From the NCBI RefSeq assembly GCF_002214805.1, contig NZ_CP019914.1, positions 806,001 to 870,000 on the forward strand: 64,000 bases of DNA, in the 5' to 3' direction. The translations under genes were made by a program, and so were the position numbers. Below the pieces are notes generated by a model. That model did not search any database. It was not told where the DNA came from and saw nothing but the letters and a program-made list of their open reading frames with translations. The stretch comes from Brachyspira hampsonii (GTDB taxonomy: Bacteria; Spirochaetota; Brachyspiria; Brachyspirales; Brachyspiraceae). This document shows, piece by piece, positions 1 through 64,000 of the stretch; position 1 is the first letter of the stretch; the number at the start of each line of letters is the position of its first letter.

Positions 1-1
1 T

Positions 2-919
2 ACTTTTTCAATGGCTGGTTTTTACGAGATTAAAGCTCCTAGCTTTTTACAGTCAGCAAAAACAAATGCATACAGCAAAAAAAATCAGTCATTATTTCAT
101 AAATATATAATGGGGCTTCTTGCTGGAATAGTTGCTACACCTTGTGCTGCTCCTATAATAGCTGTTATTTTAGAAATTGGTTTTCTTAATCCTGTATTTG
201 CTACTCTTTATATGGCAGTTTATGCTTTGGGTTTCGCTTCTGTATTATTTGTTCTTGGTACATTCGCTTCAATACTCACCAAAATGCCTAAAGCTGGAAC
301 TTGGATGGTATATGTAAAATATATTTTCACTTTCCTAATGATGATAATAAGTTTCTATTATGCTAATATACTTTTTGGTGTTTTGGGCTTTAATAAAATA
401 AGTTATATATTATCATCTGTTACAATATTAGTATTTGCAGTATTAGTTTATATAATAAAAAATAAATCTGCTATGTTAAGTGCTTTAGAATTAAAAATAT
501 TTTTTTCTGTAGTCATTATATCAATAGCATTAGGATGCACTTACGGATTTATAAAACAAAAAAGCGAAGTTTCAAATACTATATCATACAGTGAAGCATT
601 AGAGCTTTCAAAAAAAAATAACAAACCAATACTAATAGATTTCTCTGCTGTTTGGTGTGCTAATTGTTATGAGCTTAAAGAAAAAGTATTTGTTCATGAT
701 GAGCTTAAAAAGTTTATAGATGATAATTTGATTTTCACTGAAGTAGATGTGGATAAATACAAAAATATTTCTGATGAGTATAATGTTAAATGGCTTCCTT
801 GGATAATAGTTATTGACATCAACAAAAAAATATTATACACAAAGAATTCATTTTCAAGTTTTGATGATGAAATGGCTTTGAGTATAAAAGAAGATTTAGA
901 GAAAATAATTAATAAATAA
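2..919 (+). CDS. dsbD: DsbD-like thiol:disulfide interchange protein, 5' end cut by the window edge
   Basis: The frame is open from base 2, so the true start lies outside the window and only the C-terminal part is visible. It has several membrane segments in roughly the first 180 residues, including an ATPCAAP motif typical of the CcdA/DsbD transmembrane electron carrier. A periplasmic thioredoxin fold follows, with WCANC giving the redox cysteines about residues 216 and 219 (counting from the first ATG). DsbD-family proteins pass electrons from cytoplasmic thioredoxin across the inner membrane to periplasmic thiol partners. The call rests on this domain order. The N-terminal domain cannot be judged. 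No partner gene is visible upstream. Confidence 0.85.
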   Translation, partial: TFSMAGFYEIKAPSFLQSAKTNAYSKKNQSLFHKYIMGLLAGIVATPCAAPIIAVILEIGFLNPVFATLYMAVYALGFASVLFVLGTFASILTKMPKAGTWMVYVKYIFTFLMMIISFYYANILFGVLGFNKISYILSSVTILVFAVLVYIIKNKSAMLSALELKIFFSVVIISIALGCTYGFIKQKSEVSNTISYSEALELSKKNNKPILIDFSAVWCANCYELKEKVFVHDELKKFIDDNLIFTEVDVDKYKNISDEYNVKWLPWIIVIDINKKILYTKNSFSSFDDEMALSIKEDLEKIINK

Positions 920-966
920 ATTTTGTAAATATTTTTATCATAGTTTTATAATCTGATTTATAAAAA

Positions 967-994
967 TTGACAATTAAAAAAATATTAGTATAAT
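967..994 (+). promoter_or_regulatory. Sigma-70-type promoter
   Basis: TTGACA at 967-972 and TATAAT at 989-994 are separated by 16 bases, about 45 bases before the start codon at 1038. Both hexamers match the consensus exactly. Confidence 0.7.
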
Positions 995-1037
995 ACCTAA
1001 AATACTTTTAATATAAAAAATAAATTAAGGAATTTTT

Positions 1038-2627
1038 ATGAAAAAAATTATTTTAATGACAGCTTTAAGCATTTTAATAAGCTGTAGTAACAAATCTAAT
1101 AACACACAAACAAATACAACAGTTAATAACAATACAAACATAACAATAAATAATAATACTAATCAAAATACAAATCAAATTATAAATCAGCAAACAACTG
1201 AAACAAGAAAGAAAAAAATAGAATTTAAAAATATATATCCTATTAAACCATATACAGAAGAAGAAATTGATGAGATATTATACAAAACCATTGACACAGA
1301 ATTGGCAAATTATGGAATATCTGATAATTCCAAAAAAGAAAGAAGAGAAGAAGAAAAACAAAGAATGCAGAATATTAAAGATTTACTTTTGGAAGGGATA
1401 AATAGCGAAGATGAAGATGGAAACAGTATATTAATGCTAATGCAGAAACTTGACTATAAAAATTATGCTTATAATGATTTAGTGAAATGGCTTGTTGAAC
1501 ATGGCATTAGTTTAGATGATACTAGAATATTAGATTATAATTATACTGATGAGGTAATAGATTATTTATTAGAATCAGGAGTTAATTTTGATTATAAAAC
1601 AGTATATAATAAAATTGACTTAAAAAATAATAATTATAATTTAATATCAAAATTGATTAAAAAGTTAGAATCTTCAGGTTATTATTTTTCTGATATAGAT
1701 TATCAATTACAAAGCGATTTATTATTTCAGTCCATTTTAGCTGATAATTTGGATTTAGTAATATTATTTTTAAAACTTGGTTCTGATATTAACTCAATAA
1801 ACAGAATGCGCGATGGTTATGTGGGAACTCCTTTAATGTATAGTGCCTATTATGAAAAGTATGATATTATGGATTATTTAAAAGAGAAAAATGCGGATAT
1901 TACTATTCACTGCTTTCAAGATACAGAAGAATTAGAAAGTATTCATACTGATGGTCCTCATATATCTTTTGTATTGATGGAAAATTTTCCTGTTTTAAAT
2001 CCTACAAATTTAATTAATACTGTTATCACTGGAAATAATAATGAAGATTTAATGATAAGAATATTAAATAAAATATCTCAAACTTTTAAATTTGCAGATA
2101 CTAGCTATATTTATTCTCCTGCCTCACAAACTGAATTTACAAACAATAATGAAAAATATATTTTAATACAAAGCCATATATTAAATGAAGAATATGTAGA
2201 AAATCTTATATTAATGGAAAAATATGTATATGATTTTGAAGTAAACGATAAATATTTTAATTATGTAACTATATGGAAAAGAGATAAAAACGATGAAAAT
2301 AAAGCAGAGTTTGTAACAGGCTTTTATCCAATACAAAATGATGACTACTCACAAATTTATGATATTGCCTCATCAGGAAATTATATTACAATAGAATCAA
2401 TAGATGATGGAGTATATTATTATACATTTATAATAGAAAATAATGATTTTTATTTAGATAAATTTTCTATGGAAAAGTATAATAGATCAGACAATAACAA
2501 AAAAGAAGAAGAGCATTATTATAATTATAAGAGAGATGCTAGTAAATTTAATCATACTAGCAGAATAAAAGCTATTGATTTAGAAAGAGGTTTCTTTAAT
2601 AATTTAATAGAAGAATATAATAAATAA
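1038..2627 (+). CDS. Ankyrin-like repeat lipoprotein
   Basis: A 529-residue protein starting with a lipoprotein signal peptide ending in ILISC, so Cys16 is the likely lipidated residue. An Asn/Thr-rich linker follows (about residues 17-55), which would act as a surface or periplasmic tether. The middle holds degenerate ankyrin-like segments, with phrases such as VKWLVEHGISLDD and LVILFLKLGSDIN. The C-terminal half (about 320-529) resembles nothing I recognise and is rich in Tyr and Asn. A strong ribosome site (TTAAGGA) precedes the ATG and a consensus promoter lies just upstream, so it is probably monocistronic. A hairpin terminator follows. Function unknown; ankyrin repeats usually mediate protein binding. 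Confidence 0.75.
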   Translation: MKKIILMTALSILISCSNKSNNTQTNTTVNNNTNITINNNTNQNTNQIINQQTTETRKKKIEFKNIYPIKPYTEEEIDEILYKTIDTELANYGISDNSKKERREEEKQRMQNIKDLLLEGINSEDEDGNSILMLMQKLDYKNYAYNDLVKWLVEHGISLDDTRILDYNYTDEVIDYLLESGVNFDYKTVYNKIDLKNNNYNLISKLIKKLESSGYYFSDIDYQLQSDLLFQSILADNLDLVILFLKLGSDINSINRMRDGYVGTPLMYSAYYEKYDIMDYLKEKNADITIHCFQDTEELESIHTDGPHISFVLMENFPVLNPTNLINTVITGNNNEDLMIRILNKISQTFKFADTSYIYSPASQTEFTNNNEKYILIQSHILNEEYVENLILMEKYVYDFEVNDKYFNYVTIWKRDKNDENKAEFVTGFYPIQNDDYSQIYDIASSGNYITIESIDDGVYYYTFIIENNDFYLDKFSMEKYNRSDNNKKEEEHYYNYKRDASKFNHTSRIKAIDLERGFFNNLIEEYNK

Positions 2628-2635
2628 AAATAATA

Positions 2636-2670
2636 AAGGGCTTTAGTTTTTTAGTTAACTTAAAGCCCTT
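2636..2670. terminator. Bidirectional hairpin terminator
   Basis: Ten-base perfect arms AAGGGCTTTA (2636-2645) and TAAAGCCCTT (2661-2670) sit between two convergent genes. A- and T-rich flanks would let it serve both strands. Confidence 0.8.
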
Positions 2671-2694
2671 AATATTATGTTACTTAATAAAAAA

Positions 2695-3144
2695 TTAAAT
2701 TTCCTCTCCGTTCTCTATTTTTGTAAGTAACTCAACTCTCCTAGCATGTCTTCCTCCCTCAAACTCAGCATCAAGCCATTCTTTAACTATCATCTTAGCT
2801 AAATCAACTCCTACAACTCTAGCACCAAATGCTATTATATTAGAATTGTTATGCTGTTTAGATAATTTTGCAGAATAAGGTTCACTGCAAACAGCTGCCC
2901 TTATACCTTTAACTTTATTTGCTGCTAATGATATACCTATACCTGTGCCACATATCAAAACTCCTCCCTCATATCTTCCACTTGCAACTTCTTCAGCAAC
3001 TTTTTTTCCATATATAGGATAATCTACACTTTCCGAAGTATAAGTTCCGAAGTCCTTTACATCATGTCCTAATTCCTCTAAATATTTAATAATCTCTTTT
3101 TTAAGTTCAATAGCTGAATGATCACATCCTATAGCAATTTTCAT
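2695..3144 (-). CDS. rpiB: Ribose 5-phosphate isomerase B
   Basis: This enzyme interconverts ribose 5-phosphate and ribulose 5-phosphate in the non-oxidative pentose phosphate pathway. The 149-residue length matches the RpiB/LacAB family. The start MKIAIGCDHSA carries the substrate-site Asp-His. LICGTGIGISLAANK around residues 63-77 carries the catalytic Cys and the anion-binding Gly-rich loop, and HNNSNIIAFGARVVG is the conserved C-terminal phosphate-site segment. An AAGGA ribosome site precedes the ATG. It lies 56 bases downstream of the thioesterase gene on the same strand and may be co-transcribed with it. The LacA/LacB alternative is less likely because no lactose or galactose genes are nearby. 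Confidence 0.95.
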   Translation of the reverse strand: MKIAIGCDHSAIELKKEIIKYLEELGHDVKDFGTYTSESVDYPIYGKKVAEEVASGRYEGGVLICGTGIGISLAANKVKGIRAAVCSEPYSAKLSKQHNNSNIIAFGARVVGVDLAKMIVKEWLDAEFEGGRHARRVELLTKIENGEEI

Positions 3145-3200
3145 AGTTTTTATTTCCTTTTTATATGTTTTTTCTTTATTAAAATATATATAAGCATTAA

Positions 3201-3908
3201 TTACAAGCTATAAGAAAACTCTAATATAGCATAAGTTTTATTATCTTCACTATCAAACTTTAATAAAACTTTATCATCAATTACAGCTTTCTTTACAACT
3301 ATAATATGCCCCAATGCAGCCGGTACTCTGTATTCTATTCTTATTCTTTTATAATAATCATCAACATAATCTATTGCCATATCTATATATCTTGCATTAT
3401 TGACATGATTATTATCATCTATACAATATTTTTTAACTTTAAATCTGTCAATTTCTTTTAATAAAGAATTATCAACTTTTATCTTTCTAGGAAGATAATT
3501 CATTTCTTGTTTTTTATCAAATTTATAATTTTCTATAAATGATGAAGGTACTCTAATTAAAGCCCCGCTTGATAAATCTACAAATCCTCCAATAGCATAG
3601 CAAACAGCAAGTTCATTATCATTCTCATCATATATAAAAGTGTTCCTATACCCATAAGCCTCATTACATTCATATACATAAGTTCGTACAGTTACTTTAT
3701 CGCTGTATTTAGGAAGTTTATATATATCAACTTGCCTTGAAACCAAAAACATACTTATATTATTTTCATTGAAATATTTAGTAAGTTCTATATCAGAATC
3801 TAATTGAAAAAAAGAACAATCCTGCATCATATCAAATATAGATGAAGCTTTGAGAAGTCCGTCTTTATCAATTTGACTTGTACCTACAACAGTTTTCATT
3901 TCATACAT
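3201..3908 (-). CDS. Acyl-ACP thioesterase (FatA/FatB-like)
   Basis: Hydrolyses acyl-ACP to release free fatty acid, by family knowledge. The protein has two hot-dog halves. The first (about residues 5-130) begins with a DGLLKASSIFDMMQD helix. The second (about 150-235) carries DDNNHVNNARYIDMA, the Asn/His motif of this family. Length, about 235 residues, fits bacterial members. I place the start at the ATG at 3908, because the upstream in-frame TTG at 3914 is only three bases from the AGG of the ribosome site. A TTGACA/TATAAT promoter lies upstream. Possible operon with rpiB. Confidence 0.88.
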   Translation of the reverse strand: MYEMKTVVGTSQIDKDGLLKASSIFDMMQDCSFFQLDSDIELTKYFNENNISMFLVSRQVDIYKLPKYSDKVTVRTYVYECNEAYGYRNTFIYDENDNELAVCYAIGGFVDLSSGALIRVPSSFIENYKFDKKQEMNYLPRKIKVDNSLLKEIDRFKVKKYCIDDNNHVNNARYIDMAIDYVDDYYKRIRIEYRVPAALGHIIVVKKAVIDDKVLLKFDSEDNKTYAILEFSYSL

Positions 3909-3941
3909 ATACAATAACCTTTTATTATAATTTTTTGAATT

Positions 3942-3969
3942 ATTATAATACTAAAAATATAATTGTCAA
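3942..3969 (-). promoter_or_regulatory. Sigma-70-type promoter for the thioesterase gene
   Basis: On the minus strand TTGACA (3964-3969) and TATAAT (3942-3947) are spaced by 16 bases. The start codon lies about 35 bases further downstream. Confidence 0.65.
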
Positions 3970-4264
3970 AGTAATTACTTTACATAACAATTACATGATT
4001 ATTTATAAAGTATTAAATATTAAAAATGCAGCGTAAAGATAAATTTTAAACCAATTTACATACCCCGCCCATTAGATTTATAATTTTATTCTATATTTTA
4101 TAATTATATTTATCTTTATTAGTTTAAAAAGAAAAAGCACTCCCACCCAAGTTTTTATTATATTAAATGATAAACTTACCGCACGATTAATATTATCATA
4201 AATAATAGAATTCAAAGAAAAATAGTTTTTATTTTTTTGTTAAATTGTTTAACCGTGCGTAATG
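3970..4264. other. Structured intergenic region with two long-range inverted repeats
   Basis: No credible ORF. Two inverted repeats are visible. TAAAGATAAAT (4034-4044) pairs perfectly with ATTTATCTTTA (4108-4118) and encloses a GC-rich CCCCGCCC patch. CGCACGATTAA (4180-4190) pairs with TTAACCGTGCG (4249-4259), 11 bases with one G-U, around a 58-base loop. The second lies directly after the stop of the minus-strand PgeF-like gene and could be its 3' structure. CCCGCCC and TCCCACCC stand out in such AT-rich DNA. It may be an intergenic repeat family or an RNA. Confidence 0.4.
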
Positions 4265-4981
4265 TCAAAGTATAACACCAAGAGTAAGCATTCTTCCAAT
4301 CTGAACACCATCCCTTCTATATGAGTAAAATCCTTTATCATAAGTATTAAGTGAAGAAATTTCTATATTATCTTTTAAAACACCTAAATTAATCATCTGC
4401 TCCCTTATCTCAAGTCCATTATCAAAATGCCATCTATTATTAATTATAGTCTTATTTTTAAAAAGAACCGCAACTTCTTCTCCGACTTCATAATTCTTTA
4501 AAGCTATATAAGGAGCAATATAAACATACATTTTTGAGGGTTCGGCATTATACTCTTTTATCATTAACTCAATTGTTTTAGGCACTATTTTATCTCTTGT
4601 TCCTTTCCAGCTGGAATGAATTGCCGCCATTGATTTGGTTGCATTACAATATATAATAACAGGAGCACAATCTGCAGTTTGTATAACTAGAGGGACATTT
4701 TTAAGATTTGTTATCAAAGCATCAGTATCTTCCACAACTTTTTCTCTTCCGCCATACATATTAATATTATTTTCATCTATTTTTACTATATTTACCTGAT
4801 GAATCTGATGCATGAAAATGGATTTATTTATATCAAGATTAAGATATTGAAAAAAGTCATCTTCTCTTTTTCTTCTATATTCGATAGTTACATCTTTAGC
4901 TTCAATATAGTCGCCTTTAGGAAGTACAGCTATATATATTTTATTATTATCATTTTGTTCAGGATAAATAACATTAAGCAT
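4265..4981 (-). CDS. pgeF: PgeF/YfiH-family (DUF152, laccase-domain) enzyme
   Basis: Members of this family are annotated as polyphenol oxidases or purine nucleoside enzymes. E. coli YfiH (PgeF) is linked to peptidoglycan editing. The conserved metal or active-site residues are visible: HQIHQVNIVKI around residues 58-68, VIQTADCAPVII around 98-109, and AAIHSSWKGTRDKIV around 118-132. The 238-residue length is typical. The start overlaps the end of the upstream coiled-coil gene by 8 bases, so the two are probably translated from one message. Which substrate this protein uses cannot be read from sequence. Confidence 0.88.
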   Translation of the reverse strand: MLNVIYPEQNDNNKIYIAVLPKGDYIEAKDVTIEYRRKREDDFFQYLNLDINKSIFMHQIHQVNIVKIDENNINMYGGREKVVEDTDALITNLKNVPLVIQTADCAPVIIYCNATKSMAAIHSSWKGTRDKIVPKTIELMIKEYNAEPSKMYVYIAPYIALKNYEVGEEVAVLFKNKTIINNRWHFDNGLEIREQMINLGVLKDNIEISSLNTYDKGFYSYRRDGVQIGRMLTLGVIL

Positions 4982-5210
4982 TTTTTAATCTTTTAATTTC
5001 AGCTTCTAATTCTTTTACTTTATTATTTAATTCTTTAGTTTCATTTCTGGACTGTTCCATTATATTTTCGTATAAAGTAAAAAATTTCTTTGCATACTCT
5101 AATTTCTGTTTCAATTCATTTATCTCTTCTTTGTAGATATCTATTTTAGAAGAAAGCAGTTTATTATCTTCCTGCAATTCCAAAATGATCTCTTTATCAT
5201 TATATTCCAC
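4974..5210 (-). CDS. Small coiled-coil protein
   Basis: A 78-residue protein that is almost entirely heptad-like coiled coil, rich in Glu, Lys and Leu (for example NNKVKELEAEIKRLKNA at the end). No signal peptide or membrane segment. It overlaps the start of the PgeF-like gene by 8 bases, which indicates translational coupling. Small coiled-coil proteins of this type resemble ZapA/ZapB-like or septum-associated proteins, but no specific family is recognised. Function unknown. Confidence 0.65.
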   Translation of the reverse strand: MEYNDKEIILELQEDNKLLSSKIDIYKEEINELKQKLEYAKKFFTLYENIMEQSRNETKELNNKVKELEAEIKRLKNA

Positions 5211-5306
5211 TTCTAAAAACCCTCTATTTATTTAATATATAATATCTATTATGTACATTATAAATGAATTGTCAAGTATAAATTGAACAATATTATGAAG
5301 TGATTA

Positions 5307-5331
5307 ACAAGAGGTATTTACCCCTTGTTAA
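5307..5331. terminator. Possible terminator hairpin after leuB
   Basis: AACAAGAGG and CCCCTTGTT form a nine-base stem with one mismatch, just beyond the leuB stop. The T-run on the minus strand is poor, so this is tentative. Confidence 0.35.
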
Positions 5332-5345
5332 TAACAATTACAAAA

Positions 5346-6434
5346 TTATATATTAGATACTATTATATCACCCATTTCAGAACATTTTACCTGTTTATAT
5401 AAATAAGTCATCATGTTATGTTTAGGCATTATATCTAATGTTCTATAACCATCATCTATAGCTCTGTAAACAGCCTTTTCTATATCTTCAGCTTCCTTTT
5501 CCATTTTAAAAGAATACTTAAACATCATAGCAAGAGAAAGTATAGTACCTATAGGATTAGCCAAATCCTTACCTGCAATATCAGGAGCAGAACCATGTAT
5601 AGGCTCATACATACCAATAGCTCCATCAGAAAGACTGGCAGAAGGTGCCATACCTATAGAACCGCTTATGACACTAGCCTCATCAGAAAGTATATCCCCA
5701 AACATATTTTCTGTAACTATAACGCCAAACTGAGAAGGATTAGCAGTTATCTGCATAGCCGCATTATCAACATACATATCATTATACGGAACATCACTGT
5801 ATTCTTTAGAGAGAGTATTCATAATTTCACGCCATAATTTGGAAGTATGAAGAACATTAGCTTTATCTACAGAAGTTAAAGGTTTTTTAAGATTTCTAGC
5901 CAAATCAAAAGCTACTTTTCCTATTCTTAATATCTCATCTTCCTTATAAACCATAAGATCAGTCGCCTGTCTTACACCATTAACTACTTCAAATTTATGC
6001 TCGCCAAAATACACACCTCCAGTAAGCTCTCTTACAATAACAAAATCAACCACATCTTTACATATACTTTCTTTAAGAGGAGAAGCATATTCTAAAGATT
6101 TTAATATTTTTATAGGTCTTATATTGGCATAAAGCTTCATTTCTTTACGTAGTTTTAATAAGCCTCTTTCTGGTCTGTTTTCCGGAGCTGCTTTATCCCA
6201 TTTAGGACCTCCTACAGAACCTAAAAGCACAGAATCAGACTTAATACATTTTTCCAAATTTTCATCAGTAAGAGGAACTCCGTATTTATCAATAGAACAG
6301 CCCCCCATATCAACATATTCTAAATTAAACTTATGAGAATATTTTTCAGCTATTTTATTTAATACATCAATAGCCTTGTCAACTATTTCAGGACCTACTC
6401 CGTCTCCTTTAATAACAACAATATTTTTTTCCAT
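5346..6434 (-). CDS. leuB: 3-isopropylmalate dehydrogenase
   Basis: Oxidatively decarboxylates 3-isopropylmalate to 2-oxoisocaproate with NAD, the third step of leucine synthesis in the cytosol. The 362-residue length is standard. KGDGVGPEIV near the N-terminus, the arginine-rich LRKEMKLYANIRP around 95-107, VDKANVLHTS around 190, and MFGDILSDEASVISGS around 244-259 are the family signature and metal/substrate ligands. It is the last gene of the operon and starts 6 bases after leuD. Tartrate dehydrogenase is a distant alternative that the operon context rules out. Confidence 0.97.
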   Translation of the reverse strand: MEKNIVVIKGDGVGPEIVDKAIDVLNKIAEKYSHKFNLEYVDMGGCSIDKYGVPLTDENLEKCIKSDSVLLGSVGGPKWDKAAPENRPERGLLKLRKEMKLYANIRPIKILKSLEYASPLKESICKDVVDFVIVRELTGGVYFGEHKFEVVNGVRQATDLMVYKEDEILRIGKVAFDLARNLKKPLTSVDKANVLHTSKLWREIMNTLSKEYSDVPYNDMYVDNAAMQITANPSQFGVIVTENMFGDILSDEASVISGSIGMAPSASLSDGAIGMYEPIHGSAPDIAGKDLANPIGTILSLAMMFKYSFKMEKEAEDIEKAVYRAIDDGYRTLDIMPKHNMMTYLYKQVKCSEMGDIIVSNI

Positions 6435-6440
6435 AAATAA

Positions 6441-6929
6441 TTACCCCTTATTCTTTATAGAGTTCAAAAGCCCATTAGAATTAATTATATTTTTAATAAA
6501 CTCTGGGAAAGGCTCTGCTTTATAGCTTTCATTTTTAGTAATATTTGTTATAACGCCGCTGTCAAAATCAACTTCAACTTCATCGCCATTGTCTATTTTT
6601 TTGCTTGCCTCTTCGCATTCAAGTATTGCAAGACCTATATTAATAGAGTTTCTGTAAAATATTCTGGCAAAAGAAGAAGCTATAACGCAGGATATACCAG
6701 ATTCTTTAATGGCAATAGGAGCATGCTCTCTTGAAGAACCGCATCCGAAATTCTCTCCTCCTACCATTATATCGCCTTTCTTTACCTTGCTTACAAAATC
6801 TTTATCAATATCTTCCATACAATGAGCTGCTAACTCTTTATGATTTGCAGTATTTAAATATCTTGCTGGAATAATAACATCAGTATCAACATTATTCCCA
6901 TATTTATGAACGAAACCTCTAGCTTTCAT
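6441..6929 (-). CDS. leuD: 3-isopropylmalate dehydratase small subunit
   Basis: The small, swivel-domain subunit of isopropylmalate isomerase, partner of LeuC. The 162-residue length fits the archaeal/clostridial-type LeuD rather than the roughly 200-residue enterobacterial form. [13 protein letters not shown] near the N-terminus and [18 protein letters not shown] around 58-75 are diagnostic. It lies 44 bases downstream of leuC and 6 bases upstream of leuB. Homoaconitase small subunits look similar, but the leu gene order decides. Confidence 0.95.
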
Positions 6930-6973
6930 TTATTTAATCTCTCCTATTTTATTATAATCATTTGTTATAATCA

Positions 6974-8221
6974 TTATTTAGGCTCTGTTATATATCCAGT
7001 CAAAGCACTGTATGCAGCAGTGGCAGGACTAGCTAAATATACTTTAGAAGTTTTATCTCCCATTCTTCCTACAAAGTTTCTATTAGTTGTAGTAACAGCA
7101 ACCTCATCATGGGCAAGTATTCCCATATATCCTCCCAAACAAGGTCCGCATGTAGGAGTAGATACCGCACAGCCCGCATCAATAAATATATCCATATAGC
7201 CTAATTTGATGCATTCTTTATAAACTTTCTGAGTAGCTGGTATAATTATGCATCTAACATTTTTAGCTATTTTCTTTCCTTTTAAAATGTTGGCAGCAGT
7301 TGCCATATCAGATAATCTTCCATTAGTACAAGAACCAATAACTACTTGATCAACTTTTATATCTTTTAATTCTTTAGCATCTTTTGTATTTTCTGGTAAA
7401 TGAGGACATGCTACTGTAGGCTCTATTGAAGATAAATCAATATCATATTCTTTTTCATATACCGCATCATCATCAGCTTTGAAAATAGTATAATCTCTTT
7501 TTACTATATCTTTTAAATATTCTATAGTTTGATTATCTACTTCAAATATTCCGTTTTTAGCACCTGCCTCAATAGCCATATTAGCAATACAAGCCCTGTC
7601 GTCCATAGTAAGAGAAGAAACACCCTCACATCTAAACTCCATAGATTTATATAAAGCCCCATCAACACCTATCATACCTATAATATGAAGTATAACATCT
7701 TTACCAGATACATTCGGCTTTAATTTACCTTTAAGATTAAATTTAATAGCAGAAGGCACCTTAAACCAAACCTGACCTGTAGCCATAGCAGCAGCCATAT
7801 CAGTGCTTCCAACACCTGTAGAAAAAGCCCCAAAAGCTCCATAAGTACAAGTATGAGAATCAGCACCTATTATAACTTCACCGGGAGCAACTAATCCTTT
7901 TTCCGGCAAAAGTGCATGCTCAACTCCCATATCGCCTACATCATAATAGTTTGAAATATCGTATTTATTAGCAAAATCTCTGCATTGTTTGCATTGCTCT
8001 GCAGCTTTAATATCTTTGTTCGGAGCAAAGTGATCCATAACCAAAGCGATCTTTTCTTTATCAAAAACCTTATCAAAACCGTATTTTTCAAATTCATTTA
8101 TAGCAACAGGGCTTGTTATATCATTACCTAAAACCAAATCAGTTTTAACCATAATAAGCTCGCCTGCCTCAACTTTATCAACACCGGCATGTGCAGCTAA
8201 AATTTTCTGAGTAATAGTCAT
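6974..8221 (-). CDS. leuC: 3-isopropylmalate dehydratase large subunit
   Basis: Aconitase-family subunit carrying a [4Fe-4S] cluster. With LeuD it isomerises 2- to 3-isopropylmalate. The cluster cysteines are visible in SCTNGR (around residue 298) and TCGPCLGG (around 357-360). [19 protein letters not shown] around 123-141 is another family motif. The 415-residue length is that of the archaeal/clostridial class. A terminator-like hairpin lies between it and the upstream leuA, which might reduce leuCDB expression relative to leuA. Confidence 0.96.
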
Positions 8222-8243
8222 ATTCGTATCCTTAAATTAAAAA

Positions 8244-8277
8244 AGGGCTTTTACAATTTCTTAATCGTATAAGCCCT
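8244..8277 (-). terminator. Intra-operon terminator-like hairpin between leuA and leuC
   Basis: On the minus strand the arms (8267-8277 and 8244-8254) form an 11-base stem with one mismatch and a 12-base loop, followed by TTTTTT. This is a good intrinsic terminator placed inside an otherwise continuous operon, 10 bases after the leuA stop. Confidence 0.7.
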
Positions 8278-8287
8278 ATAAAAATTA

Positions 8288-9784
8288 TTATAATTTATTT
8301 AATCCATTAACATAAGCTCTCAAACTAGCTTCAATAATATCTGTACTTACCGCTCTTCCTATTACAGTTTTATCATTAGAAGCTAACCTTACAATAACCT
8401 CTCCCAAAGCATCTTCACCCTCTGTAATAGCATTAATACTATAATTAACCAATTTAGCCTTATTAGAAGTAATAGAGTCTATAGCCCCGAAAGCCGCATC
8501 AATAGGTCCGTTTCCCTTTCCTATCCCCTCAACAATATTATTCTTACTATCCATAATTGAAACTGTAGCCAAAGAAGATATTGAATTACCGTCATTAACA
8601 ACAAATCCGTTTAATGTATAAATAGGATTTTCTGAATCATTATTACCTATTAATAATGCTTCTATATCTGAGTCAGTAACTATTTTCTTTTTATCAGCTA
8701 GATTTTTGAATTTTATAAATGCTTCCTCTAAAGACTTATCATCAATATCATAACCTAAAGATTCAATTCTGTCTTTGAAAGCATGCTTTCCGGAATGTTT
8801 TCCTAATACCATTTTATTCTGAGGTATTCCTATATCTTCAACATTCATAATCTCATAAGTAGAACGTTCTTTTAATACCCCATGCTGATGAATACCAGCC
8901 TCATGAGCAAAAGCATTGGCACCCACTATAGCCTTATTAGGAGCAACTACCATACCAGAAATAGTAGATAATAATTTTGAAATTTTATAAATGCGTTTTG
9001 TATTAACATCTGTATAAGCATTATAAAAATCTTTTCTAGTTTTAATACCCATTACAATTTCTTCTAAACTAGCATTGCCGGCTCTTTCGCCTATACCATT
9101 AATAGTGCATTCTACCTGAGTAGCTCCAGCTAAAACTGCAGATAAAGAATTAGCTGTACCAAGTCCTAAATCATCATGACAATGCACAGATATATCAACA
9201 TTATCTATACCCTTAACATTCTCTTTTAAATACTTTATTAAATCTGCCATTTCTAAAGGAGTGGTATATCCTACAGTATCAGGAACATTGATTGTAGTAG
9301 CACCGTTTTCTATAGCAGCAGAATAAGCCTGAGCTAAAAATTCTCTATCACTTCTTGAAGCATCTTCAGCAGAAAATTCTATAAACTCAAATTTAGTTTT
9401 AGCATAAGAAACAGATTCTTTTATAGTTTCCAATACCTGCTCTCTGGTCATCTCTAATTTATGCTTTAAATGTATATCGCTAGTAGCTATAAATGTATGA
9501 AGCATCGGATGTTTTGCCTCAGCAAGTGATTCATAAGCCCTATCTATATCTTTTTTATTGCATCTTGCCAAACTAGCTAGTTTAGCATTTTCTACAACTT
9601 TACTTACTTCTCTTATAGCATTAAAGTCATCGTCAGAACATATAGCAAAACCAGCTTCTATGACATCAACGCCTAATTTATCTAATTCGGCTGCCATTTC
9701 TAATTTTTCAGCCAAATTCATAGTACAACCAGGAGACTGCTCTCCGTCTCTTAAAGTAGTATCAAAAATCTTAATCTTTCTCAT
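8288..9784 (-). CDS. leuA: 2-isopropylmalate synthase
   Basis: Condenses acetyl-CoA with 2-oxoisovalerate, the committed step of leucine synthesis. FDTTLRDGEQSPG near the N-terminus is the DRE-TIM metallolyase signature, and VHCHDDLGLGTANSL around 200-214 carries the metal-binding histidines. The C-terminal region (about 390-498) matches the leucine-sensing regulatory domain, so feedback inhibition by leucine is expected. Length 498 is typical. It sits 82 bases after ilvC and is followed by a hairpin that may cause partial termination. Citramalate or homocitrate synthase are alternatives, but the leuCDB neighbours favour LeuA. Confidence 0.95.
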   Translation of the reverse strand: MRKIKIFDTTLRDGEQSPGCTMNLAEKLEMAAELDKLGVDVIEAGFAICSDDDFNAIREVSKVVENAKLASLARCNKKDIDRAYESLAEAKHPMLHTFIATSDIHLKHKLEMTREQVLETIKESVSYAKTKFEFIEFSAEDASRSDREFLAQAYSAAIENGATTINVPDTVGYTTPLEMADLIKYLKENVKGIDNVDISVHCHDDLGLGTANSLSAVLAGATQVECTINGIGERAGNASLEEIVMGIKTRKDFYNAYTDVNTKRIYKISKLLSTISGMVVAPNKAIVGANAFAHEAGIHQHGVLKERSTYEIMNVEDIGIPQNKMVLGKHSGKHAFKDRIESLGYDIDDKSLEEAFIKFKNLADKKKIVTDSDIEALLIGNNDSENPIYTLNGFVVNDGNSISSLATVSIMDSKNNIVEGIGKGNGPIDAAFGAIDSITSNKAKLVNYSINAITEGEDALGEVIVRLASNDKTVIGRAVSTDIIEASLRAYVNGLNKL

Positions 9785-9866
9785 TGTTAAAACCCTTATA
9801 ATAAAACATCATTTATAACTAAAGATGCTTTGGATTATAAAAAATATTTATTATAATATCTATATA

Positions 9867-10880
<1,014 letters not shown>

Positions 10881-10893
10881 TTATTATTTTTTA

Positions 10894-11421
10894 TTAAAAT
10901 TCAAAATTATTGATTATATTCATATCTGGAACATCATCGCCAAGCTGTATAGATGTTACCCCTGTTCTTGAAAGCTCTAATATATTAAAATCTTTTAATG
11001 CTTCTAAATATGCATCTATTACTGAAGCTGAAGCTGTTATTTCTACTGTAATGCTTTTATTTCCAATATAAAGTATAAGTCCGTTATAAGAATTGGTTAT
11101 ATCGCAGGCTTTGCGTCTATTACTATCATTAATTTCTATTTTTACCAAAAGAAAATCTCTTATTATGTTGTTGGAACTATCTATCAAATGTACAGAATGA
11201 ACTTCTATAAGTTTTGAAGTTTGTTTTATAACTTGATTTATATGAGAATCATCTCCCTCTGTAACTATAGTCATTCTTGAAATACTAGGAACACAAGTTG
11301 CAGAACATGTAATAGTTTCTATATTAAACCCTTTTTGACTGAATAATAAAGTTATTCTATTTAATACACCAGTAATATTATCTACAAATAAAACTAAAAC
11401 TCTTCTTTCTTTCTTATCCAT
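10894..11421 (-). CDS. ilvN: Acetolactate synthase small regulatory subunit
   Basis: Regulatory partner of IlvB. The N-terminal ACT domain (about residues 5-80) is recognisable from VLVLFVDNITGVLNRITLLFSQKGFNIETI, split here by description: VDNITGVLNRI then FSQKGFNIETI. It normally binds valine for feedback inhibition. The C-terminal half (about 85-170) is the second domain of the family. Length 175 is typical of IlvN/IlvH. It lies 20 bases after ilvB. The IlvH name would be equally valid. Confidence 0.93.
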   Translation of the reverse strand: MDKKERRVLVLFVDNITGVLNRITLLFSQKGFNIETITCSATCVPSISRMTIVTEGDDSHINQVIKQTSKLIEVHSVHLIDSSNNIIRDFLLVKIEINDSNRRKACDITNSYNGLILYIGNKSITVEITASASVIDAYLEALKDFNILELSRTGVTSIQLGDDVPDMNIINNFEF

Positions 11422-11441
11422 TTTTTTACTCCTGCTATTTA

Positions 11442-13115
11442 TTAATCTACTATTATGTCATCTATAGTTCCGCCGGCTGGTATCATAGGCAAAACTCTTA
11501 AATCTTTATCTATAACACATTCTATCCATACAGGACATTTACATTTTAATGCCTCTTCAAAAGCCGCCTCAAATTCTTTTATAGTTTCACATCGAAAACC
11601 TTTAGCTCCAAAACCTTCGGCCACTTTTACATAATCCATTTTTTTATTTATATCAGTACTTGAATATCTCTTACCATAAAATATAGTCTGCCATTGTCTT
11701 ACCATACCCAATGTACTATTATTAAGTATGATACTTATAACAGGAAGATCATATTCAACGGCAGTAGCCACTTCATTTAAATTCATATAAAAAGAACCGT
11801 CTCCTGTTATATGTATTACTCTTCTATCTGGTTTAGCAACCTGACATCCTAAAGCGGCACCGTATCCGAATCCCATAGTACCTAATCCGCCGCTTGTTAT
11901 GAAACTTCTAGGCTTGGTATGTCTTATATACTGAACAGCCCACATTTGATGCTGACCTACATCTGTAACATAAACAGCTTCATCTTTAGTTTTATCCCCT
12001 ATTATATCCATAACTTTATTTGGATAAATTCCATCTTTATCAGTATTTCTGTCAGAATCTTCTTTCATTTCTTTAGCTTTCAAGTCTGATAAATATTTTA
12101 CCCACTCATCATCATCTACTCTTTTTACTAACTTATTAAATCTATCTAGTACATCATTTAAATCGCCTATTATACTATAATCAACATGAACATTTTTATT
12201 AATTTCGCTTCTATCAATATCTATATGAACCTTTTTAGCAACCCCTCCGAATTTAGAAGTATTTAAAGCAACTCTATCGCTGAATCTTGTACCTACAGCA
12301 AGTATTAAATCAGCTTCATTCATAACTTTATTAGCTGTGGCAGATCCATGCATTCCCAAAAGACCTATATTTAATTTTTCATTATATCCTAATACTCCGG
12401 CTCCCATTAATGTATGCACTGAAGGTATATTAGAATTAATCATAAACGCTCTTAATTTATCGCTTGAATCCTTAGCACCGCCTCCGAAATATATAATAGG
12501 TCTTTTAGATTCATTTATTAATTTTGCAACTAAATCTATAGTCTTCTCATCTTCTGAACTTATTTCTATATGTTTTGGAATAAATTTTTCTCTTTTAGTA
12601 AATTCTGTTTCTGCAAATGTGAAATTTTTTGGTATATCTATTAAAACAGGCCCTTTTCTTCCAGTATTAGCTATTACAAATGCTTTTCTTATGGTGTTTG
12701 CAAGTTCATTAATATCCCTTACAACAAAATTATGTTTAGTTATAGGCATTGTTATTCCGGCAATAAAAACTTCCTGAAATGAATCTTTACCTATTAAACT
12801 TTCCGGAACATTAGCAGTTATTGCAATTAAAGGAACACTGTCCATATAAGCGGTGGCTAAAGGTGTTACCAAATTAGTTGCCCCCGGTCCGCTAGTTGCA
12901 ATTACAACTCCGGTTTTTCCGCTTGCTCTGGCATAACCGTCAGCAGCATGACATGCTCCTGCCTCATCTACAGGCATTATATGTTTTATTTTATCTCTAT
13001 ATTTATAAATAGCATCGTATATAAATAAAGCAGCACCGCCCGGATATCCGAATACTGTATCTACACCTTCTTCTATTAGAACTTCCATTATTATATCAGA
13101 ACCGTTTAACTTCAT
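11442..13115 (-). CDS. ilvB: Acetolactate synthase large subunit
   Basis: Thiamine-diphosphate enzyme making acetolactate or acetohydroxybutyrate, the first common step of branched-chain amino-acid synthesis. The activating glutamate is in VDEAGACHAADGYARASGKTG-like sequence (VDEAGACHAADGYARAS at about 49-65). The ThDP/Mg motif runs from GDGSFYMNLNEV to IILNNSTLGM (about 440-475). The central FAD domain is present. The 557-residue length is normal. A TAAGGAG site precedes the ATG. It is the first structural gene of the operon, 120 bases after the leader ORF. Confidence 0.97.
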   Translation of the reverse strand: MKLNGSDIIMEVLIEEGVDTVFGYPGGAALFIYDAIYKYRDKIKHIMPVDEAGACHAADGYARASGKTGVVIATSGPGATNLVTPLATAYMDSVPLIAITANVPESLIGKDSFQEVFIAGITMPITKHNFVVRDINELANTIRKAFVIANTGRKGPVLIDIPKNFTFAETEFTKREKFIPKHIEISSEDEKTIDLVAKLINESKRPIIYFGGGAKDSSDKLRAFMINSNIPSVHTLMGAGVLGYNEKLNIGLLGMHGSATANKVMNEADLILAVGTRFSDRVALNTSKFGGVAKKVHIDIDRSEINKNVHVDYSIIGDLNDVLDRFNKLVKRVDDDEWVKYLSDLKAKEMKEDSDRNTDKDGIYPNKVMDIIGDKTKDEAVYVTDVGQHQMWAVQYIRHTKPRSFITSGGLGTMGFGYGAALGCQVAKPDRRVIHITGDGSFYMNLNEVATAVEYDLPVISIILNNSTLGMVRQWQTIFYGKRYSSTDINKKMDYVKVAEGFGAKGFRCETIKEFEAAFEEALKCKCPVWIECVIDKDLRVLPMIPAGGTIDDIIVD

Positions 13116-13235
13116 TAAATAACTCCTTATGTTTTATAGCATTTTACTTTTCTTATTAGTATTTCTACTTATAGAAATTTTATTTTTAAATGTATTATAT
13201 TAAATAATGTATTTTATAATAAAAAGATTGTAATA

Positions 13236-13388
13236 TTACAGGATATTGACAAGAATAGAGAGGAGAATGTTTAAGAAAAAAATAGTTTTTGAAGATTTAT
13301 TTTGTTTATAAAAATTAGATGCAGATGCTGGATTTTTTTTCATATCATAAAAAACAGCATTCATGCTATTAATAGATGATGCATTCAT
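13236..13388 (-). CDS. Candidate branched-chain amino-acid leader peptide (ilvL-like)
   Basis: A 50-codon ORF directly upstream of ilvB. The start at 13388 has an excellent AGAAGGAG site six bases before it. The peptide ends FFLNILLSILVNIL and stop: nine of the last twelve residues are Leu, Ile or Val. That terminal stretch uses CTC, CTC, GTC, ATC and CTG, codons that are scarce in the neighbouring genes, where TTA, CTT, ATA and GTA dominate. This is what a translational attenuation leader should look like: ribosomes stalling on scarce charged tRNAs at the control codons. A promoter sits just upstream. I could not find a convincing GC-rich terminator between its stop and ilvB, so the readout could instead be translational. 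Not a known named gene; function is inferred. Confidence 0.6.
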   Translation of the reverse strand: MNASSINSMNAVFYDMKKNPASASNFYKQNKSSKTIFFLNILLSILVNIL

Positions 13389-13417
13389 CTTTATTCTCCT
13401 TCTGATATTTGCTTTAT

Positions 13418-13445
13418 ATTATAATATTTTTGAGTAATATTGCAA
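13418..13445 (-). promoter_or_regulatory. Promoter of the leader-ilv-leu operon
   Basis: On the minus strand TTGCAA (13440-13445) and TATAAT (13418-13423) are spaced by 16 bases. The expected transcript starts about 10-15 bases before the leader ribosome site. Confidence 0.65.
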
Positions 13446-13489
13446 TACTTAAAGTAAATTTTTTTTATCAAGTTTTATGTTAATAAGAA

Positions 13490-13518
13490 TTGACAATATA
13501 AATTATTTTAAGTATACT
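13490..13518 (+). promoter_or_regulatory. Sigma-70-type promoter for the SanA-like gene
   Basis: TTGACA (13490-13495) and TATACT (13513-13518) are spaced by 17 bases, diverging from the ilv operon promoter about 45 bases away. Confidence 0.7.
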
Positions 13519-13544
13519 ATCAAAACAATCATATTGCAGGTTTT

Positions 13545-14378
13545 ATGAAGATAGTAAAGATATTAAAAGATAGATACAAAAATAAAATATTATATATTAA
13601 AAATAATAAAAGAATAATAGAAAATAGAATAGAAAAGAAAAGCTATATATATAAATTTATAAATTATATACTATTCATTTTCATTTCTATTTTAAGTTTT
13701 ATTCCTGAAATTATTATTTTATCTTTAATATGCTCAATAATATTATATTCATCTGTTTCATTATATTCAAAAAGATATATATATTCATCAATAGAAAAAA
13801 TACCATATAATGATGTTGCGTTAGTATTGGGCACAAGCAAGTATATGAACAATGGTAAAATAAATATGTATTTCAAATTCAGAATGGAAGCAGCTTATGA
13901 ATTATATAAAAGCGGAAAAGTGAAATATATACTTGTAAGCGGAGATAACAGATATAAATCATATAATGAACCCAGACAAATGCGTCTTGATTTAATAAAA
14001 TTGGGAGTTAATAAAAATCATATATTTTTGGATTTCGCAGGATTTAGAACTAGAGATTCTATTATAAGAGCAAACAAAGTTTTTGAACTTACTAATTTTA
14101 CAATAGTATCTCAGCCTTTTCATAATGAAAGAGCAATACTAATAGCAAGACAAAAAAATATTAATGCCATAGCCTATAATGCAAATAATGTGAGAAAACT
14201 TTATAGAATAAGACAATTTCCAAGAGAATTAGGGGCAAGGGTTTTAATGTTTATTGATATTTTATTAAACAGACCTCCTAAATTCTATGGGGATGTTATT
14301 AAAATAGAAGAAAGAGAAGATTCTCAAACTAATAAAAGCAATAAAAAAATAGATAAAAATAAAAAATTAAATAATTAA
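13545..14378 (+). CDS. SanA/YdcF-like DUF218 membrane protein
   Basis: A 277-residue protein with one strong membrane segment around residues 35-75 and a DUF218 domain after it (about 88-245). Recognisable segments are VALVLGTSKYMNNGKIN, YILVSGDNRYKSYNEP, DFAGFRTRDSIIRA and VSQPFHNERAI. E. coli SanA affects envelope permeability to vancomycin at high temperature. The domain faces the periplasm in that family. The C-terminus (about 250-277) is a Lys/Asn/Ser-rich tail. The biochemical activity of DUF218 is not settled. It lies 34 bases before gltS and may share its transcript. Confidence 0.85.
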   Translation: MKIVKILKDRYKNKILYIKNNKRIIENRIEKKSYIYKFINYILFIFISILSFIPEIIILSLICSIILYSSVSLYSKRYIYSSIEKIPYNDVALVLGTSKYMNNGKINMYFKFRMEAAYELYKSGKVKYILVSGDNRYKSYNEPRQMRLDLIKLGVNKNHIFLDFAGFRTRDSIIRANKVFELTNFTIVSQPFHNERAILIARQKNINAIAYNANNVRKLYRIRQFPRELGARVLMFIDILLNRPPKFYGDVIKIEEREDSQTNKSNKKIDKNKKLNN

Positions 14379-14412
14379 AAAAATAAAAACATTCATTTTT
14401 AAGGAAACAAAT

Positions 14413-15846
14413 ATGACATCTAAACTATTAACTGAATTACTTCAGTCATTATCTCTATTATCGGTGCTGCTGCTTATAGGAGTTTTTTTAAGGGCTAAAA
14501 TAAAGCTGTTTCAAAAATTATATTTGCCAGCTTCTGTAATAGGAGGCTTTATAGGGCTTTTAATATCTCCTGAAATATTAGGCAAGTTCTCAAACTATTC
14601 TATATCATCAGAATGGATAAGCACTTATTCATTGCTTCCAGGAATATTATCAATACCTATATTTGCCGCAATTCCATTGGGTATGTTTCTAAACGAAACA
14701 AAAAGCATAAAATCACTTTATCCTACAAAAGTTTTAATAGCATTCGGTATATTTCAATGTGCAAGTATGTTTCAATCTGCTATAGGATATGCTGTTAATA
14801 TATTATTTACGAAAATAAATCCGGAAATAGGAATGTACAGAACTTTTGGCTATGAACTTTCAGCCGGATTTGCCGGAGGTCATGGACTTGCTGCAGCTAC
14901 AGGAAAACTTTTAGAAGGTTTTGGAATACCTCAATGGGAGATAGCACAAGGAGTTGCTTTAACTACTGCTACAATAGGGCTTGTCGGAGGAATGATATTT
15001 GGAATCATATTCATTAATATTGCAGTGAGAAGAAATAAGACCAATGTTATAAAAAAAATTATTGATGCTAATGAAGATAGTCAAAATATAAACAAAATAG
15101 ATAAAAATATGGAGCTAGGATACAATAATGATATAAGCAGGCAGGCTAGTTTAGGAAGAGAAACTTTTTTAAGCAGCTCAATAGAAACTATAACTTTTCA
15201 TTTGGCTGTAATATTTGCTGTATGTGGATTAGCTTTTATAGTTTTAAATTTTATAAAAAAATTAAAAATACCGGGATTAGATGTTCTTCCTGTATGGACT
15301 TATTCTATGATTATAATGTTTGCTTTAAATATGATCATAAAAAAATTAAAATTATCTTGGATGGTAGATGCAAAGGTTAAAGCAAAGATAATAGGTACAT
15401 TGAGCGACTTTGCCATAGTATCTGCTATAACAAGTCTGCCTATAAAAGCTATAATACATTATATAGCACCTATAATAGTTATGTGCATAGCAGGTTTTAT
15501 ATTTACTTATTTAATAGTATTTATATTTCATAATATGCTATTTAAAGATGATTATGCATTTGAAAGAGCTATAATTTCATGGGGCACTTTAACAGGAGTT
15601 CTCATAACAGGAATGACTCTTTTAAAAATATGCGATCCTGAATACAAAAGCCCCGCATTAACAGAATTCTCTTTAGGTTTTTCTTTGATGTCTGTAACAG
15701 GTCTTTTAATAGTTCCTATACTCAATACTGTACTTGCTGTAGGCTCCACTTGGGATAATCTTATAACTGCTTTAATAACTTCGGCTATTTATTTGATTAT
15801 GGCATTTGCTGTTTACTTTGTACAGAAAAAATCAGTAAAGCAATGA
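14413..15846 (+). CDS. gltS: Sodium/glutamate symporter
   Basis: An integral membrane protein of 477 residues with two halves of repeated membrane segments, joined by a hydrophilic cytoplasmic loop at about residues 205-250. The sequence SAGFAGGHGLAAATG around 149-163 is the re-entrant glycine-rich motif of the GltS (ESS) family, with a second copy-like region near the C-terminus. The family imports glutamate with sodium. Start chosen at the ATG preceded by AAGGAAAC. A strong terminator hairpin follows the stop, so it ends a transcription unit. Length is about 70 residues more than E. coli GltS, mostly in the loop. Confidence 0.9.
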   Translation: MTSKLLTELLQSLSLLSVLLLIGVFLRAKIKLFQKLYLPASVIGGFIGLLISPEILGKFSNYSISSEWISTYSLLPGILSIPIFAAIPLGMFLNETKSIKSLYPTKVLIAFGIFQCASMFQSAIGYAVNILFTKINPEIGMYRTFGYELSAGFAGGHGLAAATGKLLEGFGIPQWEIAQGVALTTATIGLVGGMIFGIIFINIAVRRNKTNVIKKIIDANEDSQNINKIDKNMELGYNNDISRQASLGRETFLSSSIETITFHLAVIFAVCGLAFIVLNFIKKLKIPGLDVLPVWTYSMIIMFALNMIIKKLKLSWMVDAKVKAKIIGTLSDFAIVSAITSLPIKAIIHYIAPIIVMCIAGFIFTYLIVFIFHNMLFKDDYAFERAIISWGTLTGVLITGMTLLKICDPEYKSPALTEFSLGFSLMSVTGLLIVPILNTVLAVGSTWDNLITALITSAIYLIMAFAVYFVQKKSVKQ

Positions 15847-15870
15847 TAAATTAAAACTTTTAAATATAAA

Positions 15871-15903
15871 AAAGACGAAACTCATATACTGAGCTTCGTC
15901 TTT
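15871..15903. terminator. Bidirectional hairpin terminator
   Basis: AAAGACGAA-A-CTCA (15871-15884) and TGAG-C-TTCGTCTTT (15890-15903) form a stem of 13 pairs with one internal mismatch, between convergent gltS and the cyclophilin gene, with A/T runs on both sides. Confidence 0.85.
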
Positions 15904-15923
15904 ATTATTTACTACTTATAAAA

Positions 15924-16415
15924 TTATTCTACTTCTTTAATATAAACTTTATTCATAGTAGAATTTTCCATAGGGTTGTCATTATGATCTCTTTTTAATG
16001 CCACTATTTTATCAACAGCATCCATACCATCAACAACATTTCCCCAAACTGTATATTGTCCGTCCAAATGAGGAGAATCAGCTACACAAATGAAAAACTG
16101 AGAACCGGCACTGTCAGGATCCTGACTTCTAGCCATAGAACATATTCCTCTTTTATGAGGTTTATTGCTAAACTCAGCAGGAATATTAAATCCCGGACCG
16201 CCTGTACCATGCAAATATCTTTTTGCTGCATCTTTACTTACAGGATCTCCGCCTTGTATCATAAAGTTAGGTATTACTCTATGAAATCTTATTCCATCAT
16301 AAAAGCCTTCATTGGCAAGTTTTTTTATAGCCTCCACATGTTTTGGTGCTATTTCAGGATAGAATTCTATTTCTATAGTACCATAATCGGTTTCAATAAA
16401 TAAATGCTCTTTCAT
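15924..16415 (-). CDS. Cyclophilin-type peptidyl-prolyl isomerase, cytosolic
   Basis: Catalyses cis-trans isomerisation of X-Pro bonds. The 163-residue protein is a bare cyclophilin domain without a signal peptide. GIRFHRVIPNFMIQGGDP (around 40-57) carries the catalytic Arg and the FMxQ motif, and SAGSQFFICVADSPHLDGQ (around 99-117) carries further active-site residues. The usual late Trp appears in QYTVWGNV. It is paired in tandem with the exported cyclophilin just upstream (22-base gap), clearly by duplication of one ancestor. Confidence 0.95.
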   Translation of the reverse strand: MKEHLFIETDYGTIEIEFYPEIAPKHVEAIKKLANEGFYDGIRFHRVIPNFMIQGGDPVSKDAAKRYLHGTGGPGFNIPAEFSNKPHKRGICSMARSQDPDSAGSQFFICVADSPHLDGQYTVWGNVVDGMDAVDKIVALKRDHNDNPMENSTMNKVYIKEVE

Positions 16416-16437
16416 TTTAATTTCCCATTTTCCTTTA

Positions 16438-17013
16438 TTAATTAACTGTTTTTACATAAACTCTATTCATTTTAGCAGGTTCTAAAGGATTATCATTAGC
16501 ATCTCTTTTTAATGCCACTATTTTATCAGCAACATCCATACCGCTAACAACTTCACCCCATACTGTATATTGTCCGTCTAAAAAAGGACTGTCAGCTACA
16601 CAGATAAAGAATTGCGAACCGGCACTATTAATGCTTGTTCCCCTAGCCATAGAGCATATACCTCTTTTATGGGAAACATCATTAAACTCTGCAGGTATTA
16701 CGAAATTAGGACCGCCTGTACCATGCAAAGCTCTGTTAGGCTGCTTGCTTAGAGGGTCTCCTCCTTGTATAATAAAACCCGGTATAACTCTATGAAAAAG
16801 TGTTCCGTCATAAAAGCCTTCATTGGCAAGTTTTTTTATAGCTTCTACATGTTTTGGTGCTTTTTCAGGAAAGAAAGCTATTTCTATAGTACCAAAATTT
16901 GTTTCTATAAAAAGATGCTCTTTTGAAGTTTTCGGCTTTTGTGCTATAAGAACAGTTCCGAATATAATCAGCCCCAACAATGAAATAGTAATGATTTTTA
17001 ATTTTTTACCCAA
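16438..17013 (-). CDS. Cyclophilin-type peptidyl-prolyl isomerase, exported or membrane-anchored
   Basis: Same cyclophilin domain as its downstream neighbour (GTLFHRVIPGFIIQGGDP, SAGSQFFICVADSPFLDGQ), but with about 30 extra N-terminal residues forming a hydrophobic signal peptide or anchor (KIITISLLGLIIFGTVLIA). It should therefore act in the periplasm. Length 191. The two genes are 22 bases apart and presumably co-transcribed, giving one isomerase on each side of the inner membrane. No lipobox cysteine is present. Confidence 0.93.
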   Translation of the reverse strand: MGKKLKIITISLLGLIIFGTVLIAQKPKTSKEHLFIETNFGTIEIAFFPEKAPKHVEAIKKLANEGFYDGTLFHRVIPGFIIQGGDPLSKQPNRALHGTGGPNFVIPAEFNDVSHKRGICSMARGTSINSAGSQFFICVADSPFLDGQYTVWGEVVSGMDVADKIVALKRDANDNPLEPAKMNRVYVKTVN

Positions 17014-17083
17014 AATATGTACCTCTTATATATTATAATAACTTCAATAATATTCGTAATTATTTTCTATAAATTTATTTCTA

Positions 17084-18511
17084 TTATTGATTTATTTCTT
17101 CCGCTTCAGTATTCTCATCTGCAGCTGTTACATCATCAGCCATTTCTGCATTCTCATCAGTAACTGCTGTGTCTTCTGTCATTTCTGCAGTATCAGTTTG
17201 CTCATCTATAACAGTTTCTTCTGTCTGTTCTGATTGTTCTTCCATAGCAGCTTCATCTTCTATAATTACATTACCTTCCATTTGGTTAGTTTGATTATTT
17301 GTAGATGAAACCTGATTATTAGTAGAGAAAGTAGTTATATTACCATAAGTTTGATTAGTATCATAAGTTCCCTGTCTTGTTTCTCCTTTAATACTAGGTA
17401 TAATTAATCTTTGACCTGCTCTTATAACATTAGGATCTTTTATAGTATCTTTATTAGCATCGTATATTTTTTTCCATAAATTACCATTACCATAGATGAA
17501 GTCATAAGAAGCGATACGCCATAATGAATCTGTATTAGCTCTTCTTGATTGAACTATATAATATTGAGGGAATGAGGAGCCATCTGATACTACCATTTGT
17601 ACTCCTTCAGAAGAAGATATATCTCCGGAAGAACTTTCCATTGAATTAACTAAACTTATAACATTTTTAGAATGCATTAGCGAGTCAGTATAATTGTTAG
17701 CTATCAAAGTTTCGCCTGCTGAAGATAATGATTTTAAAGCTTCTGTATATAAATTAGGCTTACTATTATTATAGCCGTCTTGTTTAGCTTTATCCATAGA
17801 ATCCTGAGCTTTTGCATAAGCTAATGGAGCTTCCAACATATCAAGCATATTCATAGCTTCTCTTGATTTTGTCAAAGAATTAGTATAGTCTCCGCTGCTT
17901 AATGCATTTTTAGATTCATCTCTCAAATTTGTGATTTGTGTATCATTATTATCACCATTAGTTAATACTGATTCACTCATTAAATATTCTCTTCTCAAAT
18001 CTATAGCAAGAACATTGTATCCTAATTCAGATTTTTCAGCTGACTTATTATATTCAAGCATAGTATTAGTATAATCAGTGCTGTTAGTAGATGCTTCAAG
18101 CATACTATGTGCAGAATTAAGATCAGTAACGGATTCTTCATATAAAGAAGTTGTTAATTCATTAGTATCGCCTCCAACTCCTTTAAATAAGGTAAGTTTT
18201 CTTTCTGCATCTCTCTGGCTATTCAAAACATATTCATAAACGCCGTATCTTAATATAATTTTATCAGAATATTCTTTGCTTTGTCTTGAATATTCTATAC
18301 TTTGATTATAATCTCCTACACTATGGGCATCTATAGCCATTTCTCTATATCTTTGTGCCAATTTATAATCATCACTTTCCTTTATACTAGCAGGCAAATC
18401 TGCAGGCAGTTCAGGCGGTAAAACCAAAGTATTTGTTTCCTGAGCATATAAGAAACAAGAAAATGTTAATAAGATAAATAAAAATAATCCCTTTTTCATA
18501 TTTTTCTCCAT
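17084..18511 (-). CDS. Secreted LysM-domain protein with helical repeats and acidic tail
   Basis: A 475-residue protein. An N-terminal signal peptide (LFLFILLTFSCFLYAQ) is followed by long helical repeats (about 40-295) with Asp-Tyr-Asn/Ser-rich phrases such as SGDYTNSLTKSREAMN. A LysM domain follows around 307-365 (YYIVQSRRANTDSLWRIA to IRAGQRLIIPS), and the tail (about 395-475) is very acidic (repeated Glu/Asp/Thr). LysM binds peptidoglycan glycan. The gene is 27 bases downstream of a lipoprotein with similar helical repeats, suggesting a joint envelope role. The specific function is unknown. Confidence 0.8.
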   Translation of the reverse strand: MEKNMKKGLFLFILLTFSCFLYAQETNTLVLPPELPADLPASIKESDDYKLAQRYREMAIDAHSVGDYNQSIEYSRQSKEYSDKIILRYGVYEYVLNSQRDAERKLTLFKGVGGDTNELTTSLYEESVTDLNSAHSMLEASTNSTDYTNTMLEYNKSAEKSELGYNVLAIDLRREYLMSESVLTNGDNNDTQITNLRDESKNALSSGDYTNSLTKSREAMNMLDMLEAPLAYAKAQDSMDKAKQDGYNNSKPNLYTEALKSLSSAGETLIANNYTDSLMHSKNVISLVNSMESSSGDISSSEGVQMVVSDGSSFPQYYIVQSRRANTDSLWRIASYDFIYGNGNLWKKIYDANKDTIKDPNVIRAGQRLIIPSIKGETRQGTYDTNQTYGNITTFSTNNQVSSTNNQTNQMEGNVIIEDEAAMEEQSEQTEETVIDEQTDTAEMTEDTAVTDENAEMADDVTAADENTEAEEINQ

Positions 18512-18538
18512 TAATTTTATAAGTTATAGTAAAAATGA

Positions 18539-19129
18539 TTATTTAGAATATGATACATCTAATTCATCAACCTGCTTAATTTTATCTTCTGCCTCTTTTA
18601 TTCCTCTTGTACTTTCATCGTATCTTATTTTAGTTGTGAAATATGCTTTATGATGATATTTCTTAGCATTTAAAAAACAATTAACTGCTTCTTCATAATT
18701 ATTTGTACTTAAAGCTGATAATGCATTTATATAATTGAGTTCAGCAAACTCATAATTATCTTTATCTACTCTATATGCTTTTACTTCTTTAGAATATACT
18801 CTTTCTAAATCTATTTCATTTTTTAAAACTTCAGCATATTGAGGAAGTCCTTCATTTAATACTGTCTGATATGAATTTGATGCAGTAGTAAGAAGATCTT
18901 TTACCTTTGCCAAATCTTTATTTTCATCTATAAGTATAATAGCTTCCGAATAACTTGCTTCAGCTATATCAAATTGTTCTTTAGAATAGTTTTGCAAATC
19001 ATATCTTATAGCTTTATCTCTCAATGTAGTGGCATCCTTATATTCTTTTAAAGGCATACTTTCTGAACATGATATGACTATAGTCAAACAAAATAATAGC
19101 GGTATAAAAATATATTTATTCAATTTCAT
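18539..19129 (-). CDS. Lipoprotein with helical (DUF4398-like) repeats
   Basis: Starting at the ATG at 19129, which has GGAG at the right distance, the product is about 196 residues. An upstream in-frame ATG at 19159 lacks a site. The signal peptide ends TIVISC. The mature part is alpha-helical, with repeat-like segments DLQNYSKEQFDIAEASYSEA and ALSTNNYEEAVNCFLNAKKY, resembling DUF4398/TPR-like envelope lipoproteins. It is probably co-transcribed with the LysM protein gene 27 bases downstream. Function unknown; a peptidoglycan-outer-membrane scaffold is plausible. Confidence 0.75.
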   Translation of the reverse strand: MKLNKYIFIPLLFCLTIVISCSESMPLKEYKDATTLRDKAIRYDLQNYSKEQFDIAEASYSEAIILIDENKDLAKVKDLLTTASNSYQTVLNEGLPQYAEVLKNEIDLERVYSKEVKAYRVDKDNYEFAELNYINALSALSTNNYEEAVNCFLNAKKYHHKAYFTTKIRYDESTRGIKEAEDKIKQVDELDVSYSK

Positions 19130-19226
19130 GATCACTCCAAATATTTTTCTAAAAAACAAAAATATACTTTTATATTATACTACTGAATATAAAAGTCAAT
19201 AGTTTATTAAAAAATTTAAAATAAAA

Positions 19227-19259
19227 AAGCAAGATAATATAAAAATATTTATCTTGCTT
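19227..19259 (-). terminator. Intrinsic terminator of the META lipoprotein gene
   Basis: Perfect ten-base arms AAGCAAGATA (19227-19236) and TATCTTGCTT (19250-19259). On the minus strand the stem is followed by TTTTTTATTTT. Confidence 0.85.
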
Positions 19260-19279
19260 AAAAATATAGATAGTGTTAA

Positions 19280-19768
19280 TTAATTGGCATTTTCGCTTGC
19301 TGTTTCTACATTACCTTTGAAAGTATAGATTAAATTAGTACCTGAGGCTGTAGTAATAGTCAATACATCTCCATCTAAAGAGATTGTATCAGCTCCGTTT
19401 AATATTTGTAAATATTCTGTTTCCACTGCCATATCTTCTTCAGGTCCCATCATTTTAGTAGAACCTAAAGCATTTAATTTTATTTTATTACCGTCTAATG
19501 AAAACTCAGTAACATAGCTATTAACAGCTGATTTTCCGCCTAACATATTAGTATCAGAAAAAGCTATAGTAACTTCTTTACCTTCATACATATTAGTAAG
19601 AGAATACTCTTTTCCTAATAAATCTTCAACTGTAACAACTACAATATCTGATGCCGGAGCTTCTATAGCAACAGTTGTATCTTCCTTAGCAGTATTAGAA
19701 TTATTACCGCCGCATGATAGAGCAAATAATGCTGTCATTACTATAAATAAAGATAATATTTTTTTCAT
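19280..19768 (-). CDS. META-domain (HslJ-like) lipoprotein
   Basis: A 162-residue lipoprotein (signal peptide ending LFALSC, Cys19). The body (about 48-155) matches the META/HslJ pattern: a Phe-containing strand, a Gly-rich NSYVTEFSLDGNKIKL segment, a loop ending EDMAVETEYLQIL, then LDGDVLTITTASG. The usual central cysteine pair of META domains is missing. META proteins occur in envelopes and are linked to stress or novobiocin resistance in E. coli, but the mechanism is unclear. The gene has its own terminator and appears monocistronic. Confidence 0.75.
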   Translation of the reverse strand: MKKILSLFIVMTALFALSCGGNNSNTAKEDTTVAIEAPASDIVVVTVEDLLGKEYSLTNMYEGKEVTIAFSDTNMLGGKSAVNSYVTEFSLDGNKIKLNALGSTKMMGPEEDMAVETEYLQILNGADTISLDGDVLTITTASGTNLIYTFKGNVETASENAN

Positions 19769-19901
19769 AATTTTCTTTTCCCTTTATAAAAATTTAAATT
19801 TAAGAAATATTATATTATAATTGAAATTTATTATCAATGTTATATATAGTAATTTCAAATAAAATTAACATTTTTTTACATTTTATTTAAAAACTTTTTA
19901 A

Positions 19902-20255
19902 TTATTTACCGCCTGCTGCTTTTAAAAGACTAACTATGTTTTTATGCTTTTCTTCTGAAGCATAAGTCAAAGCTGTTTTATCTTTTCTATCTTTTAAATT
20001 AACTTTGGCACCAGCATCAATTAAAAGTCTTACAACATTAATATGTCCGTTTTCTGATGCTTTCATTAAGGCATTATCCCCTTTAGAGTCCTGTTCATTG
20101 ATATTGGCACCGTCTCTAAGCAGTTCTCTAACCTTTTTGATATCACCATTTTCTGCAGCATTTACTAAATCTACATTACTTTTAGAAAATGCATTGTTAC
20201 AAATTAATAATGATAGAATAGTAAAAAATAAAAATATTTTTTTATTTAATTTCAT
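19902..20255 (-). CDS. Small secreted ankyrin-repeat protein (copy 1)
   Basis: 117 residues: a signal peptide (KIFLFFTILSLLICNNAFS) and about three ankyrin repeats, for example DNALMKASENGHINVVRLLIDAGAKVNLKD. The last repeat ends KHKNIVSLLKAAGGK. It is one of three related genes within 1.7 kb. Ankyrin repeats bind proteins, and the signal peptide places this one outside the cytosol. No lipobox is evident. The C-terminal ending LKAAGGK is nearly identical in all three copies, pointing to duplication. The partner is unknown. Confidence 0.85.
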   Translation of the reverse strand: MKLNKKIFLFFTILSLLICNNAFSKSNVDLVNAAENGDIKKVRELLRDGANINEQDSKGDNALMKASENGHINVVRLLIDAGAKVNLKDRKDKTALTYASEEKHKNIVSLLKAAGGK

Positions 20256-20674
20256 AAAAAACTCCTATATTAAAAAATTTACATGAAAATCTCATATTAT
20301 AAAATCGTCATTTTTTATTTTTACAAAAATATTTTTTAAAAAATTAAATAAATTTTATAAAACAATTTAATAATTCATATATGACAAATTAATTTCTTAA
20401 TATTAAGAACAATATATTTATGATATAATTCAAAGACATAATCTAAATCAGTTTCTACATATTTATATTCGATATTAATATATAAGAACAGCATTAAAAA
20501 CATAACAACTATTTTAGCATATCATTCAGAATTTATATAACTCTGTATTTAGTATATATTAGCACCTGAATTATAAGTTATATTGCTATTAATATTTTTT
20601 AAAATATATACATGTACTAATGAGACTGTATTAATAATTATCAATAAAAATATAATTTTCATTATAGCTTAATT
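20256..20674. other. Intergenic region between ankyrin genes
   Basis: 419 bases of AT-rich DNA between two paralogous ankyrin genes. I see no promoter of good quality, no strong hairpin and no ankyrin remnant. The only ORF of note is the weak 37-codon one described separately. Confidence 0.4.
20549..20662 (-). CDS. Possible small secreted peptide or gene remnant
   Basis: 37 codons beginning MKIIFLLIIINTVSLVHVYI, which looks like a signal peptide followed by about 17 polar residues. It lies 12 bases downstream of an ankyrin gene on the same strand. There is no clear ribosome site. It could be the leftover 5' end of a lost paralogue, or chance in AT-rich DNA. Confidence 0.2.
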   Translation of the reverse strand: MKIIFLLIIINTVSLVHVYILKNINSNITYNSGANIY

Positions 20675-21109
20675 TTATTTCGCACCTGCTGCTTTTAATA
20701 TTTTTACTATATTCTGATGTCCTCTTTGAGTAGCATAACCTAATGCTGTTTTTCCGTATTTATCTTTCATATTAATATTAGCTCCTGCTTCTATAAGCAT
20801 AGAAACTATTTGGACATGTCCTCTGCTTGATGCTCTCATTAAAGCTGTTCTCTTATTATTATTAACATCATTCAAATTAACTTTCTTACTTATCAATAAT
20901 TTTACAACTTCAGGAAGTCCCTCCTCTGATGCTTCTATCAGCGGTGTTTCTCCTTGTCTATCTCTTGTATTAAGATCAACTCCTGAATTTATTAATTCTA
21001 TAGCTCTTTTAGTATCTTTCTTCTCCAAAGCCTCCATTAAAGGTGTCATATTCCTTTGAGCAAAAATATTCATACTAATAATAAAAATTAAAACTGTAAT
21101 TTTTTTCAT
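20675..21109 (-). CDS. Small secreted ankyrin-repeat protein (copy 2)
   Basis: 144 residues: signal peptide (KITVLIFIISMNIFAQ) and four ankyrin repeats, such as GETPLIEASEEGLPEVVKLL and RTALMRASSRGHVQIVSMLI. The end, HQNIVKILKAAGAK, is almost the same as in the next gene upstream (21128-21583). It lies only 18 bases after that gene, so the two are co-transcribed. An ATATCTCC-type ribosome site is weak but present on the minus strand (GGAGATATAATT before ATG). Function unknown. Confidence 0.88.
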   Translation of the reverse strand: MKKITVLIFIISMNIFAQRNMTPLMEALEKKDTKRAIELINSGVDLNTRDRQGETPLIEASEEGLPEVVKLLISKKVNLNDVNNNKRTALMRASSRGHVQIVSMLIEAGANINMKDKYGKTALGYATQRGHQNIVKILKAAGAK

Positions 21110-21127
21110 AATTATATCTCCTTAATT

Positions 21128-21583
21128 TTATTTTGCACCTGATGCTTTTAAAATTTTTACTATATCTTGATGTCCTCTTTGATTTGCATAAGTTAATGCA
21201 GTTCTTCCTCTATTATCTTTAATATTTATGTCGGCACCCGCATTTACAAGAAGTTTTACTATATCAGTGTAGCCTTTAGAAGAAGCTCTCATTAATGCAG
21301 TTCTGCCCCATTTGCTTTTGAGATTCAAATTTACTTTATTTTCTATAAGCAATTTTACAACTTCTATATACCCGCCTTCTGCTGCTTCTATTAAAGCATT
21401 TTCGCCTACTCTATCCTGCTGATTAATATTAGCACCATTATTTATAAGTGATTTTACCTCATTTATATCGCCTCTTCCTGCCGCATCAATAATGGCTATG
21501 TTGCTTTTTGAAAATGCATTTAAACAAAATATCAAAAATAAAACAAATGAAAATATTAGTATTTTAGAATTCAAATTATCCAT
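21128..21583 (-). CDS. Small secreted ankyrin-repeat protein (copy 3)
   Basis: 151 residues with an N-terminal hydrophobic signal (KILIFSFVLFLIFCLNAFSKS) and four ankyrin repeats (GENALIEAAEGGYIEVVKLL, RTALMRASSKGYTDIVKLL and others). The signal peptide end NAFSKSN and the early repeats match copy 1, while the C-terminus matches copy 2, so the three genes form one duplicated family with possible recombination between members. First gene of a two-gene unit with copy 2. Function unknown. Confidence 0.88.
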   Translation of the reverse strand: MDNLNSKILIFSFVLFLIFCLNAFSKSNIAIIDAAGRGDINEVKSLINNGANINQQDRVGENALIEAAEGGYIEVVKLLIENKVNLNLKSKWGRTALMRASSKGYTDIVKLLVNAGADINIKDNRGRTALTYANQRGHQDIVKILKASGAK

Positions 21584-21871
21584 AAAAATCTCCCACTTTT
21601 TTATGATACTTAAACTTATAAAAATAGTATAATAAATATAATGATTTTTGTCAATTTTTTGTAAATAAAATTTGTTTAAACTTTACATTTTTTTATATTA
21701 TTTTTATTTTATGTAAACTAAATTTATATAAAACAGGTCTTTTATTATAAATTCTAATTGTTTATTATGATATTGTAAATTAACAAAATATAATATATGA
21801 ATTTATAAATTTTTTATTTAATAGATTTTTATTATTGATAGTCATAAACTCGCTAAAAAATAGCCGATAAC

Positions 21872-21931
21872 TTACCTTTTATTAGTTTTGTCATATTTAT
21901 TTTTATGTCTAGTAATTTTCTTTAATGCCAT
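21872..21931 (-). pseudogene. Displaced copy of the rsgA 3' end
   Basis: Read on the minus strand this gives MALKKITRHKNKYDKTNKR and stop. The intact RsgA ends KAALKKITKHGNRNKKLNK. The frame, the stop position and the following sequence all correspond, so this is a second, diverged copy of the last 20 codons. It lacks a ribosome site and is not expected to be translated. Confidence 0.65.
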
Positions 21932-21967
21932 TTTTTATTATTGCTAGCTATAAACTCGCTAAAAAAT

Positions 21968-21998
21968 AGCTGATAACTTCCATTGTCAGTTATCAGCT
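21968..21998 (-). terminator. rsgA terminator
   Basis: AGCTGATAACT (21968-21978) and AGTTATCAGCT (21988-21998) form a perfect 11-base stem with a 9-base loop. On the minus strand it is followed by ATTTTTT. Confidence 0.85.
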
Positions 21999-22023
21999 GC
22001 TCGTTTATAGCATTAGTCAAACA

Positions 22024-23115
22024 CTACTTATTAAGTTTTTTATTCCTATTTCCATGTTTTGTTATTTTTTTTAAAGCCGCTTTTCTGTCTTTCTTTATCT
22101 CTATAGAACTTTTTTGTAATTCTCTATTTTCATTAAGAAGGGTTATATAAGCATCATATCTCTCATAGGGTATCTCATCGTTTTCAAGAAGTTCTAATAT
22201 ATAGCAGTCCGGTTCATGCTGATGCGTACAGTCTTTGAACTTACATCTTTTGGCATACTCCTCTAAATCTTCAAAAGTCTTCTTTATACCTTTATCATCT
22301 TCCCATAAACCTAAATTCCTTAATCCCGGTGTATCTATTACTACTCCTCCGCTATCCAATACTAAAAGTTCTCTATGTGTAGTTGTATGCATTCCCTTAA
22401 AATCGTACTCTCTTACCTCTTGAGTTTTCATCTTTTCATCTTTCAAAAGATAATTAATAATAGTAGATTTTCCAGCTCCTGATGCTCCTATGAAAACTGA
22501 TGAAGTATCTTTTTTAATATATTTCAAAAATGTATCTGCATTCTTACCTGTTTTTGAACTATAGGCGAATGCTGTTTCATTAGGATAAGTGTCTTTTATA
22601 GTTGATAATAATTCTTTGTATTCTTCATCTTCATATAAATCAATTTTACTTATGGCTATTATTGGTTTTATACCAGAAGTATGAACTACCGACAAATATC
22701 TTGCTATAGCAGACATCGGCATTTCATTATCAATACCTACTATAATAAAGGCATAATCAATATTGCTTACTATAGCCTGAATATCATTTTTTTTAATATT
22801 AGCTTTTCTATATAAAATATTTTTTCTAGTAAGTATTGTATCAATAAAGGCATTATTATCCGACTTTTTCATTAATACCCAATCGCCTACAACAGGAAGC
22901 TCACTTTGTATTTCAGAATTATATCTAATCTTTCCTTTAATTCTTGCTAAAAACTCTCCGTCATCAGAAAAAAGCGTGTAGTATCTTTTATTAATTCTTA
23001 TTACCCTTGCAGGTACAAGCTCTTCATTATTAATTTCTTCCAAAGAATTAATATTCAAGCTCTCTAATGCTAACTTTTCAAAGTATTCATCAAAGCCTAT
23101 ATCTTTTATTTTCAA
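22024..23115 (-). CDS. rsgA: Ribosome small-subunit-dependent GTPase A
   Basis: A circularly permuted GTPase that assists 30S maturation and releases assembly factors. An OB-fold occupies about residues 45-115. SKIDL (G4) precedes GASGAGKSTI (G1, about 213-222) and DTPG (G3, about 258), the permuted order typical of RsgA. A C-terminal zinc knuckle CKFKDCTHQHEPDC (about 291-304) follows. Length 363 is slightly long because of a basic tail. That tail exists in a second diverged copy downstream, so the present 3' end may have been replaced by recombination. Confidence 0.95.
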   Translation of the reverse strand: MKIKDIGFDEYFEKLALESLNINSLEEINNEELVPARVIRINKRYYTLFSDDGEFLARIKGKIRYNSEIQSELPVVGDWVLMKKSDNNAFIDTILTRKNILYRKANIKKNDIQAIVSNIDYAFIIVGIDNEMPMSAIARYLSVVHTSGIKPIIAISKIDLYEDEEYKELLSTIKDTYPNETAFAYSSKTGKNADTFLKYIKKDTSSVFIGASGAGKSTIINYLLKDEKMKTQEVREYDFKGMHTTTHRELLVLDSGGVVIDTPGLRNLGLWEDDKGIKKTFEDLEEYAKRCKFKDCTHQHEPDCYILELLENDEIPYERYDAYITLLNENRELQKSSIEIKKDRKAALKKITKHGNRNKKLNK

Positions 23116-23176
23116 TATTTATAACCCCATAATAAAATCTATGCTATATAATACTAAATATAAAAGTTTTGTCAAT

Positions 23177-25417
23177 TTAATTATTGGATGTAGCAGAATT
23201 AGTTTCTAAATCTTTATTAATTTCTTCTATTTTATAATTTGGTATAACTTTAAATAACCTTTCTTTTAAGAAACTATCAACTGTTTCGAATAATACTATA
23301 TCAGGATATTCTTTTATTATTTCAGAATTTTTATACCTGTCAATATGTCTATAACTTGCTTGTGAAAAACTAGAAGAAAGATATTCGAACATTGCTTGAG
23401 AAAAAGAATCACGTATAACAAACAATTTTCTATTAATAACATTAGTATTTAACTTTGGTTTTACTAATACATATTGGCTAAAAACATTTGTACCTTCAAT
23501 TATATTATAATTATTATAACCTGATATCGTATATATTTTTTCTATATCTTTTTTTAAAAAACTATATAAATTTATGAAACCTGTCAAATCTTTATAAAAA
23601 GGAAGCATATTAGTTAATATAATATTACGATTATATATTTCAGGTACATTAATACCAACAGTTTTCATAAATTCACTATATCCTATATAAGCCCCTAAAT
23701 AATTCCAATGATAATCGTATTTATAATACAATAAATATGTATCTTTATATTTCAATAATTCTTCTTTAGGATAAACTATTTTTATATCTGTATTTTTTCT
23801 AATATAATTTACAAATTGTTCTGCAGCATTAATCATGGTCTTTCTCTTAACATAGTATGGCATATAATCAGTATAAATCAATGTTTTATCAGGACATATC
23901 ATAAACACAAAATCTATATTTTTTTTTCTTAATTCATTTCTAAAATGAAGTAAATTATTTTCGGCATTTTCTAATTCTTCATCAGAAAATCTATATATTC
24001 CAATATAATTTTGTATAACATACCTAATTTCTTTAAAAAAAACCCATTTATTTTTTCCAAGTATAGCACTTTGTGATAAAATATTATTAAAAATTAAAAA
24101 ATCTATAATATTCTTTAATTGTATCAATTCATTTCTAAAAGGTAAATAATCATTAAAATATTTTTCATATTCATTTGGATATTTTGATAAATTATTTATG
24201 GATAAAATAGGTTTATTAGCTTTTAATCTATTCTCATAATTGGTATTGTCAAAATAACTTCCAAATAAAATATATATTATATTAGGCATTATCAAAAAAC
24301 ATAAAAATATTATAAGTATATATACATATATGTTTTTTAAGTTAATTCTAATTTTAATAAGACTTACAAATTCTAATATAATAGGTCTAATAAGTAAAGC
24401 AAATATAAAAAATAACAATATAGTTATTAAAAAAGTAAGTTTAAGTTTTAAACTGTATTTTATATTATTAATATTTCCTTCTATTTTATCAGATGATATT
24501 AGAGTACCAAAAGGACTTCCTTTATTTACAAATTTTATATCTTTTATATAATTAGGTAAGTTGTTTGTATTTAAATAAACACCATATATATCACTATTTC
24601 TAAATACTTTATCATAATAACTTATTCTGAAATTATAAAGATAATTAGTAATTGAATTATTTGTAAAAATATAATTGGTTAATGAAGAATAATCTGATTT
24701 ATCATTTGAAGAAAATAATTTTTTAGTAGTTTCTATATTTATATTGTTTAATCTCAAAGTATCATCAGTATTGATAGAAATATCAGATAAATAACCTACT
24801 CTGCTAACTTTACCTAATATAAATAAAGAAAATAAAATAAATATGTATATTATGAAATATATTAACAACAATTTCCTATATTTTTTGGAAATAAAAACAA
24901 TATAATGTAAAATATTAAATAATGACTTTCTAAAAATATATACTAAAATAACAAATATATAAAATAATATTAAATATAAAAATAAATTAGAAAACTTTAA
25001 TTTTAAAGAATATTTAATATTATCTATATTTACTTCTATTTTGTCAGATGATATTAGTGTGCCAAACGGACTTCCTTTATTTACAAATTTAATATCTTTT
25101 ATATAATTAGGTAAGCTGTTTGTATTTAAATAAACTCCATATATATCACTGTTTCTAAATACTTTATCATAATAACTTATTCTAAAATTATAAACATAAT
25201 TAGTCATTGAATTATTTGTAAGTATATACTCTTCTATGTTTTTAATATTATTAGCATTTATAGAATTATTATTTAATGTTTCTTCTATATTTAATAAGAT
25301 ATCAGATAAGTACCCAACCCTCTCTTTGCTGCCTAAAATACTAAGAACTATTAAACTTATAACAAATAAAATTAATAAAGATATATAAATAATAATTAAT
25401 ACTTTTTTTAATTTCAT
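23177..25417 (-). CDS. AlgX/AlgJ-like (DHHW) acetylation protein with duplicated N-terminal module
   Basis: 746 residues. Two tandem N-terminal modules (about 1-180 and 181-365) each have a membrane segment, a roughly 110-residue extracytoplasmic part and another membrane segment. Residues 64-141 and about 249-326 are nearly identical (shared FRISYYDKVFRNSDIYGVYL, shared KFVNKGSPFGTLISSDKIE). The C-terminal part (about 400-746) is an SGNH/DHHW acyltransferase-like domain with YDYHWNYLGAY and VIRDSFSQAMFEYL, giving candidate His/Asp and Ser active-site residues. It starts 11 bases after the MBOAT gene. This pairing matches AlgI plus AlgX/AlgJ systems that O-acetylate exported polysaccharide. 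The acceptor glycan is unknown. Confidence 0.85.
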   Translation of the reverse strand: MKLKKVLIIIYISLLILFVISLIVLSILGSKERVGYLSDILLNIEETLNNNSINANNIKNIEEYILTNNSMTNYVYNFRISYYDKVFRNSDIYGVYLNTNSLPNYIKDIKFVNKGSPFGTLISSDKIEVNIDNIKYSLKLKFSNLFLYLILFYIFVILVYIFRKSLFNILHYIVFISKKYRKLLLIYFIIYIFILFSLFILGKVSRVGYLSDISINTDDTLRLNNINIETTKKLFSSNDKSDYSSLTNYIFTNNSITNYLYNFRISYYDKVFRNSDIYGVYLNTNNLPNYIKDIKFVNKGSPFGTLISSDKIEGNINNIKYSLKLKLTFLITILLFFIFALLIRPIILEFVSLIKIRINLKNIYVYILIIFLCFLIMPNIIYILFGSYFDNTNYENRLKANKPILSINNLSKYPNEYEKYFNDYLPFRNELIQLKNIIDFLIFNNILSQSAILGKNKWVFFKEIRYVIQNYIGIYRFSDEELENAENNLLHFRNELRKKNIDFVFMICPDKTLIYTDYMPYYVKRKTMINAAEQFVNYIRKNTDIKIVYPKEELLKYKDTYLLYYKYDYHWNYLGAYIGYSEFMKTVGINVPEIYNRNIILTNMLPFYKDLTGFINLYSFLKKDIEKIYTISGYNNYNIIEGTNVFSQYVLVKPKLNTNVINRKLFVIRDSFSQAMFEYLSSSFSQASYRHIDRYKNSEIIKEYPDIVLFETVDSFLKERLFKVIPNYKIEEINKDLETNSATSNN

Positions 25418-25428
25418 AAATAATCCTC

Positions 25429-26841
25429 TTAAAATCTGAAATAAATAAATGGATTGTAAGTACCATTAACTAAATACATAATGCAGATAAACAGAAGTAT
25501 GAACTGAATAATACTTTCTAATATGTAAACTCTGCTTGAAAATACAGCCTCTTTAATCTTTGGAAACAAACTCTGAAATAGACCGCAAAATAGTATACCA
25601 AATATAAAACATACTTGGGTTTGAGGATAAAAGAAATATCTAACAGTGAAAATACTCTCTTTATAACTAAACATTAATTTATATAAATCTAATGCATGAC
25701 TTAAATCGTTAGCTCTGAACAATACCCAACCAAGTACGAATGCTAATATTACATATATATGATTGATGAATTTTAATTTATTTTTCTCTAATAACTTGCC
25801 TAAAAATATACGCTCTATAACTAAAAATAAACCATGCCATAAGCCCCAAAGAATAAAATTAAAACTAGCTCCATGCCATAAACCTGTAGCAAAAAAAACA
25901 ATAAATAGATTTAAATAAGTAAAATATTTGCCTTTACGGTTTCCGCCTAATGGTATATATAAATACTCCTTAAACCAAGTTGATAAAGATATATGCCATC
26001 TCCTCCAAAACTCCTGAACTGACTTTGATATGTAGGGATAATTAAAATTCTCTAAAAACTTAAAGCCGAACATATGACCCAAACCAATAGCCATATCTGA
26101 ATAACCTGAAAAATCATAATAAATTTGAAGCGTATAAAGAACAGCAGAAAGCCATACTAAAATAGTACCCAAATCACTTACAGATTGTTTTAATATCTCA
26201 TCGCAGGATAAAGCAAACATATTGGCTAGTATTACTTTTTTTGATAGTCCGTAAATGAACCTTTTTATTCCGTAGCTGATATTTTCTAAACTCTCCGTTC
26301 TATTTGTTATTTGAGTATATATATCATGATATTTTACTATAGGACCTGCTATTAGCTGAGGAAAAAAAGATATATACAAAGCTAAATTAATAATATTTTT
26401 CTGTGCTTTATTATGTTCTCTGTAAACATCTATAACATAAGACAAAGCCTGAAAAGTGTAAAATGATATACCTATTGGAAGAACTATGTTTTTTAATGAA
26501 ATTACTTCTTTACCTGATATAGAATTAATTATTGATATCGCAAAATCAGTATATTTAAAATAACCTAATATTGATAAATTAACTATTACACATAAGGATA
26601 AATATATTTTCTTTTTAGATTTGTCATTTTCTTCGATTGCCTTATCAATTAACAATGCAAAAAAATAATTAATTATTATAGAAGAAAACATTATAAGAGT
26701 GTAACTAACTCCACCCCAAGCATAAAATATAATGCTCGCTATAAGAAGCAGCACATTTCTAAATCTTTTATCGATTACATAATAAAGTATAAAAACTACA
26801 GGCAGAAAAAGCCACAAAAAAATCATAGAGCTAAATAACAT
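25429..26841 (-). CDS. MBOAT-family O-acyltransferase (AlgI-like)
   Basis: A polytopic membrane protein of 470 residues. GHMFGFKFLENFNYPY, FWRRWHISLSTWFKEYLYIP and LWHGASFNFILWGLWHG (catalytic His) are the AlgI/DltB-type MBOAT hallmarks. It should move acyl groups from a cytoplasmic donor across the membrane to the AlgX-like protein encoded immediately downstream. GGAG precedes the ATG. The promoter region is within 100 bases of a 12-copy pentanucleotide repeat. Alginate itself is unlikely, since no alginate biosynthetic genes are present. Lipooligosaccharide or peptidoglycan acetylation is more plausible. Confidence 0.92.
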   Translation of the reverse strand: MLFSSMIFLWLFLPVVFILYYVIDKRFRNVLLLIASIIFYAWGGVSYTLIMFSSIIINYFFALLIDKAIEENDKSKKKIYLSLCVIVNLSILGYFKYTDFAISIINSISGKEVISLKNIVLPIGISFYTFQALSYVIDVYREHNKAQKNIINLALYISFFPQLIAGPIVKYHDIYTQITNRTESLENISYGIKRFIYGLSKKVILANMFALSCDEILKQSVSDLGTILVWLSAVLYTLQIYYDFSGYSDMAIGLGHMFGFKFLENFNYPYISKSVQEFWRRWHISLSTWFKEYLYIPLGGNRKGKYFTYLNLFIVFFATGLWHGASFNFILWGLWHGLFLVIERIFLGKLLEKNKLKFINHIYVILAFVLGWVLFRANDLSHALDLYKLMFSYKESIFTVRYFFYPQTQVCFIFGILFCGLFQSLFPKIKEAVFSSRVYILESIIQFILLFICIMYLVNGTYNPFIYFRF

Positions 26842-26932
26842 AATAACTCCATGATTATAAATTTTTTATTTAAAAATATTTTTGTTAATGAATTAGAATA
26901 TATTAAATTATTTATTCTATATAATGCTAGGT

Positions 26933-26992
26933 GCGATGCGATGCGATGCGATGCGATGCGATGCGATGCGATGCGATGCGATGCGATGCGAT
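26933..26992. repeat. GCGAT pentanucleotide repeat, 12 copies
   Basis: Sixty bases of uninterrupted GCGAT units, GC-rich against very AT-rich surroundings, between the divergent MBOAT and MFS genes. It starts 92 bases upstream of the MBOAT start codon. Pure short tandem repeats slip at replication, so copy number is probably variable. Confidence 0.95.
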
Positions 26993-27182
26993 TACCACCA
27001 TTTTATTCTCCTAATTTAAGATTAAAACTATGATATAATAATTTCTGCTTAATGTCAAATAAAAATTATACATACACAAAAAAAGTATATAAACATAATA
27101 GAATTATAAAATTATTTATATAATAAGTATTAAAAAAAATTATTTGTATTATAATATAAAAATCAATTTATGGAGATTTAAT

Positions 27183-28346
27183 ATGTTTAATCTTCTTCTT
27201 ACTATTATATATTTATCTTTTATTAGTTTAGGACTTCCAGATTCTATTCTTGGATCAGCTTGGCCTACTATGTATAAAGAATTGAAAGTACCTATTTCTT
27301 ATGCCGGTATAATTTCTATGATTATCTCGGCAGGAACTATTATTTCTAGTTTGCAAAGTGATAGGCTTACTAAAAAATTTGGTACAGGAAAAATAACTGC
27401 ATTTAGTGTTGCAATGACCGCTGTAGCACTTTTTGGATTTTCTATTACTCATTCGTATTTATTTCTTTGCATTTGGGCTATACCTTATGGATTAGGTGCA
27501 GGAAGTGTAGATGCTTCTTTAAATAATTATGTAGCTCTTCATTACAAAAGCAAACATATGAGCTGGCTTCATTGTATGTGGGGGATAGGTGCCACAATAG
27601 GACCTTATATAATGGGATATGCACTCATTAATAATAATTGGAATGCAGGATACAGATACATATCAATAATACAGATTGTTCTAACCGCTATTTTATTTTT
27701 TAGTCTTTCCTTATGGAAGAAAAATGATGAACAAAATAAAGAAAAAATAAATACAAAAACTTTAAACTTAATAGAAATTATAAAAATATCCGGTGCTAAA
27801 GAAATTATGATATGCTTTTTTTGCTATTGTGCTATTGAGTCTACTACGGGACTATGGGCAAGCAGTTATTTAAATCTATATAAAAATATTGATATAAAAA
27901 CTGCAGCTTCTTTCGGAAGTTTATTTTATATAGGAATAACTGTTGGAAGAGCAATATCCGGATTTATAACAATGAAATTAAATGATAATCAAATGATAAT
28001 TTTAGGTGAATTATTAATTTTTATAGGAATAGTATTAATGATTATACCTGCAGTAAATATTGTATCTTTAATAGGATTTATAATCATAGGTTTAGGATGT
28101 GCTCCGATATATCCTTCTATAATACATTCAACTCCATATAATTTTGGGGCAGAAAATTCTCATGCTATAATAGGAGTGCAAATGGCTAGTGCCTATATAG
28201 GTACTCTTGCCATGCCTCCATTATTCGGATATATTGCCAATCATATATCAATATCATTGCTTCCTATATACTTGATGATAATTTTAATATTGATGTATAT
28301 TATGCATAGATTAATGATAAAAAAAACAATAAAAAATAAAAAATAG
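27183..28346 (+). CDS. MFS transporter
   Basis: Start placed at the ATG at 27183, which has GGAG seven bases before it. An upstream in-frame ATG at 27144 has no site. The 387-residue protein has 12 hydrophobic segments and an MFS loop motif in SDRLTKKFGTGKITAF (around 60-75). ISLGLPDSILGSAWPTMY at the N-terminus and GLGAGSVDASLNNYVA (around 102-117) resemble the FucP/sugar-permease-like branch of the superfamily. The substrate cannot be told. A terminator overlaps the stop codon. Convergent with the zinc ATPase gene. Confidence 0.88.
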   Translation: MFNLLLTIIYLSFISLGLPDSILGSAWPTMYKELKVPISYAGIISMIISAGTIISSLQSDRLTKKFGTGKITAFSVAMTAVALFGFSITHSYLFLCIWAIPYGLGAGSVDASLNNYVALHYKSKHMSWLHCMWGIGATIGPYIMGYALINNNWNAGYRYISIIQIVLTAILFFSLSLWKKNDEQNKEKINTKTLNLIEIIKISGAKEIMICFFCYCAIESTTGLWASSYLNLYKNIDIKTAASFGSLFYIGITVGRAISGFITMKLNDNQMIILGELLIFIGIVLMIIPAVNIVSLIGFIIIGLGCAPIYPSIIHSTPYNFGAENSHAIIGVQMASAYIGTLAMPPLFGYIANHISISLLPIYLMIILILMYIMHRLMIKKTIKNKK

Positions 28347-28375
28347 AGATGCATATATAAAATAAACATCTCTAT
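28343..28375. terminator. Bidirectional hairpin terminator
   Basis: Perfect arms ATAGAGATG (28343-28351) and CATCTCTAT (28367-28375), overlapping the MFS stop codon and lying 24 bases after the ATPase stop. Confidence 0.75.
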
Positions 28376-28398
28376 TATACTTCTATCAATACTATAAA

Positions 28399-30348
28399 TT
28401 AATGCTCACATCCGCAATCACAATCAGTAACTTTTATATTGCAGGATTTAGTATCTATATTCAAGGTATCATCTTTTTCTCCTAAAGGATAAAGAAGTCT
28501 TAAAGCATTTAATACCACTATTACAGTTACGCCTGTATCAGCAAAAATAGCAAGCCACATACTAGCAAGTCCTAAAGCTCCTAATATAATAGCTGCAAAT
28601 TTTATTACTAATGCTAAAAGTATATTCTCCCAAACTACAATATAATTCTTTTTTGCAAGTTTTATAACAGAAGCAACTTTAGAAGGCTTATCGTCCATAA
28701 TAACAACATCAGCATTCTCTATAGCAGCATCAGAACCAAGACCTCCCATAGCAATACCTATATCAGCACGAGCAAGAGAAGGAGCATCATTTATACCATC
28801 GCCTACAAATATTGAAGCCTTAGAATCTTTCATCATTTCTTCTAATACATTCACTTTATCCTCAGGCAAACATCCTCCTTTGAATGATTGTATATTCATC
28901 TCTTTTGCAAATGCTTCTACTCTATTAACATTATCGCCGCTTATCAATGCAGTTTTTATATTCATTGAATTTAATAAATCAATAGCTTCTTTAGTATCAT
29001 CTTTTATGCTGTCATCGATAAAAAATCCGCCGGCATGTTCATAGTCTACCGCAATATGAACATTAATATTTTCTTTTATTTCTGATATTTCAATATTATT
29101 CTGTTTTAATAAATCAACTCCTCCTATCAATATATTTTTACTATCAACCACAGCTAAAGCACCTTTTCCGCTTATATCTTTATGATTTGAAATTAAACTT
29201 TCATTTATAATACCGTTATGATGATTTTTATAATGCTCTACTATTGACACCGCTATAGGATGAGAAGAACCTGTTTCAGCATAAGCAGCATATTTGAGAA
29301 GAGTTTCATTATCGTATACACCCGTATTGTATATTTCTCTTATTGAAAATTCACCTTTAGTGAGAGTGCCTGTTTTATCAAAAATCACTTTATCAGCCTT
29401 AGCAAGTAAATCTAAAAATACCCCGCCTTTAACCATTATTCCAAATTTAGAAGCCCTTCCTATAGAGGCAAAATATGTTAGAGGAATACCAACCATAAAA
29501 GCACAAGGACATGAAACTACAAGCAAAGTTAAAGATCTTTGAAACCAATTAGAAAAAACCTCTCTACCGTATATTAATGTAGGTATAACTGTAAGAAAAA
29601 TTGCCCCAAATACCACTATAGGGGTATAAACACCTGCAAACTTGCTTATAAACTGCTCAATATTTGCTTTTCTATTTTGAGAATCCTGAACAAGCTTCAA
29701 AATTTTAGCAATAGATGATTCTCCGTAGGCTCTTATAACTTTTGCTTTGATAGTGTTATCTCCGTTTATAGTGCCGGCTAGAATTTCATCATTAACTTTA
29801 ACACTTCTAGGCATACTCTCTCCTGTTAATGCCTTAGTATCAATCCAGCTTTCACCCTCATATATAACAGAGTCAAGAGGTACTTTTTCAAAAGGATTTA
29901 TTATTATATTATCTCCGACATGAACTTCTGATATATCAGCCTTTTGCACATTTCCATTTTCTCTTATAATGTTAGCACTATCAGGTCTTATAGCCATTAA
30001 TGCCGCTATTGTTCTTTTTGATTTATCAACAGCCATATCCTCAAAATATTCGCCTACTCTATAAAATATAAGTACAGCTAAAGCCTCAGGAAGTTCATGA
30101 AGTATTATGGCTCCTACTGTAGCAATGCTCATAAGGAAACTTTCACGCATGAACTTACCTTTAATGAAATCTAAAGCAGCATTTTTAAAAACTTCTCTGC
30201 CCAAAATAAGATACGGTATAAAGAAAATAATATATTCTATAGTACCATGTATATTTTTATGCAGGCTGTATAGTAATACTAATACTACAAGTCCTAAAAA
30301 AATTTCTGATAAAAATAAAAGTCTTTCTTTATTCTTTAACATGTTCAT
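28399..30348 (-). CDS. Zn/Cd-type P1B ATPase exporter
   Basis: 649 residues. TGES (about 174), SCPCAFMVG with the metal-site CPC (about 280), the phosphorylation motif DKTGTLTKG (about 322), SSHPIA (about 353) and GDGINDAPSLA (about 518) give the complete P1B signature. There is no N-terminal HMA domain. Instead the C-terminus ends DCDCGCEH, a likely metal-binding tail. It exports divalent metal from the cytosol using ATP. It overlaps the 3' end of the ArsR/SmtB gene by 20 bases, so the two are coupled. Zinc is the best guess because the regulator has a perfect alpha-5 zinc site; cadmium or lead are possible. Confidence 0.93.
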   Translation of the reverse strand: MNMLKNKERLLFLSEIFLGLVVLVLLYSLHKNIHGTIEYIIFFIPYLILGREVFKNAALDFIKGKFMRESFLMSIATVGAIILHELPEALAVLIFYRVGEYFEDMAVDKSKRTIAALMAIRPDSANIIRENGNVQKADISEVHVGDNIIINPFEKVPLDSVIYEGESWIDTKALTGESMPRSVKVNDEILAGTINGDNTIKAKVIRAYGESSIAKILKLVQDSQNRKANIEQFISKFAGVYTPIVVFGAIFLTVIPTLIYGREVFSNWFQRSLTLLVVSCPCAFMVGIPLTYFASIGRASKFGIMVKGGVFLDLLAKADKVIFDKTGTLTKGEFSIREIYNTGVYDNETLLKYAAYAETGSSHPIAVSIVEHYKNHHNGIINESLISNHKDISGKGALAVVDSKNILIGGVDLLKQNNIEISEIKENINVHIAVDYEHAGGFFIDDSIKDDTKEAIDLLNSMNIKTALISGDNVNRVEAFAKEMNIQSFKGGCLPEDKVNVLEEMMKDSKASIFVGDGINDAPSLARADIGIAMGGLGSDAAIENADVVIMDDKPSKVASVIKLAKKNYIVVWENILLALVIKFAAIILGALGLASMWLAIFADTGVTVIVVLNALRLLYPLGEKDDTLNIDTKSCNIKVTDCDCGCEH

Positions 30349-30727
30349 ACCCCCAAGTATAAATTTTTTCTATATGTTCATCATCAAGCCTGTAAAAAAC
30401 ATGAAGTCCTACCTTTCTTTTCTTTACCACCCTAGCCTGCCAAAGCATCTTTAAATGCTGCGATATAGAAGGCTGCTTCATGTCGAGTAAAGATGATAAT
30501 TCATGTACGCATAATTCTTTCTCGCTTAATGCTGATATTATCTTTAATCTTGTAGAATCAGAAAATACAGAAAAAAATCCTGCCAAAAGCGAAAACTCTT
30601 CATCATTCGGAAGTTTTGGTATTAATGATGATATATTTGAATCTTTTGTACTTATCTCGCAATCATCATCAGTATTTAAATATTCCTCATCAGAAGTTTC
30701 AGTATATTTTTTTATATTCTTTTTCAT
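30329..30727 (-). CDS. ArsR/SmtB-family metal-sensing repressor
   Basis: 132 residues. A winged helix-turn-helix occupies about 50-115 (STRLKIISALSEKELCVHELSSLL, then MKQPSISQHLKMLWQARVV). The C-terminal helix reads DEHIEKIYTWGYEHVKE, an exact D-x-H-x10-H-x2-E alpha-5 site as in SmtB/CzrA zinc sensors. An ELCVHE in helix 3 could be a second metal site. A 14+14 base palindrome lies 14-51 bases upstream of the start. It should repress its own operon and the P1B ATPase until zinc rises. GAGG precedes the ATG. Confidence 0.92.
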   Translation of the reverse strand: MKKNIKKYTETSDEEYLNTDDDCEISTKDSNISSLIPKLPNDEEFSLLAGFFSVFSDSTRLKIISALSEKELCVHELSSLLDMKQPSISQHLKMLWQARVVKKRKVGLHVFYRLDDEHIEKIYTWGYEHVKE

Positions 30728-30740
30728 ATTGCCTCATATT

Positions 30741-30778
30741 TATATAAGTATATTATAATATAACAATATACTTATATA
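30741..30778. promoter_or_regulatory. Operator palindrome of the zinc operon
   Basis: TATATAAGTATATT (30741-30754) and AATATACTTATATA (30765-30778) are perfect 14-base arms with a 10-base spacer. The spacer overlaps a TATAAT-like -10 box on the minus strand, so a bound repressor would block RNA polymerase. Confidence 0.7.
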
Positions 30779-31333
30779 ATAATAAAATCAATACAATAAA
30801 TAAAATTTTTTTAAGATTTTTAGTTTTTTTCAAAAAAATTATGTAAAAAAGAAAGTAAACATTATTTAACAAAAGATAATGTTTTTTATACTTTTACAAA
30901 TAAATATTACACTTGAACATTTTATGTAATAATTCAATTTACAAATTAAAAACAGTGATTTTTTAATTTTTATTTCTAAAAACATATAATCAATAATTAT
31001 ATTTTTAATGTAATAAGCACAAATAATTCATATTCAAAAAAAAATAAAAAAAAACGAATAAAAAATAATATTTTTACAAAAAAAATATTTTCTAAGTATT
31101 GACATAAAAGATAAAGCCGTCTAGCATTTTAGTATAGTTAAGTTAGAAACATTGATAAAAAAATAAAACAATATGTTTGTAAAGTTAGATTACTAATACA
31201 GTAAAGAAAATACTTTACAAAAAACAATCAATCACATTATAAAAATCTAATAAAAAATCAAATGTTTCTAAATCCATTTTGAAATAGACATTAGCAATAA
31301 TGTTTATAATATTTTTTATAAAGGAGTTCGTAT
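30779..31333. other. AT-rich intergenic region with a promoter and long 5' leader
   Basis: About 555 bases between divergent genes. The left 300 bases are extremely AT-rich and show no gene. A promoter lies at 31099-31127. The remaining ~200 bases before the lipoprotein start form an unusually long untranslated leader with only weak hairpins. Confidence 0.5.
31099..31127 (+). promoter_or_regulatory. Promoter of the 31.3 kb lipoprotein gene
   Basis: TTGACA (31099-31104) and TAGCAT (31122-31127), spacing 17. A TATAGT at about 31133 is an alternative -10. The start codon is about 200 bases downstream. Confidence 0.5.
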
Positions 31334-31873
31334 ATGAACAAAAAAATTTTAACACTATTTTTAGTAGTTGCATTTTCTGCAATATTTGCAGTAAGCTGTA
31401 ACAACAAAACAACAGATCCTGTAAAAGATTCAAACACAGGAACAACAACTGCTTCCACACCTACATCTGCTGACCCTCAAAAGAAAGATTTAGGAAAAAT
31501 AACAGCTTCAGCAGGTACAGAACTTAAAAAAGCTGCTACTATAGCATCAATAGCAACTAAAAAAACTACTGATGAAACTAAATCTGTTACTTTAACTCTA
31601 ACATTAGATCCAAAAGTTGATGATGTTAAATATGATATAAAAGCTGTAAAAAGAGAAGTTAATAGCGATGATAATAGTAACCAAGTTAATACTCAATTAG
31701 AAGGAAAAGTTGCTTCTTTTAAATATGACGGAACAAAATTAACTTTGGCTAAAGATACAACTTTAGAAAATTTCGAAGCTACTAAAACAGATTATTATAA
31801 AGTTACAATAACAGTATCTAAAGAAGGATATAACCCTAAAGATGTTGATGTATATGTAAAATTAGCATATTAA
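31334..31873 (+). CDS. Small Thr/Lys-rich lipoprotein
   Basis: 179 residues with a lipoprotein signal peptide ending AIFAVSC (Cys22), then a Thr/Ser/Asn-rich linker (about 23-60). The remainder is beta-rich with a possible Ig-like or cadherin-like repeat (VTLTLTLDPKVDDVKYDIKA; YYKVTITVSKEGYNPKDVDV). AAAGGAG precedes the ATG at ideal spacing, which together with the promoter suggests strong expression. No family recognised. It is probably an abundant surface or periplasmic lipoprotein of this genus. Confidence 0.75.
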   Translation: MNKKILTLFLVVAFSAIFAVSCNNKTTDPVKDSNTGTTTASTPTSADPQKKDLGKITASAGTELKKAATIASIATKKTTDETKSVTLTLTLDPKVDDVKYDIKAVKREVNSDDNSNQVNTQLEGKVASFKYDGTKLTLAKDTTLENFEATKTDYYKVTITVSKEGYNPKDVDVYVKLAY

Positions 31874-31884
31874 TAATATGTTAT

Positions 31885-32078
31885 AAATAAGGCAAGAAAA
31901 AACATGCCTGCCATATAAAAAATTGAATTTTAAGGTGTGAGTATATAAAAGGTACTTGCACCTCTATTTAAGAAAACAATTGATTTAATAAAAATAATAA
32001 AGTTAACCTAATTAAAAAAGATTTTTAGTTGGTAGGAATATGATAAAAAATATCCCTACCATATAAAAAATTGAATTT
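31885..32078. repeat. Cluster of hairpins with a repeated 20-base motif
   Basis: Three hairpins follow the lipoprotein gene: GGCA/TGCC (31891-31908), AGGTGTGAGTA/TACTTGCACCT (31933-31963, 11 pairs with two G-U), and GGTAGGAATA/TATCCCTACC (32031-32060, one mismatch). The first and third are each followed by the identical 20-mer CCATATAAAAAATTGAATTT (31911-31930 and 32059-32078). The 11-pair hairpin is the likely terminator. The remainder of the gap to 32291 shows no gene. Confidence 0.6.
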
Positions 32079-32291
32079 ATTTCATCATATAGCTATATTC
32101 AAAAAAGTCAACATCCAAATAAAATTTTTTTCAATAAATAATATACATAATAGCAAATTATTTATTTTTAATATATAATCTGTAATATTTTTCATTTTTT
32201 AACGAATTTTGATTTTTACAAAAATTTTACAAAAAATCATAAAGTTAACATAATGACTAATAAATAATGGAAAAAAGGAAAACTTTTAATT

Positions 32292-34271
32292 ATGTATATT
32301 TTCAAAAAACAGGACAAAGATTTTAGAAATCTCACAAATGAAGAAATAAACTTTCTTAAATCTCAGGGCTGTTCTTCTCAGTCTTGGGATAAAATACTCA
32401 TCAAAAATGTAGATTTAAGCAGAATAAAGGATGTTCAGTTTTATGGCAGAGTAAAAATTAACTCTCTTAATGGAAATGTTAGATATCATAAAAAACTTAA
32501 AGTATTAGCTTCCATAAACAGAGCTGCTTTAATAAATGTATATATAAATGGAAATGTTTATATTAATAATGTAGGAAGATTTATAGAAAATTATAAAATA
32601 GAAAATGGCGTCATAATAGAAAATGCAGGTTCTATATATATGGAAGGAAAAAGCAGTTTTGGCAACGGAGTTGAAACCTCACCTATTATGGAAGGAGACG
32701 GAAGAAGCGTAAAAATATTTAATAGACTTAATTCTCATATAGCATATTTAGTTGCAATATACAGACATGAAAAATTAATGCGTGAAAAAATTAATAGTAT
32801 GATAGATGAATATGCCAAACAAAAAACAAGAAGATTCGGGAAAATAAAAAAACATGCTAAAATAATAAATGCAAGACTTATAAGAAATTCTTTAATAGAT
32901 CCCTATACCACTGTAGAAAATGCAGATGAAATCAGCAATACAACGGTAATCAGCACAAAAGAATGTCCTTCATATATAGGAACATCTGTTATATTAAAAG
33001 ATTCTATCCTTCTTAAAGGTGCAAACATAACAGACAGTACGGTAATAAAAAAGGCTTTTATAGGTGAAGGAGTAAGACTCGCAAGACAATTCTCATGCGA
33101 GGATTCTCTTTTATTTGCTAACTGCGAGGGGGAGCATGGAGAAATGTTTTCTATATTTGCAGGTCCTTATACAGTTACTCATCATAAGGCTACTCTTTTA
33201 ATAGCAAGTCATTTTTCATTTTTTAATGCAGGAAGCGGTACTAATCAAAGCAATCATATGTACAAATTAGGACCTTATCATCATGGTTTTATGGAAAGAG
33301 GATGCAAAACAGGAAGCAACTCTTATATTTTATGGCCTTCTCATATAGGGGCTTTCTCAACTGTTATAGGGGCACATTATGATAATGTTGATACTTCAGA
33401 TTTTCCTTTTTCATATATAACTGAACATGGATATCATCAGACAAGACTTATACCTGCTTTAAATTTATTCGGTGTTGGGCTTTCAAGAGATGAAAATAAA
33501 TGGAGAGACAGAGATAGAAGAAAAGGAGATAAAAAAGATTTAATAATATTTGATGTATTTAGTCCGTATACTGTATCTAAAATGATTAAGTCTGAAGCTA
33601 TATTAGAAAAAATAAAAAAAGAAAAAAATAATAATGGAGATTTTTTAACATATAAGAACATGATTATAAAAATATCTTCTTTAGATAAATATTCAAAAAG
33701 ATACTCCATAGCAATAGATTTATACTTGCATAACAAAATACTTTCATATATAAAAGACTCTAAAAATATAGATGAGATAGTATCAAATTTAGAATATGAT
33801 AAAAATAATGTATTTGAGAAGTGGTCTGATATCGGAGGACTTATATGTGCTAAGGATAGAGTTGATAATATAATAAAAAATTTAGAAAATAACAAAATAA
33901 ATGACATTAAAACATTAATTGAAGAGTTTGAAAAATTATACAATATATATTCTGAAGATGAAAAATCTTGGGTAATGAATATAGTTAAATCAAGATATAA
34001 TATAGAAAGTATTAACAAAGAAACTATAAAAAAATTATTAAATGAGCATAAAATATTATTAGAAGAAGCGTATAATATATTTTATAAAGATGTTGAAAAA
34101 GAGTATGATACAGCAAAAATGGTAAGTTCCGGTATTGATGACAAAACTGTTATGGAAAAAGATTTTGAGGCGGTAAGGGGTAGAGTTAATGATAACACTT
34201 TTGTAATAAAATATAAAAAAGATATGAAAAATAAGATCGAATCTATTAACAATATTATTAATATATTGTAA
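32292..34271 (+). CDS. DUF4954-family left-handed beta-helix protein
   Basis: 659 residues with no signal peptide. The central part (about 60-390) has hexapeptide-like repeats as in left-handed beta-helix acyl/nucleotidyl transferases (SYIGTSVILKDSILLKGANI, GSNSYILWPSHIGAFSTVIG). It also has conserved His-rich segments (TVTHHKATLLIASH, YKLGPYHHGFMERG) that suggest an active site. The C-terminal 250 residues are helical and Lys/Glu-rich. I recognise it as the DUF4954 family found in Bacteroidetes and spirochaetes, where the function is not established. A sugar or nucleotide-sugar acyltransferase-like role is plausible. It lies 28 bases upstream of prmA. Confidence 0.8.
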   Translation: MYIFKKQDKDFRNLTNEEINFLKSQGCSSQSWDKILIKNVDLSRIKDVQFYGRVKINSLNGNVRYHKKLKVLASINRAALINVYINGNVYINNVGRFIENYKIENGVIIENAGSIYMEGKSSFGNGVETSPIMEGDGRSVKIFNRLNSHIAYLVAIYRHEKLMREKINSMIDEYAKQKTRRFGKIKKHAKIINARLIRNSLIDPYTTVENADEISNTTVISTKECPSYIGTSVILKDSILLKGANITDSTVIKKAFIGEGVRLARQFSCEDSLLFANCEGEHGEMFSIFAGPYTVTHHKATLLIASHFSFFNAGSGTNQSNHMYKLGPYHHGFMERGCKTGSNSYILWPSHIGAFSTVIGAHYDNVDTSDFPFSYITEHGYHQTRLIPALNLFGVGLSRDENKWRDRDRRKGDKKDLIIFDVFSPYTVSKMIKSEAILEKIKKEKNNNGDFLTYKNMIIKISSLDKYSKRYSIAIDLYLHNKILSYIKDSKNIDEIVSNLEYDKNNVFEKWSDIGGLICAKDRVDNIIKNLENNKINDIKTLIEEFEKLYNIYSEDEKSWVMNIVKSRYNIESINKETIKKLLNEHKILLEEAYNIFYKDVEKEYDTAKMVSSGIDDKTVMEKDFEAVRGRVNDNTFVIKYKKDMKNKIESINNIINIL

Positions 34272-34299
34272 TATATAGAAAATCATTATTGGAGTCATT

Positions 34300-35169
34300 A
34301 TGTTAATATATTCATTATCTATAAAAACAGAAAGAGGATTTGAAGATATAATTGAAGCTGTTATAGAAAGCGGTAAATTAAATATATTGGGGTTTAATAC
34401 AGAGTTCCCTATAAAAGAAGAAAATATTTCTATAGTTAATATATACAATGAAAATGAGGATATATTAAAAAATAATTTAAATATAATAGAAGAAAATATT
34501 AAAGGCATAGCAGAATACACTTATAATATAGAAAAATTAAAATCTGAAGAATATTTAACTTCATATATGGACTTTCTTAAACCTTTCAATGTAGGAGATG
34601 TTACTATAGTACCGAATTTAAAAGATTTTTATAATGGAGAATGTGAAAATCCGCTTTATATAGCAAAGCAGTATGCATTCGGTTCAGGAACTCATGAAAC
34701 CACATCGCTTGCTCTTGAAATGATTTATGAATATGCAAATAATAACGATATAGCTTCAAAGAGTATTGCTGATATTGGATGCGGAAGCGGTATATTATCA
34801 TTATTCGCTTATAAATTAGGAGCAAAAAATATTACCTCTATAGATATTGATAATGATGCTGTTCATTGTACTCTTGATAATGCTGATTACAACAGTATAA
34901 AACTTGATAATGTAATACTTGGAAATGCAAGAGATTTAATCAATTTGAATTTAAAATTCGATTTAGTAATAGCTAATATTGAAACTGATATTTTAATAAA
35001 TATTCTGCCGGATTTAAAAGAATTATTAAAACCTAGTTCTACATTAATATTATCAGGAATTTTACTAGAAAAAGAATCCTATATGATTAATGCCATAAGA
35101 GAAAATAAACTAAATATAGTTTTAAGAAAAAGAAAAAATGATTGGGTATCAATAATACTTAATCAATAA
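34300..35169 (+). CDS. prmA: Ribosomal protein L11 methyltransferase
   Basis: SAM-dependent enzyme that trimethylates L11. QYAFGSGTHETTSLALEMI (around 121-139) is the family-specific signature, and ADIGCGSGILSLFAYKLGA (around 155-173) is the SAM-binding motif. LVIANIETDILINILPDL (around 224-241) corresponds to the catalytic-loop region. Length 289 is normal. A TTGGAG site precedes the ATG. It sits between the DUF4954 gene and proA on the same strand with gaps of 28 and 30 bases, so the three are probably co-transcribed. The N-terminal substrate-recognition domain is weakly conserved. Confidence 0.92.
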   Translation: MLIYSLSIKTERGFEDIIEAVIESGKLNILGFNTEFPIKEENISIVNIYNENEDILKNNLNIIEENIKGIAEYTYNIEKLKSEEYLTSYMDFLKPFNVGDVTIVPNLKDFYNGECENPLYIAKQYAFGSGTHETTSLALEMIYEYANNNDIASKSIADIGCGSGILSLFAYKLGAKNITSIDIDNDAVHCTLDNADYNSIKLDNVILGNARDLINLNLKFDLVIANIETDILINILPDLKELLKPSSTLILSGILLEKESYMINAIRENKLNIVLRKRKNDWVSIILNQ

Positions 35170-35199
35170 TTAAATTATAAACATATTAAGGAGAATAAT

Positions 35200-36498
35200 A
35201 TGCAATTAATAGATTTAGTAAAAAATGCTAAGGAAGCAACATATCAATTACAATCGCTTGATACTGATATAAAAAATAAAGCATTGCTTGAAATAGCAAA
35301 AAAAATAGAAGAAAATAAAGACAAAATATTCGAAGCTAATAAAAAAGATTTGGAATACGCTCAAAAACTTCTTGATGAAAATAAAATTTCTAAATCAATG
35401 TTTAACAGATTGAAACTAGATGAAAATAAATTAATAGATGTTGTATCTGGTATAAGAGATGTTGTTAAACTTGAAGACCCTATTAATAAAGTATTATTAG
35501 AAACAGAGCTTGATGACAATTTATTATTAAAAAAAATATCCTGCCCTATTGGTTTAATTGCTGTAATATTTGAGGCTCGTCCTGATGTTATATCACAAAT
35601 ATCTTCTTTATGCATCAAGTCTTCAAATGCCGTTATACTTAAAGGAGGAAGCGAGGGAGAAAATACCAATAAAGCAATATTTAATATAATAGAAGAAACT
35701 CTAAACAATATAAAAGAATTTCCAAAGAATTCTGTTAATTTAGTATTCACAAGGGAAGACATAAAAGAATTATTATCAATGGACAAATATATTGACCTTA
35801 TAATACCAAGAGGCGGAAACAGTTTAGTACAGTATATAAAGTCAAATACCAATATTCCTGTATTAGGTCATGCTGACGGTATATGTCATTTATATATAGA
35901 TGAATCTGCCAATCAGGAAAAGGCATTAAAAATATGTTTAGACTCAAAAGCACAGTATCCAAGTGCATGCAATGCTGTTGAAACTATACTCATAAATAAA
36001 AATATTGCTTCAGAATATTTGCCAAAACTTTATAAGCTGTTTAAAGAAAATGAAATAAAGATGAACTCAGATGAAGAAGTGAAAAAAATATTAAATACTC
36101 AAGATATAGGTGAAGTGAAAGAATGGCATTTAGAATACGGCGACAAAGAAGTATCATTAAAAATAGTAAAAGACACAGAAGAAGCATACAATCATATAAA
36201 CAAATACGGCTCTCATCATACAGACTCAATCATATCTGAAAATAAAGACAATATAGAAAAATTTATGACTTATGTTGATTCTGCTAATGTGTACTGTAAT
36301 GCTTCTACAAGATTTTCTGACGGATTTAGATACGGTTTCGGTGCGGAAGTTGGAATATCTACAAACAAAACGCATGCAAGAGGACCTGTAGGTTTAGAAG
36401 GTTTAACAATATATAAATATAAAATTTTCGGCAGCTATCAGATTGTATATGATTATGTGAGCCATAGAGCTAGTTTCAAGCATAAGAGAATAAAATAA
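35200..36498 (+). CDS. proA: Gamma-glutamyl phosphate reductase
   Basis: Second enzyme of proline synthesis, reducing gamma-glutamyl phosphate with NADPH. 432 residues, typical. IFEARPDVISQISSLCIKSS (around 125-144) and VILKGGSEG are family motifs, YPSACNAVETILI (around 252-264) carries the catalytic Cys, and the end contains GRYGFGAEVGIST-like sequence (GFGAEVGISTNKTHARGPVG). AAGGAG precedes the ATG. No proB is next to it, so proline synthesis is split across loci. The last 15 codons are duplicated downstream of the terminator. Confidence 0.95.
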   Translation: MQLIDLVKNAKEATYQLQSLDTDIKNKALLEIAKKIEENKDKIFEANKKDLEYAQKLLDENKISKSMFNRLKLDENKLIDVVSGIRDVVKLEDPINKVLLETELDDNLLLKKISCPIGLIAVIFEARPDVISQISSLCIKSSNAVILKGGSEGENTNKAIFNIIEETLNNIKEFPKNSVNLVFTREDIKELLSMDKYIDLIIPRGGNSLVQYIKSNTNIPVLGHADGICHLYIDESANQEKALKICLDSKAQYPSACNAVETILINKNIASEYLPKLYKLFKENEIKMNSDEEVKKILNTQDIGEVKEWHLEYGDKEVSLKIVKDTEEAYNHINKYGSHHTDSIISENKDNIEKFMTYVDSANVYCNASTRFSDGFRYGFGAEVGISTNKTHARGPVGLEGLTIYKYKIFGSYQIVYDYVSHRASFKHKRIK

Positions 36499-36505
36499 AA
36501 TATAA

Positions 36506-36561
36506 AAATTGTTAGTACCTGCTATTCGTTAGAATGGCAGGTGATATTTAACTAACAATTT
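36506..36561 (+). terminator. proA terminator, nested hairpin
   Basis: Outer arms AAATTGTTAGT (36506-36516) and ACTAACAATTT (36551-36561) are perfect. An inner hairpin ACCTGCTATTC/GAATGGCAGGT (36517-36527 with 36532-36542) sits inside. A T-run follows. Confidence 0.8.
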
Positions 36562-36580
36562 TTATTAGCAATAATAAAAT

Positions 36581-36629
36581 ATTATGTGAGCCATAGAGCT
36601 AGTTTTAAGCATAAGAGAATAAAATAAAA
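36581..36629 (+). pseudogene. Second copy of the proA 3' end
   Basis: These 49 bases match 36452-36500, the last codons of proA with its stop and a few following bases, at 48 of 49 positions. The offset is 129 bases and the proA terminator lies between. The copy has no start and is not expected to be translated. Confidence 0.85.
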
Positions 36630-36645
36630 CATTAGAATAATAAAA

Positions 36646-36679
36646 AACAAGCTGATAATTTCAAATATATCAGCTTGTT
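36646..36679. terminator. Strong hairpin terminator
   Basis: Perfect 12-base arms AACAAGCTGATA (36646-36657) and TATCAGCTTGTT (36668-36679) followed by TTTTTT on the plus strand. Also usable by the convergent lipoprotein gene. Confidence 0.9.
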
Positions 36680-36701
36680 TTTTTATTCTCAAATATTTTG
36701 T

Positions 36702-37070
36702 TTAGCTTACTTTTTCAAAATAATAAGTTATCCCAGATACACTTCCATAACTTATTTCACATTCAGTATCACTTATAAAATGAAATGTAATATTTCCTAA
36801 AATCGGAAGATTAGGTATAACTAACTCATAATAACTTCTTTCATTATATTTCTCCCTACTCCAATTTTCAATATAATGACTGCTGGATGAACCATCGTCA
36901 TTATAAAAAGTTAATATACCATCATAAGAAATAGTAAATCTTTGTCTGTAATTATCATTATTTCTCCAAGTACCTCTTAAATCATAAGGTCTGAATTTTG
37001 ATGCTGAGTTAAATAATGATGAGCATGATGTCAAGAATAAAGATGTTAATGAAAGAAGTACCATTAACAA
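36702..37070 (-). CDS. Small lipoprotein with an apparently frameshifted start
   Basis: The readable frame starts at a TTG at 37070 and gives 122 residues with a lipoprotein signal ending LFLTSC. There is no ribosome site at that TTG. An AGGAGG site with an ATG at 37102 lies upstream, but its frame stops after seven codons. One extra A in the six-A run (37088-37093) would join them into MINKKRIVKFILLMVLLS..., a textbook signal peptide. So the gene is either out of frame, phase-variable, or affected by a sequencing error. The mature part (LRGTWRNNDNYRQRFTISYDG, then TFYNDDGSSSSHYIE) looks like a lipocalin-like beta protein. Confidence 0.6.
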   Translation of the reverse strand: MLMVLLSLTSLFLTSCSSLFNSASKFRPYDLRGTWRNNDNYRQRFTISYDGILTFYNDDGSSSSHYIENWSREKYNERSYYELVIPNLPILGNITFHFISDTECEISYGSVSGITYYFEKVS

Positions 37071-37102
37071 TATAAATTTTACAATTCTTTTTTATTAATC
37101 AT

Positions 37103-37518
37103 ATAAACCTCCTATTTATATTGTAATAATAATACAATATACCCCATTATGATATATATTATATAATACTTTGTCAATACATCAAAAAAAAAAAAATATA
37201 TAATCTAATATAATTATAATTTTTAACATAAAATCAAATATATATAAATTTAAATATTTTAATATATAATATTAAAACTGTAACTTTTTTGTTATTTTTG
37301 TCAAAGTCCTAATTACTAAAGTTAAACTATTGCATAATAATAATCACTATATACAAATATAAAATTACATATATTTCATTAGACAATACTCAAATTAGTT
37401 AATTTATATATTTTATACATTTTTGAATATAAAACTATATAATAAAAAACTTGATAAAATGCCCGATTTTGATATAATAGTATAATTTCATGATAGTTTT
37501 TAGTTTAAGGATATATTT
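37103..37518. other. AT-rich region upstream of parA
   Basis: About 415 bases with a run of 13 A at 37182-37194 and no ORF. I looked for DnaA boxes (TTATNCACA) and a parS palindrome and saw none. The right end carries the parA promoter. Confidence 0.45.
37451..37478 (+). promoter_or_regulatory. parA promoter
   Basis: TTGATA (37451-37456) and TATAAT (37473-37478), spacing 16, about 40 bases before the ATG. Confidence 0.65.
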
Positions 37519-38283
37519 ATGTCTAAAGTTATAGCTATAGTCAATCAAAAAGGCGGAGTTGGAAAGACAACTACAGCAGTCAATCTAAGTGCAAGTATAG
37601 CAAAAATGGGTCATAAAACACTTCTTATAGATATAGACCCTCAGGCAAATGCTTGTTTAGGGGTAGGCGTTACAAGAGATAAGATGCAAAAAAGTGTATA
37701 TGACATATTAATAGGACAGGCTGAAGCAAAAGAAGTAATAATGCCTACATATCAGGAAAATTTATTTCTAATACCAGCCGACTCAGATTTGGTAGGTGCT
37801 CAAATAGAACTTGTAAATGAAATAGCTAGGGAATATAAATTAAAAAAGGCTGTAGAAACTATAAAAAATGACTATGAATATATTATTATAGACTGTCCCC
37901 CAACTTTGGGCATATTAACTCTTAATGCATTAACTGCCGCTGATTCTGTTCTTATACCTATACAATGTGAGTTTTATGCTTTAGACGGTGTTGCTGAACT
38001 TAATAATACAATAGCACTTGTAAAAGAAAATCTTAATAAAGAATTAAAAATAGAGGGAGTTCTTCTTACTATGTATGATGCCAGAACTAAATTAGCTTCA
38101 GATGTAGTTAAAGAGGTTGTCAATTTCTTTAAAGAAAAAACTTATAAAACTATGATACCTAGAAATGTAAGATTAAGCGAGGCTCCTTCTTACGGTAAAG
38201 CTATAGGAGATTATGATAAAGATTGTGTTGGGGCTAGAAGCTATAAGGAATTTGCCAAAGAGTTTATTGAGAAATCTAAATAA
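37519..38283 (+). CDS. parA: ParA/Soj chromosome-partitioning ATPase
   Basis: 254 residues, the size of chromosomal Soj-type ParA without an N-terminal HTH. The deviant Walker A NQKGGVGKTTTAVNL is at residues 8-22, Walker A' LLIDIDPQANA at about 35-45, and Walker B IIIDCPPTLGIL at about 118-129. It works with ParB to segregate origins. AAGGA precedes the ATG. A GNAT-type gene separates it from parB, which is unusual because parA and parB are normally adjacent. Confidence 0.95.
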   Translation: MSKVIAIVNQKGGVGKTTTAVNLSASIAKMGHKTLLIDIDPQANACLGVGVTRDKMQKSVYDILIGQAEAKEVIMPTYQENLFLIPADSDLVGAQIELVNEIAREYKLKKAVETIKNDYEYIIIDCPPTLGILTLNALTAADSVLIPIQCEFYALDGVAELNNTIALVKENLNKELKIEGVLLTMYDARTKLASDVVKEVVNFFKEKTYKTMIPRNVRLSEAPSYGKAIGDYDKDCVGARSYKEFAKEFIEKSK

Positions 38284-38313
38284 TGATAATTTTTATATGA
38301 GGATATTTATGGT

Positions 38314-38817
38314 ATGAACAACATTATTTTAAAAGATGTGAAAAAAGAAGATATTTTTATATTTAAAAATAAATTACAAGAATCATTCATATTTGGAGCT
38401 AAAAAATATTTTGGAGAAAATATTACAGATAAAATTCCTGAAGAAAAAGATATTGATGAATCTTTAAATATGAATAGTGTATATTCTTATCATTTAGTTC
38501 TTGATAATGAAAAAGTTGGCGGAGCAATAGTAGAAATAAATAATGAAACTAATAATAATGAACTTCATTTCTTTTTTCTTTATCCAGAGCATCAGAATAA
38601 AAAAATAGGATATTTATCTTGGAAGGCTATAGAAAATAAATATCCTAAAACAAAAACTTGGACATGTTATACTCCATATTTTGAGAAACGCAATATAAAT
38701 TTTTATGTAAATAAATGCGGTTTTCATATAGTTGCTTTTTATAATCAATATAATAAACTTGAAGGAATAGATAGCGGTCCTGAAGATTTTTTTAAATTTG
38801 AAAAAGTTGTAAATTAA
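38314..38817 (+). CDS. GNAT-like N-acetyltransferase
   Basis: 167 residues. VGGAIVEINNETNNNELHFF and FLYPEHQNKKIGYLSWKAIE (around 70-105) fit the GNAT strand and acetyl-CoA loop, and ERNINFYVNKCGFHIVAFYN-like sequence (around 128-147) is the typical C-terminal segment. Substrate unknown. An ATG at 38309 is better placed for the ribosome site but reads only ATG GTA TGA. The real start at 38314 overlaps this two-codon ORF, which may lower translation. It is inserted between parA and parB, with the same strand and short gaps. Confidence 0.8.
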   Translation: MNNIILKDVKKEDIFIFKNKLQESFIFGAKKYFGENITDKIPEEKDIDESLNMNSVYSYHLVLDNEKVGGAIVEINNETNNNELHFFFLYPEHQNKKIGYLSWKAIENKYPKTKTWTCYTPYFEKRNINFYVNKCGFHIVAFYNQYNKLEGIDSGPEDFFKFEKVVN

Positions 38818-38858
38818 TAATATAATTATGTTAATTAAATAAAATTAAGAGGGTTTAT

Positions 38859-39815
38859 ATGAGCAGAAAAGGCGGACTTGGCGGTCAGGGTTTAAGTGCA
38901 TTAATAAAATCTACTGACACTGAAATAAGAACAGCAGCTGAAGAAGCAGAAAAAAACGGAGTATTAGAAATAGATGTATCACTTATAGATGTTAATCCGG
39001 ATCAGCCTAGAAAAGTATTTAATGAAGAAGAAATACAGGGGCTTGCCGAATCCATAAAAGAAAATGGACTCATAAATCCTATTACTTTAAGAGAAAAAGA
39101 CGGAAAATATCAGATAATATCCGGAGAAAGAAGATTCAGAGCTTTCAAATTTTTAAATAGAAACAAAGTTCCAGCATTAGTTCTTCAAAATATAGCCGAC
39201 TCCAAAATGCTTGAGCTTACATTAGTTGAAAATATACAAAGATCCGATTTAAATGCCATAGAAGTTGCAAGAAGCTATAAAAAATTAATATATGATTTGA
39301 ATATCAAACAGGAAGAATTAGCTTTAAGAGTAGGAAAAAGCAGAAGTACAATATCAAATTCAATGCGTATATTAGATTTAAGCGAAAATATACAAAACTT
39401 AATATTAGAATCTAAAATAACAGAGGGACATGCAAGAGCTATATTATCATTAAATGATGAAAATGAAAGAGAAGAATTTGCTAAGGAAATAGTAGAAAAA
39501 GGATACTCTGTAAGGGAATGCGAAAGAATAGTAAAAGAAAGAAAAAATAATATTTCAAATAACTCTAATAATGAAGAAAGTACAGAAAATAAAAGTGAAA
39601 TAAAAAAAGAAAATAAGAAAGACCCTAATATAAAAAAATTAGAAAATGATTTAGAAAAAATATTCTCTACTAAAGTTAATGTCATAGATAAAAATGGAAA
39701 AGAAGGTAAAATAATTATAGAATACTATAGTTCTGATGATCTATCCAGAATAATGGACATGCTTGAAAAAGTATATGAAAGAGAAAATGGAATAAAACCC
39801 ACTCTTGAATATTAG
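38859..39815 (+). CDS. parB: ParB/Spo0J chromosome-partitioning protein
   Basis: CTP-dependent DNA clamp that loads at parS and partners ParA. 318 residues. The N-terminal box LIDVNPDQPRKVFNEEEI and GERRFRAFKFL (around 88-98) is the ParB/Srx CTP-binding domain. LVENIQRSDLNAIEVARSY (around 125-143) and an HTH (EELALRVGKSRSTISNSMRIL) follow. The linker (about 225-255) is Asn/Lys/Glu-rich, and the C-terminus is the dimer domain. The start at 38859 has GAGGG upstream. I found no obvious parS in the window. Confidence 0.95.
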   Translation: MSRKGGLGGQGLSALIKSTDTEIRTAAEEAEKNGVLEIDVSLIDVNPDQPRKVFNEEEIQGLAESIKENGLINPITLREKDGKYQIISGERRFRAFKFLNRNKVPALVLQNIADSKMLELTLVENIQRSDLNAIEVARSYKKLIYDLNIKQEELALRVGKSRSTISNSMRILDLSENIQNLILESKITEGHARAILSLNDENEREEFAKEIVEKGYSVRECERIVKERKNNISNNSNNEESTENKSEIKKENKKDPNIKKLENDLEKIFSTKVNVIDKNGKEGKIIIEYYSSDDLSRIMDMLEKVYERENGIKPTLEY

Positions 39816-39824
39816 GAGCAATTT

Positions 39825-41030
39825 TTGAAAACGGCATTAAAATACATTTTAATTATCACCATAATAACATTAAATCTTTATTCAAAAGAAACTTTACTTA
39901 TAGCCACTGTAGATTTGGACCATAGTTTAAGAGCCAATGAACCTATGAGAAAAGAGTTTGTAAGAACAATAAATAGATTTGCTTATCTCAAACAAAAAAC
40001 TTCTATTTCTGTAGACAGAGAAAAGAAAAAACTATTTTCTACAAATAAACTTAGTTTAGAAGATGGATTAACAGTTGCATCAAATCTAAAAGTACAGGCA
40101 GTTATAATAATGGATAGTGAAAAAGTATTAAAAGCAACAAATACAAATAATAATAATAATAATAATAATAATATAACTATTAATTCAAACGATATCAATA
40201 CGATGTTAAGCAATTATAATATTACAAATACCATGCTTAGTAATGATATTGTACTTACAAATGAGATAAAAGATTTAGGCGATTTAATAGAATACGGAAT
40301 AGGAGAGAAAACAGAAAATATAGATAAAGACGGAGAAGAAAAAAGTGATGAAGAACTTTATGAGATTAGATATAATTTCAAAGTTATAGATATGGCAACA
40401 GGTGATACGCTTAAAGAATATAAATTAAAAAATCAGTCTGAAAGTGTATCAATTCTGCAGGAAATATGCACTTATTTAGAATTTCATTTATCCAACCTAT
40501 TATTTAAATCTATGGAATCTCCAATAAACGGTATATATTTAAATTTTAGGATAGAAAGAATCACATTAGAAAATAAAACAAATGTAATAAATAATCAAGG
40601 GGAAATAATAGAAGGCGAATCTTTCACTCTAAATTTCAGATCAAATGCTGAAGGTTATTTATATATTTTTGCATTTCAAAATGATGGAAATGTAATATTA
40701 ATGTTCCCTAATGACTTTAATAATTTCATAAAAAATAAATATAAAAATAAAATAGAAGCTAGAAAAAACTATGTAATTCCTCCTGAAAATTCTAAATTCA
40801 ATATAAAAATAAGACCTCCATTTGGAGAAGATGCTTTTTACTGTTTATACACAAAAAAAGAACAGCAATGGATTAGAGGTGAATATTTTAAAGGCGACGG
40901 CTTTCAAATGTGTCAAAAAAATAAAATCGGAGAATTTACAGATAAATTGAAATATAAATTAAAATTCATTAATTCTAACGATTGGCATATATCAAAAGTA
41001 TATTTAAAATCTATTTCAGAAACAAAATAA
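39825..41030 (+). CDS. Secreted DUF4384-domain protein
   Basis: Starts at a TTG with AGGAG seven bases before it, 9 bases after parB. A hydrophobic signal (ALKYILIITIITLNLYSKE) begins the 401-residue product. Residues about 105-118 are nearly all Asn, encoded by an AAT/AAC trinucleotide run (about 40140-40175). The C-terminal part (about 265-350) matches DUF4384: GESFTLNFRSNAEGYLYIFA, then VILMFPNDFNNFIKN and YVIPPEN. DUF4384 proteins are exported and of unknown role. The variable Asn run may be slippage-prone but stays in frame. Confidence 0.8.
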   Translation: MKTALKYILIITIITLNLYSKETLLIATVDLDHSLRANEPMRKEFVRTINRFAYLKQKTSISVDREKKKLFSTNKLSLEDGLTVASNLKVQAVIIMDSEKVLKATNTNNNNNNNNNITINSNDINTMLSNYNITNTMLSNDIVLTNEIKDLGDLIEYGIGEKTENIDKDGEEKSDEELYEIRYNFKVIDMATGDTLKEYKLKNQSESVSILQEICTYLEFHLSNLLFKSMESPINGIYLNFRIERITLENKTNVINNQGEIIEGESFTLNFRSNAEGYLYIFAFQNDGNVILMFPNDFNNFIKNKYKNKIEARKNYVIPPENSKFNIKIRPPFGEDAFYCLYTKKEQQWIRGEYFKGDGFQMCQKNKIGEFTDKLKYKLKFINSNDWHISKVYLKSISETK

Positions 41031-41056
41031 GCTATCACTTTATTAAGTAATAGCTT
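41029..41056. terminator. Hairpin terminator
   Basis: AAGCTAT-C-ACTT and AAGT-A-ATAGCTT (41029-41056) form a stem with one mismatch, overlapping the stop of the DUF4384 gene and lying between convergent genes. Confidence 0.7.
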
Positions 41057-41087
41057 CTTTGTTAATAAAACTTTTCGTATATAAAAA

Positions 41088-41777
41088 TTATTTATAGATA
41101 TATTTACTATTGTAAAGAGGCTGATATCTGTTTTCTTTATCTAAAAATGAATCGAGATAAAAATCATATAAAACAATTGTGCCGTCATCCATTACATGTC
41201 CAACAGGATCATACTTATAAAAAGGCATAATAGAACCTTTATATTTTACTGTATCTGAAGGTCCCCATTTTGTAGGCACATCAACTCCGAACACTTTATC
41301 TTCTTCTACAGGAACACCATATATATACACATATTTTGTATATATATCTACAGCTACCAATGTATTATCCAAAGATATTATTCCGCCGCCCTTTCCTGTA
41401 AATCTATAAAAATAAAAACGTTTCATAGCATTAGCATTCTCTCTGTTTCTTTTCTCTGTATATAGAGGATTATATCCCCTGTACTGATAGTATGTCATAG
41501 ATGATATGAAAAATATACCTGCCTTTGAATTTTTACCCTTATATGAATATTCTTTTATGCTAGTATCAGAAGACTCCCAATACATATTTTCAGTTTTATC
41601 TACAAATCGTAATGTTGGTACATTATCCCCGCTGAAAGTAGCAACTAAAAGCCAATCTTTAAATTTTGAAGAACTAAAATTCGGATTATATGATAAATCT
41701 CTTTCTATAGTTTCTTTAGAAAATAAAAATAAACTATTTATAAATATAAATAATAAACAAAAAAGTATTTTTTTCAT
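41088..41777 (-). CDS. Secreted protein of unknown function
   Basis: 229 residues with a clear signal peptide (KKILFCLLFIFINSLFLFSKE). The mature part is rich in Tyr, Lys and Asp (YYQYRGYNPLYTEKRNREN; DTVKYKGSIMPFYKYDPVG) with probable beta structure. No cysteine-lipobox, no membrane segment and no family that I recognise. Convergent with the DUF4384 gene and separated from it by a terminator. The segment TGKGGGIISLDNTLVAVDIY could be a nucleotide- or ligand-binding turn, but this is a guess. Confidence 0.7.
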   Translation of the reverse strand: MKKILFCLLFIFINSLFLFSKETIERDLSYNPNFSSSKFKDWLLVATFSGDNVPTLRFVDKTENMYWESSDTSIKEYSYKGKNSKAGIFFISSMTYYQYRGYNPLYTEKRNRENANAMKRFYFYRFTGKGGGIISLDNTLVAVDIYTKYVYIYGVPVEEDKVFGVDVPTKWGPSDTVKYKGSIMPFYKYDPVGHVMDDGTIVLYDFYLDSFLDKENRYQPLYNSKYIYK

Positions 41778-42021
41778 AAATCAACTCAAAAATCAATAAA
41801 TATTTAATTTTTATAAATTCATAATACACCAAATAATATTTAAGTAAATGTCAAAAATACAGTATATAATATAAATTTAATATAAATTAAAGAAAAAATA
41901 ACTTTTCGATATATTTATCATACATTTCACACAAAAAATACTACATTTTAATATTATTGTTGCTGAATTAGCGGACATTTTTTATTTTATGTCTTATAAA
42001 CAGTTTCTTATATAGAATATA

Positions 42022-43065
42022 TTATTTTTCATTATCTGAATTAAGTTCTATATATTTTACATCATCTTTATTTTCGTTTTGATTATTATCAGGATTAATT
42101 TCTATTAACTTAATATCCTCTTTATCATCAGATACAGAATTATTTTTATCTTCAGAATCAGTTTTTTTGCCAATATTTTTTAATTTTCCATAAATGATTA
42201 CAAAAATAAGATAATAAATAATAGACATTAAAACAGCAGATAAACTGTAAGGTATCAAAGACATATTATTATTATATACTGTATTAAATAAATAGTTATA
42301 ACCATAAGGGAAAAGTATATATAATAATAATATTAATGGAATAGTAAGAAAAAGCCATAATTTATTTTTATAAACTTTATCAGCAAATGAATATGATATA
42401 ATAATCGTTAATATAGATATGGTAGTCAAATATGAAACAGTACCTCTATCTAATTTAGCATTATTATAATCCAATTCTAAGAAATTCATTATAATTATTC
42501 CGCATATAGAAGTTAAAAATATACCTATCATAGTATACAATATTGCAAATAATAATTTAAGAAAAAATACTCTGCTTGAAAATTCTTTTTCAGTATGAGG
42601 AAGCATTTCTACAACCCAAAGTATTATAGAAAAAGAAAAAGTTTGAATAAGAAGTTCCGGTAAATTGTGCAGATGAAATTCAATAGGAAGCTGAGTATAT
42701 ATTAAACCTTCTATAGAACTTGGTGCTGATGAAGGGGCTGCAATAATACCTATACATACAAATATAAGCCATACTATAAACCAGCCAAATTTGGAGGCTA
42801 TAAGTTTTCTAAGCGGAAATAATGCAATAGCTATGAATATTGCTCTTATAGGCTGCAAAAATGGACCTATAACTGTAAGAGGAGATTCAAAACCTCTCAT
42901 AAAATTGACAACTATATCATTGCTATATATACTGCTGTAATCAAACATATTAGAAAATAAAATGCCGAAAACTATATAGGTTAAAGTATGAATGACGGCA
43001 ACTTTTATATAAAAAATAAAAAAATGTCTGAAAAAAATTTTAGGATTATTCTCATTTTCTTCCAT
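42022..43065 (-). CDS. Polytopic membrane protein of unknown function
   Basis: 347 residues with about eight hydrophobic segments between residues 12 and 290, then an acidic Asp/Asn/Glu-rich cytoplasmic tail (about 295-347) containing a near-repeat (DDKEDIKLIEINPDNNQNE and DDVKYIELNSDNEK). Segments such as ESPLTVIGPFLQPIRAIFIA and FPLRKLIASKFGW are distinctive, but I cannot assign a family. It lies 15 bases downstream of ymdB on the same strand, so it is likely the last gene of the rny-ymdB unit. Confidence 0.7.
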   Translation of the reverse strand: MEENENNPKIFFRHFFIFYIKVAVIHTLTYIVFGILFSNMFDYSSIYSNDIVVNFMRGFESPLTVIGPFLQPIRAIFIAIALFPLRKLIASKFGWFIVWLIFVCIGIIAAPSSAPSSIEGLIYTQLPIEFHLHNLPELLIQTFSFSIILWVVEMLPHTEKEFSSRVFFLKLLFAILYTMIGIFLTSICGIIIMNFLELDYNNAKLDRGTVSYLTTISILTIIISYSFADKVYKNKLWLFLTIPLILLLYILFPYGYNYLFNTVYNNNMSLIPYSLSAVLMSIIYYLIFVIIYGKLKNIGKKTDSEDKNNSVSDDKEDIKLIEINPDNNQNENKDDVKYIELNSDNEK

Positions 43066-43080
43066 AAAATTCTCTCTGAT

Positions 43081-43896
43081 TTATTTTTCCTGTCTTTCTA
43101 CAATATCATTATGATAAACTAAATTAACTCTTTTAATAGAAATAGCCTTTCCTGTAGAACTATCAACCTGAACTATAATACCATTAATCATAGGACTAGT
43201 AGTTTCAACTTCAAATCTATGAGGCATTTTGGTAACAAATCTAGCAATAGCAGGCTCTTTTTTCATTCCTATAACAGAATTATAACTTCCACACATACCC
43301 AAATCTGATATATAAGCAGTGTATGATGATAATATTTTTTCATCTGCAGTTTGAACATGAGTATGCGTTCCAAATATACATGAAACTTGTCCTTCAAGAT
43401 AATAGGAAAAAGCTATTTTTTCCGCTGTAGCTTCTGCATGGAAATCTATAAATATAATATTAGTTTTTTCTTTTATATGTTTAATTGCAAGATTAGCCTT
43501 TTTAAAAGGACAATCTAAAGGATCCATAAAAGTCCTTCCCATAAGATTAATCACGCCAATCTTACAATCCAACATATCATATATATAATAGCCAAGTCCA
43601 GGAGCATCACTAGGATAATTATACGGACGAAGCAGACGATGCTCATTTCCTATTAAAGCAAAAACATCTCTATTATTCCAAATATGATTACCAGAAGTAA
43701 GTACATCTATACCGGAATTAAAAAGTTCTGCTGCTGTATCTCTAGTAATGCCTATTCCATTGGCAGCATTTTCACCATTTGCTATTATAAAATCTATATT
43801 ATTTTCTAATTTTATCTCTTCTAAATGCCTTCTAATAGCATAACGTCCTGTAACGCCTATAATATCGCCAAGACATAATATATTTTTCACAGACAT
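43081..43896 (-). CDS. ymdB: YmdB-family metallophosphoesterase
   Basis: 271 residues of the TIGR00282/YmdB family, dinuclear-metal phosphodiesterases active on 2',3'-cyclic nucleotides in Bacillus. Metal-binding residues are visible in CLGDIIG (residues 8-14), ANGENAANGIG (around 39-49), SGNHIWNN (around 67-74), and IDFHAEATAEK with FGTHTHVQTADE (around 150-185). It directly follows rny with a 5-base gap, the same order as in Firmicutes, supporting a shared role in RNA metabolism. Confidence 0.92.
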   Translation of the reverse strand: MSVKNILCLGDIIGVTGRYAIRRHLEEIKLENNIDFIIANGENAANGIGITRDTAAELFNSGIDVLTSGNHIWNNRDVFALIGNEHRLLRPYNYPSDAPGLGYYIYDMLDCKIGVINLMGRTFMDPLDCPFKKANLAIKHIKEKTNIIFIDFHAEATAEKIAFSYYLEGQVSCIFGTHTHVQTADEKILSSYTAYISDLGMCGSYNSVIGMKKEPAIARFVTKMPHRFEVETTSPMINGIIVQVDSSTGKAISIKRVNLVYHNDIVERQEK

Positions 43897-43901
43897 TTTA
43901 T

Positions 43902-45431
43902 TTACCTTGCAACTTCAACTGCTCTAGTTTCTCTAATAACAGTAACTCTAATTATACCCGGGTATTTTAATTCATCTTCTATTCTTTTAGCAATATCTCT
44001 TGCTATCTGTTTAGCATGAACATCATCTACCATATCACTTTTAGCCATAACTCTAAGCTCGCGTCCTGCCTGTATAGCAAAAGATTTTTCAACCCCCTCT
44101 ATACTATCAGCAATCTTCTCTAAATTATCCAAACGCTTAATATAGCTTTCAAAAGATTCTCGTCTTGCACCAGGTCTTGCCGCACTAATAGCATCAGCAG
44201 CCTTTACTATTACAGCTTCAACTGTCTGAGTATCAACATCATTATGATGGGCTCTTATAGCGTTTACAACCTCTTCTTTTTCTCCGCATCTTTTAGCCAA
44301 ATCAGCACCGCTCATAGCATGAGAACCTTCGCCTTCTGTTTCTATAGCCTTTCCTATATCATGCAAAAATGCACTTCTCTTAGCTAAATCAACATTAGCC
44401 CCTATTTCAGCAGCTATCATAGCGGCAATATTAGCAACCTCTTTACTATGGGCAAGCATATTTTGTCCATAACTAGTTCTATATTGAAGACGGCCCATAT
44501 GTCTGATTAATTCATGATGCATAGTAGTAAGATTCAAATCTACAATAGCATTTTCACCAGCTTCCATTATAGAATCCTCAACCTCTCTCTTAGTCCTCTC
44601 AACAACTTCTTCTATTCTGGCAGGGTGTATTCTTCCATCCAATATAAGTTTTTCTAATGAAACTTTAGCTATATGTTTTCTTACAGGATCAAAGCATGAT
44701 ATTACAACAGCTTCCGGAGTATCATCTATGATAATATCAACACCTGTAAGCGTCTCAAGCATTCTGATATTTCTTCCTTCTCTTCCTATGATTCTGCCTT
44801 TCATTTCCTCACTAGGTAAAGACACTGATGTTACAGAACTTTCCTGAGCCACTTCACTGGAAAGCCTTTGTATAGTTTGCACTATAATTTCTCTAGCCTT
44901 TTTTTCTCCTGTTTCTATGGCATTTTTTTCTATATTATCAACTATTTTAGTAGCAGATTTTTTAGCATCTTCCTCTATATTTTTAATCAAATCAGCCTTA
45001 GCTTCTTCTTTAGTAAGCCCTGATATTCTCTCAAGTTCTCTTTCTGCTTCTTGTATTACGAAACTTAATTTATCCTCCTGTTCTTTTATTTTTTTCATTT
45101 TATTCTCAATATTATGTTCTTTATTTTCCAAATATTGGGACTTTTTATCAATGTTAGCCTCTCGTTGTAGCACTCTATTTTCTAATTTCTGAATTTCAGC
45201 TTTTCTGTCTCTATTTTCGCTTTCTAACCTATTACGTTCTTTCTGTATTTCAGAATTAGCTTCAGAAAGTATAGTCTTTCTCTCATTTTCTGCTTGCTCT
45301 CTTGCACTTTGGAGCAATTTATGTGTTATTATCTCCGTAGAATTAAGCTTTATTTTAGCTATAACAAAACGGGTTATATACCCGAAAACAAACGCAACTA
45401 CAACAGAGGTGATTATTATTACTGGATTCAT
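43902..45431 (-). CDS. rny: Ribonuclease Y
   Basis: Membrane-anchored endoribonuclease that starts mRNA decay. 509 residues in the usual order: N-terminal membrane segment (about 3-22), long coiled coil (about 30-195), KH domain (GRIIGREGRNIRMLETLTGV, around 212-231), HD domain (FLHDIGKAIETEGEGSHAM, around 355-373) and a C-terminal segment. Every key motif is intact. It is the first gene of a rny-ymdB-membrane protein unit. Confidence 0.97.
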   Translation of the reverse strand: MNPVIIITSVVVAFVFGYITRFVIAKIKLNSTEIITHKLLQSAREQAENERKTILSEANSEIQKERNRLESENRDRKAEIQKLENRVLQREANIDKKSQYLENKEHNIENKMKKIKEQEDKLSFVIQEAERELERISGLTKEEAKADLIKNIEEDAKKSATKIVDNIEKNAIETGEKKAREIIVQTIQRLSSEVAQESSVTSVSLPSEEMKGRIIGREGRNIRMLETLTGVDIIIDDTPEAVVISCFDPVRKHIAKVSLEKLILDGRIHPARIEEVVERTKREVEDSIMEAGENAIVDLNLTTMHHELIRHMGRLQYRTSYGQNMLAHSKEVANIAAMIAAEIGANVDLAKRSAFLHDIGKAIETEGEGSHAMSGADLAKRCGEKEEVVNAIRAHHNDVDTQTVEAVIVKAADAISAARPGARRESFESYIKRLDNLEKIADSIEGVEKSFAIQAGRELRVMAKSDMVDDVHAKQIARDIAKRIEDELKYPGIIRVTVIRETRAVEVAR

Positions 45432-45521
45432 ACTTCACCTCTTTAATTTTAAATTATTTTTTACAATATTATATTATTTAACATAAATTTATTATAAAGT
45501 CAATAATATATTAATTATAAA

Positions 45522-45545
45522 AATAACAAAAAAAATGCTGTTATT
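45522..45545 (-). terminator. Weak terminator of the rubrerythrin gene
   Basis: AATAACA (45522-45528) and TGTTATT (45539-45545) form a seven-base stem overlapping the stop. On the minus strand it is followed by TTTTTATAATT. Confidence 0.4.
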
Positions 45546-46083
45546 AATATTTTTGAAACATTTTTCCGGAACCGCCGCAAGTTTCACAAGTTTCAGGGGC
45601 TTTATCCCTATAAATATTACCGCAGCTAGGACAAAGATAAAAAGTAACATCTGCATCTTTATTCAAGAAATTATCTATAATGTCTTGGAAAAGTTTAGCA
45701 TGCTCTGTTTCAACTTTACCCAATGAATTTACTGTATCGCTAGCCAATTTATTTTTCTGCTCTATGGCAACCTGTGCCAATTGAGGATAAAGTATAGTAG
45801 ATTCATAAACCTCTCCTTTTATACCTGCTTCTAAATTTTCTTTATCTCCTGCAGGTTCAACCGGATTGAGTTGAGGTACAAATTTACTCATATCTAATCC
45901 GCTTCTCAAAGCCAACTTTCTCATTTTTTCGGCATGAATTTTTTCTGCCAATGATGTTGTTGAGAATACTTTCTGAATAGCTTTATTGCTAGATGCTTTG
46001 CCAAATAAACTATATCTATTTGCAGCATTTGATTCACCTTGAAATATTTGATATAAAACTTCTTCTAATGTTTTAGCAGCCAT
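45544..46083 (-). CDS. Rubrerythrin
   Basis: Start set at the ATG at 46083, which has GGAGGAAATAAAT before it. An in-frame ATG at 46098 is upstream of that site. About 179 residues: a four-helix ferritin-like di-iron domain (EVLYQIFQGESNAANRYSLF, then AEKIHAEKMRKLA, then VETEHAKLFQDI), followed by a rubredoxin-like knuckle YLCPSCGNIYRDK and ETCETCGG. Rubrerythrins reduce peroxide in anaerobes, so this fits an oxygen-stress defence in an anaerobic or microaerotolerant host. It has its own promoter region. Confidence 0.93.
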   Translation of the reverse strand: MAAKTLEEVLYQIFQGESNAANRYSLFGKASSNKAIQKVFSTTSLAEKIHAEKMRKLALRSGLDMSKFVPQLNPVEPAGDKENLEAGIKGEVYESTILYPQLAQVAIEQKNKLASDTVNSLGKVETEHAKLFQDIIDNFLNKDADVTFYLCPSCGNIYRDKAPETCETCGGSGKMFQKY

Positions 46084-46281
46084 ATTTATTTCCTCCAAAT
46101 TATATATTTATCTTAAAAAGAATAATTATTTTTTAATATTATATTCCCAAAGACATTATATCAATTAATCAAAAAAAATCAAACCATTTTTCCAAAATAT
46201 GGAAAAATTACTATACATTAATATGGATTTAATTTTTTTTTGTATTATAATAAAAAACATTAATTTAAAAATGGAATTATT

Positions 46282-46911
46282 ATGAATAATATTATTATAA
46301 CTATAAGCAGACAGTACGGAAGCGGAGGAAGAAATATAGGAAAATTAATAGCGAATAAATTAAATATCAATTTCTATGATAAAGAATTCATAGAAATAGT
46401 GGCAAAAAGAACCGGCATGAACAAACAATATCTAGAAAATATGGAAGAAAAATTCACTAATGATAACCTTTTTTTTAGTGCATTTCATAAAGAACATTTC
46501 TCAAGCCCCTTCTCAGGACATATAAAATACTCCACTTTGGATAAAATGTTTGAAATACAGAGCGAAGTTGTAAAAGATATAGCAAATAAAGGAAATTGTG
46601 TAATAATAGGAAGATGTGCTAATTTTATACTTAAAAACACAAAACATAAATGCTTTAATGTATTTGTACATGCACATAATAAGAGCAGAATAGAAAGAAT
46701 CAAAAAAGAATATGGAATATACGGAGTAAAAATGGAGGAGGCAGAAACTCAATTAATAAATACGGATAAATACAGATCTAATTATTACAAATACTACACT
46801 GGTATGGAATGGGGAGATATGGTGAATTATAATCTTACAATAGACAGCGGTTGTTTCAGCGATGAAAATGTATGCAATATAATAATAGAAGCTGCTAAAA
46901 AAAGAATATAA
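46282..46911 (+). CDS. Cytidylate kinase-like protein
   Basis: 209 residues of the AAA_26/cytidylate-kinase-like family. The P-loop-type start ITISRQYGSGGRNIGKLIA (residues 5-23) and INFYDKEFIEIVAKRTGM (around 30-47) are the family hallmarks. CVIIGRCANFIL (around 108-119) and an Arg-rich lid (KSRIERIKKEYG) follow. The family uses ATP but its natural acceptor is uncertain. True Cmk is usually annotated from a longer NMP-binding region, so I call it Cmk-like only. Followed closely by the DUF2262-like gene. Confidence 0.88.
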   Translation: MNNIIITISRQYGSGGRNIGKLIANKLNINFYDKEFIEIVAKRTGMNKQYLENMEEKFTNDNLFFSAFHKEHFSSPFSGHIKYSTLDKMFEIQSEVVKDIANKGNCVIIGRCANFILKNTKHKCFNVFVHAHNKSRIERIKKEYGIYGVKMEEAETQLINTDKYRSNYYKYYTGMEWGDMVNYNLTIDSGCFSDENVCNIIIEAAKKRI

Positions 46912-46978
46912 ATACTTGAAAATTAACAATATATTAATATATTTAAAAATAAAGATTTATAAACACAAGAGGATATTT

Positions 46979-47479
46979 ATGAAGAATAAGATTATAAAAG
47001 ATTTTTATGAAAATGATTACTTTTCTTATGAATCTGACTGCGATTTATGGAATGATGAAAAAATATCATTATTAATAGATTTCGGAGAAGAAGCAAATAA
47101 ATCCGAAATGCTTATAAAATATATAGATAAAATAAATGAAATATTGAAATGGATTGATGAACATAAAAAAAATGTTACAGATTTTCTTATAGATAAACAA
47201 TGTTTGGAATTAGCACAAGAATGGGTAATAACTAATGAACAAATAGATGAAAACACATATAAAAATCAATCCGGAGAATTAATAACAATACCTATAAAAG
47301 AAGAAGATTTTTTTAATGCTATATATATAGATACAATACTAATAGATTTTGATGAAGATGAAACAAGACCTGATACTACATTACATATACTTTTTGAACC
47401 TGATTATTTTAAACATCATTCATTGATAATATATATTGACGGAGAAAGGAATATAGAATACGGAGATATAGCCGGATAA
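46979..47479 (+). CDS. DUF2262-like protein
   Basis: Start placed at 46979, preceded by AGAGGATATTT. The in-frame ATG at 46916 is only 5 bases after the kinase stop and lacks a site. 166 residues, acidic, no signal. The C-terminal part (DTTLHILFEPDYFKHHSLII and IDGERNIEYGDIAG) resembles the DUF2262 family, which is of unknown function and often found near toxin-immunity-like genes in other bacteria. That assignment is by pattern memory. An AT-rich palindrome follows the stop and may end transcription. Confidence 0.6.
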   Translation: MKNKIIKDFYENDYFSYESDCDLWNDEKISLLIDFGEEANKSEMLIKYIDKINEILKWIDEHKKNVTDFLIDKQCLELAQEWVITNEQIDENTYKNQSGELITIPIKEEDFFNAIYIDTILIDFDEDETRPDTTLHILFEPDYFKHHSLIIYIDGERNIEYGDIAG

Positions 47480-47492
47480 TATAAATAAAACA

Positions 47493-47524
47493 AAATATAT
47501 ATATTTAATTAAATATATATTTTT
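47493..47524. terminator. AT-only palindrome after the DUF2262-like gene
   Basis: A perfect 24-base palindrome centred on AATT at 47508/47509, extending to 47493-47524 with one mismatch, followed by TTTTC. It could work as a weak terminator in this AT-rich genome. Confidence 0.35.
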
Positions 47525-47570
47525 CAATCTAAACTTCAAATCATAATTGTCATATTACAGGAGAATATAG

Positions 47571-48200
47571 CTGAAAAAATACATTAAAAATTTGGAAATA
47601 GAATTTTCATCAATAACAAACGGATTTAAAGAAATAGAAAAAAAGGCATTATCTGATTTAAAATCTAATAATAATTCTTATATTAAAGAATTAGCATACT
47701 CGGCTTATAAATCAGATTCGTATCAAGTAAGAATGTACTCAGTATTTTTATTTGGTTATTTATCCGAAAACAAAGAAATTCTTAATTTTATGAAGGATAT
47801 AGTTTCTAAAGATAATAATTGGAGAGTTCAGGAAATATTGGCAAAGTCTTTTGATGAACACTGTAAAATATTGGGATATGAAAAATCTATAGCAATTATT
47901 GATGAATGGCTGAATGATACTAATCCTAATACAAGACGCTCTGTAACTGAAGGTTTAAGAATATGGACGAGCAAACCATACTTCAAAGAAAATCCTAGTG
48001 AGGCGATTAAAAGATTATCAAATCTAAAACAGGATAATAGCGAATATGTTAGAAAATCTGTAGGTAATGCTTTAAGAGATATAAGCAAGAAATATCCAAA
48101 ATTAATTGAAGAAGAATTAAACAGCTGGAATTTAGAAATAAAAGAAATAAAACAAGTTTATAAATTAGCAAATAAATTTATAAAACAATTAAATATATAA
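47571..48200 (+). CDS. AlkD-like HEAT-repeat DNA glycosylase-type protein
   Basis: About 209 residues of HEAT-like helical repeats. RRSVTEGLRIWTSKPYFKENP (around 117-137 from the TTG at 47592) and SEYVRKSVGNALRDISKKYP (around 152-171) are typical of the DNA alkylation repair (AlkC/AlkD) superfamily, which removes alkylated bases. The start is uncertain. AGGAG at 47559-47563 is seven bases before an in-frame CTG at 47571, whereas the first TTG (47592) is 28 bases away, so CTG seems the functional start. No signal peptide. A possible MITE begins right at the stop. Confidence 0.8.
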   Translation: MKKYIKNLEIEFSSITNGFKEIEKKALSDLKSNNNSYIKELAYSAYKSDSYQVRMYSVFLFGYLSENKEILNFMKDIVSKDNNWRVQEILAKSFDEHCKILGYEKSIAIIDEWLNDTNPNTRRSVTEGLRIWTSKPYFKENPSEAIKRLSNLKQDNSEYVRKSVGNALRDISKKYPKLIEEELNSWNLEIKEIKQVYKLANKFIKQLNI

Positions 48201-48202
48201 TA

Positions 48203-48430
48203 CTTGTTTCAAAAATCAATTCGTTATTATTTATACTTTTTTAATTTAATATTTTTTAATTATAGTTGGAAGTATACTGCCTACTTCTTACCACCCGCTT
48301 CTTTTGTGATGCTGTCTGTCTCGCTATGCAAGCGAAAGACTGCATATTTCTATACTGAAAAAACAAGATATACAATAACATTATATTTCATAATTCTAAA
48401 ATTAATCTTGTAAAGTACTTTTAAAACAAG
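48203..48430. mobile_element. Possible MITE with terminal inverted repeats
   Basis: CTTGTTTCAAAA (48203-48214) and TTTTAAAACAAG (48419-48430) are inverted with one mismatch in 12, and TA flanks both ends (48201-48202, 48431-48432), as in IS630/mariner-type target duplications. The 228-base interior has an out-of-character GC-richer patch (48270-48345). No transposase fits inside. Confidence 0.45.
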
Positions 48431-48477
48431 TATGCTAAATAGATAAATAGCCTCGTATATTTATTACAAATAAAATA

Positions 48478-49728
48478 TCAATCATTATGATCGTATATAG
48501 AAGTTACTCCCAATACCTTAGCAACCATGTACGATATAATGGCGACTATAACCAGAGCTGAAAAGTTTGAAATGGAATTTGATATCTCTAGTATCAATAT
48601 ACATACCATTATAGGCGTTCTTGTAACACCCGACATAAGTGATGTTATGCCAAGAAGTATAAATAAATCTCCGTATACAGCATAATCTGGAAAATATTTA
48701 ATAAGGAATATATCATATAAAGAACCTATTGAAGCTCCTAATATAAATGTTGGAAAAAATACTCCGCCGACAGCTCCTGATGTGGCACATACAGAAGTAT
48801 AAAAAAGTTTAACAAATATAAGTACAAAAAGCATAGAAACAGAAAATTTATCTTTAACAATACTTCCTATGAGCAAATCGCCGCTTCCTAAAACATAAGG
48901 AAAAAACATTATCATTAAACCGGCAAGTAAAAAAGCAGGCACTGGACGAATTATATCATTATTAATTTTCTGATACATTTTAGAAAAGAAATTCATAAGA
49001 TAATTTAATATAGAAGCAAGTACACCGCACATTATACCGAAAGGAAGTAAAGATATATAATGTCTTACCTCAAGTATTTTAGGCAAATTAAAATTAAGTA
49101 TAAATCCCTGCCCTACTATATGCTCCACAACTAGTATTGAAGCTATAGATGAAAAAACTATGCATACAAATACTATATGGTTTTTCTGCTCTCCAAGCTC
49201 TTCAAAAGAAAAAGCAATACCAGTAAAAGGTGCACTGAAAGTAGCAGTCATTCCTGCACAAGCACCTGAAACAAGCAAATATCTTCTATACTTTGCCAAT
49301 TTAGAAAAGTATTTATGAAAGAAAAGCCCTACAAGCATACCTACATGCATAGAAGGACCTGCTCTTCCTAATGAAATACCGCTTGCAAAAGATATCATAC
49401 TGCCGAAAAGTTTGAATAAAATTTCAAAAAATATATTTTTAGGTTCATGCAAAGATATATAATATTTTATTTGAGGAACTCCTGCACCTCTTATTTGCGG
49501 GTACTGAGTTAATATATAACCTATAAGACAGCCCATACTTATAAGAAATACAAAAAGAAGAATAGGATAATACCATCTTTCAAATATAAAATTTGAAACA
49601 TAAAATACATTGACACTTAATTTATATAATATGATTCTATATATAGAAATTATAAATCCTACTACTGCACCTATACAGGCTGACAATACAAAAAGTTTTA
49701 TATATTTAATTTCAAAATTCAAGTTCAT
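48478..49728 (-). CDS. CLC-family chloride channel/transporter lacking the gating glutamate
   Basis: 416 residues with the CLC fold. RGAGVPQIKYYI (around 78-89) corresponds to the GSGIP region, SLGRAGPSMHVG (around 120-131) to GREGP, APFTGIAFSFEELGE (around 163-177) to the internal Glu region, and GAVGGVFFPTFILG (around 318-331) to GxFxP. The external gating glutamate of GREGP is replaced by Ala (codon GCA). In E. coli ClcA the same change uncouples proton transport. It therefore may behave as a passive anion path. Function beyond anion transport is unknown. Confidence 0.9.
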   Translation of the reverse strand: MNLNFEIKYIKLFVLSACIGAVVGFIISIYRIILYKLSVNVFYVSNFIFERWYYPILLFVFLISMGCLIGYILTQYPQIRGAGVPQIKYYISLHEPKNIFFEILFKLFGSMISFASGISLGRAGPSMHVGMLVGLFFHKYFSKLAKYRRYLLVSGACAGMTATFSAPFTGIAFSFEELGEQKNHIVFVCIVFSSIASILVVEHIVGQGFILNFNLPKILEVRHYISLLPFGIMCGVLASILNYLMNFFSKMYQKINNDIIRPVPAFLLAGLMIMFFPYVLGSGDLLIGSIVKDKFSVSMLFVLIFVKLFYTSVCATSGAVGGVFFPTFILGASIGSLYDIFLIKYFPDYAVYGDLFILLGITSLMSGVTRTPIMVCILILEISNSISNFSALVIVAIISYMVAKVLGVTSIYDHND

Positions 49729-49785
49729 TATTCTAATCGTTGTTTTTATTTTTTATATGTTTTTTATTTATTTTAATTTTTAAAA

Positions 49786-50886
49786 TTAAACATTAAATCT
49801 AAAAGTTACAACATCGCCTTCCTGCATAAGATACTGCTTTCCTTCCAATCTTATAGCACCAGCCTCTTTGGCTTTAACAAAACTTCCAAGCTCTAAAAGT
49901 TTATCACAGTTTATGACTTCAGCACTGATAAATCCTCTCTCAAAGTCGCTGTGTATAACACCGGCAGCCTCCGGAGCATAAGCACCTTCTCTAACTGTCC
50001 AAGCCCTTGTTTCATCTTCTCCTGAAGTTAGGAATGTTAAAAGTTTTAATAATCTGTGTCCAGCCTTTGTAAGTCTTGCAACACCTGATTCTTTAACACC
50101 CAAATCTTCTAAATAGCTTAATCTCTCCTCTTCATCCAAATCTTGTAAATCGGCCTCTATCTTAGCACTGAAAGGTATTAACTCAATATTTCTTTCATTT
50201 GCATATTTTTGTAATGTTACATAATTAGGATTTTTCTCTGGGTTAGCAAGTTCATTTTCTGACAAATTAGCACCTATCATCATACTTTTTGCTGTAAGTA
50301 AAAATAAAGGCTTTAATATTTCTTTTTCAGTATCTGTCAAATCAAGACTAAATACAGGCTTAAAATTATTCAATTCTGGAAGTATTTTTTCAAGCAATGC
50401 CACTTCCTCTTCAGCTGCTTTTACTTTGGCACCTTTTGCTATCTTTTTTTGTTTTTCCATTCTGGCATTAACAGTTTCAATATCAGCAAGCATAAGCTCT
50501 GTTAATATAATATCTAAATCTCTTAAAGGATCAACATCTCCTATATGAGTAATATTGCCGTCTTCAAAGACACGAACAACATGAAGCACTGCATTAACTT
50601 CTCTAATATGAGAAAGAAATTTGTTTCCTAATCCCTCCCCTTTTGAAGCCCCTTTAACAAGTCCGGCAATATCAACAAAGGTTGTTGTGTTATAAACTTT
50701 CTTTTTTGATTTGAAAAGTGCTGCTAATTTATCAACTCTTTCATCTTTTATTATAGCAGTGGCCTCATTTTTATCTATAGTACAAAACGGATAATTAGCC
50801 GCCTCTGCGTGGGCATTAGTTAAAGCATTAAAAAGTGTTGATTTTCCTACATTTGGAAGTCCTACTATCCCTATAGATAAAGCCAT
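49786..50886 (-). CDS. ychF: YchF/OLA1-family GTP/ATP-binding protein
   Basis: 366 residues, nearly universal. GLPNVGKSTLFNALTNAHAE (residues 8-27) is the P-loop, VDIAGLVKGASKGEGLGNKFL (around 70-90, G3 with the family-specific GEGLGN stretch) and a C-terminal TGS domain (about 280-366, ending DVVTFRFNV). It binds ribosomes and hydrolyses ATP preferentially in this family. The nucleotide-specificity motif replacing NKxD is NLSENE (ANLSENEL, around 203). Monocistronic in appearance. Confidence 0.96.
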   Translation of the reverse strand: MALSIGIVGLPNVGKSTLFNALTNAHAEAANYPFCTIDKNEATAIIKDERVDKLAALFKSKKKVYNTTTFVDIAGLVKGASKGEGLGNKFLSHIREVNAVLHVVRVFEDGNITHIGDVDPLRDLDIILTELMLADIETVNARMEKQKKIAKGAKVKAAEEEVALLEKILPELNNFKPVFSLDLTDTEKEILKPLFLLTAKSMMIGANLSENELANPEKNPNYVTLQKYANERNIELIPFSAKIEADLQDLDEEERLSYLEDLGVKESGVARLTKAGHRLLKLLTFLTSGEDETRAWTVREGAYAPEAAGVIHSDFERGFISAEVINCDKLLELGSFVKAKEAGAIRLEGKQYLMQEGDVVTFRFNV

Positions 50887-51137
50887 AATTATTTCCTTAA
50901 AATATAAATTGTTTTTTACAAAAAAATTATTTTTTACAGTAATATTATATATTAAAAAATATTATTAACAAGTATATTAAAAAGTATAATAAAAAATTTT
51001 TATTAATTTATAATTTCTCTATATATTTTTTATATTTAATTAAATATTTCAGTTTATTATAATTCTATCATTAATAATTTCTTTATGTTTAAAAAGCATA
51101 TTAATGAATTCTATATAATGAGAAAAGAAAAACTGTT

Positions 51138-51166
51138 TTGACAAACTTGAAAATTTTCAGTATAAT
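51138..51166 (+). promoter_or_regulatory. Consensus promoter of the Rpn-like pseudogene
   Basis: TTGACA (51138-51143) and TATAAT (51161-51166) with a 17-base spacer, both perfect. The ATG follows the -10 box by only seven bases. Confidence 0.65.
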
Positions 51167-51173
51167 AAAAACT

Positions 51174-51345
51174 ATGGAAGAAATTAACAGACTTAATGAT
51201 TTATTTGTACGATATCTAATTGACACTGAATGAAATGAAGATATATTGGAAAATATCATTAATGCTGTATGATGCCGGCTTTGAATCTGTAGGAAACCTT
51301 GAAATTATTAATCATTTAATTAATCTTAGTTTAAATATTTTATAA
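51174..51345 (+). pseudogene. Rpn-family recombination-promoting nuclease (PD-(D/E)XK) fragment
   Basis: Reads MEEINRLNDLFVRYLIDTE, then a TGA, then NEDILENIINAV, then after a one-base shift YDAGFESVGNLEIINHLI and stop. The pattern INRLND-F-RYL...E-EDIL---INAV is the N-terminus of Rpn/YhgA-like nucleases, which have about 300 residues and are frequent in this kind of genome. Only about 55 codons remain. Both the stop and the frameshift mark it as dead. Confidence 0.7.
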
Positions 51346-51456
51346 ATTATTAAACTTTTTTGCTATCATTTTTGTAAATCCTCCTATAAAGTGTTTATTT
51401 ATTAAAATAACAATATATAATATGTAACAACATATAAAAAATTTGAGGATACAGCT

Positions 51457-52440
51457 ATGATATATAATATGTGGTATGCCGTATTAGATTCAAAAGAAGT
51501 AAAGAAAAATAAACCTCTTTTTGCTAAAAGATTAAATAAAAATCTGGTATTTTGGAGAGATTCTAATAACAATATATGCTGCATAGATGATAAATGCTGT
51601 CATAGAGGGGCTTCATTATCTCATGGAAAAGTATGCAAAGATAATATAGCCTGCCCTTTTCATGGATTTCAGTTTGATAAAAACGGAAAAACAGTAATGA
51701 TTCCAGCCAACGGAAAAAATACTGAAGTTAATAAAAATTTTTTTGTTGAAGGATATGAAGTAAGAGATTTATACGGATTTATTTGGTTTTGGTATGGAGA
51801 TAAAGATAAAATTAATGATAAAATAATGTTTCCAGATGATTTGAAAGACAAGAAATTCTCATATTCTACTATTAAAGATGAATGGAATAATCATTATACA
51901 AGATGCATAGAAAATCAGCTTGATGTAGTGCATATAGCTTTTGTACATCATAACACTATAGGAAGAGGAAATAAAACTATTGTTAATGGACCATTAACAG
52001 AGCTGGATGAAAATAACAATATATTAAAATTCTATGTAAATAATGTTATTGATAATGGTCAGAAAGCATTAAGTTCATCAGAAATGAGAAAAGAAGATTT
52101 TAAATATTTTTTATATTTTTATTTTCCAAATACTTGGCAGAATTATATATTTGAAAAGATGCGTATATTCGGAGTATTTGCCCCTGTTGATGATGAAAAT
52201 ACCGTTATATATATGAGATTCTATCAGAAAATAATGAATATTCCTTTCATAAAAAATATAATAAACTTTATAGGCAAAAAATATTCAGATATCGTATTAA
52301 AACAAGATAAAAATGTGGTAAAAACGCAATCCAAAAGAGAATCTTATTTAGGTATGAAAGAAGAAAAATTAATACCGGGAGACAGACCTATAATAATATA
52401 TAGAAGCACAAGAGATAAATTAAAAAAACTAAATGATTAA
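51457..52440 (+). CDS. Rieske [2Fe-2S] non-haem iron oxygenase
   Basis: 327 residues. A Rieske domain (about 5-100) has CCHRGASL and CPFHGFQFD, giving Cys-X-His and Cys-X2-His ligands. The C-terminal catalytic domain begins with NQLDVVHIAFVHH (around 153-165), the Asp/His/His iron site. The family activates O2 to hydroxylate or cleave ring or aldehyde substrates and needs a reductase, which is not next to it. Closest in style to the Pao/vanillate-demethylase type. Substrate unknown. Finding an oxygenase in a likely anaerobe is unusual. TTGAGGA precedes the ATG. Confidence 0.9.
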   Translation: MIYNMWYAVLDSKEVKKNKPLFAKRLNKNLVFWRDSNNNICCIDDKCCHRGASLSHGKVCKDNIACPFHGFQFDKNGKTVMIPANGKNTEVNKNFFVEGYEVRDLYGFIWFWYGDKDKINDKIMFPDDLKDKKFSYSTIKDEWNNHYTRCIENQLDVVHIAFVHHNTIGRGNKTIVNGPLTELDENNNILKFYVNNVIDNGQKALSSSEMRKEDFKYFLYFYFPNTWQNYIFEKMRIFGVFAPVDDENTVIYMRFYQKIMNIPFIKNIINFIGKKYSDIVLKQDKNVVKTQSKRESYLGMKEEKLIPGDRPIIIYRSTRDKLKKLND

Positions 52441-52460
52441 AATAAAATTAAAAAAATTCA

Positions 52461-52489
52461 TTGACTAAAAATTAAAAATTTGTTAAAGT
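52461..52489 (+). promoter_or_regulatory. Promoter of the STAS gene
   Basis: TTGACT (52461-52466) and TAAAGT (52484-52489), spacing 17. The ATG at 52496 is six bases after the -10 box, leaving no room for a ribosome site. Confidence 0.55.
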
Positions 52490-52495
52490 AATCGT

Positions 52496-52873
52496 ATGAT
52501 AGATATTTCATTTGAAAGCAGCTATTATTTAAAAGATGATTCTGTTATTATTATATCTTTATATAATAATATATACGATGAGCATCTTCCTCAAATAAAA
52601 GATTTATTTTCAGAGTTTATTAAAAAAGATATAAACAGCATTATATTAGATTTGTCCGATTGTCTATTTATAGAAAAAGAGATATGGGAATATTTTATAG
52701 AGCTAAAAAGAAAACTATCGCATAAAAAAGGAGATTTAGTTTTAGCGAATATGTATGGTGTTGTTAAAAATGATTATAATATTATGGAATTATCAAACTA
52801 TTTGGAATCTTTTAACAATATAAATAATGCTTTTTATAATTTCGGAATATTAAATGATATTAAATCAGCTTAA
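52496..52873 (+). CDS. STAS-domain protein (anti-anti-sigma-like)
   Basis: 125 residues, no signal. The pattern VIIISLYNNIYDEHLPQIKD, then INSIILDLSDCLFIEKEIWEYF, then GDLVLANMYGVVKNDYNIMEL matches a STAS fold: strand, helix, buried strand ending in a Asp/Ser loop (LDLSDC, around 58-63), helix. The usual Asp-Ser phosphoacceptor appears as SDC, one step off, so regulation by phosphorylation is uncertain. The gene has no Shine-Dalgarno site and appears leaderless. The next gene (52923) is 49 bases away. Confidence 0.75.
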   Translation: MIDISFESSYYLKDDSVIIISLYNNIYDEHLPQIKDLFSEFIKKDINSIILDLSDCLFIEKEIWEYFIELKRKLSHKKGDLVLANMYGVVKNDYNIMELSNYLESFNNINNAFYNFGILNDIKSA

Positions 52874-52887
52874 TTTTATTTTTATAC

Positions 52888-52914
52888 TTGAATTTTTCTC
52901 TCTATAGATATAAT
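52888..52914 (+). promoter_or_regulatory. Promoter of the 52.9 kb membrane protein gene
   Basis: TTGAAT (52888-52893) and TATAAT (52909-52914), spacing 15 (short). The ATG is eight bases after the -10 box. Confidence 0.45.
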
Positions 52915-52922
52915 ATATAGTT

Positions 52923-53948
52923 ATGAAGATTATTAGAAATTTTGTTTCTCTTGCACTTTTCTTTATAGTGTTTTTTGCAATGTATTTTGGTATATATTTA
53001 TTTAAAGTTATGGATACCAATAATATTTATCAAAATATGAACATTGATTTAATAAAAAATTTGATGGAACATTATTTCCTTGCTATCTTTATAGTATCAG
53101 GAATTTCTTCTGTAATAATAATAGGAGCTTTAAATAAATTTTCAGGAAGTTTGCCTACTATTATAGTAATAGGTATACTTGCTTTTTTTATGACATTATA
53201 CCCCGCTTATACAGTAGCATTTAATAAAAATATAGACTATCTTAGAAATGAACTTAATGATAAAACCTCATTATTTATAGATGATACAGGAAGATATTTT
53301 ACCAAAATTGATAATTATTTAATAAAAGTAGGATATAAACTTTTGGATAATACCTATAAAAATGTAATATTAGTAGATCCTGCATTTATGGGTAAATTAT
53401 ATATTGGAGATTACATATATATTACTGATAAAGAAATATCTTTACATGAAGTAAAAGAAATTAGCGGAACTTCAGTAGTAGAAAAGACATCAAGTATATT
53501 TAACAGAAACTCCGTAGAAAATTATATATCAAGTTTTACGGCAGATATAATTTTCGGATTTGAAGTATTTCCGTTAATAGTGGCATTTCAAAAAATAATT
53601 ACTTTAACAGAAATGCCGATTTATGCTATAGCTTTATTATTCATTAATTTATGGATTATGCTATTTGCTTTTTATATGTTGGGACTATCTTTAAATTCCA
53701 GACAGTATGTGTATCATAATATACTTAATGCTCTTATATTATATGGCATAATAAAAATAATATTTGCTATATCTATAGAACAATATAATTTATTAGAAGT
53801 AATAATAAGAAATTTAAATTATTGGACTATGAATTTATATATATTTATAGCATCATTAATGACAATAGTAGTCTCATTAGCTTTGAAAAAAATTCTTAAT
53901 AACGATAAAAAAGCAGTTAATAATTTAGAAACGGATAAAGAACACTAA
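52923..53948 (+). CDS. Membrane protein of unknown function
   Basis: 341 residues with about six to seven hydrophobic segments: two to three near the N-terminus (about 5-115), a hydrophilic loop of about 95 residues (DETGRYFTK-like: DDTGRYFTKIDNYLIKVGYK, GDYIYITDKEISLHEVKEIS), then four C-terminal segments (about 215-325). I cannot place it in a family. The gene appears to lack a ribosome site and to be transcribed from a promoter directly before the ATG. Its stop is two bases before ribF, so it is cotranscribed with ribF. Confidence 0.7.
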   Translation: MKIIRNFVSLALFFIVFFAMYFGIYLFKVMDTNNIYQNMNIDLIKNLMEHYFLAIFIVSGISSVIIIGALNKFSGSLPTIIVIGILAFFMTLYPAYTVAFNKNIDYLRNELNDKTSLFIDDTGRYFTKIDNYLIKVGYKLLDNTYKNVILVDPAFMGKLYIGDYIYITDKEISLHEVKEISGTSVVEKTSSIFNRNSVENYISSFTADIIFGFEVFPLIVAFQKIITLTEMPIYAIALLFINLWIMLFAFYMLGLSLNSRQYVYHNILNALILYGIIKIIFAISIEQYNLLEVIIRNLNYWTMNLYIFIASLMTIVVSLALKKILNNDKKAVNNLETDKEH

Positions 53949-53949
53949 A

Positions 53950-54822
53950 ATGAATCGAATTATCAATGATTTTTGCAAACTCCCTATAAAAAAAGATAGT
54001 ATAATAACAATAGGAAAATTTGACAGTGTGCATAGAGGGCATCAAAAACTAATAAAATACACGGTCGAATACGCCAATAAAAATAATTTAATATCAATAG
54101 CAATAGTTATCAAAAAGAAAAATGTATCAATATATAATACAGAAGATAATAATGCTTTAATAAAAGCTATGGGGATTAATTACATAATTGTTATTGACTT
54201 TTTACCAGAATTTTATACAATGGAAGCTAAAGAGTTCTTTGACAAACTCATAGAGTATTATCGTATGAAGCATATCGCTGTAGGAGATGATTTTGCATTT
54301 GGTAAAGATAGAATGGGAGACAAAGAATTTTTAAAGAAATATTCTAAGGAATGCGGTATAGGAGTAAGTTTTATTAATTTTCTTAATTATAAAAAAAATA
54401 AAATATCAAGCTCCAATATACGGGAAGCCCTTTCAAACGGCGATGTAGTTAGTGTAAATAAAATGCTTGGAAGAGAATATTCTATGAGCGGATTAGTGGT
54501 TCATGGAAATGCTTTAGGAAGAAAAATAGGATATCCTACTGCTAATTTAGAAATACCTAAAAATATTTTTATACCTAAAATGGGTGTATACAGTTCTACT
54601 GTAAGAATAGGTAATTCTGATACCATATATAAAGCTCTTACTTTTATAGGTATTAGTAATATCAATAAAGAATTAAGAGTAGAAAGCCATATACTAGATT
54701 TCTCTAAAATGATCTACGGTAAAAAAATAACTGTAGTATTACTAAAATATATTAGAGATAATATCAAAGTAAACTCTATAGATGAAGTTAAAAAATTATT
54801 AGAAAATGATGAAAAAAGATAA
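53950..54822 (+). CDS. ribF: Bifunctional riboflavin kinase/FAD synthetase
   Basis: Makes FMN and FAD from riboflavin. 290 residues. The FAD synthetase half has [19 protein letters not shown] (around 20-38; HRGH nucleotidyl-transfer motif) and [19 protein letters not shown] (around 158-176). The flavokinase half has [22 protein letters not shown] (around 179-200, GRxIGYPTAN). It starts one base after the preceding stop, without a clear ribosome site, so translation is probably coupled. Gene order ribF-rpsO-pnp is conserved in many bacteria. Confidence 0.95.
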
Positions 54823-54850
54823 GAAAATATTTCAAAAGGAGAACAAAACA

Positions 54851-55120
54851 ATGTCTATCACAGCAGACGAAAAAGCAAAAATAATAAAAGAATTTGGTAA
54901 GAATGAACATGATACAGGCTCTACAGAAGTACAAGTAGCACTTTTAACTAATCGTATAACTTATTTAAAAGGTCATTTCCAAACTCATACTAAAGATAAT
55001 CATTCAAGAATGGGACTTCTTAAAATGGTTGCTAAAAGAAGGAAACTTCTTAACTATTTAAGAAAAACTGATATAGAAGCTTATAAAAATCTTATACAAA
55101 GATTAAAATTAAGAAAATAA
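54851..55120 (+). CDS. rpsO: 30S ribosomal protein S15
   Basis: 89 residues, the full length of S15. Start placed at 54851 ([19 protein letters not shown]), with AAAGGAG before it. An in-frame ATG at 54806 lies inside ribF and is not the start. [36 protein letters not shown] and [16 protein letters not shown]-type segments ([16 protein letters not shown]) are diagnostic. S15 binds 16S rRNA early in 30S assembly and often represses its own translation. Gap of 69 bases to pnp. Confidence 0.98.
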
Positions 55121-55189
55121 ATTTGCTCAATCAAATTTACTTATTTTAATACCCTCTCGGTGTTTTGTACTTAATATAAGGAGTAGAAT

Positions 55190-57328
55190 ATGGTAACAGT
55201 CAAAAGTGTATTTTGTGGAGAGGAGTTAATTTTAGAAACCGGACTTTTAGCTAAACAGGCACATGGTTCTGTAACCTTGAGGCTTGGAAACACAACCATA
55301 TTAGCAACTGTTGTAGCAGCTAAAGAACCTAATTTAGAATCTGACTTTTTCCCTTTAACAGTAAATTATAATGAAAAATATTATGCAGGCGGTAAAATTC
55401 CGGGCGGTTTCTTCAAAAGAGAAGCAAAGCCTAGAGATAAAGAGATACTTATATCCCGCATCATAGACAGACCTTTAAGACCTCTTTTTCCTGACGGTTT
55501 TAGAAATGAAGTTCAAATAATACCTACAGTGCTTTCTGTAGATACCGATATGCCTACAGATGCTTTAGCTTTAATAGCTTCATCTGCAGCACTTACCATT
55601 TCTTGGATACCATTCGGGGGTCCGGTTGCCGCTGTAAGAATAGGGTATAAAAATGGAGAATATATTATCAATCCTAAAAATAGCGAGCTTCATACAAGCG
55701 ATTTGGATATTATTGTAGCTGGAAGTAAAGATGCTATTTTAATGATTGAAGGAGAAGCAAAAGAAGTTTCTGAAGAAGTATTTATCGGAGCTATAGAATT
55801 AGCACATAAAGAAATGCAGAAATATATTGATATGCAAAATGAAATGGCTTCTCTTTGCGGAACACAAAAAATAGAACAGGAATTATTTGAATTTGATGCT
55901 GATTTGGTAAAAACAGTTACTGAATACGGAAGAGCAAAAATAGAAGCTGCCAACTATAACCCTGATAAAACTAAAAGAAATGAAAGTATGGATAATGCTT
56001 TTGACGAAATAGAAGAATATATCAAAACTACAACTGAAGATGAAAAATTAATATCTCAAGTTAAAGGTATTTGTCATTCTATAGAAGAGGAAATAGTAAG
56101 AGAGGCTATAGTAGAAAAATCTATGCGTCCTGACGGAAGGGCTTTAGATGAAATAAGACCAATAAGTACTATGATTAATTTAATACCTAGAGTGCATGGT
56201 TCTGCTCTTTTCACTAGAGGACAAACTCAATGTTTATCTATAGTTACTTTGGGAAGTGAGAAAGATGCTCAGTTAATGGACGATATATACGGCAAAGAAA
56301 ATAAAACTTTCATGCTTCATTATAATTTCCCTCCATTTTCTGTGGGAGAAGTTGGAAGGTATGGTGCTCCGGGAAGAAGAGAAATAGGACATGGAAATTT
56401 GGCTGAAAGATCTTTCAATGCTGTACTTCCTTCTAAAGATAAATTCCCATACACAGTAAGAGTGGTTGCTGAAATATTAGAAAGTAACGGTTCTTCTTCT
56501 ATGGCTACAATATGTGCTTCTACTATGTCATTACTTTCTGCAGGTGTTCCTCTTAATGCCAGCGTTGCAGGTATTGCTATGGGACTTGCTACTTACAAAG
56601 ACGGCTATAAAATACTCACAGATATACAAGGTGTAGAAGATCATTTGGGTGATATGGACTTCAAAGTTGCAGGAACTCGTAAGGGTATAACTGCTTTCCA
56701 ATTAGATATTAAACTTACAGGTATTTCAACTCAGATATTAAAAGAAGCATTAGAACAGGCTAAAAAAGCAAGATACTTTATACTTGACAAAATAGATGCT
56801 ACTATAACTAGTGCCGGAGAAATTTCTGATTTTGCTCCTAAATACAAAACTATGAATGTTAATCCTGAAAAAATAAGAGTATTAATAGGACCGGGAGGAA
56901 AAAATATAAAAGCTATAATAGAAGAAACAGGAAGCGATGTAGAGATACAGGACAGCGGTGTAGTTAACATATTTGCTCCTGATACTCCTACTCTAGATAA
57001 AACTATAAAACTTATAAACGCTTATGTTAAAGATCCTGAAGTTGGCGAAGTTTATGACGGAATAGTTAAAGATATAAAAGATTTCGGTGCTTTTATTGAA
57101 ATACTTCCGGGAGTAGAAGGACTTTGTCATATATCTGAACTTGCTTATAAACATGTTATGAATGTAGAAGAAGTTCTAAAAATAGGCGATGAAGTGAAAG
57201 TAAAAATATTGGATGTTAAGGGCGGCAAATATTCTTTAAGCAGAAAAGCATTGCTTGAAAAACCTGCTGACTATGTTGAAGAAGAACATACAAAAAAAGA
57301 AAAAAAACATGGTAAAAAAAGATTCTAA
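55190..57328 (+). CDS. pnp: Polynucleotide phosphorylase
   Basis: 712 residues, a 3'-5' exoribonuclease of RNA turnover. Two RNase PH domains (about 10-145 and 305-545), an alpha-helical linker, a KH domain (VNPEKIRVLIGPGGKNIKAI, around 558-577) and an S1 domain (EVGEVYDGIVKDIKDFGAFIEI, around 620-641) are all visible. FFKREAKPRDKEILISRIIDRP (around 74-95) and the phosphate-binding ESNGSSSMA (around 434-442) are intact. The final 15 residues are Lys/Glu-rich. ATAAGGAG precedes the ATG. Forms a unit with rpsO and RNase Y elsewhere in the window in function only. Confidence 0.98.
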   Translation: MVTVKSVFCGEELILETGLLAKQAHGSVTLRLGNTTILATVVAAKEPNLESDFFPLTVNYNEKYYAGGKIPGGFFKREAKPRDKEILISRIIDRPLRPLFPDGFRNEVQIIPTVLSVDTDMPTDALALIASSAALTISWIPFGGPVAAVRIGYKNGEYIINPKNSELHTSDLDIIVAGSKDAILMIEGEAKEVSEEVFIGAIELAHKEMQKYIDMQNEMASLCGTQKIEQELFEFDADLVKTVTEYGRAKIEAANYNPDKTKRNESMDNAFDEIEEYIKTTTEDEKLISQVKGICHSIEEEIVREAIVEKSMRPDGRALDEIRPISTMINLIPRVHGSALFTRGQTQCLSIVTLGSEKDAQLMDDIYGKENKTFMLHYNFPPFSVGEVGRYGAPGRREIGHGNLAERSFNAVLPSKDKFPYTVRVVAEILESNGSSSMATICASTMSLLSAGVPLNASVAGIAMGLATYKDGYKILTDIQGVEDHLGDMDFKVAGTRKGITAFQLDIKLTGISTQILKEALEQAKKARYFILDKIDATITSAGEISDFAPKYKTMNVNPEKIRVLIGPGGKNIKAIIEETGSDVEIQDSGVVNIFAPDTPTLDKTIKLINAYVKDPEVGEVYDGIVKDIKDFGAFIEILPGVEGLCHISELAYKHVMNVEEVLKIGDEVKVKILDVKGGKYSLSRKALLEKPADYVEEEHTKKEKKHGKKRF

Positions 57329-57360
57329 TTAAAAATTTAGATAAATAATTTTTAATAATA

Positions 57361-57390
57361 AAAGGCTGTTATAAAAATATAATGGCCTTT
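57361..57390 (+). terminator. pnp terminator
   Basis: AAAGGCTGTTAT (57361-57372) and ATAATGGCCTTT (57379-57390) pair along 12 bases with two G-U, then TTTTATTT. Confidence 0.85.
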
Positions 57391-57509
57391 TTTATTTAAC
57401 AAAAAATATTTTAATCTCTAATAATTAATATAATTTAATACTTATTAAAATATTTACTAAAAATATATTATATGATATCATTTAAACAATTAATATTAAG
57501 GATAGTATT

Positions 57510-58826
57510 ATGAAAAATAAAATCATTCTCATTCTGATGGCAACTCTAATTATAGTAATAACTTCATATGCAGCAAATAATGAAAGCAATAATGATAAAG
57601 TAAAAGAAAGCATCATGAATAATATAGAAACAGATAATACATTAATAGAGCCTGACAAAGAAGCTGATGAATATACTGAAGAAATAAAAGAAGAAATGAG
57701 AGATAGTACATTTAATGAAAGTAATAATGAAAAATTAAAAAACACATCAATGACAAATGAAATAATAATGCCAAGCGATGAATTATTAAAACTATTAGAA
57801 AGAAATAAAAATAAAACAGACGTAGCTGAAATGATTGAATTGATAAATGAGGGCGGTATAAATGCTGCTTCAAAAGGTGATCTTATTATAGGTAATGTTA
57901 CACACTATACTAATTCTACCCCTTTAATGATAGCTTCATCATATGGGCATTATGATATAGCAAAAGCTTTGATTGATAATGGGGCTTTAGTTAATTTAAG
58001 AGCAGACGATGGATTTAATGCTTTAATGGAAGCTGTAAGAACTGATAATATAGAGATGGCAAAATTATTAATAGAACATGACTCTGATATAAATATAAAA
58101 AATAAAGACGGCAAAAATATGATTATACTTGCATGTGAAAACGGCAATGAAGAAATGTTTAATTTATTAGTAGAAAATAATGCAGATATAAATGAAAAAT
58201 CATCATGGGGAGCATCTGCACTTATTTATGCTTCTGAAAAAGGTAATATTAATATAATGCAATATTTAATAGATAATGGAATAGATGTTAATGGAAAAGC
58301 TGATGATAACGGGGATACTCCATTACTTTGGGCTGTTACAGGAGAAAATCCTTATGAAGCTTCAAAACTTTTAATAGAAAATGGTGCAGATGTAAATGCT
58401 ACAAATGATGGCGGAGTTGCTCCTGCTAGTATACTTGCCGCATCTACTCCTAAAGTGGTAAAACTCTTAAAAGATAATGGTGCCGATTTAGATACAAAAT
58501 TTTTAGATTATTATCCACCTATAGCAATTGCTGCAGGTGCGGGTAATTTAGAAATAGTTAAGGCATTGGTTGAAAATGGGGCTGATGTGAACTATTATCC
58601 TAATGATATAAACTATACTGCGATATTTCATGCTATAGACCAACATAATTATGAAGTTGCTGAATATTTATTTAAAAATGGTGTTGATTTAAATATAAAA
58701 ATGAAACCTGATAATGACTATGGCAGAAGTATAAAAGAAAGCTACAATGTTTTAGAATATGCTGAGGCTATTCAGGATAAAAAAATGATTAATATAGTAA
58801 GCAAATATTATAAAAAGAAAAAATAA
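57510..58826 (+). CDS. Secreted ankyrin-repeat protein
   Basis: 438 residues. A signal peptide (KIILILMATLIIVITSYAA, cleavage near 22) is followed by an acidic linker (about 25-95). About nine ankyrin repeats fill 130-430, e.g. TPLMIASSYGHYDIAKALIDNG, split here as TPLMIASSYGHYDIA and ALIDNGALVN. It belongs to the same broad class as the three small ankyrin proteins at 19.9-21.6 kb but is longer and monocistronic. AAGGATAGT precedes the ATG. Role probably protein binding outside the cytosol. Confidence 0.9.
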   Translation: MKNKIILILMATLIIVITSYAANNESNNDKVKESIMNNIETDNTLIEPDKEADEYTEEIKEEMRDSTFNESNNEKLKNTSMTNEIIMPSDELLKLLERNKNKTDVAEMIELINEGGINAASKGDLIIGNVTHYTNSTPLMIASSYGHYDIAKALIDNGALVNLRADDGFNALMEAVRTDNIEMAKLLIEHDSDINIKNKDGKNMIILACENGNEEMFNLLVENNADINEKSSWGASALIYASEKGNINIMQYLIDNGIDVNGKADDNGDTPLLWAVTGENPYEASKLLIENGADVNATNDGGVAPASILAASTPKVVKLLKDNGADLDTKFLDYYPPIAIAAGAGNLEIVKALVENGADVNYYPNDINYTAIFHAIDQHNYEVAEYLFKNGVDLNIKMKPDNDYGRSIKESYNVLEYAEAIQDKKMINIVSKYYKKKK

Positions 58827-58881
58827 TTATAATTTCTTATAAATTTAATACAATTACAAATATTTTTTAAGGAAGTTATTT

Positions 58882-59328
58882 ATGAAAACAAATATCAATA
58901 TCGAAGAATGCATTAATGATGCAAAAAATATGTATGGTAAAGGTTTCGGATGTTCAGAAGCTATAATATATGCTTTAAATAAGCATTTTGAATTTAATTT
59001 AAGTGATGATGCTATAGCTATGAGTTCATCATTTTTGAGAGGAGTTGGAGGAAGCGGATGCTTATGCGGTGCTGTTGCTGCCAGCTCTATGTGTTTGGGT
59101 TTTTTATTCGGAAGAAGAGAACCTAATCAGAAAGTAGATAATTGTCTTAGATTAAGTAATGAATTTCATGATAGTTTCAAAAAAGAATTCAAATCAACTT
59201 GCTGCCGAGTGATAACAAAAGGAATGGAGCAAAACTCAGAAGAAAGAAAAAAATCCTGCAAAGATGTTGTTGCTTTCACTACAGAAACTACAGCAAAAAT
59301 GATAATGAGAGAATTAAATAAAAATTAA
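58882..59328 (+). CDS. C_GCAxxG_C_C family putative redox protein
   Basis: 148 residues. The family signature is visible: GFGCSEAIIYAL (around 18-29), SGCLCGAVAASSMCLGFLFG (around 52-71, matching C-GCAxxG), DNCLR (around 79-83), a CC pair (STCCRVI, around 97-103) and a late Cys (KSCKDVV). The family (TIGR01909-type) has six or more conserved cysteines and is presumed to bind metal or act in redox; function is not proven. AAGGAAG precedes the ATG. Its end overlaps the end of the next, convergent gene by 4 bases. Confidence 0.85.
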   Translation: MKTNINIEECINDAKNMYGKGFGCSEAIIYALNKHFEFNLSDDAIAMSSSFLRGVGGSGCLCGAVAASSMCLGFLFGRREPNQKVDNCLRLSNEFHDSFKKEFKSTCCRVITKGMEQNSEERKKSCKDVVAFTTETTAKMIMRELNKN

Positions 59329-60500
59329 AAAATATTATAAAACAAAGGCATTATAAAACATACTATAAAAGCTATAATTCCATAAACATATACATAACAG
59401 CTTCTATTGTTTGTTAATATAATGTCTTTTATATTTTTCATAGAGCCTAATTTTTTTAATGATTTTATATTATCAAAAATTATTAAAATAAAATGAATAA
59501 GTATTATTATATTTGTAAAAATCAAAGTTAATTTATTTGGACTAATTCCATATTCTTTTATTCTGTATATAAGAGAACTAAAAATTATCATATTAAAAAT
59601 AAATGCTATTAAAGGGAATATAATATAAACTATCTTTGTAAATATACTTGCTTTATAATCAATACGCACAAAAAATAAATTAACTGCCCCTATAGCAAGA
59701 GCTACATTATAGATTATAAAATTGCTTCTAATATCATAAGGACTGCTGTATGGTATTATTGGCACTATTATAGAAAATAAATGCTTAAACATGTTATATA
59801 AACTTATATACATTATTATTCTTGAAAAGTATATTGATATATTTTTTACATCTTTTTTATAAAGAAAATAAATTATAAAAGGAGTAAAAGCAAATATATA
59901 AAATACAGATAATATAAAAACATTAAATACAATAAGAGTATTATCAAATATATTCATAATAATACCTTTCAATAAGTTAATTACTGCTGCAAAAAACATT
60001 ATAAACATCACAGAAATAATTGCCGGTATAATAGAAGTTAATATCATAATATTAGCACTGAAAGTAAATACCTGATTAATATCTTTATAACTTTTATATT
60101 CATTAAATGATAAAGCAAACATTATAAAAAATATAATATCTAAAAATAAGTTTTTATTTAAAATCGTATGAACAAAGAAAATAAATTTTTTATCTATATC
60201 TATAATATCTTTAAATGTAAACTCTGATGAAGGTATAAAAACACTAAGAATGCCTACAAATAAAAATATTAAAAAAGTTATAACCGTATTTTTTTTATTA
60301 TTCAAATTAAATAATAAGCTAAAACAAAATAAATAAAAAATCTTAAAAACAAAAAAATAAGATGTTATTTGAGTTATTTTATAATTATCAATATCCATGC
60401 CTTTGAAAAATAAAAAATACATAGTAAAAGGCATAATAGAAATTAATGCCGGTATTATAATATTTTTTCGTGATGATATTTTTAACTTTAAATTATTCAT
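59325..60500 (-). CDS. Polytopic membrane protein of unknown function
   Basis: 391 residues with about ten to eleven hydrophobic segments and few polar loops (one at about 85-105). No cofactor or transport motif recognised. Codon use is very AT-rich and the Ile/Phe/Asn content is high even for this genome. Overlaps the convergent C_GCAxxG_C_C gene by four bases, with no terminator between them. Possible signal-less transporter-like or glycosylation-related membrane protein, but no evidence. Confidence 0.65.
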   Translation of the reverse strand: MNNLKLKISSRKNIIIPALISIMPFTMYFLFFKGMDIDNYKITQITSYFFVFKIFYLFCFSLLFNLNNKKNTVITFLIFLFVGILSVFIPSSEFTFKDIIDIDKKFIFFVHTILNKNLFLDIIFFIMFALSFNEYKSYKDINQVFTFSANIMILTSIIPAIISVMFIMFFAAVINLLKGIIMNIFDNTLIVFNVFILSVFYIFAFTPFIIYFLYKKDVKNISIYFSRIIMYISLYNMFKHLFSIIVPIIPYSSPYDIRSNFIIYNVALAIGAVNLFFVRIDYKASIFTKIVYIIFPLIAFIFNMIIFSSLIYRIKEYGISPNKLTLIFTNIIILIHFILIIFDNIKSLKKLGSMKNIKDIILTNNRSCYVYVYGIIAFIVCFIMPLFYNIF

Positions 60501-60737
60501 AATCTTTTTTATTGCTATTTATTTTTTATAGATTATCTATCCAAATAAATAAAAAATCAACTAATACAGTTACTATAAAATACTGATTTGGTATAGGAAA
60601 TGAGTATTATTTCATTATTATATTAATATAAAAAATAAAATATATAAGTTTATTAATATAATCAATATAGTAAATAAATAAATAATACTCATATAAAATG
60701 TATAATACTTAACGATAATGCAATAAATACTATAATA

Positions 60738-61313
60738 TTAAAATTCTGGAGGTGTTACGGCAAAAATTATAACACTCTCTTCATCATACAAATTTTTCCA
60801 TTTGTGCGGTGCTAATGCCGGTATATATATAGAATCCCCCGGATACATAATAGCTGATTGATCAGATATTGTAATTTCTGCTTTTCCGCTTAATAAAAAG
60901 GCTACCTCTTCTCCTTTATGCGGCATAGGCTCAATAGAAGATTCTAATCCCTTTTCATTTAATATCATTCTTATGAATTCTATATTGCTGCTGCCTTCAG
61001 GTGATAGTAATTCATAAGTAACTTCTCTAGTTGCCATTACTTTTCTGTCTTTTTCTTTTAAAATATTTATCTTGCTTATTTTTTCATCTTCTTCTATAAA
61101 AAATTGAAATATAGGTACTCCTAATTCCTTAGCTATTGATTTTATAGTATTTAAAGAAGGATTGGCATTTCCCTTTTCTATCTGACTAAGCATAGATGAT
61201 GATATTCCGCATTTTTTTGCTAAATCTTTTAGTAAAATACCTTTTTTTGTTCTTATATCTTTTATTTTTATACCAATATCTATTTCTTTACACATATCTA
61301 CTTCTTTACACAT
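60738..61313 (-). CDS. XRE-family regulator with a cupin domain
   Basis: 191 residues. An HTH (IKDIRTKKGILLKDLAKKCG, SSSMLSQIEKGNANPSLNTI, about 16-70) is followed by a cupin (about 110-188; EPMPHKGEEVAFLLSGKAEI, then IYIPALAPHKWKN). Such proteins sense a small metabolite in the cupin and regulate neighbouring transport and catabolic genes. It diverges from a permease-dsdA pair, so it is probably the D-serine regulator. The start is unclear because an 18-base tandem repeat provides two ATGs (61313 and 61295), and neither has a good ribosome site. Confidence 0.9.
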   Translation of the reverse strand: MCKEVDMCKEIDIGIKIKDIRTKKGILLKDLAKKCGISSSMLSQIEKGNANPSLNTIKSIAKELGVPIFQFFIEEDEKISKINILKEKDRKVMATREVTYELLSPEGSSNIEFIRMILNEKGLESSIEPMPHKGEEVAFLLSGKAEITISDQSAIMYPGDSIYIPALAPHKWKNLYDEESVIIFAVTPPEF

Positions 61314-61319
61314 ATCTAT
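61284..61319. repeat. 18-base tandem repeat at a start codon
   Basis: Two 18-base units (61284-61301 and 61302-61319) differ by one base and each contains an ATG in the frame of the XRE regulator, encoding MCKEVD-MCKEID. Confidence 0.9.
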
Positions 61320-61459
61320 TTGTTTTATAAAATTATAATAATATTTAGTATTATTATATATTTTTTCTATTGTTTTTCAATACTAATAAAATATTATATA
61401 AATATTTGTTAAATAATATTAAATTTTAAAAAAATAATTAAATTTTATTAAATTTTTTA

Positions 61460-61488
61460 TTGACTTTCTAGAAAAAATTTACTATCCT
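61460..61488 (+). promoter_or_regulatory. Promoter with palindromic operator for the D-serine genes
   Basis: TTGACT (61460-61465) and TATCCT (61483-61488), spacing 17. The palindrome TTTCTAGAAA (61465-61474) lies in the spacer, a good place for the divergently encoded repressor. TGCTAAG (near 61500) and CTTAGCA (near 61592) in the leader are complementary. The rest of the 316-base gap shows nothing else. Confidence 0.55.
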
Positions 61489-61629
61489 AAAATTATAGTG
61501 CTAAGCAACAACAATAATAGTATTTAACTATGATAATTACTCACTTTATTTATAGGATAATATTATATTTTTTATTATTAATGTGATTGTCTTAGCATTA
61601 AAAATTATATAAATACTAGGAGGTACTTT

Positions 61630-62991
61630 ATGGGTTCAATGTTTGTTATATTTGCTATAGCATTATCAATTTTAGTTTTGATAACACTGACCATATTTGT
61701 GAAATTGCATCCATTTTTTGCTTTGTCAATAAGTGCATTTTTTTTCGGCATAATATCAGGTCATTCTATGTTATCAATAATTGATGCCTATTCAAGCGGT
61801 TTGGGAGGAACTATATCCGGCATAGGAATAGTAATTGCAATAGGAACCGTTATGGGAGCTTTATTAGAAAAAAGCGGTGCCGCTGAGACAATGGCAGAAA
61901 CTATATTAAAGATAACAGGAAAGAAGAACGCTGATATAGGTTTGGCAGTAACAGGATATTTTGTATCAATACCTGTATTTTGTGATTCAGCTTTTGTATT
62001 ACTATCTCCATTAGCAAAAAGAATCAGTAAAGATACAGGAGGCAGTATGACTACAATGGCAGTAGCTTTGGCTATGGGACTTCATGCAACTCATATGCTT
62101 GTACCGCCTACACCGGGACCGTTGGCTGTTGCCGGTATATTAAAAGCTAATTTAGGTTTAGTTATATTGCTTGGTATGTTAGTATCTATACCTGTAACTA
62201 TAATAGGAGTATTAGCAGGAAGATATTTCGGTAAAAAATATTATTATTTACCAAATAATATAGATAACAGTATATCTGAAAATGCAGATAAAAAGAAACT
62301 TCCTTCACCTATTATGAGTTTTTCTCCTATAATAGTACCTATAATTTTAATGCTTCTTAGAACAGTTGCAGTTTTAGAATCAGCACCTTTAGGAAAAGGA
62401 GTATTATATAATACTTTGGATGTACTAGGACAAACTATAATTGCACTATTCATAGGATTAATAATATCATTCTTTACTTATAGATCTGTAAATAAAAATG
62501 ATAAAGAAGTATGGACATTTGACGGTATATTCGGAGAGGCTTTAAAAACAGCAGGACAAATAGTTTTAATAGTAGGAGCAGGAGGAGCTTTTGCTACAGT
62601 ATTGAAATTATCTAATCTTCAGGATATAGTTACAAGTATGTTTTCTGGTATATCTGTGGGAATAATAGTTCCTTTTATAATAGGTGCTATATTTAGAACT
62701 GCTATAGGTTCAGGTACAGTTGGAATGATAACAGCTGCTTCTATGCTTCTTCCTTTGGTAGATGTATTAGGATTCAATTCACCTATGGGATTAGTAATAG
62801 CTATGCTTGCATGTGCCGCTGGAGGATTTATGGTATTTCATGGAAATGATGACTTCTTCTGGGTTGTTACTTCTACATCAGAAATGAAGCCGGAAGTAGC
62901 GTATAAAGTATTTCCTCTAATAAGCATACTACAAGCATTAACAGCATTAATATGTGTATTTATATTAAAACTAATATTTTTAAGAGGTTAA
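61630..62991 (+). CDS. GntP-family permease (D-serine/gluconate type)
   Basis: 453 residues, about 12 membrane segments. GTISGIGIVIAIGTVMGALLEKSGAAE-type sequence (around 55-80), the PVFCDSAFVLLSPLAKRI motif (around 116-133) and the LVPPTPGPLAVAGIL motif (around 157-171) are GntP hallmarks, and HGNDDFFWVVT (around 407-417) is conserved. CTAGGAGG precedes the ATG. The adjacent dsdA suggests D-serine transport (DsdX-like) rather than gluconate. The stop is 3 bases before the dsdA ATG, so the two are co-translated. Confidence 0.9.
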   Translation: MGSMFVIFAIALSILVLITLTIFVKLHPFFALSISAFFFGIISGHSMLSIIDAYSSGLGGTISGIGIVIAIGTVMGALLEKSGAAETMAETILKITGKKNADIGLAVTGYFVSIPVFCDSAFVLLSPLAKRISKDTGGSMTTMAVALAMGLHATHMLVPPTPGPLAVAGILKANLGLVILLGMLVSIPVTIIGVLAGRYFGKKYYYLPNNIDNSISENADKKKLPSPIMSFSPIIVPIILMLLRTVAVLESAPLGKGVLYNTLDVLGQTIIALFIGLIISFFTYRSVNKNDKEVWTFDGIFGEALKTAGQIVLIVGAGGAFATVLKLSNLQDIVTSMFSGISVGIIVPFIIGAIFRTAIGSGTVGMITAASMLLPLVDVLGFNSPMGLVIAMLACAAGGFMVFHGNDDFFWVVTSTSEMKPEVAYKVFPLISILQALTALICVFILKLIFLRG

Positions 62992-62994
62992 AAC

Positions 62995-64000
62995 ATGAAA
63001 GACTTTACAAATGATATTATAGTAAGTAAATTATCAAAATTAGAAGAAATTGCATGGATTAATAAAAAAGAAATTAGTTTTTCTGAGTATGAAAAGAATT
63101 TACCAATATCCGATAAGCAATTGGATGATGCAGAAGAACGTTTAAAAAGATTTGCTCCTTTTATAATGAAGGCTTTTCCTGAAACTGTAAAATCTAATGG
63201 AATAATAGAATCTCCTTTAGAGCCTATATTTAAAATGCAAAGCAAATTAGAAGAAAAATATAATACAAAAATACCCGGAAAATTATATTTAAAATTAGAC
63301 AGTCATCTTCCTGTGGCAGGTTCTATTAAAGCTAGAGGCGGTGTTTATGAGGTATTAAAACATGCTGAAGATTTGGCAATAGATGCAGGAATGCTAAATA
63401 TTAATGATGATTATTCTATATTAGCAGATGAGAAGTTTAAAAAGTTTTTTTCACAATATAAAATTCAAGTAGGCTCCACAGGAAATTTAGGACTTAGTAT
63501 AGGAATAACAAGTGCTGCTTTAGGTTTTGAAGTAATAGTGCATATGTCTGCTGATGCAAAGCAATGGAAAAAAGATATGCTAAGATCCAAAGGTGTAACT
63601 GTAATTGAATATGCAGATGATTACGGTAAAGCTGTAGAAGAAGGAAGAAAAAATTCCGATGCTGATCCGAAAAGTTATTTTATAGATGATGAAAAATCTA
63701 TAGATTTATTTTTAGGCTATACAGTAGCAGCTAGAAGATTAAAAAAGCAGCTTGAAGAAAAAGGTATGGATATAAATGAAAAAAATCCTTTAATAGTATA
63801 TATACCTTGCGGAGTGGGAGGAGCTCCGGGAGGTGTTGCTTACGGATTAAAAAGAATATACAAAGATAATGTTTATATATTCTTTATAGAACCTACTTTA
63901 GCTCCTTGTATGTTATTAAGTTTAGAAACTTCTATGCATGAAAACATAAGCGTAAAAGATATAGGTATAAATGGTATTACTCATGCGGACGGACTTGCCG
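62995..64000 (+). CDS. dsdA: D-serine dehydratase (3' end outside window)
   Basis: PLP enzyme converting D-serine to pyruvate and ammonia. 335 residues are visible and the frame is open at the window end; the full family length is about 440. [17 protein letters not shown] (around 102-118) includes the PLP lysine, [12 protein letters not shown] (around 159-170) binds phosphate or cofactor, and [16 protein letters not shown] (around 268-283) is diagnostic. The start at 62995 follows the permease stop by 3 bases, with AGAGG just before. Threonine dehydratase-like alternatives are much less similar. Confidence 0.95.

Follow-up and report, generated by a model that had tools for sequence, protein, structure and literature searches.

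The ilvBNC-leuACDB operon of Brachyspira is preceded by a short open reading frame (ORF) that, at a probability we would put at roughly four in five, serves as a leader sensing branched-chain aminoacyl-tRNAs, and does so in the absence of the terminator of a classical attenuator. The ORF, its reading frame, its Shine-Dalgarno (SD) site, its promoter and its control codons are conserved when genomes are compared, and from these we infer that the leader is translated, that ribosomes stall on it and that it regulates the genes behind it.

Leader ORF and operon organization

The window, that is the whole stretch of 64,000 nucleotides that was analysed, is part of a 3.19-Mb single-contig Brachyspira genome, and the features discussed here are collected in Table 1. 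The 50-codon ORF with its strong SD site was found exactly as a first-pass annotation of this DNA had described it. The same is true of its tail, in which nine of the last 12 residues are Leu, Ile or Val and which carries the codons CTC CTC TCT ATT CTT GTC AAT ATC CTG, and of the promoter ahead of the leader, which proved to be conserved. The leader ATG is preceded by GAAGGAGAATAAAG in the window, and the surroundings of the -35 box read TATTGCAAT or a one-base variant of it in 23 of the 24 genomes compared. Judging from the position of the promoter, transcription would be expected to start near 13411. The genes from ilvB to leuB lie on the same strand with short gaps between them and were therefore taken as one putative operon.

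Two other parts of the window were noted in passing. The divergent neighbour of the leader (13545-14378) encodes a DUF218/SanA-like protein and has a strong promoter-like site, TTGACA-17-TATACT, at 13490-13518. At 19902-21583 three genes lie in tandem; they have ankyrin-like repeats, and their N-termini resemble signal sequences.

Table 1. Features of the leader region and the putative operon (positions in the window)
Feature	Position	Strand	Remarks
Sigma-70-type promoter TTGCAA-16-TATAAT	13418..13445	-	Conserved among Brachyspira genomes
Leader SD site AAGGAG	13396..13401	-	SD of this type ahead of the leader start in 24/24 genomes
Leader peptide ORF, 50 codons (putative)	13236..13388	-	MNASSINSMNAVFYDMKKNPASASNFYKQNKSSKTIFFLNILLSILVNIL; no protein family match; indels 11/11 multiples of three
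Candidate control region, last 14 codons	13239..13280	-	Leu/Ile/Val-rich, with rare CTC, GTC, ATC, CTG; from codon statistics and comparison
Spacer, leader stop to ilvB, 120 bases	13116..13235	-	AT-rich, G-poor, no intrinsic terminator; candidate Rho zone (inferred)
Palindrome	13160..13177	-	TTTCTATAAGTAGAAATA; weak hairpin, -3.7 kcal/mol; in 16/17 genomes of the window's clade, rare elsewhere
ilvB SD site AAGGAG	13123..13128	-	
Operon ilvB-ilvN-ilvC-leuA-leuC-leuD-leuB (putative)	5346..13115	-	Gene matches from NCBIfam; same strand, short gaps
ilvB	11442-13115	-	Above NCBIfam cut-off
ilvN	10894-11421	-	Above NCBIfam cut-off
ilvC	9867-10862	-	Above NCBIfam cut-off
leuA	8288-9784	-	Above NCBIfam cut-off
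leuC	6974-8221	-	Above NCBIfam cut-off
leuD	6441-6929	-	Above NCBIfam cut-off
leuB	5346-6434	-	Above NCBIfam cut-off

Conservation of the leader among Brachyspira genomes

Of 26 Brachyspira genomes, 24 yielded the region upstream of ilvB; in one of the other two it is cut off by a contig edge, and in the other no ilvB reached the threshold of the search. These 24 genomes fall into three clades and are relatives of one another, and the counts given here are not independent events. The genome without ilvB (G019, 2.0 Mb, same genus) had no ilvD either, and is probably that of a branched-chain amino-acid auxotroph which has lost the operon and the leader together.

An ORF with its own SD site and a tail of Leu, Ile and Val was present in all 24 genomes and in all three clades. 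Its length ranged from 24 to 50 amino acids and its N-terminus drifted: the leader has 46-50 amino acids in the 17 genomes of the window's clade, 24 in the five genomes of the pilosicoli clade (MKSFFKHFNQTNISIILLSLIIIL and near variants), and 43 and 45 in the two genomes of a third, more distant clade. In the tails, of which LNILLSILVNIL, ISIILLSLIIIL and VNLVLSILINIL are examples, Leu, Ile and Val interchange while the class of residue is kept (NLVLSILINIL vs NILLSILVNIL). Twelve pairwise comparisons showed that all 11 indels in the ORF were multiples of three, against three of 26 in the spacer, and that the substitutions in the ORF were spread about equally over the three codon positions. 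Indels in threes together with evenly spread substitutions mean, therefore, that the frame matters more than the peptide product. A kept frame and tail within a drifting peptide is the mark of a leader peptide of the ribosome-mediated, amino-acid type. As a test, the first-pass annotation had proposed to look among relatives for an ORF, frame and Leu/Ile/Val codons that are kept with variable wording elsewhere, and this was the pattern seen in the 24 genomes; its proposal that branched-chain control codons make this ORF a leader peptide is thus supported by conservation, as well as by the classical form found in a sister genus (see below).

Candidate control codons

Background codon use was calculated over 17,298 codons from 50 long ORFs in the window; there CTC and CTG make up 1.6% and 1.4% of the Leu codons, ATC 3.8% of the Ile codons and GTC 2.4% of the Val codons. 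When the 13 codons of the window's tail were re-drawn synonymously 100,000 times, no re-draw was as improbable as the tail itself, and its number of C-ending codons was equalled in 2 per 100,000. In the 14 codons at the end of each of the 24 leaders, Leu was encoded by CTC in 51 and by CTG in 24 of 125 cases, Val by GTC in 14 of 14, and Ile by ATT or ATC in 107 of 112, with ATA in 5 of 112 compared with 67% in the window genes. The Asn and Ser codons of the same stretch were near background; among the Phe codons TTC was in excess, for the most part because of one group of related genomes. All 24 leaders have CTG as the Leu codon closest to the stop codon, or to a final TTA, and the rare codons were largely confined to the leader tail.

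The genome of the window has tRNA-Leu genes with the anticodons CAA, TAA, TAG and GAG, one of each being found. From this set and the codon use it follows that the leader relies on the tRNAs with anticodons GAG and TAG and mostly bypasses the one that reads TTA. CTC and CTT would be read by tRNA-Leu-GAG, CTG and CTA by tRNA-Leu-UAG, and ATT and ATC by tRNA-Ile-GAU. Under the theory of selective charging, equal tRNA amounts would favour TTA, the commonest Leu codon (PMC1183508); the leader mostly avoids TTA, counter to that expectation. With its rare Leu, Ile and Val codons chosen so one-sidedly, this leader is a case on which theories of selective tRNA charging can be tried cleanly.

Searches for terminators and RNA structure

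In none of the 24 Brachyspira genomes was an intrinsic terminator found in the interval from the leader to ilvB. No hairpin followed by a U-run was better than -0.5 kcal/mol in that interval, whereas the terminator hairpins at other gene ends of the window reach -8 to -19 kcal/mol; the scan agrees with the earlier impression that there is no obvious GC-rich terminator before ilvB. A T-box covariance model matched none of the 26 Brachyspira genomes, and Rfam, at gathering and permissive thresholds, gave no relevant family in the leader region, the sole weak match being a microRNA model on the opposite strand. The single fold of the window leader was not more stable than shuffles (z -0.74). Consensus folds of the three clades contained no common downstream structure that could be an antiterminator, and the main recurring helix, seen in two clades, paired the leader's own SD site with the control codons. 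A pairing of CUCCU with the leader's own SD was also considered and set aside: it beat synonymous re-draws in most genomes and did not beat a permutation of the same codons. Because the terminator, which is a defining feature of a classical attenuator, was tested for and is absent, the Brachyspira leader is filed here as one that would work like an attenuator and not as a classical member.

Leaders in the sister genus and in other relatives

A Leu/Ile/Val-rich leader is also present at the same operon genes in two genomes of a sister genus, which belongs to the same family. In G026 (L122:3808-3953) an SD site and the ORF MQSLLVIIIIAILVAFYSVTQREA (MQSLLVIIIIAILVAF...) are followed by a terminator of -17.3 kcal/mol before ilvB, and in G027 (L123:3277-3414) a GTG-started ORF, VVKLTNTIIINIIIGLSIPNLKMRH (VVKLTNTIIINIIIGLSI...), is followed by a terminator of -13.5 before ilvD-ilvB. 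By their predicted layout both devices are textbook Leu/Ile/Val leader-plus-terminator attenuators, and they differ from the Brachyspira leader in ending in strong intrinsic terminators. The simplest history would start from a classical attenuator, with Brachyspira losing the terminator or exchanging it for another device; alternatively, the terminator was possibly gained in the sister genus.

In another genus of the same family (G028, L124:5279-5434), an SD-preceded Ile/Leu-rich ORF (MLFKIKKNVSLKKEIINIILDIILKIILQSK...) lies between ilvD and ilvB and reads through the ilvB start and SD site. This ORF may act as a leader, controlling ilvB through the overlap, or it may be there by chance. Clostridia, Oligosphaera and other bacteria also have candidate Leu/Ile/Val-rich leader ORFs, which lie some 70-205 bases ahead of ilvB (L189, L206, L215, L224 and L226). 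In the Brachyspira genomes ilvD sits elsewhere, away from the ilvB operon, and no second leader was seen at the ilvD loci examined there. No His- or Thr-rich leaders were found near hisG and thrC in the window's genome, and trpE had no match in it.

Proposed mechanism and alternatives

We propose that the ORF is translated and senses charged tRNA-Leu (and tRNA-Ile and tRNA-Val) on behalf of ilvBNC-leuACDB. A ribosome would begin at the strong leader SD site, cross an N-terminal stretch of no importance and then meet the C-terminal run of genome-rare Leu, Ile and Val codons. With branched-chain aminoacyl-tRNAs in plenty it would get to the stop codon and depart; with these tRNAs scarce it would stall in the run, and ilvB would be expressed. 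For the off-step we favour termination by Rho within the leader tail and the 120-base spacer, which carry C and are poor in G. This choice is made by exclusion, the other off-steps weighed having found less support, and we put it at somewhat short of even odds. The stalled ribosome would then mask the region where Rho loads, as in E. coli tnaC. Rho is encoded in Brachyspira. Ranked against all stretches of the window, coding ones included, the tail plus spacer stood at 2.4% for low G content and at 0.9% for its long G-free run; its value of C minus G was reached by 18% of window stretches. Its rut-like composition is only suggestive. Taken as a whole, a terminator-free, probably Rho-dependent sensor of branched-chain tRNAs with isoacceptor-restricted codons, derived from a classical ilv attenuator whose classical form is kept in the sister genus, is offered as a tentative account, more doubtful than probable. 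In Streptomyces coelicolor, mutation of the candidate control codons of an ilvB leader had no effect (PMC1262725), and such leaders can therefore mislead.

The off-step could instead lie at the ilvB SD site, if the CUCCU of the tandem Leu codons paired with its AGGAG and blocked ilvB translation unless a stalled ribosome covered it. CTCCT occurs in the leader tail of 21 of the 24 genomes, the actinobacterial LEU element is proposed to pair a run of Leu codons with a downstream SD site (PMC1262725), and in folding computations the ilvB SD took on average 2.5 kcal/mol to open, but 1.5 kcal/mol once a ribosome was placed on the two Leu codons. However, the cost was 1.8 kcal/mol with the ribosome at the stop codon, so that the switch predicted is a very small one. 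Pairing of the tail is stronger with the leader's own SD than with that of ilvB, the pairing with the latter is mostly no better than that of synonymous tails outside the pilosicoli clade, and L013, L023 and L024 retain the leader but not CTCCT. We consider such a switch unlikely; the translational control suggested in the first-pass annotation received no clear support from the pairing controls or from folding with placed ribosomes. Its other suggestion, an AT-rich structure, fared no better in the scan of the 24 leaders for hairpins and U-runs. A weak AT-rich intrinsic terminator or pause hairpin missed by the scans is improbable, the best candidate being the palindrome at 13160-13177. Of the 17 genomes in the window's clade, 16 keep this palindrome, which occurs almost nowhere else and may form a hairpin or bind a protein. 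A fold is predicted for it, though a weak one (-3.7 to -4.6 kcal/mol), yet no U-tract follows it, it is broken in L008 and absent from the pilosicoli clade and from L023 and L024, and no hairpin with a U-run was more stable than -0.5 kcal/mol in the 24 leaders.

The palindrome could also be the operator of a protein, or an internal promoter at the leader end (extended -10-like TGTTATAAT) could control ilvB, the leader then being incidental. Such a promoter would fit with CTGTTATAAT, which some genomes of the window's clade have where the leader ends. Neither a promoter nor an operator would require a conserved frame and branched-chain codons, however; the CTG codon is kept in all clades, even where no TATAAT comes after it, and the palindrome does not recur as a regulon, so that this explanation seems to us very unlikely. 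Two operator candidates were tried and rejected: TTTCTATNNNTAGAAATA, as a palindromic regulon operator, gave only scattered other sites, and the sole other genomic copy of TATTGCAATATTA sits inside an ORF. That the ORF makes a functional small hydrophobic protein and is no sensor is hardly credible. It does look translated, with its strong SD site and hydrophobic C-terminus, but a leader of 24-50 amino acids with a drifting N-terminus and no family match, lying always directly ahead of ilvB and with its rare codons largely in the tail, argues against such a protein.

Comparison with known systems

The classical ribosome-mediated attenuators of branched-chain operons include those of the E. coli ilvB, ilvGMEDA and leu leaders. 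Like them, the Brachyspira leader is a short ORF that follows an SD site, has its Leu, Ile and Val codons in a cluster and lies immediately ahead of an ilv-leu operon; it differs in that neither an intrinsic terminator nor an antiterminator was found in the 24 genomes and the spacer is AT-rich and G-poor. In E. coli tnaC a Rho-dependent off-step has been shown, and free tryptophan is sensed through the nascent peptide, whereas in Brachyspira the peptide sequence drifts and the codons are kept. For actinobacterial cysteine leaders without terminators Rho has been proposed (PMC1262725); these and tnaC share with the Brachyspira leader the position of the control residues near the stop codon and the lack of an intrinsic terminator. 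The actinobacterial LEU element upstream of leuA is likewise a Leu-run leader with no obvious terminator, and its Leu codons are able to pair with a downstream SD site (PMC1262725). Compared on pairing, the Brachyspira leader seems to differ from it: pairing with the ilvB SD is mostly not above the codon controls and CUCCU is absent in some species. In another spirochaete, Leptospira, a candidate RNA element also lies upstream of ilvB: the WRC-14-1 motif, a weak riboswitch candidate known from seven sequences (PMC8632094), which is not described as a leader ORF and is set apart from the Brachyspira leader by that description.

Leader peptides are well known from branched-chain operons, other examples being those of Staphylococcus aureus ilvD (PMC5794164) and Mycobacterium tuberculosis ilvB1 (PMC13236596). 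No report of leader-peptide control of a Brachyspira amino-acid operon was found in the literature searched, which covered few subscription journals. Brachyspira and its sister genus provide a natural comparison of a leader without and with a terminator, one that makes off-switching by terminator-less leaders directly testable.
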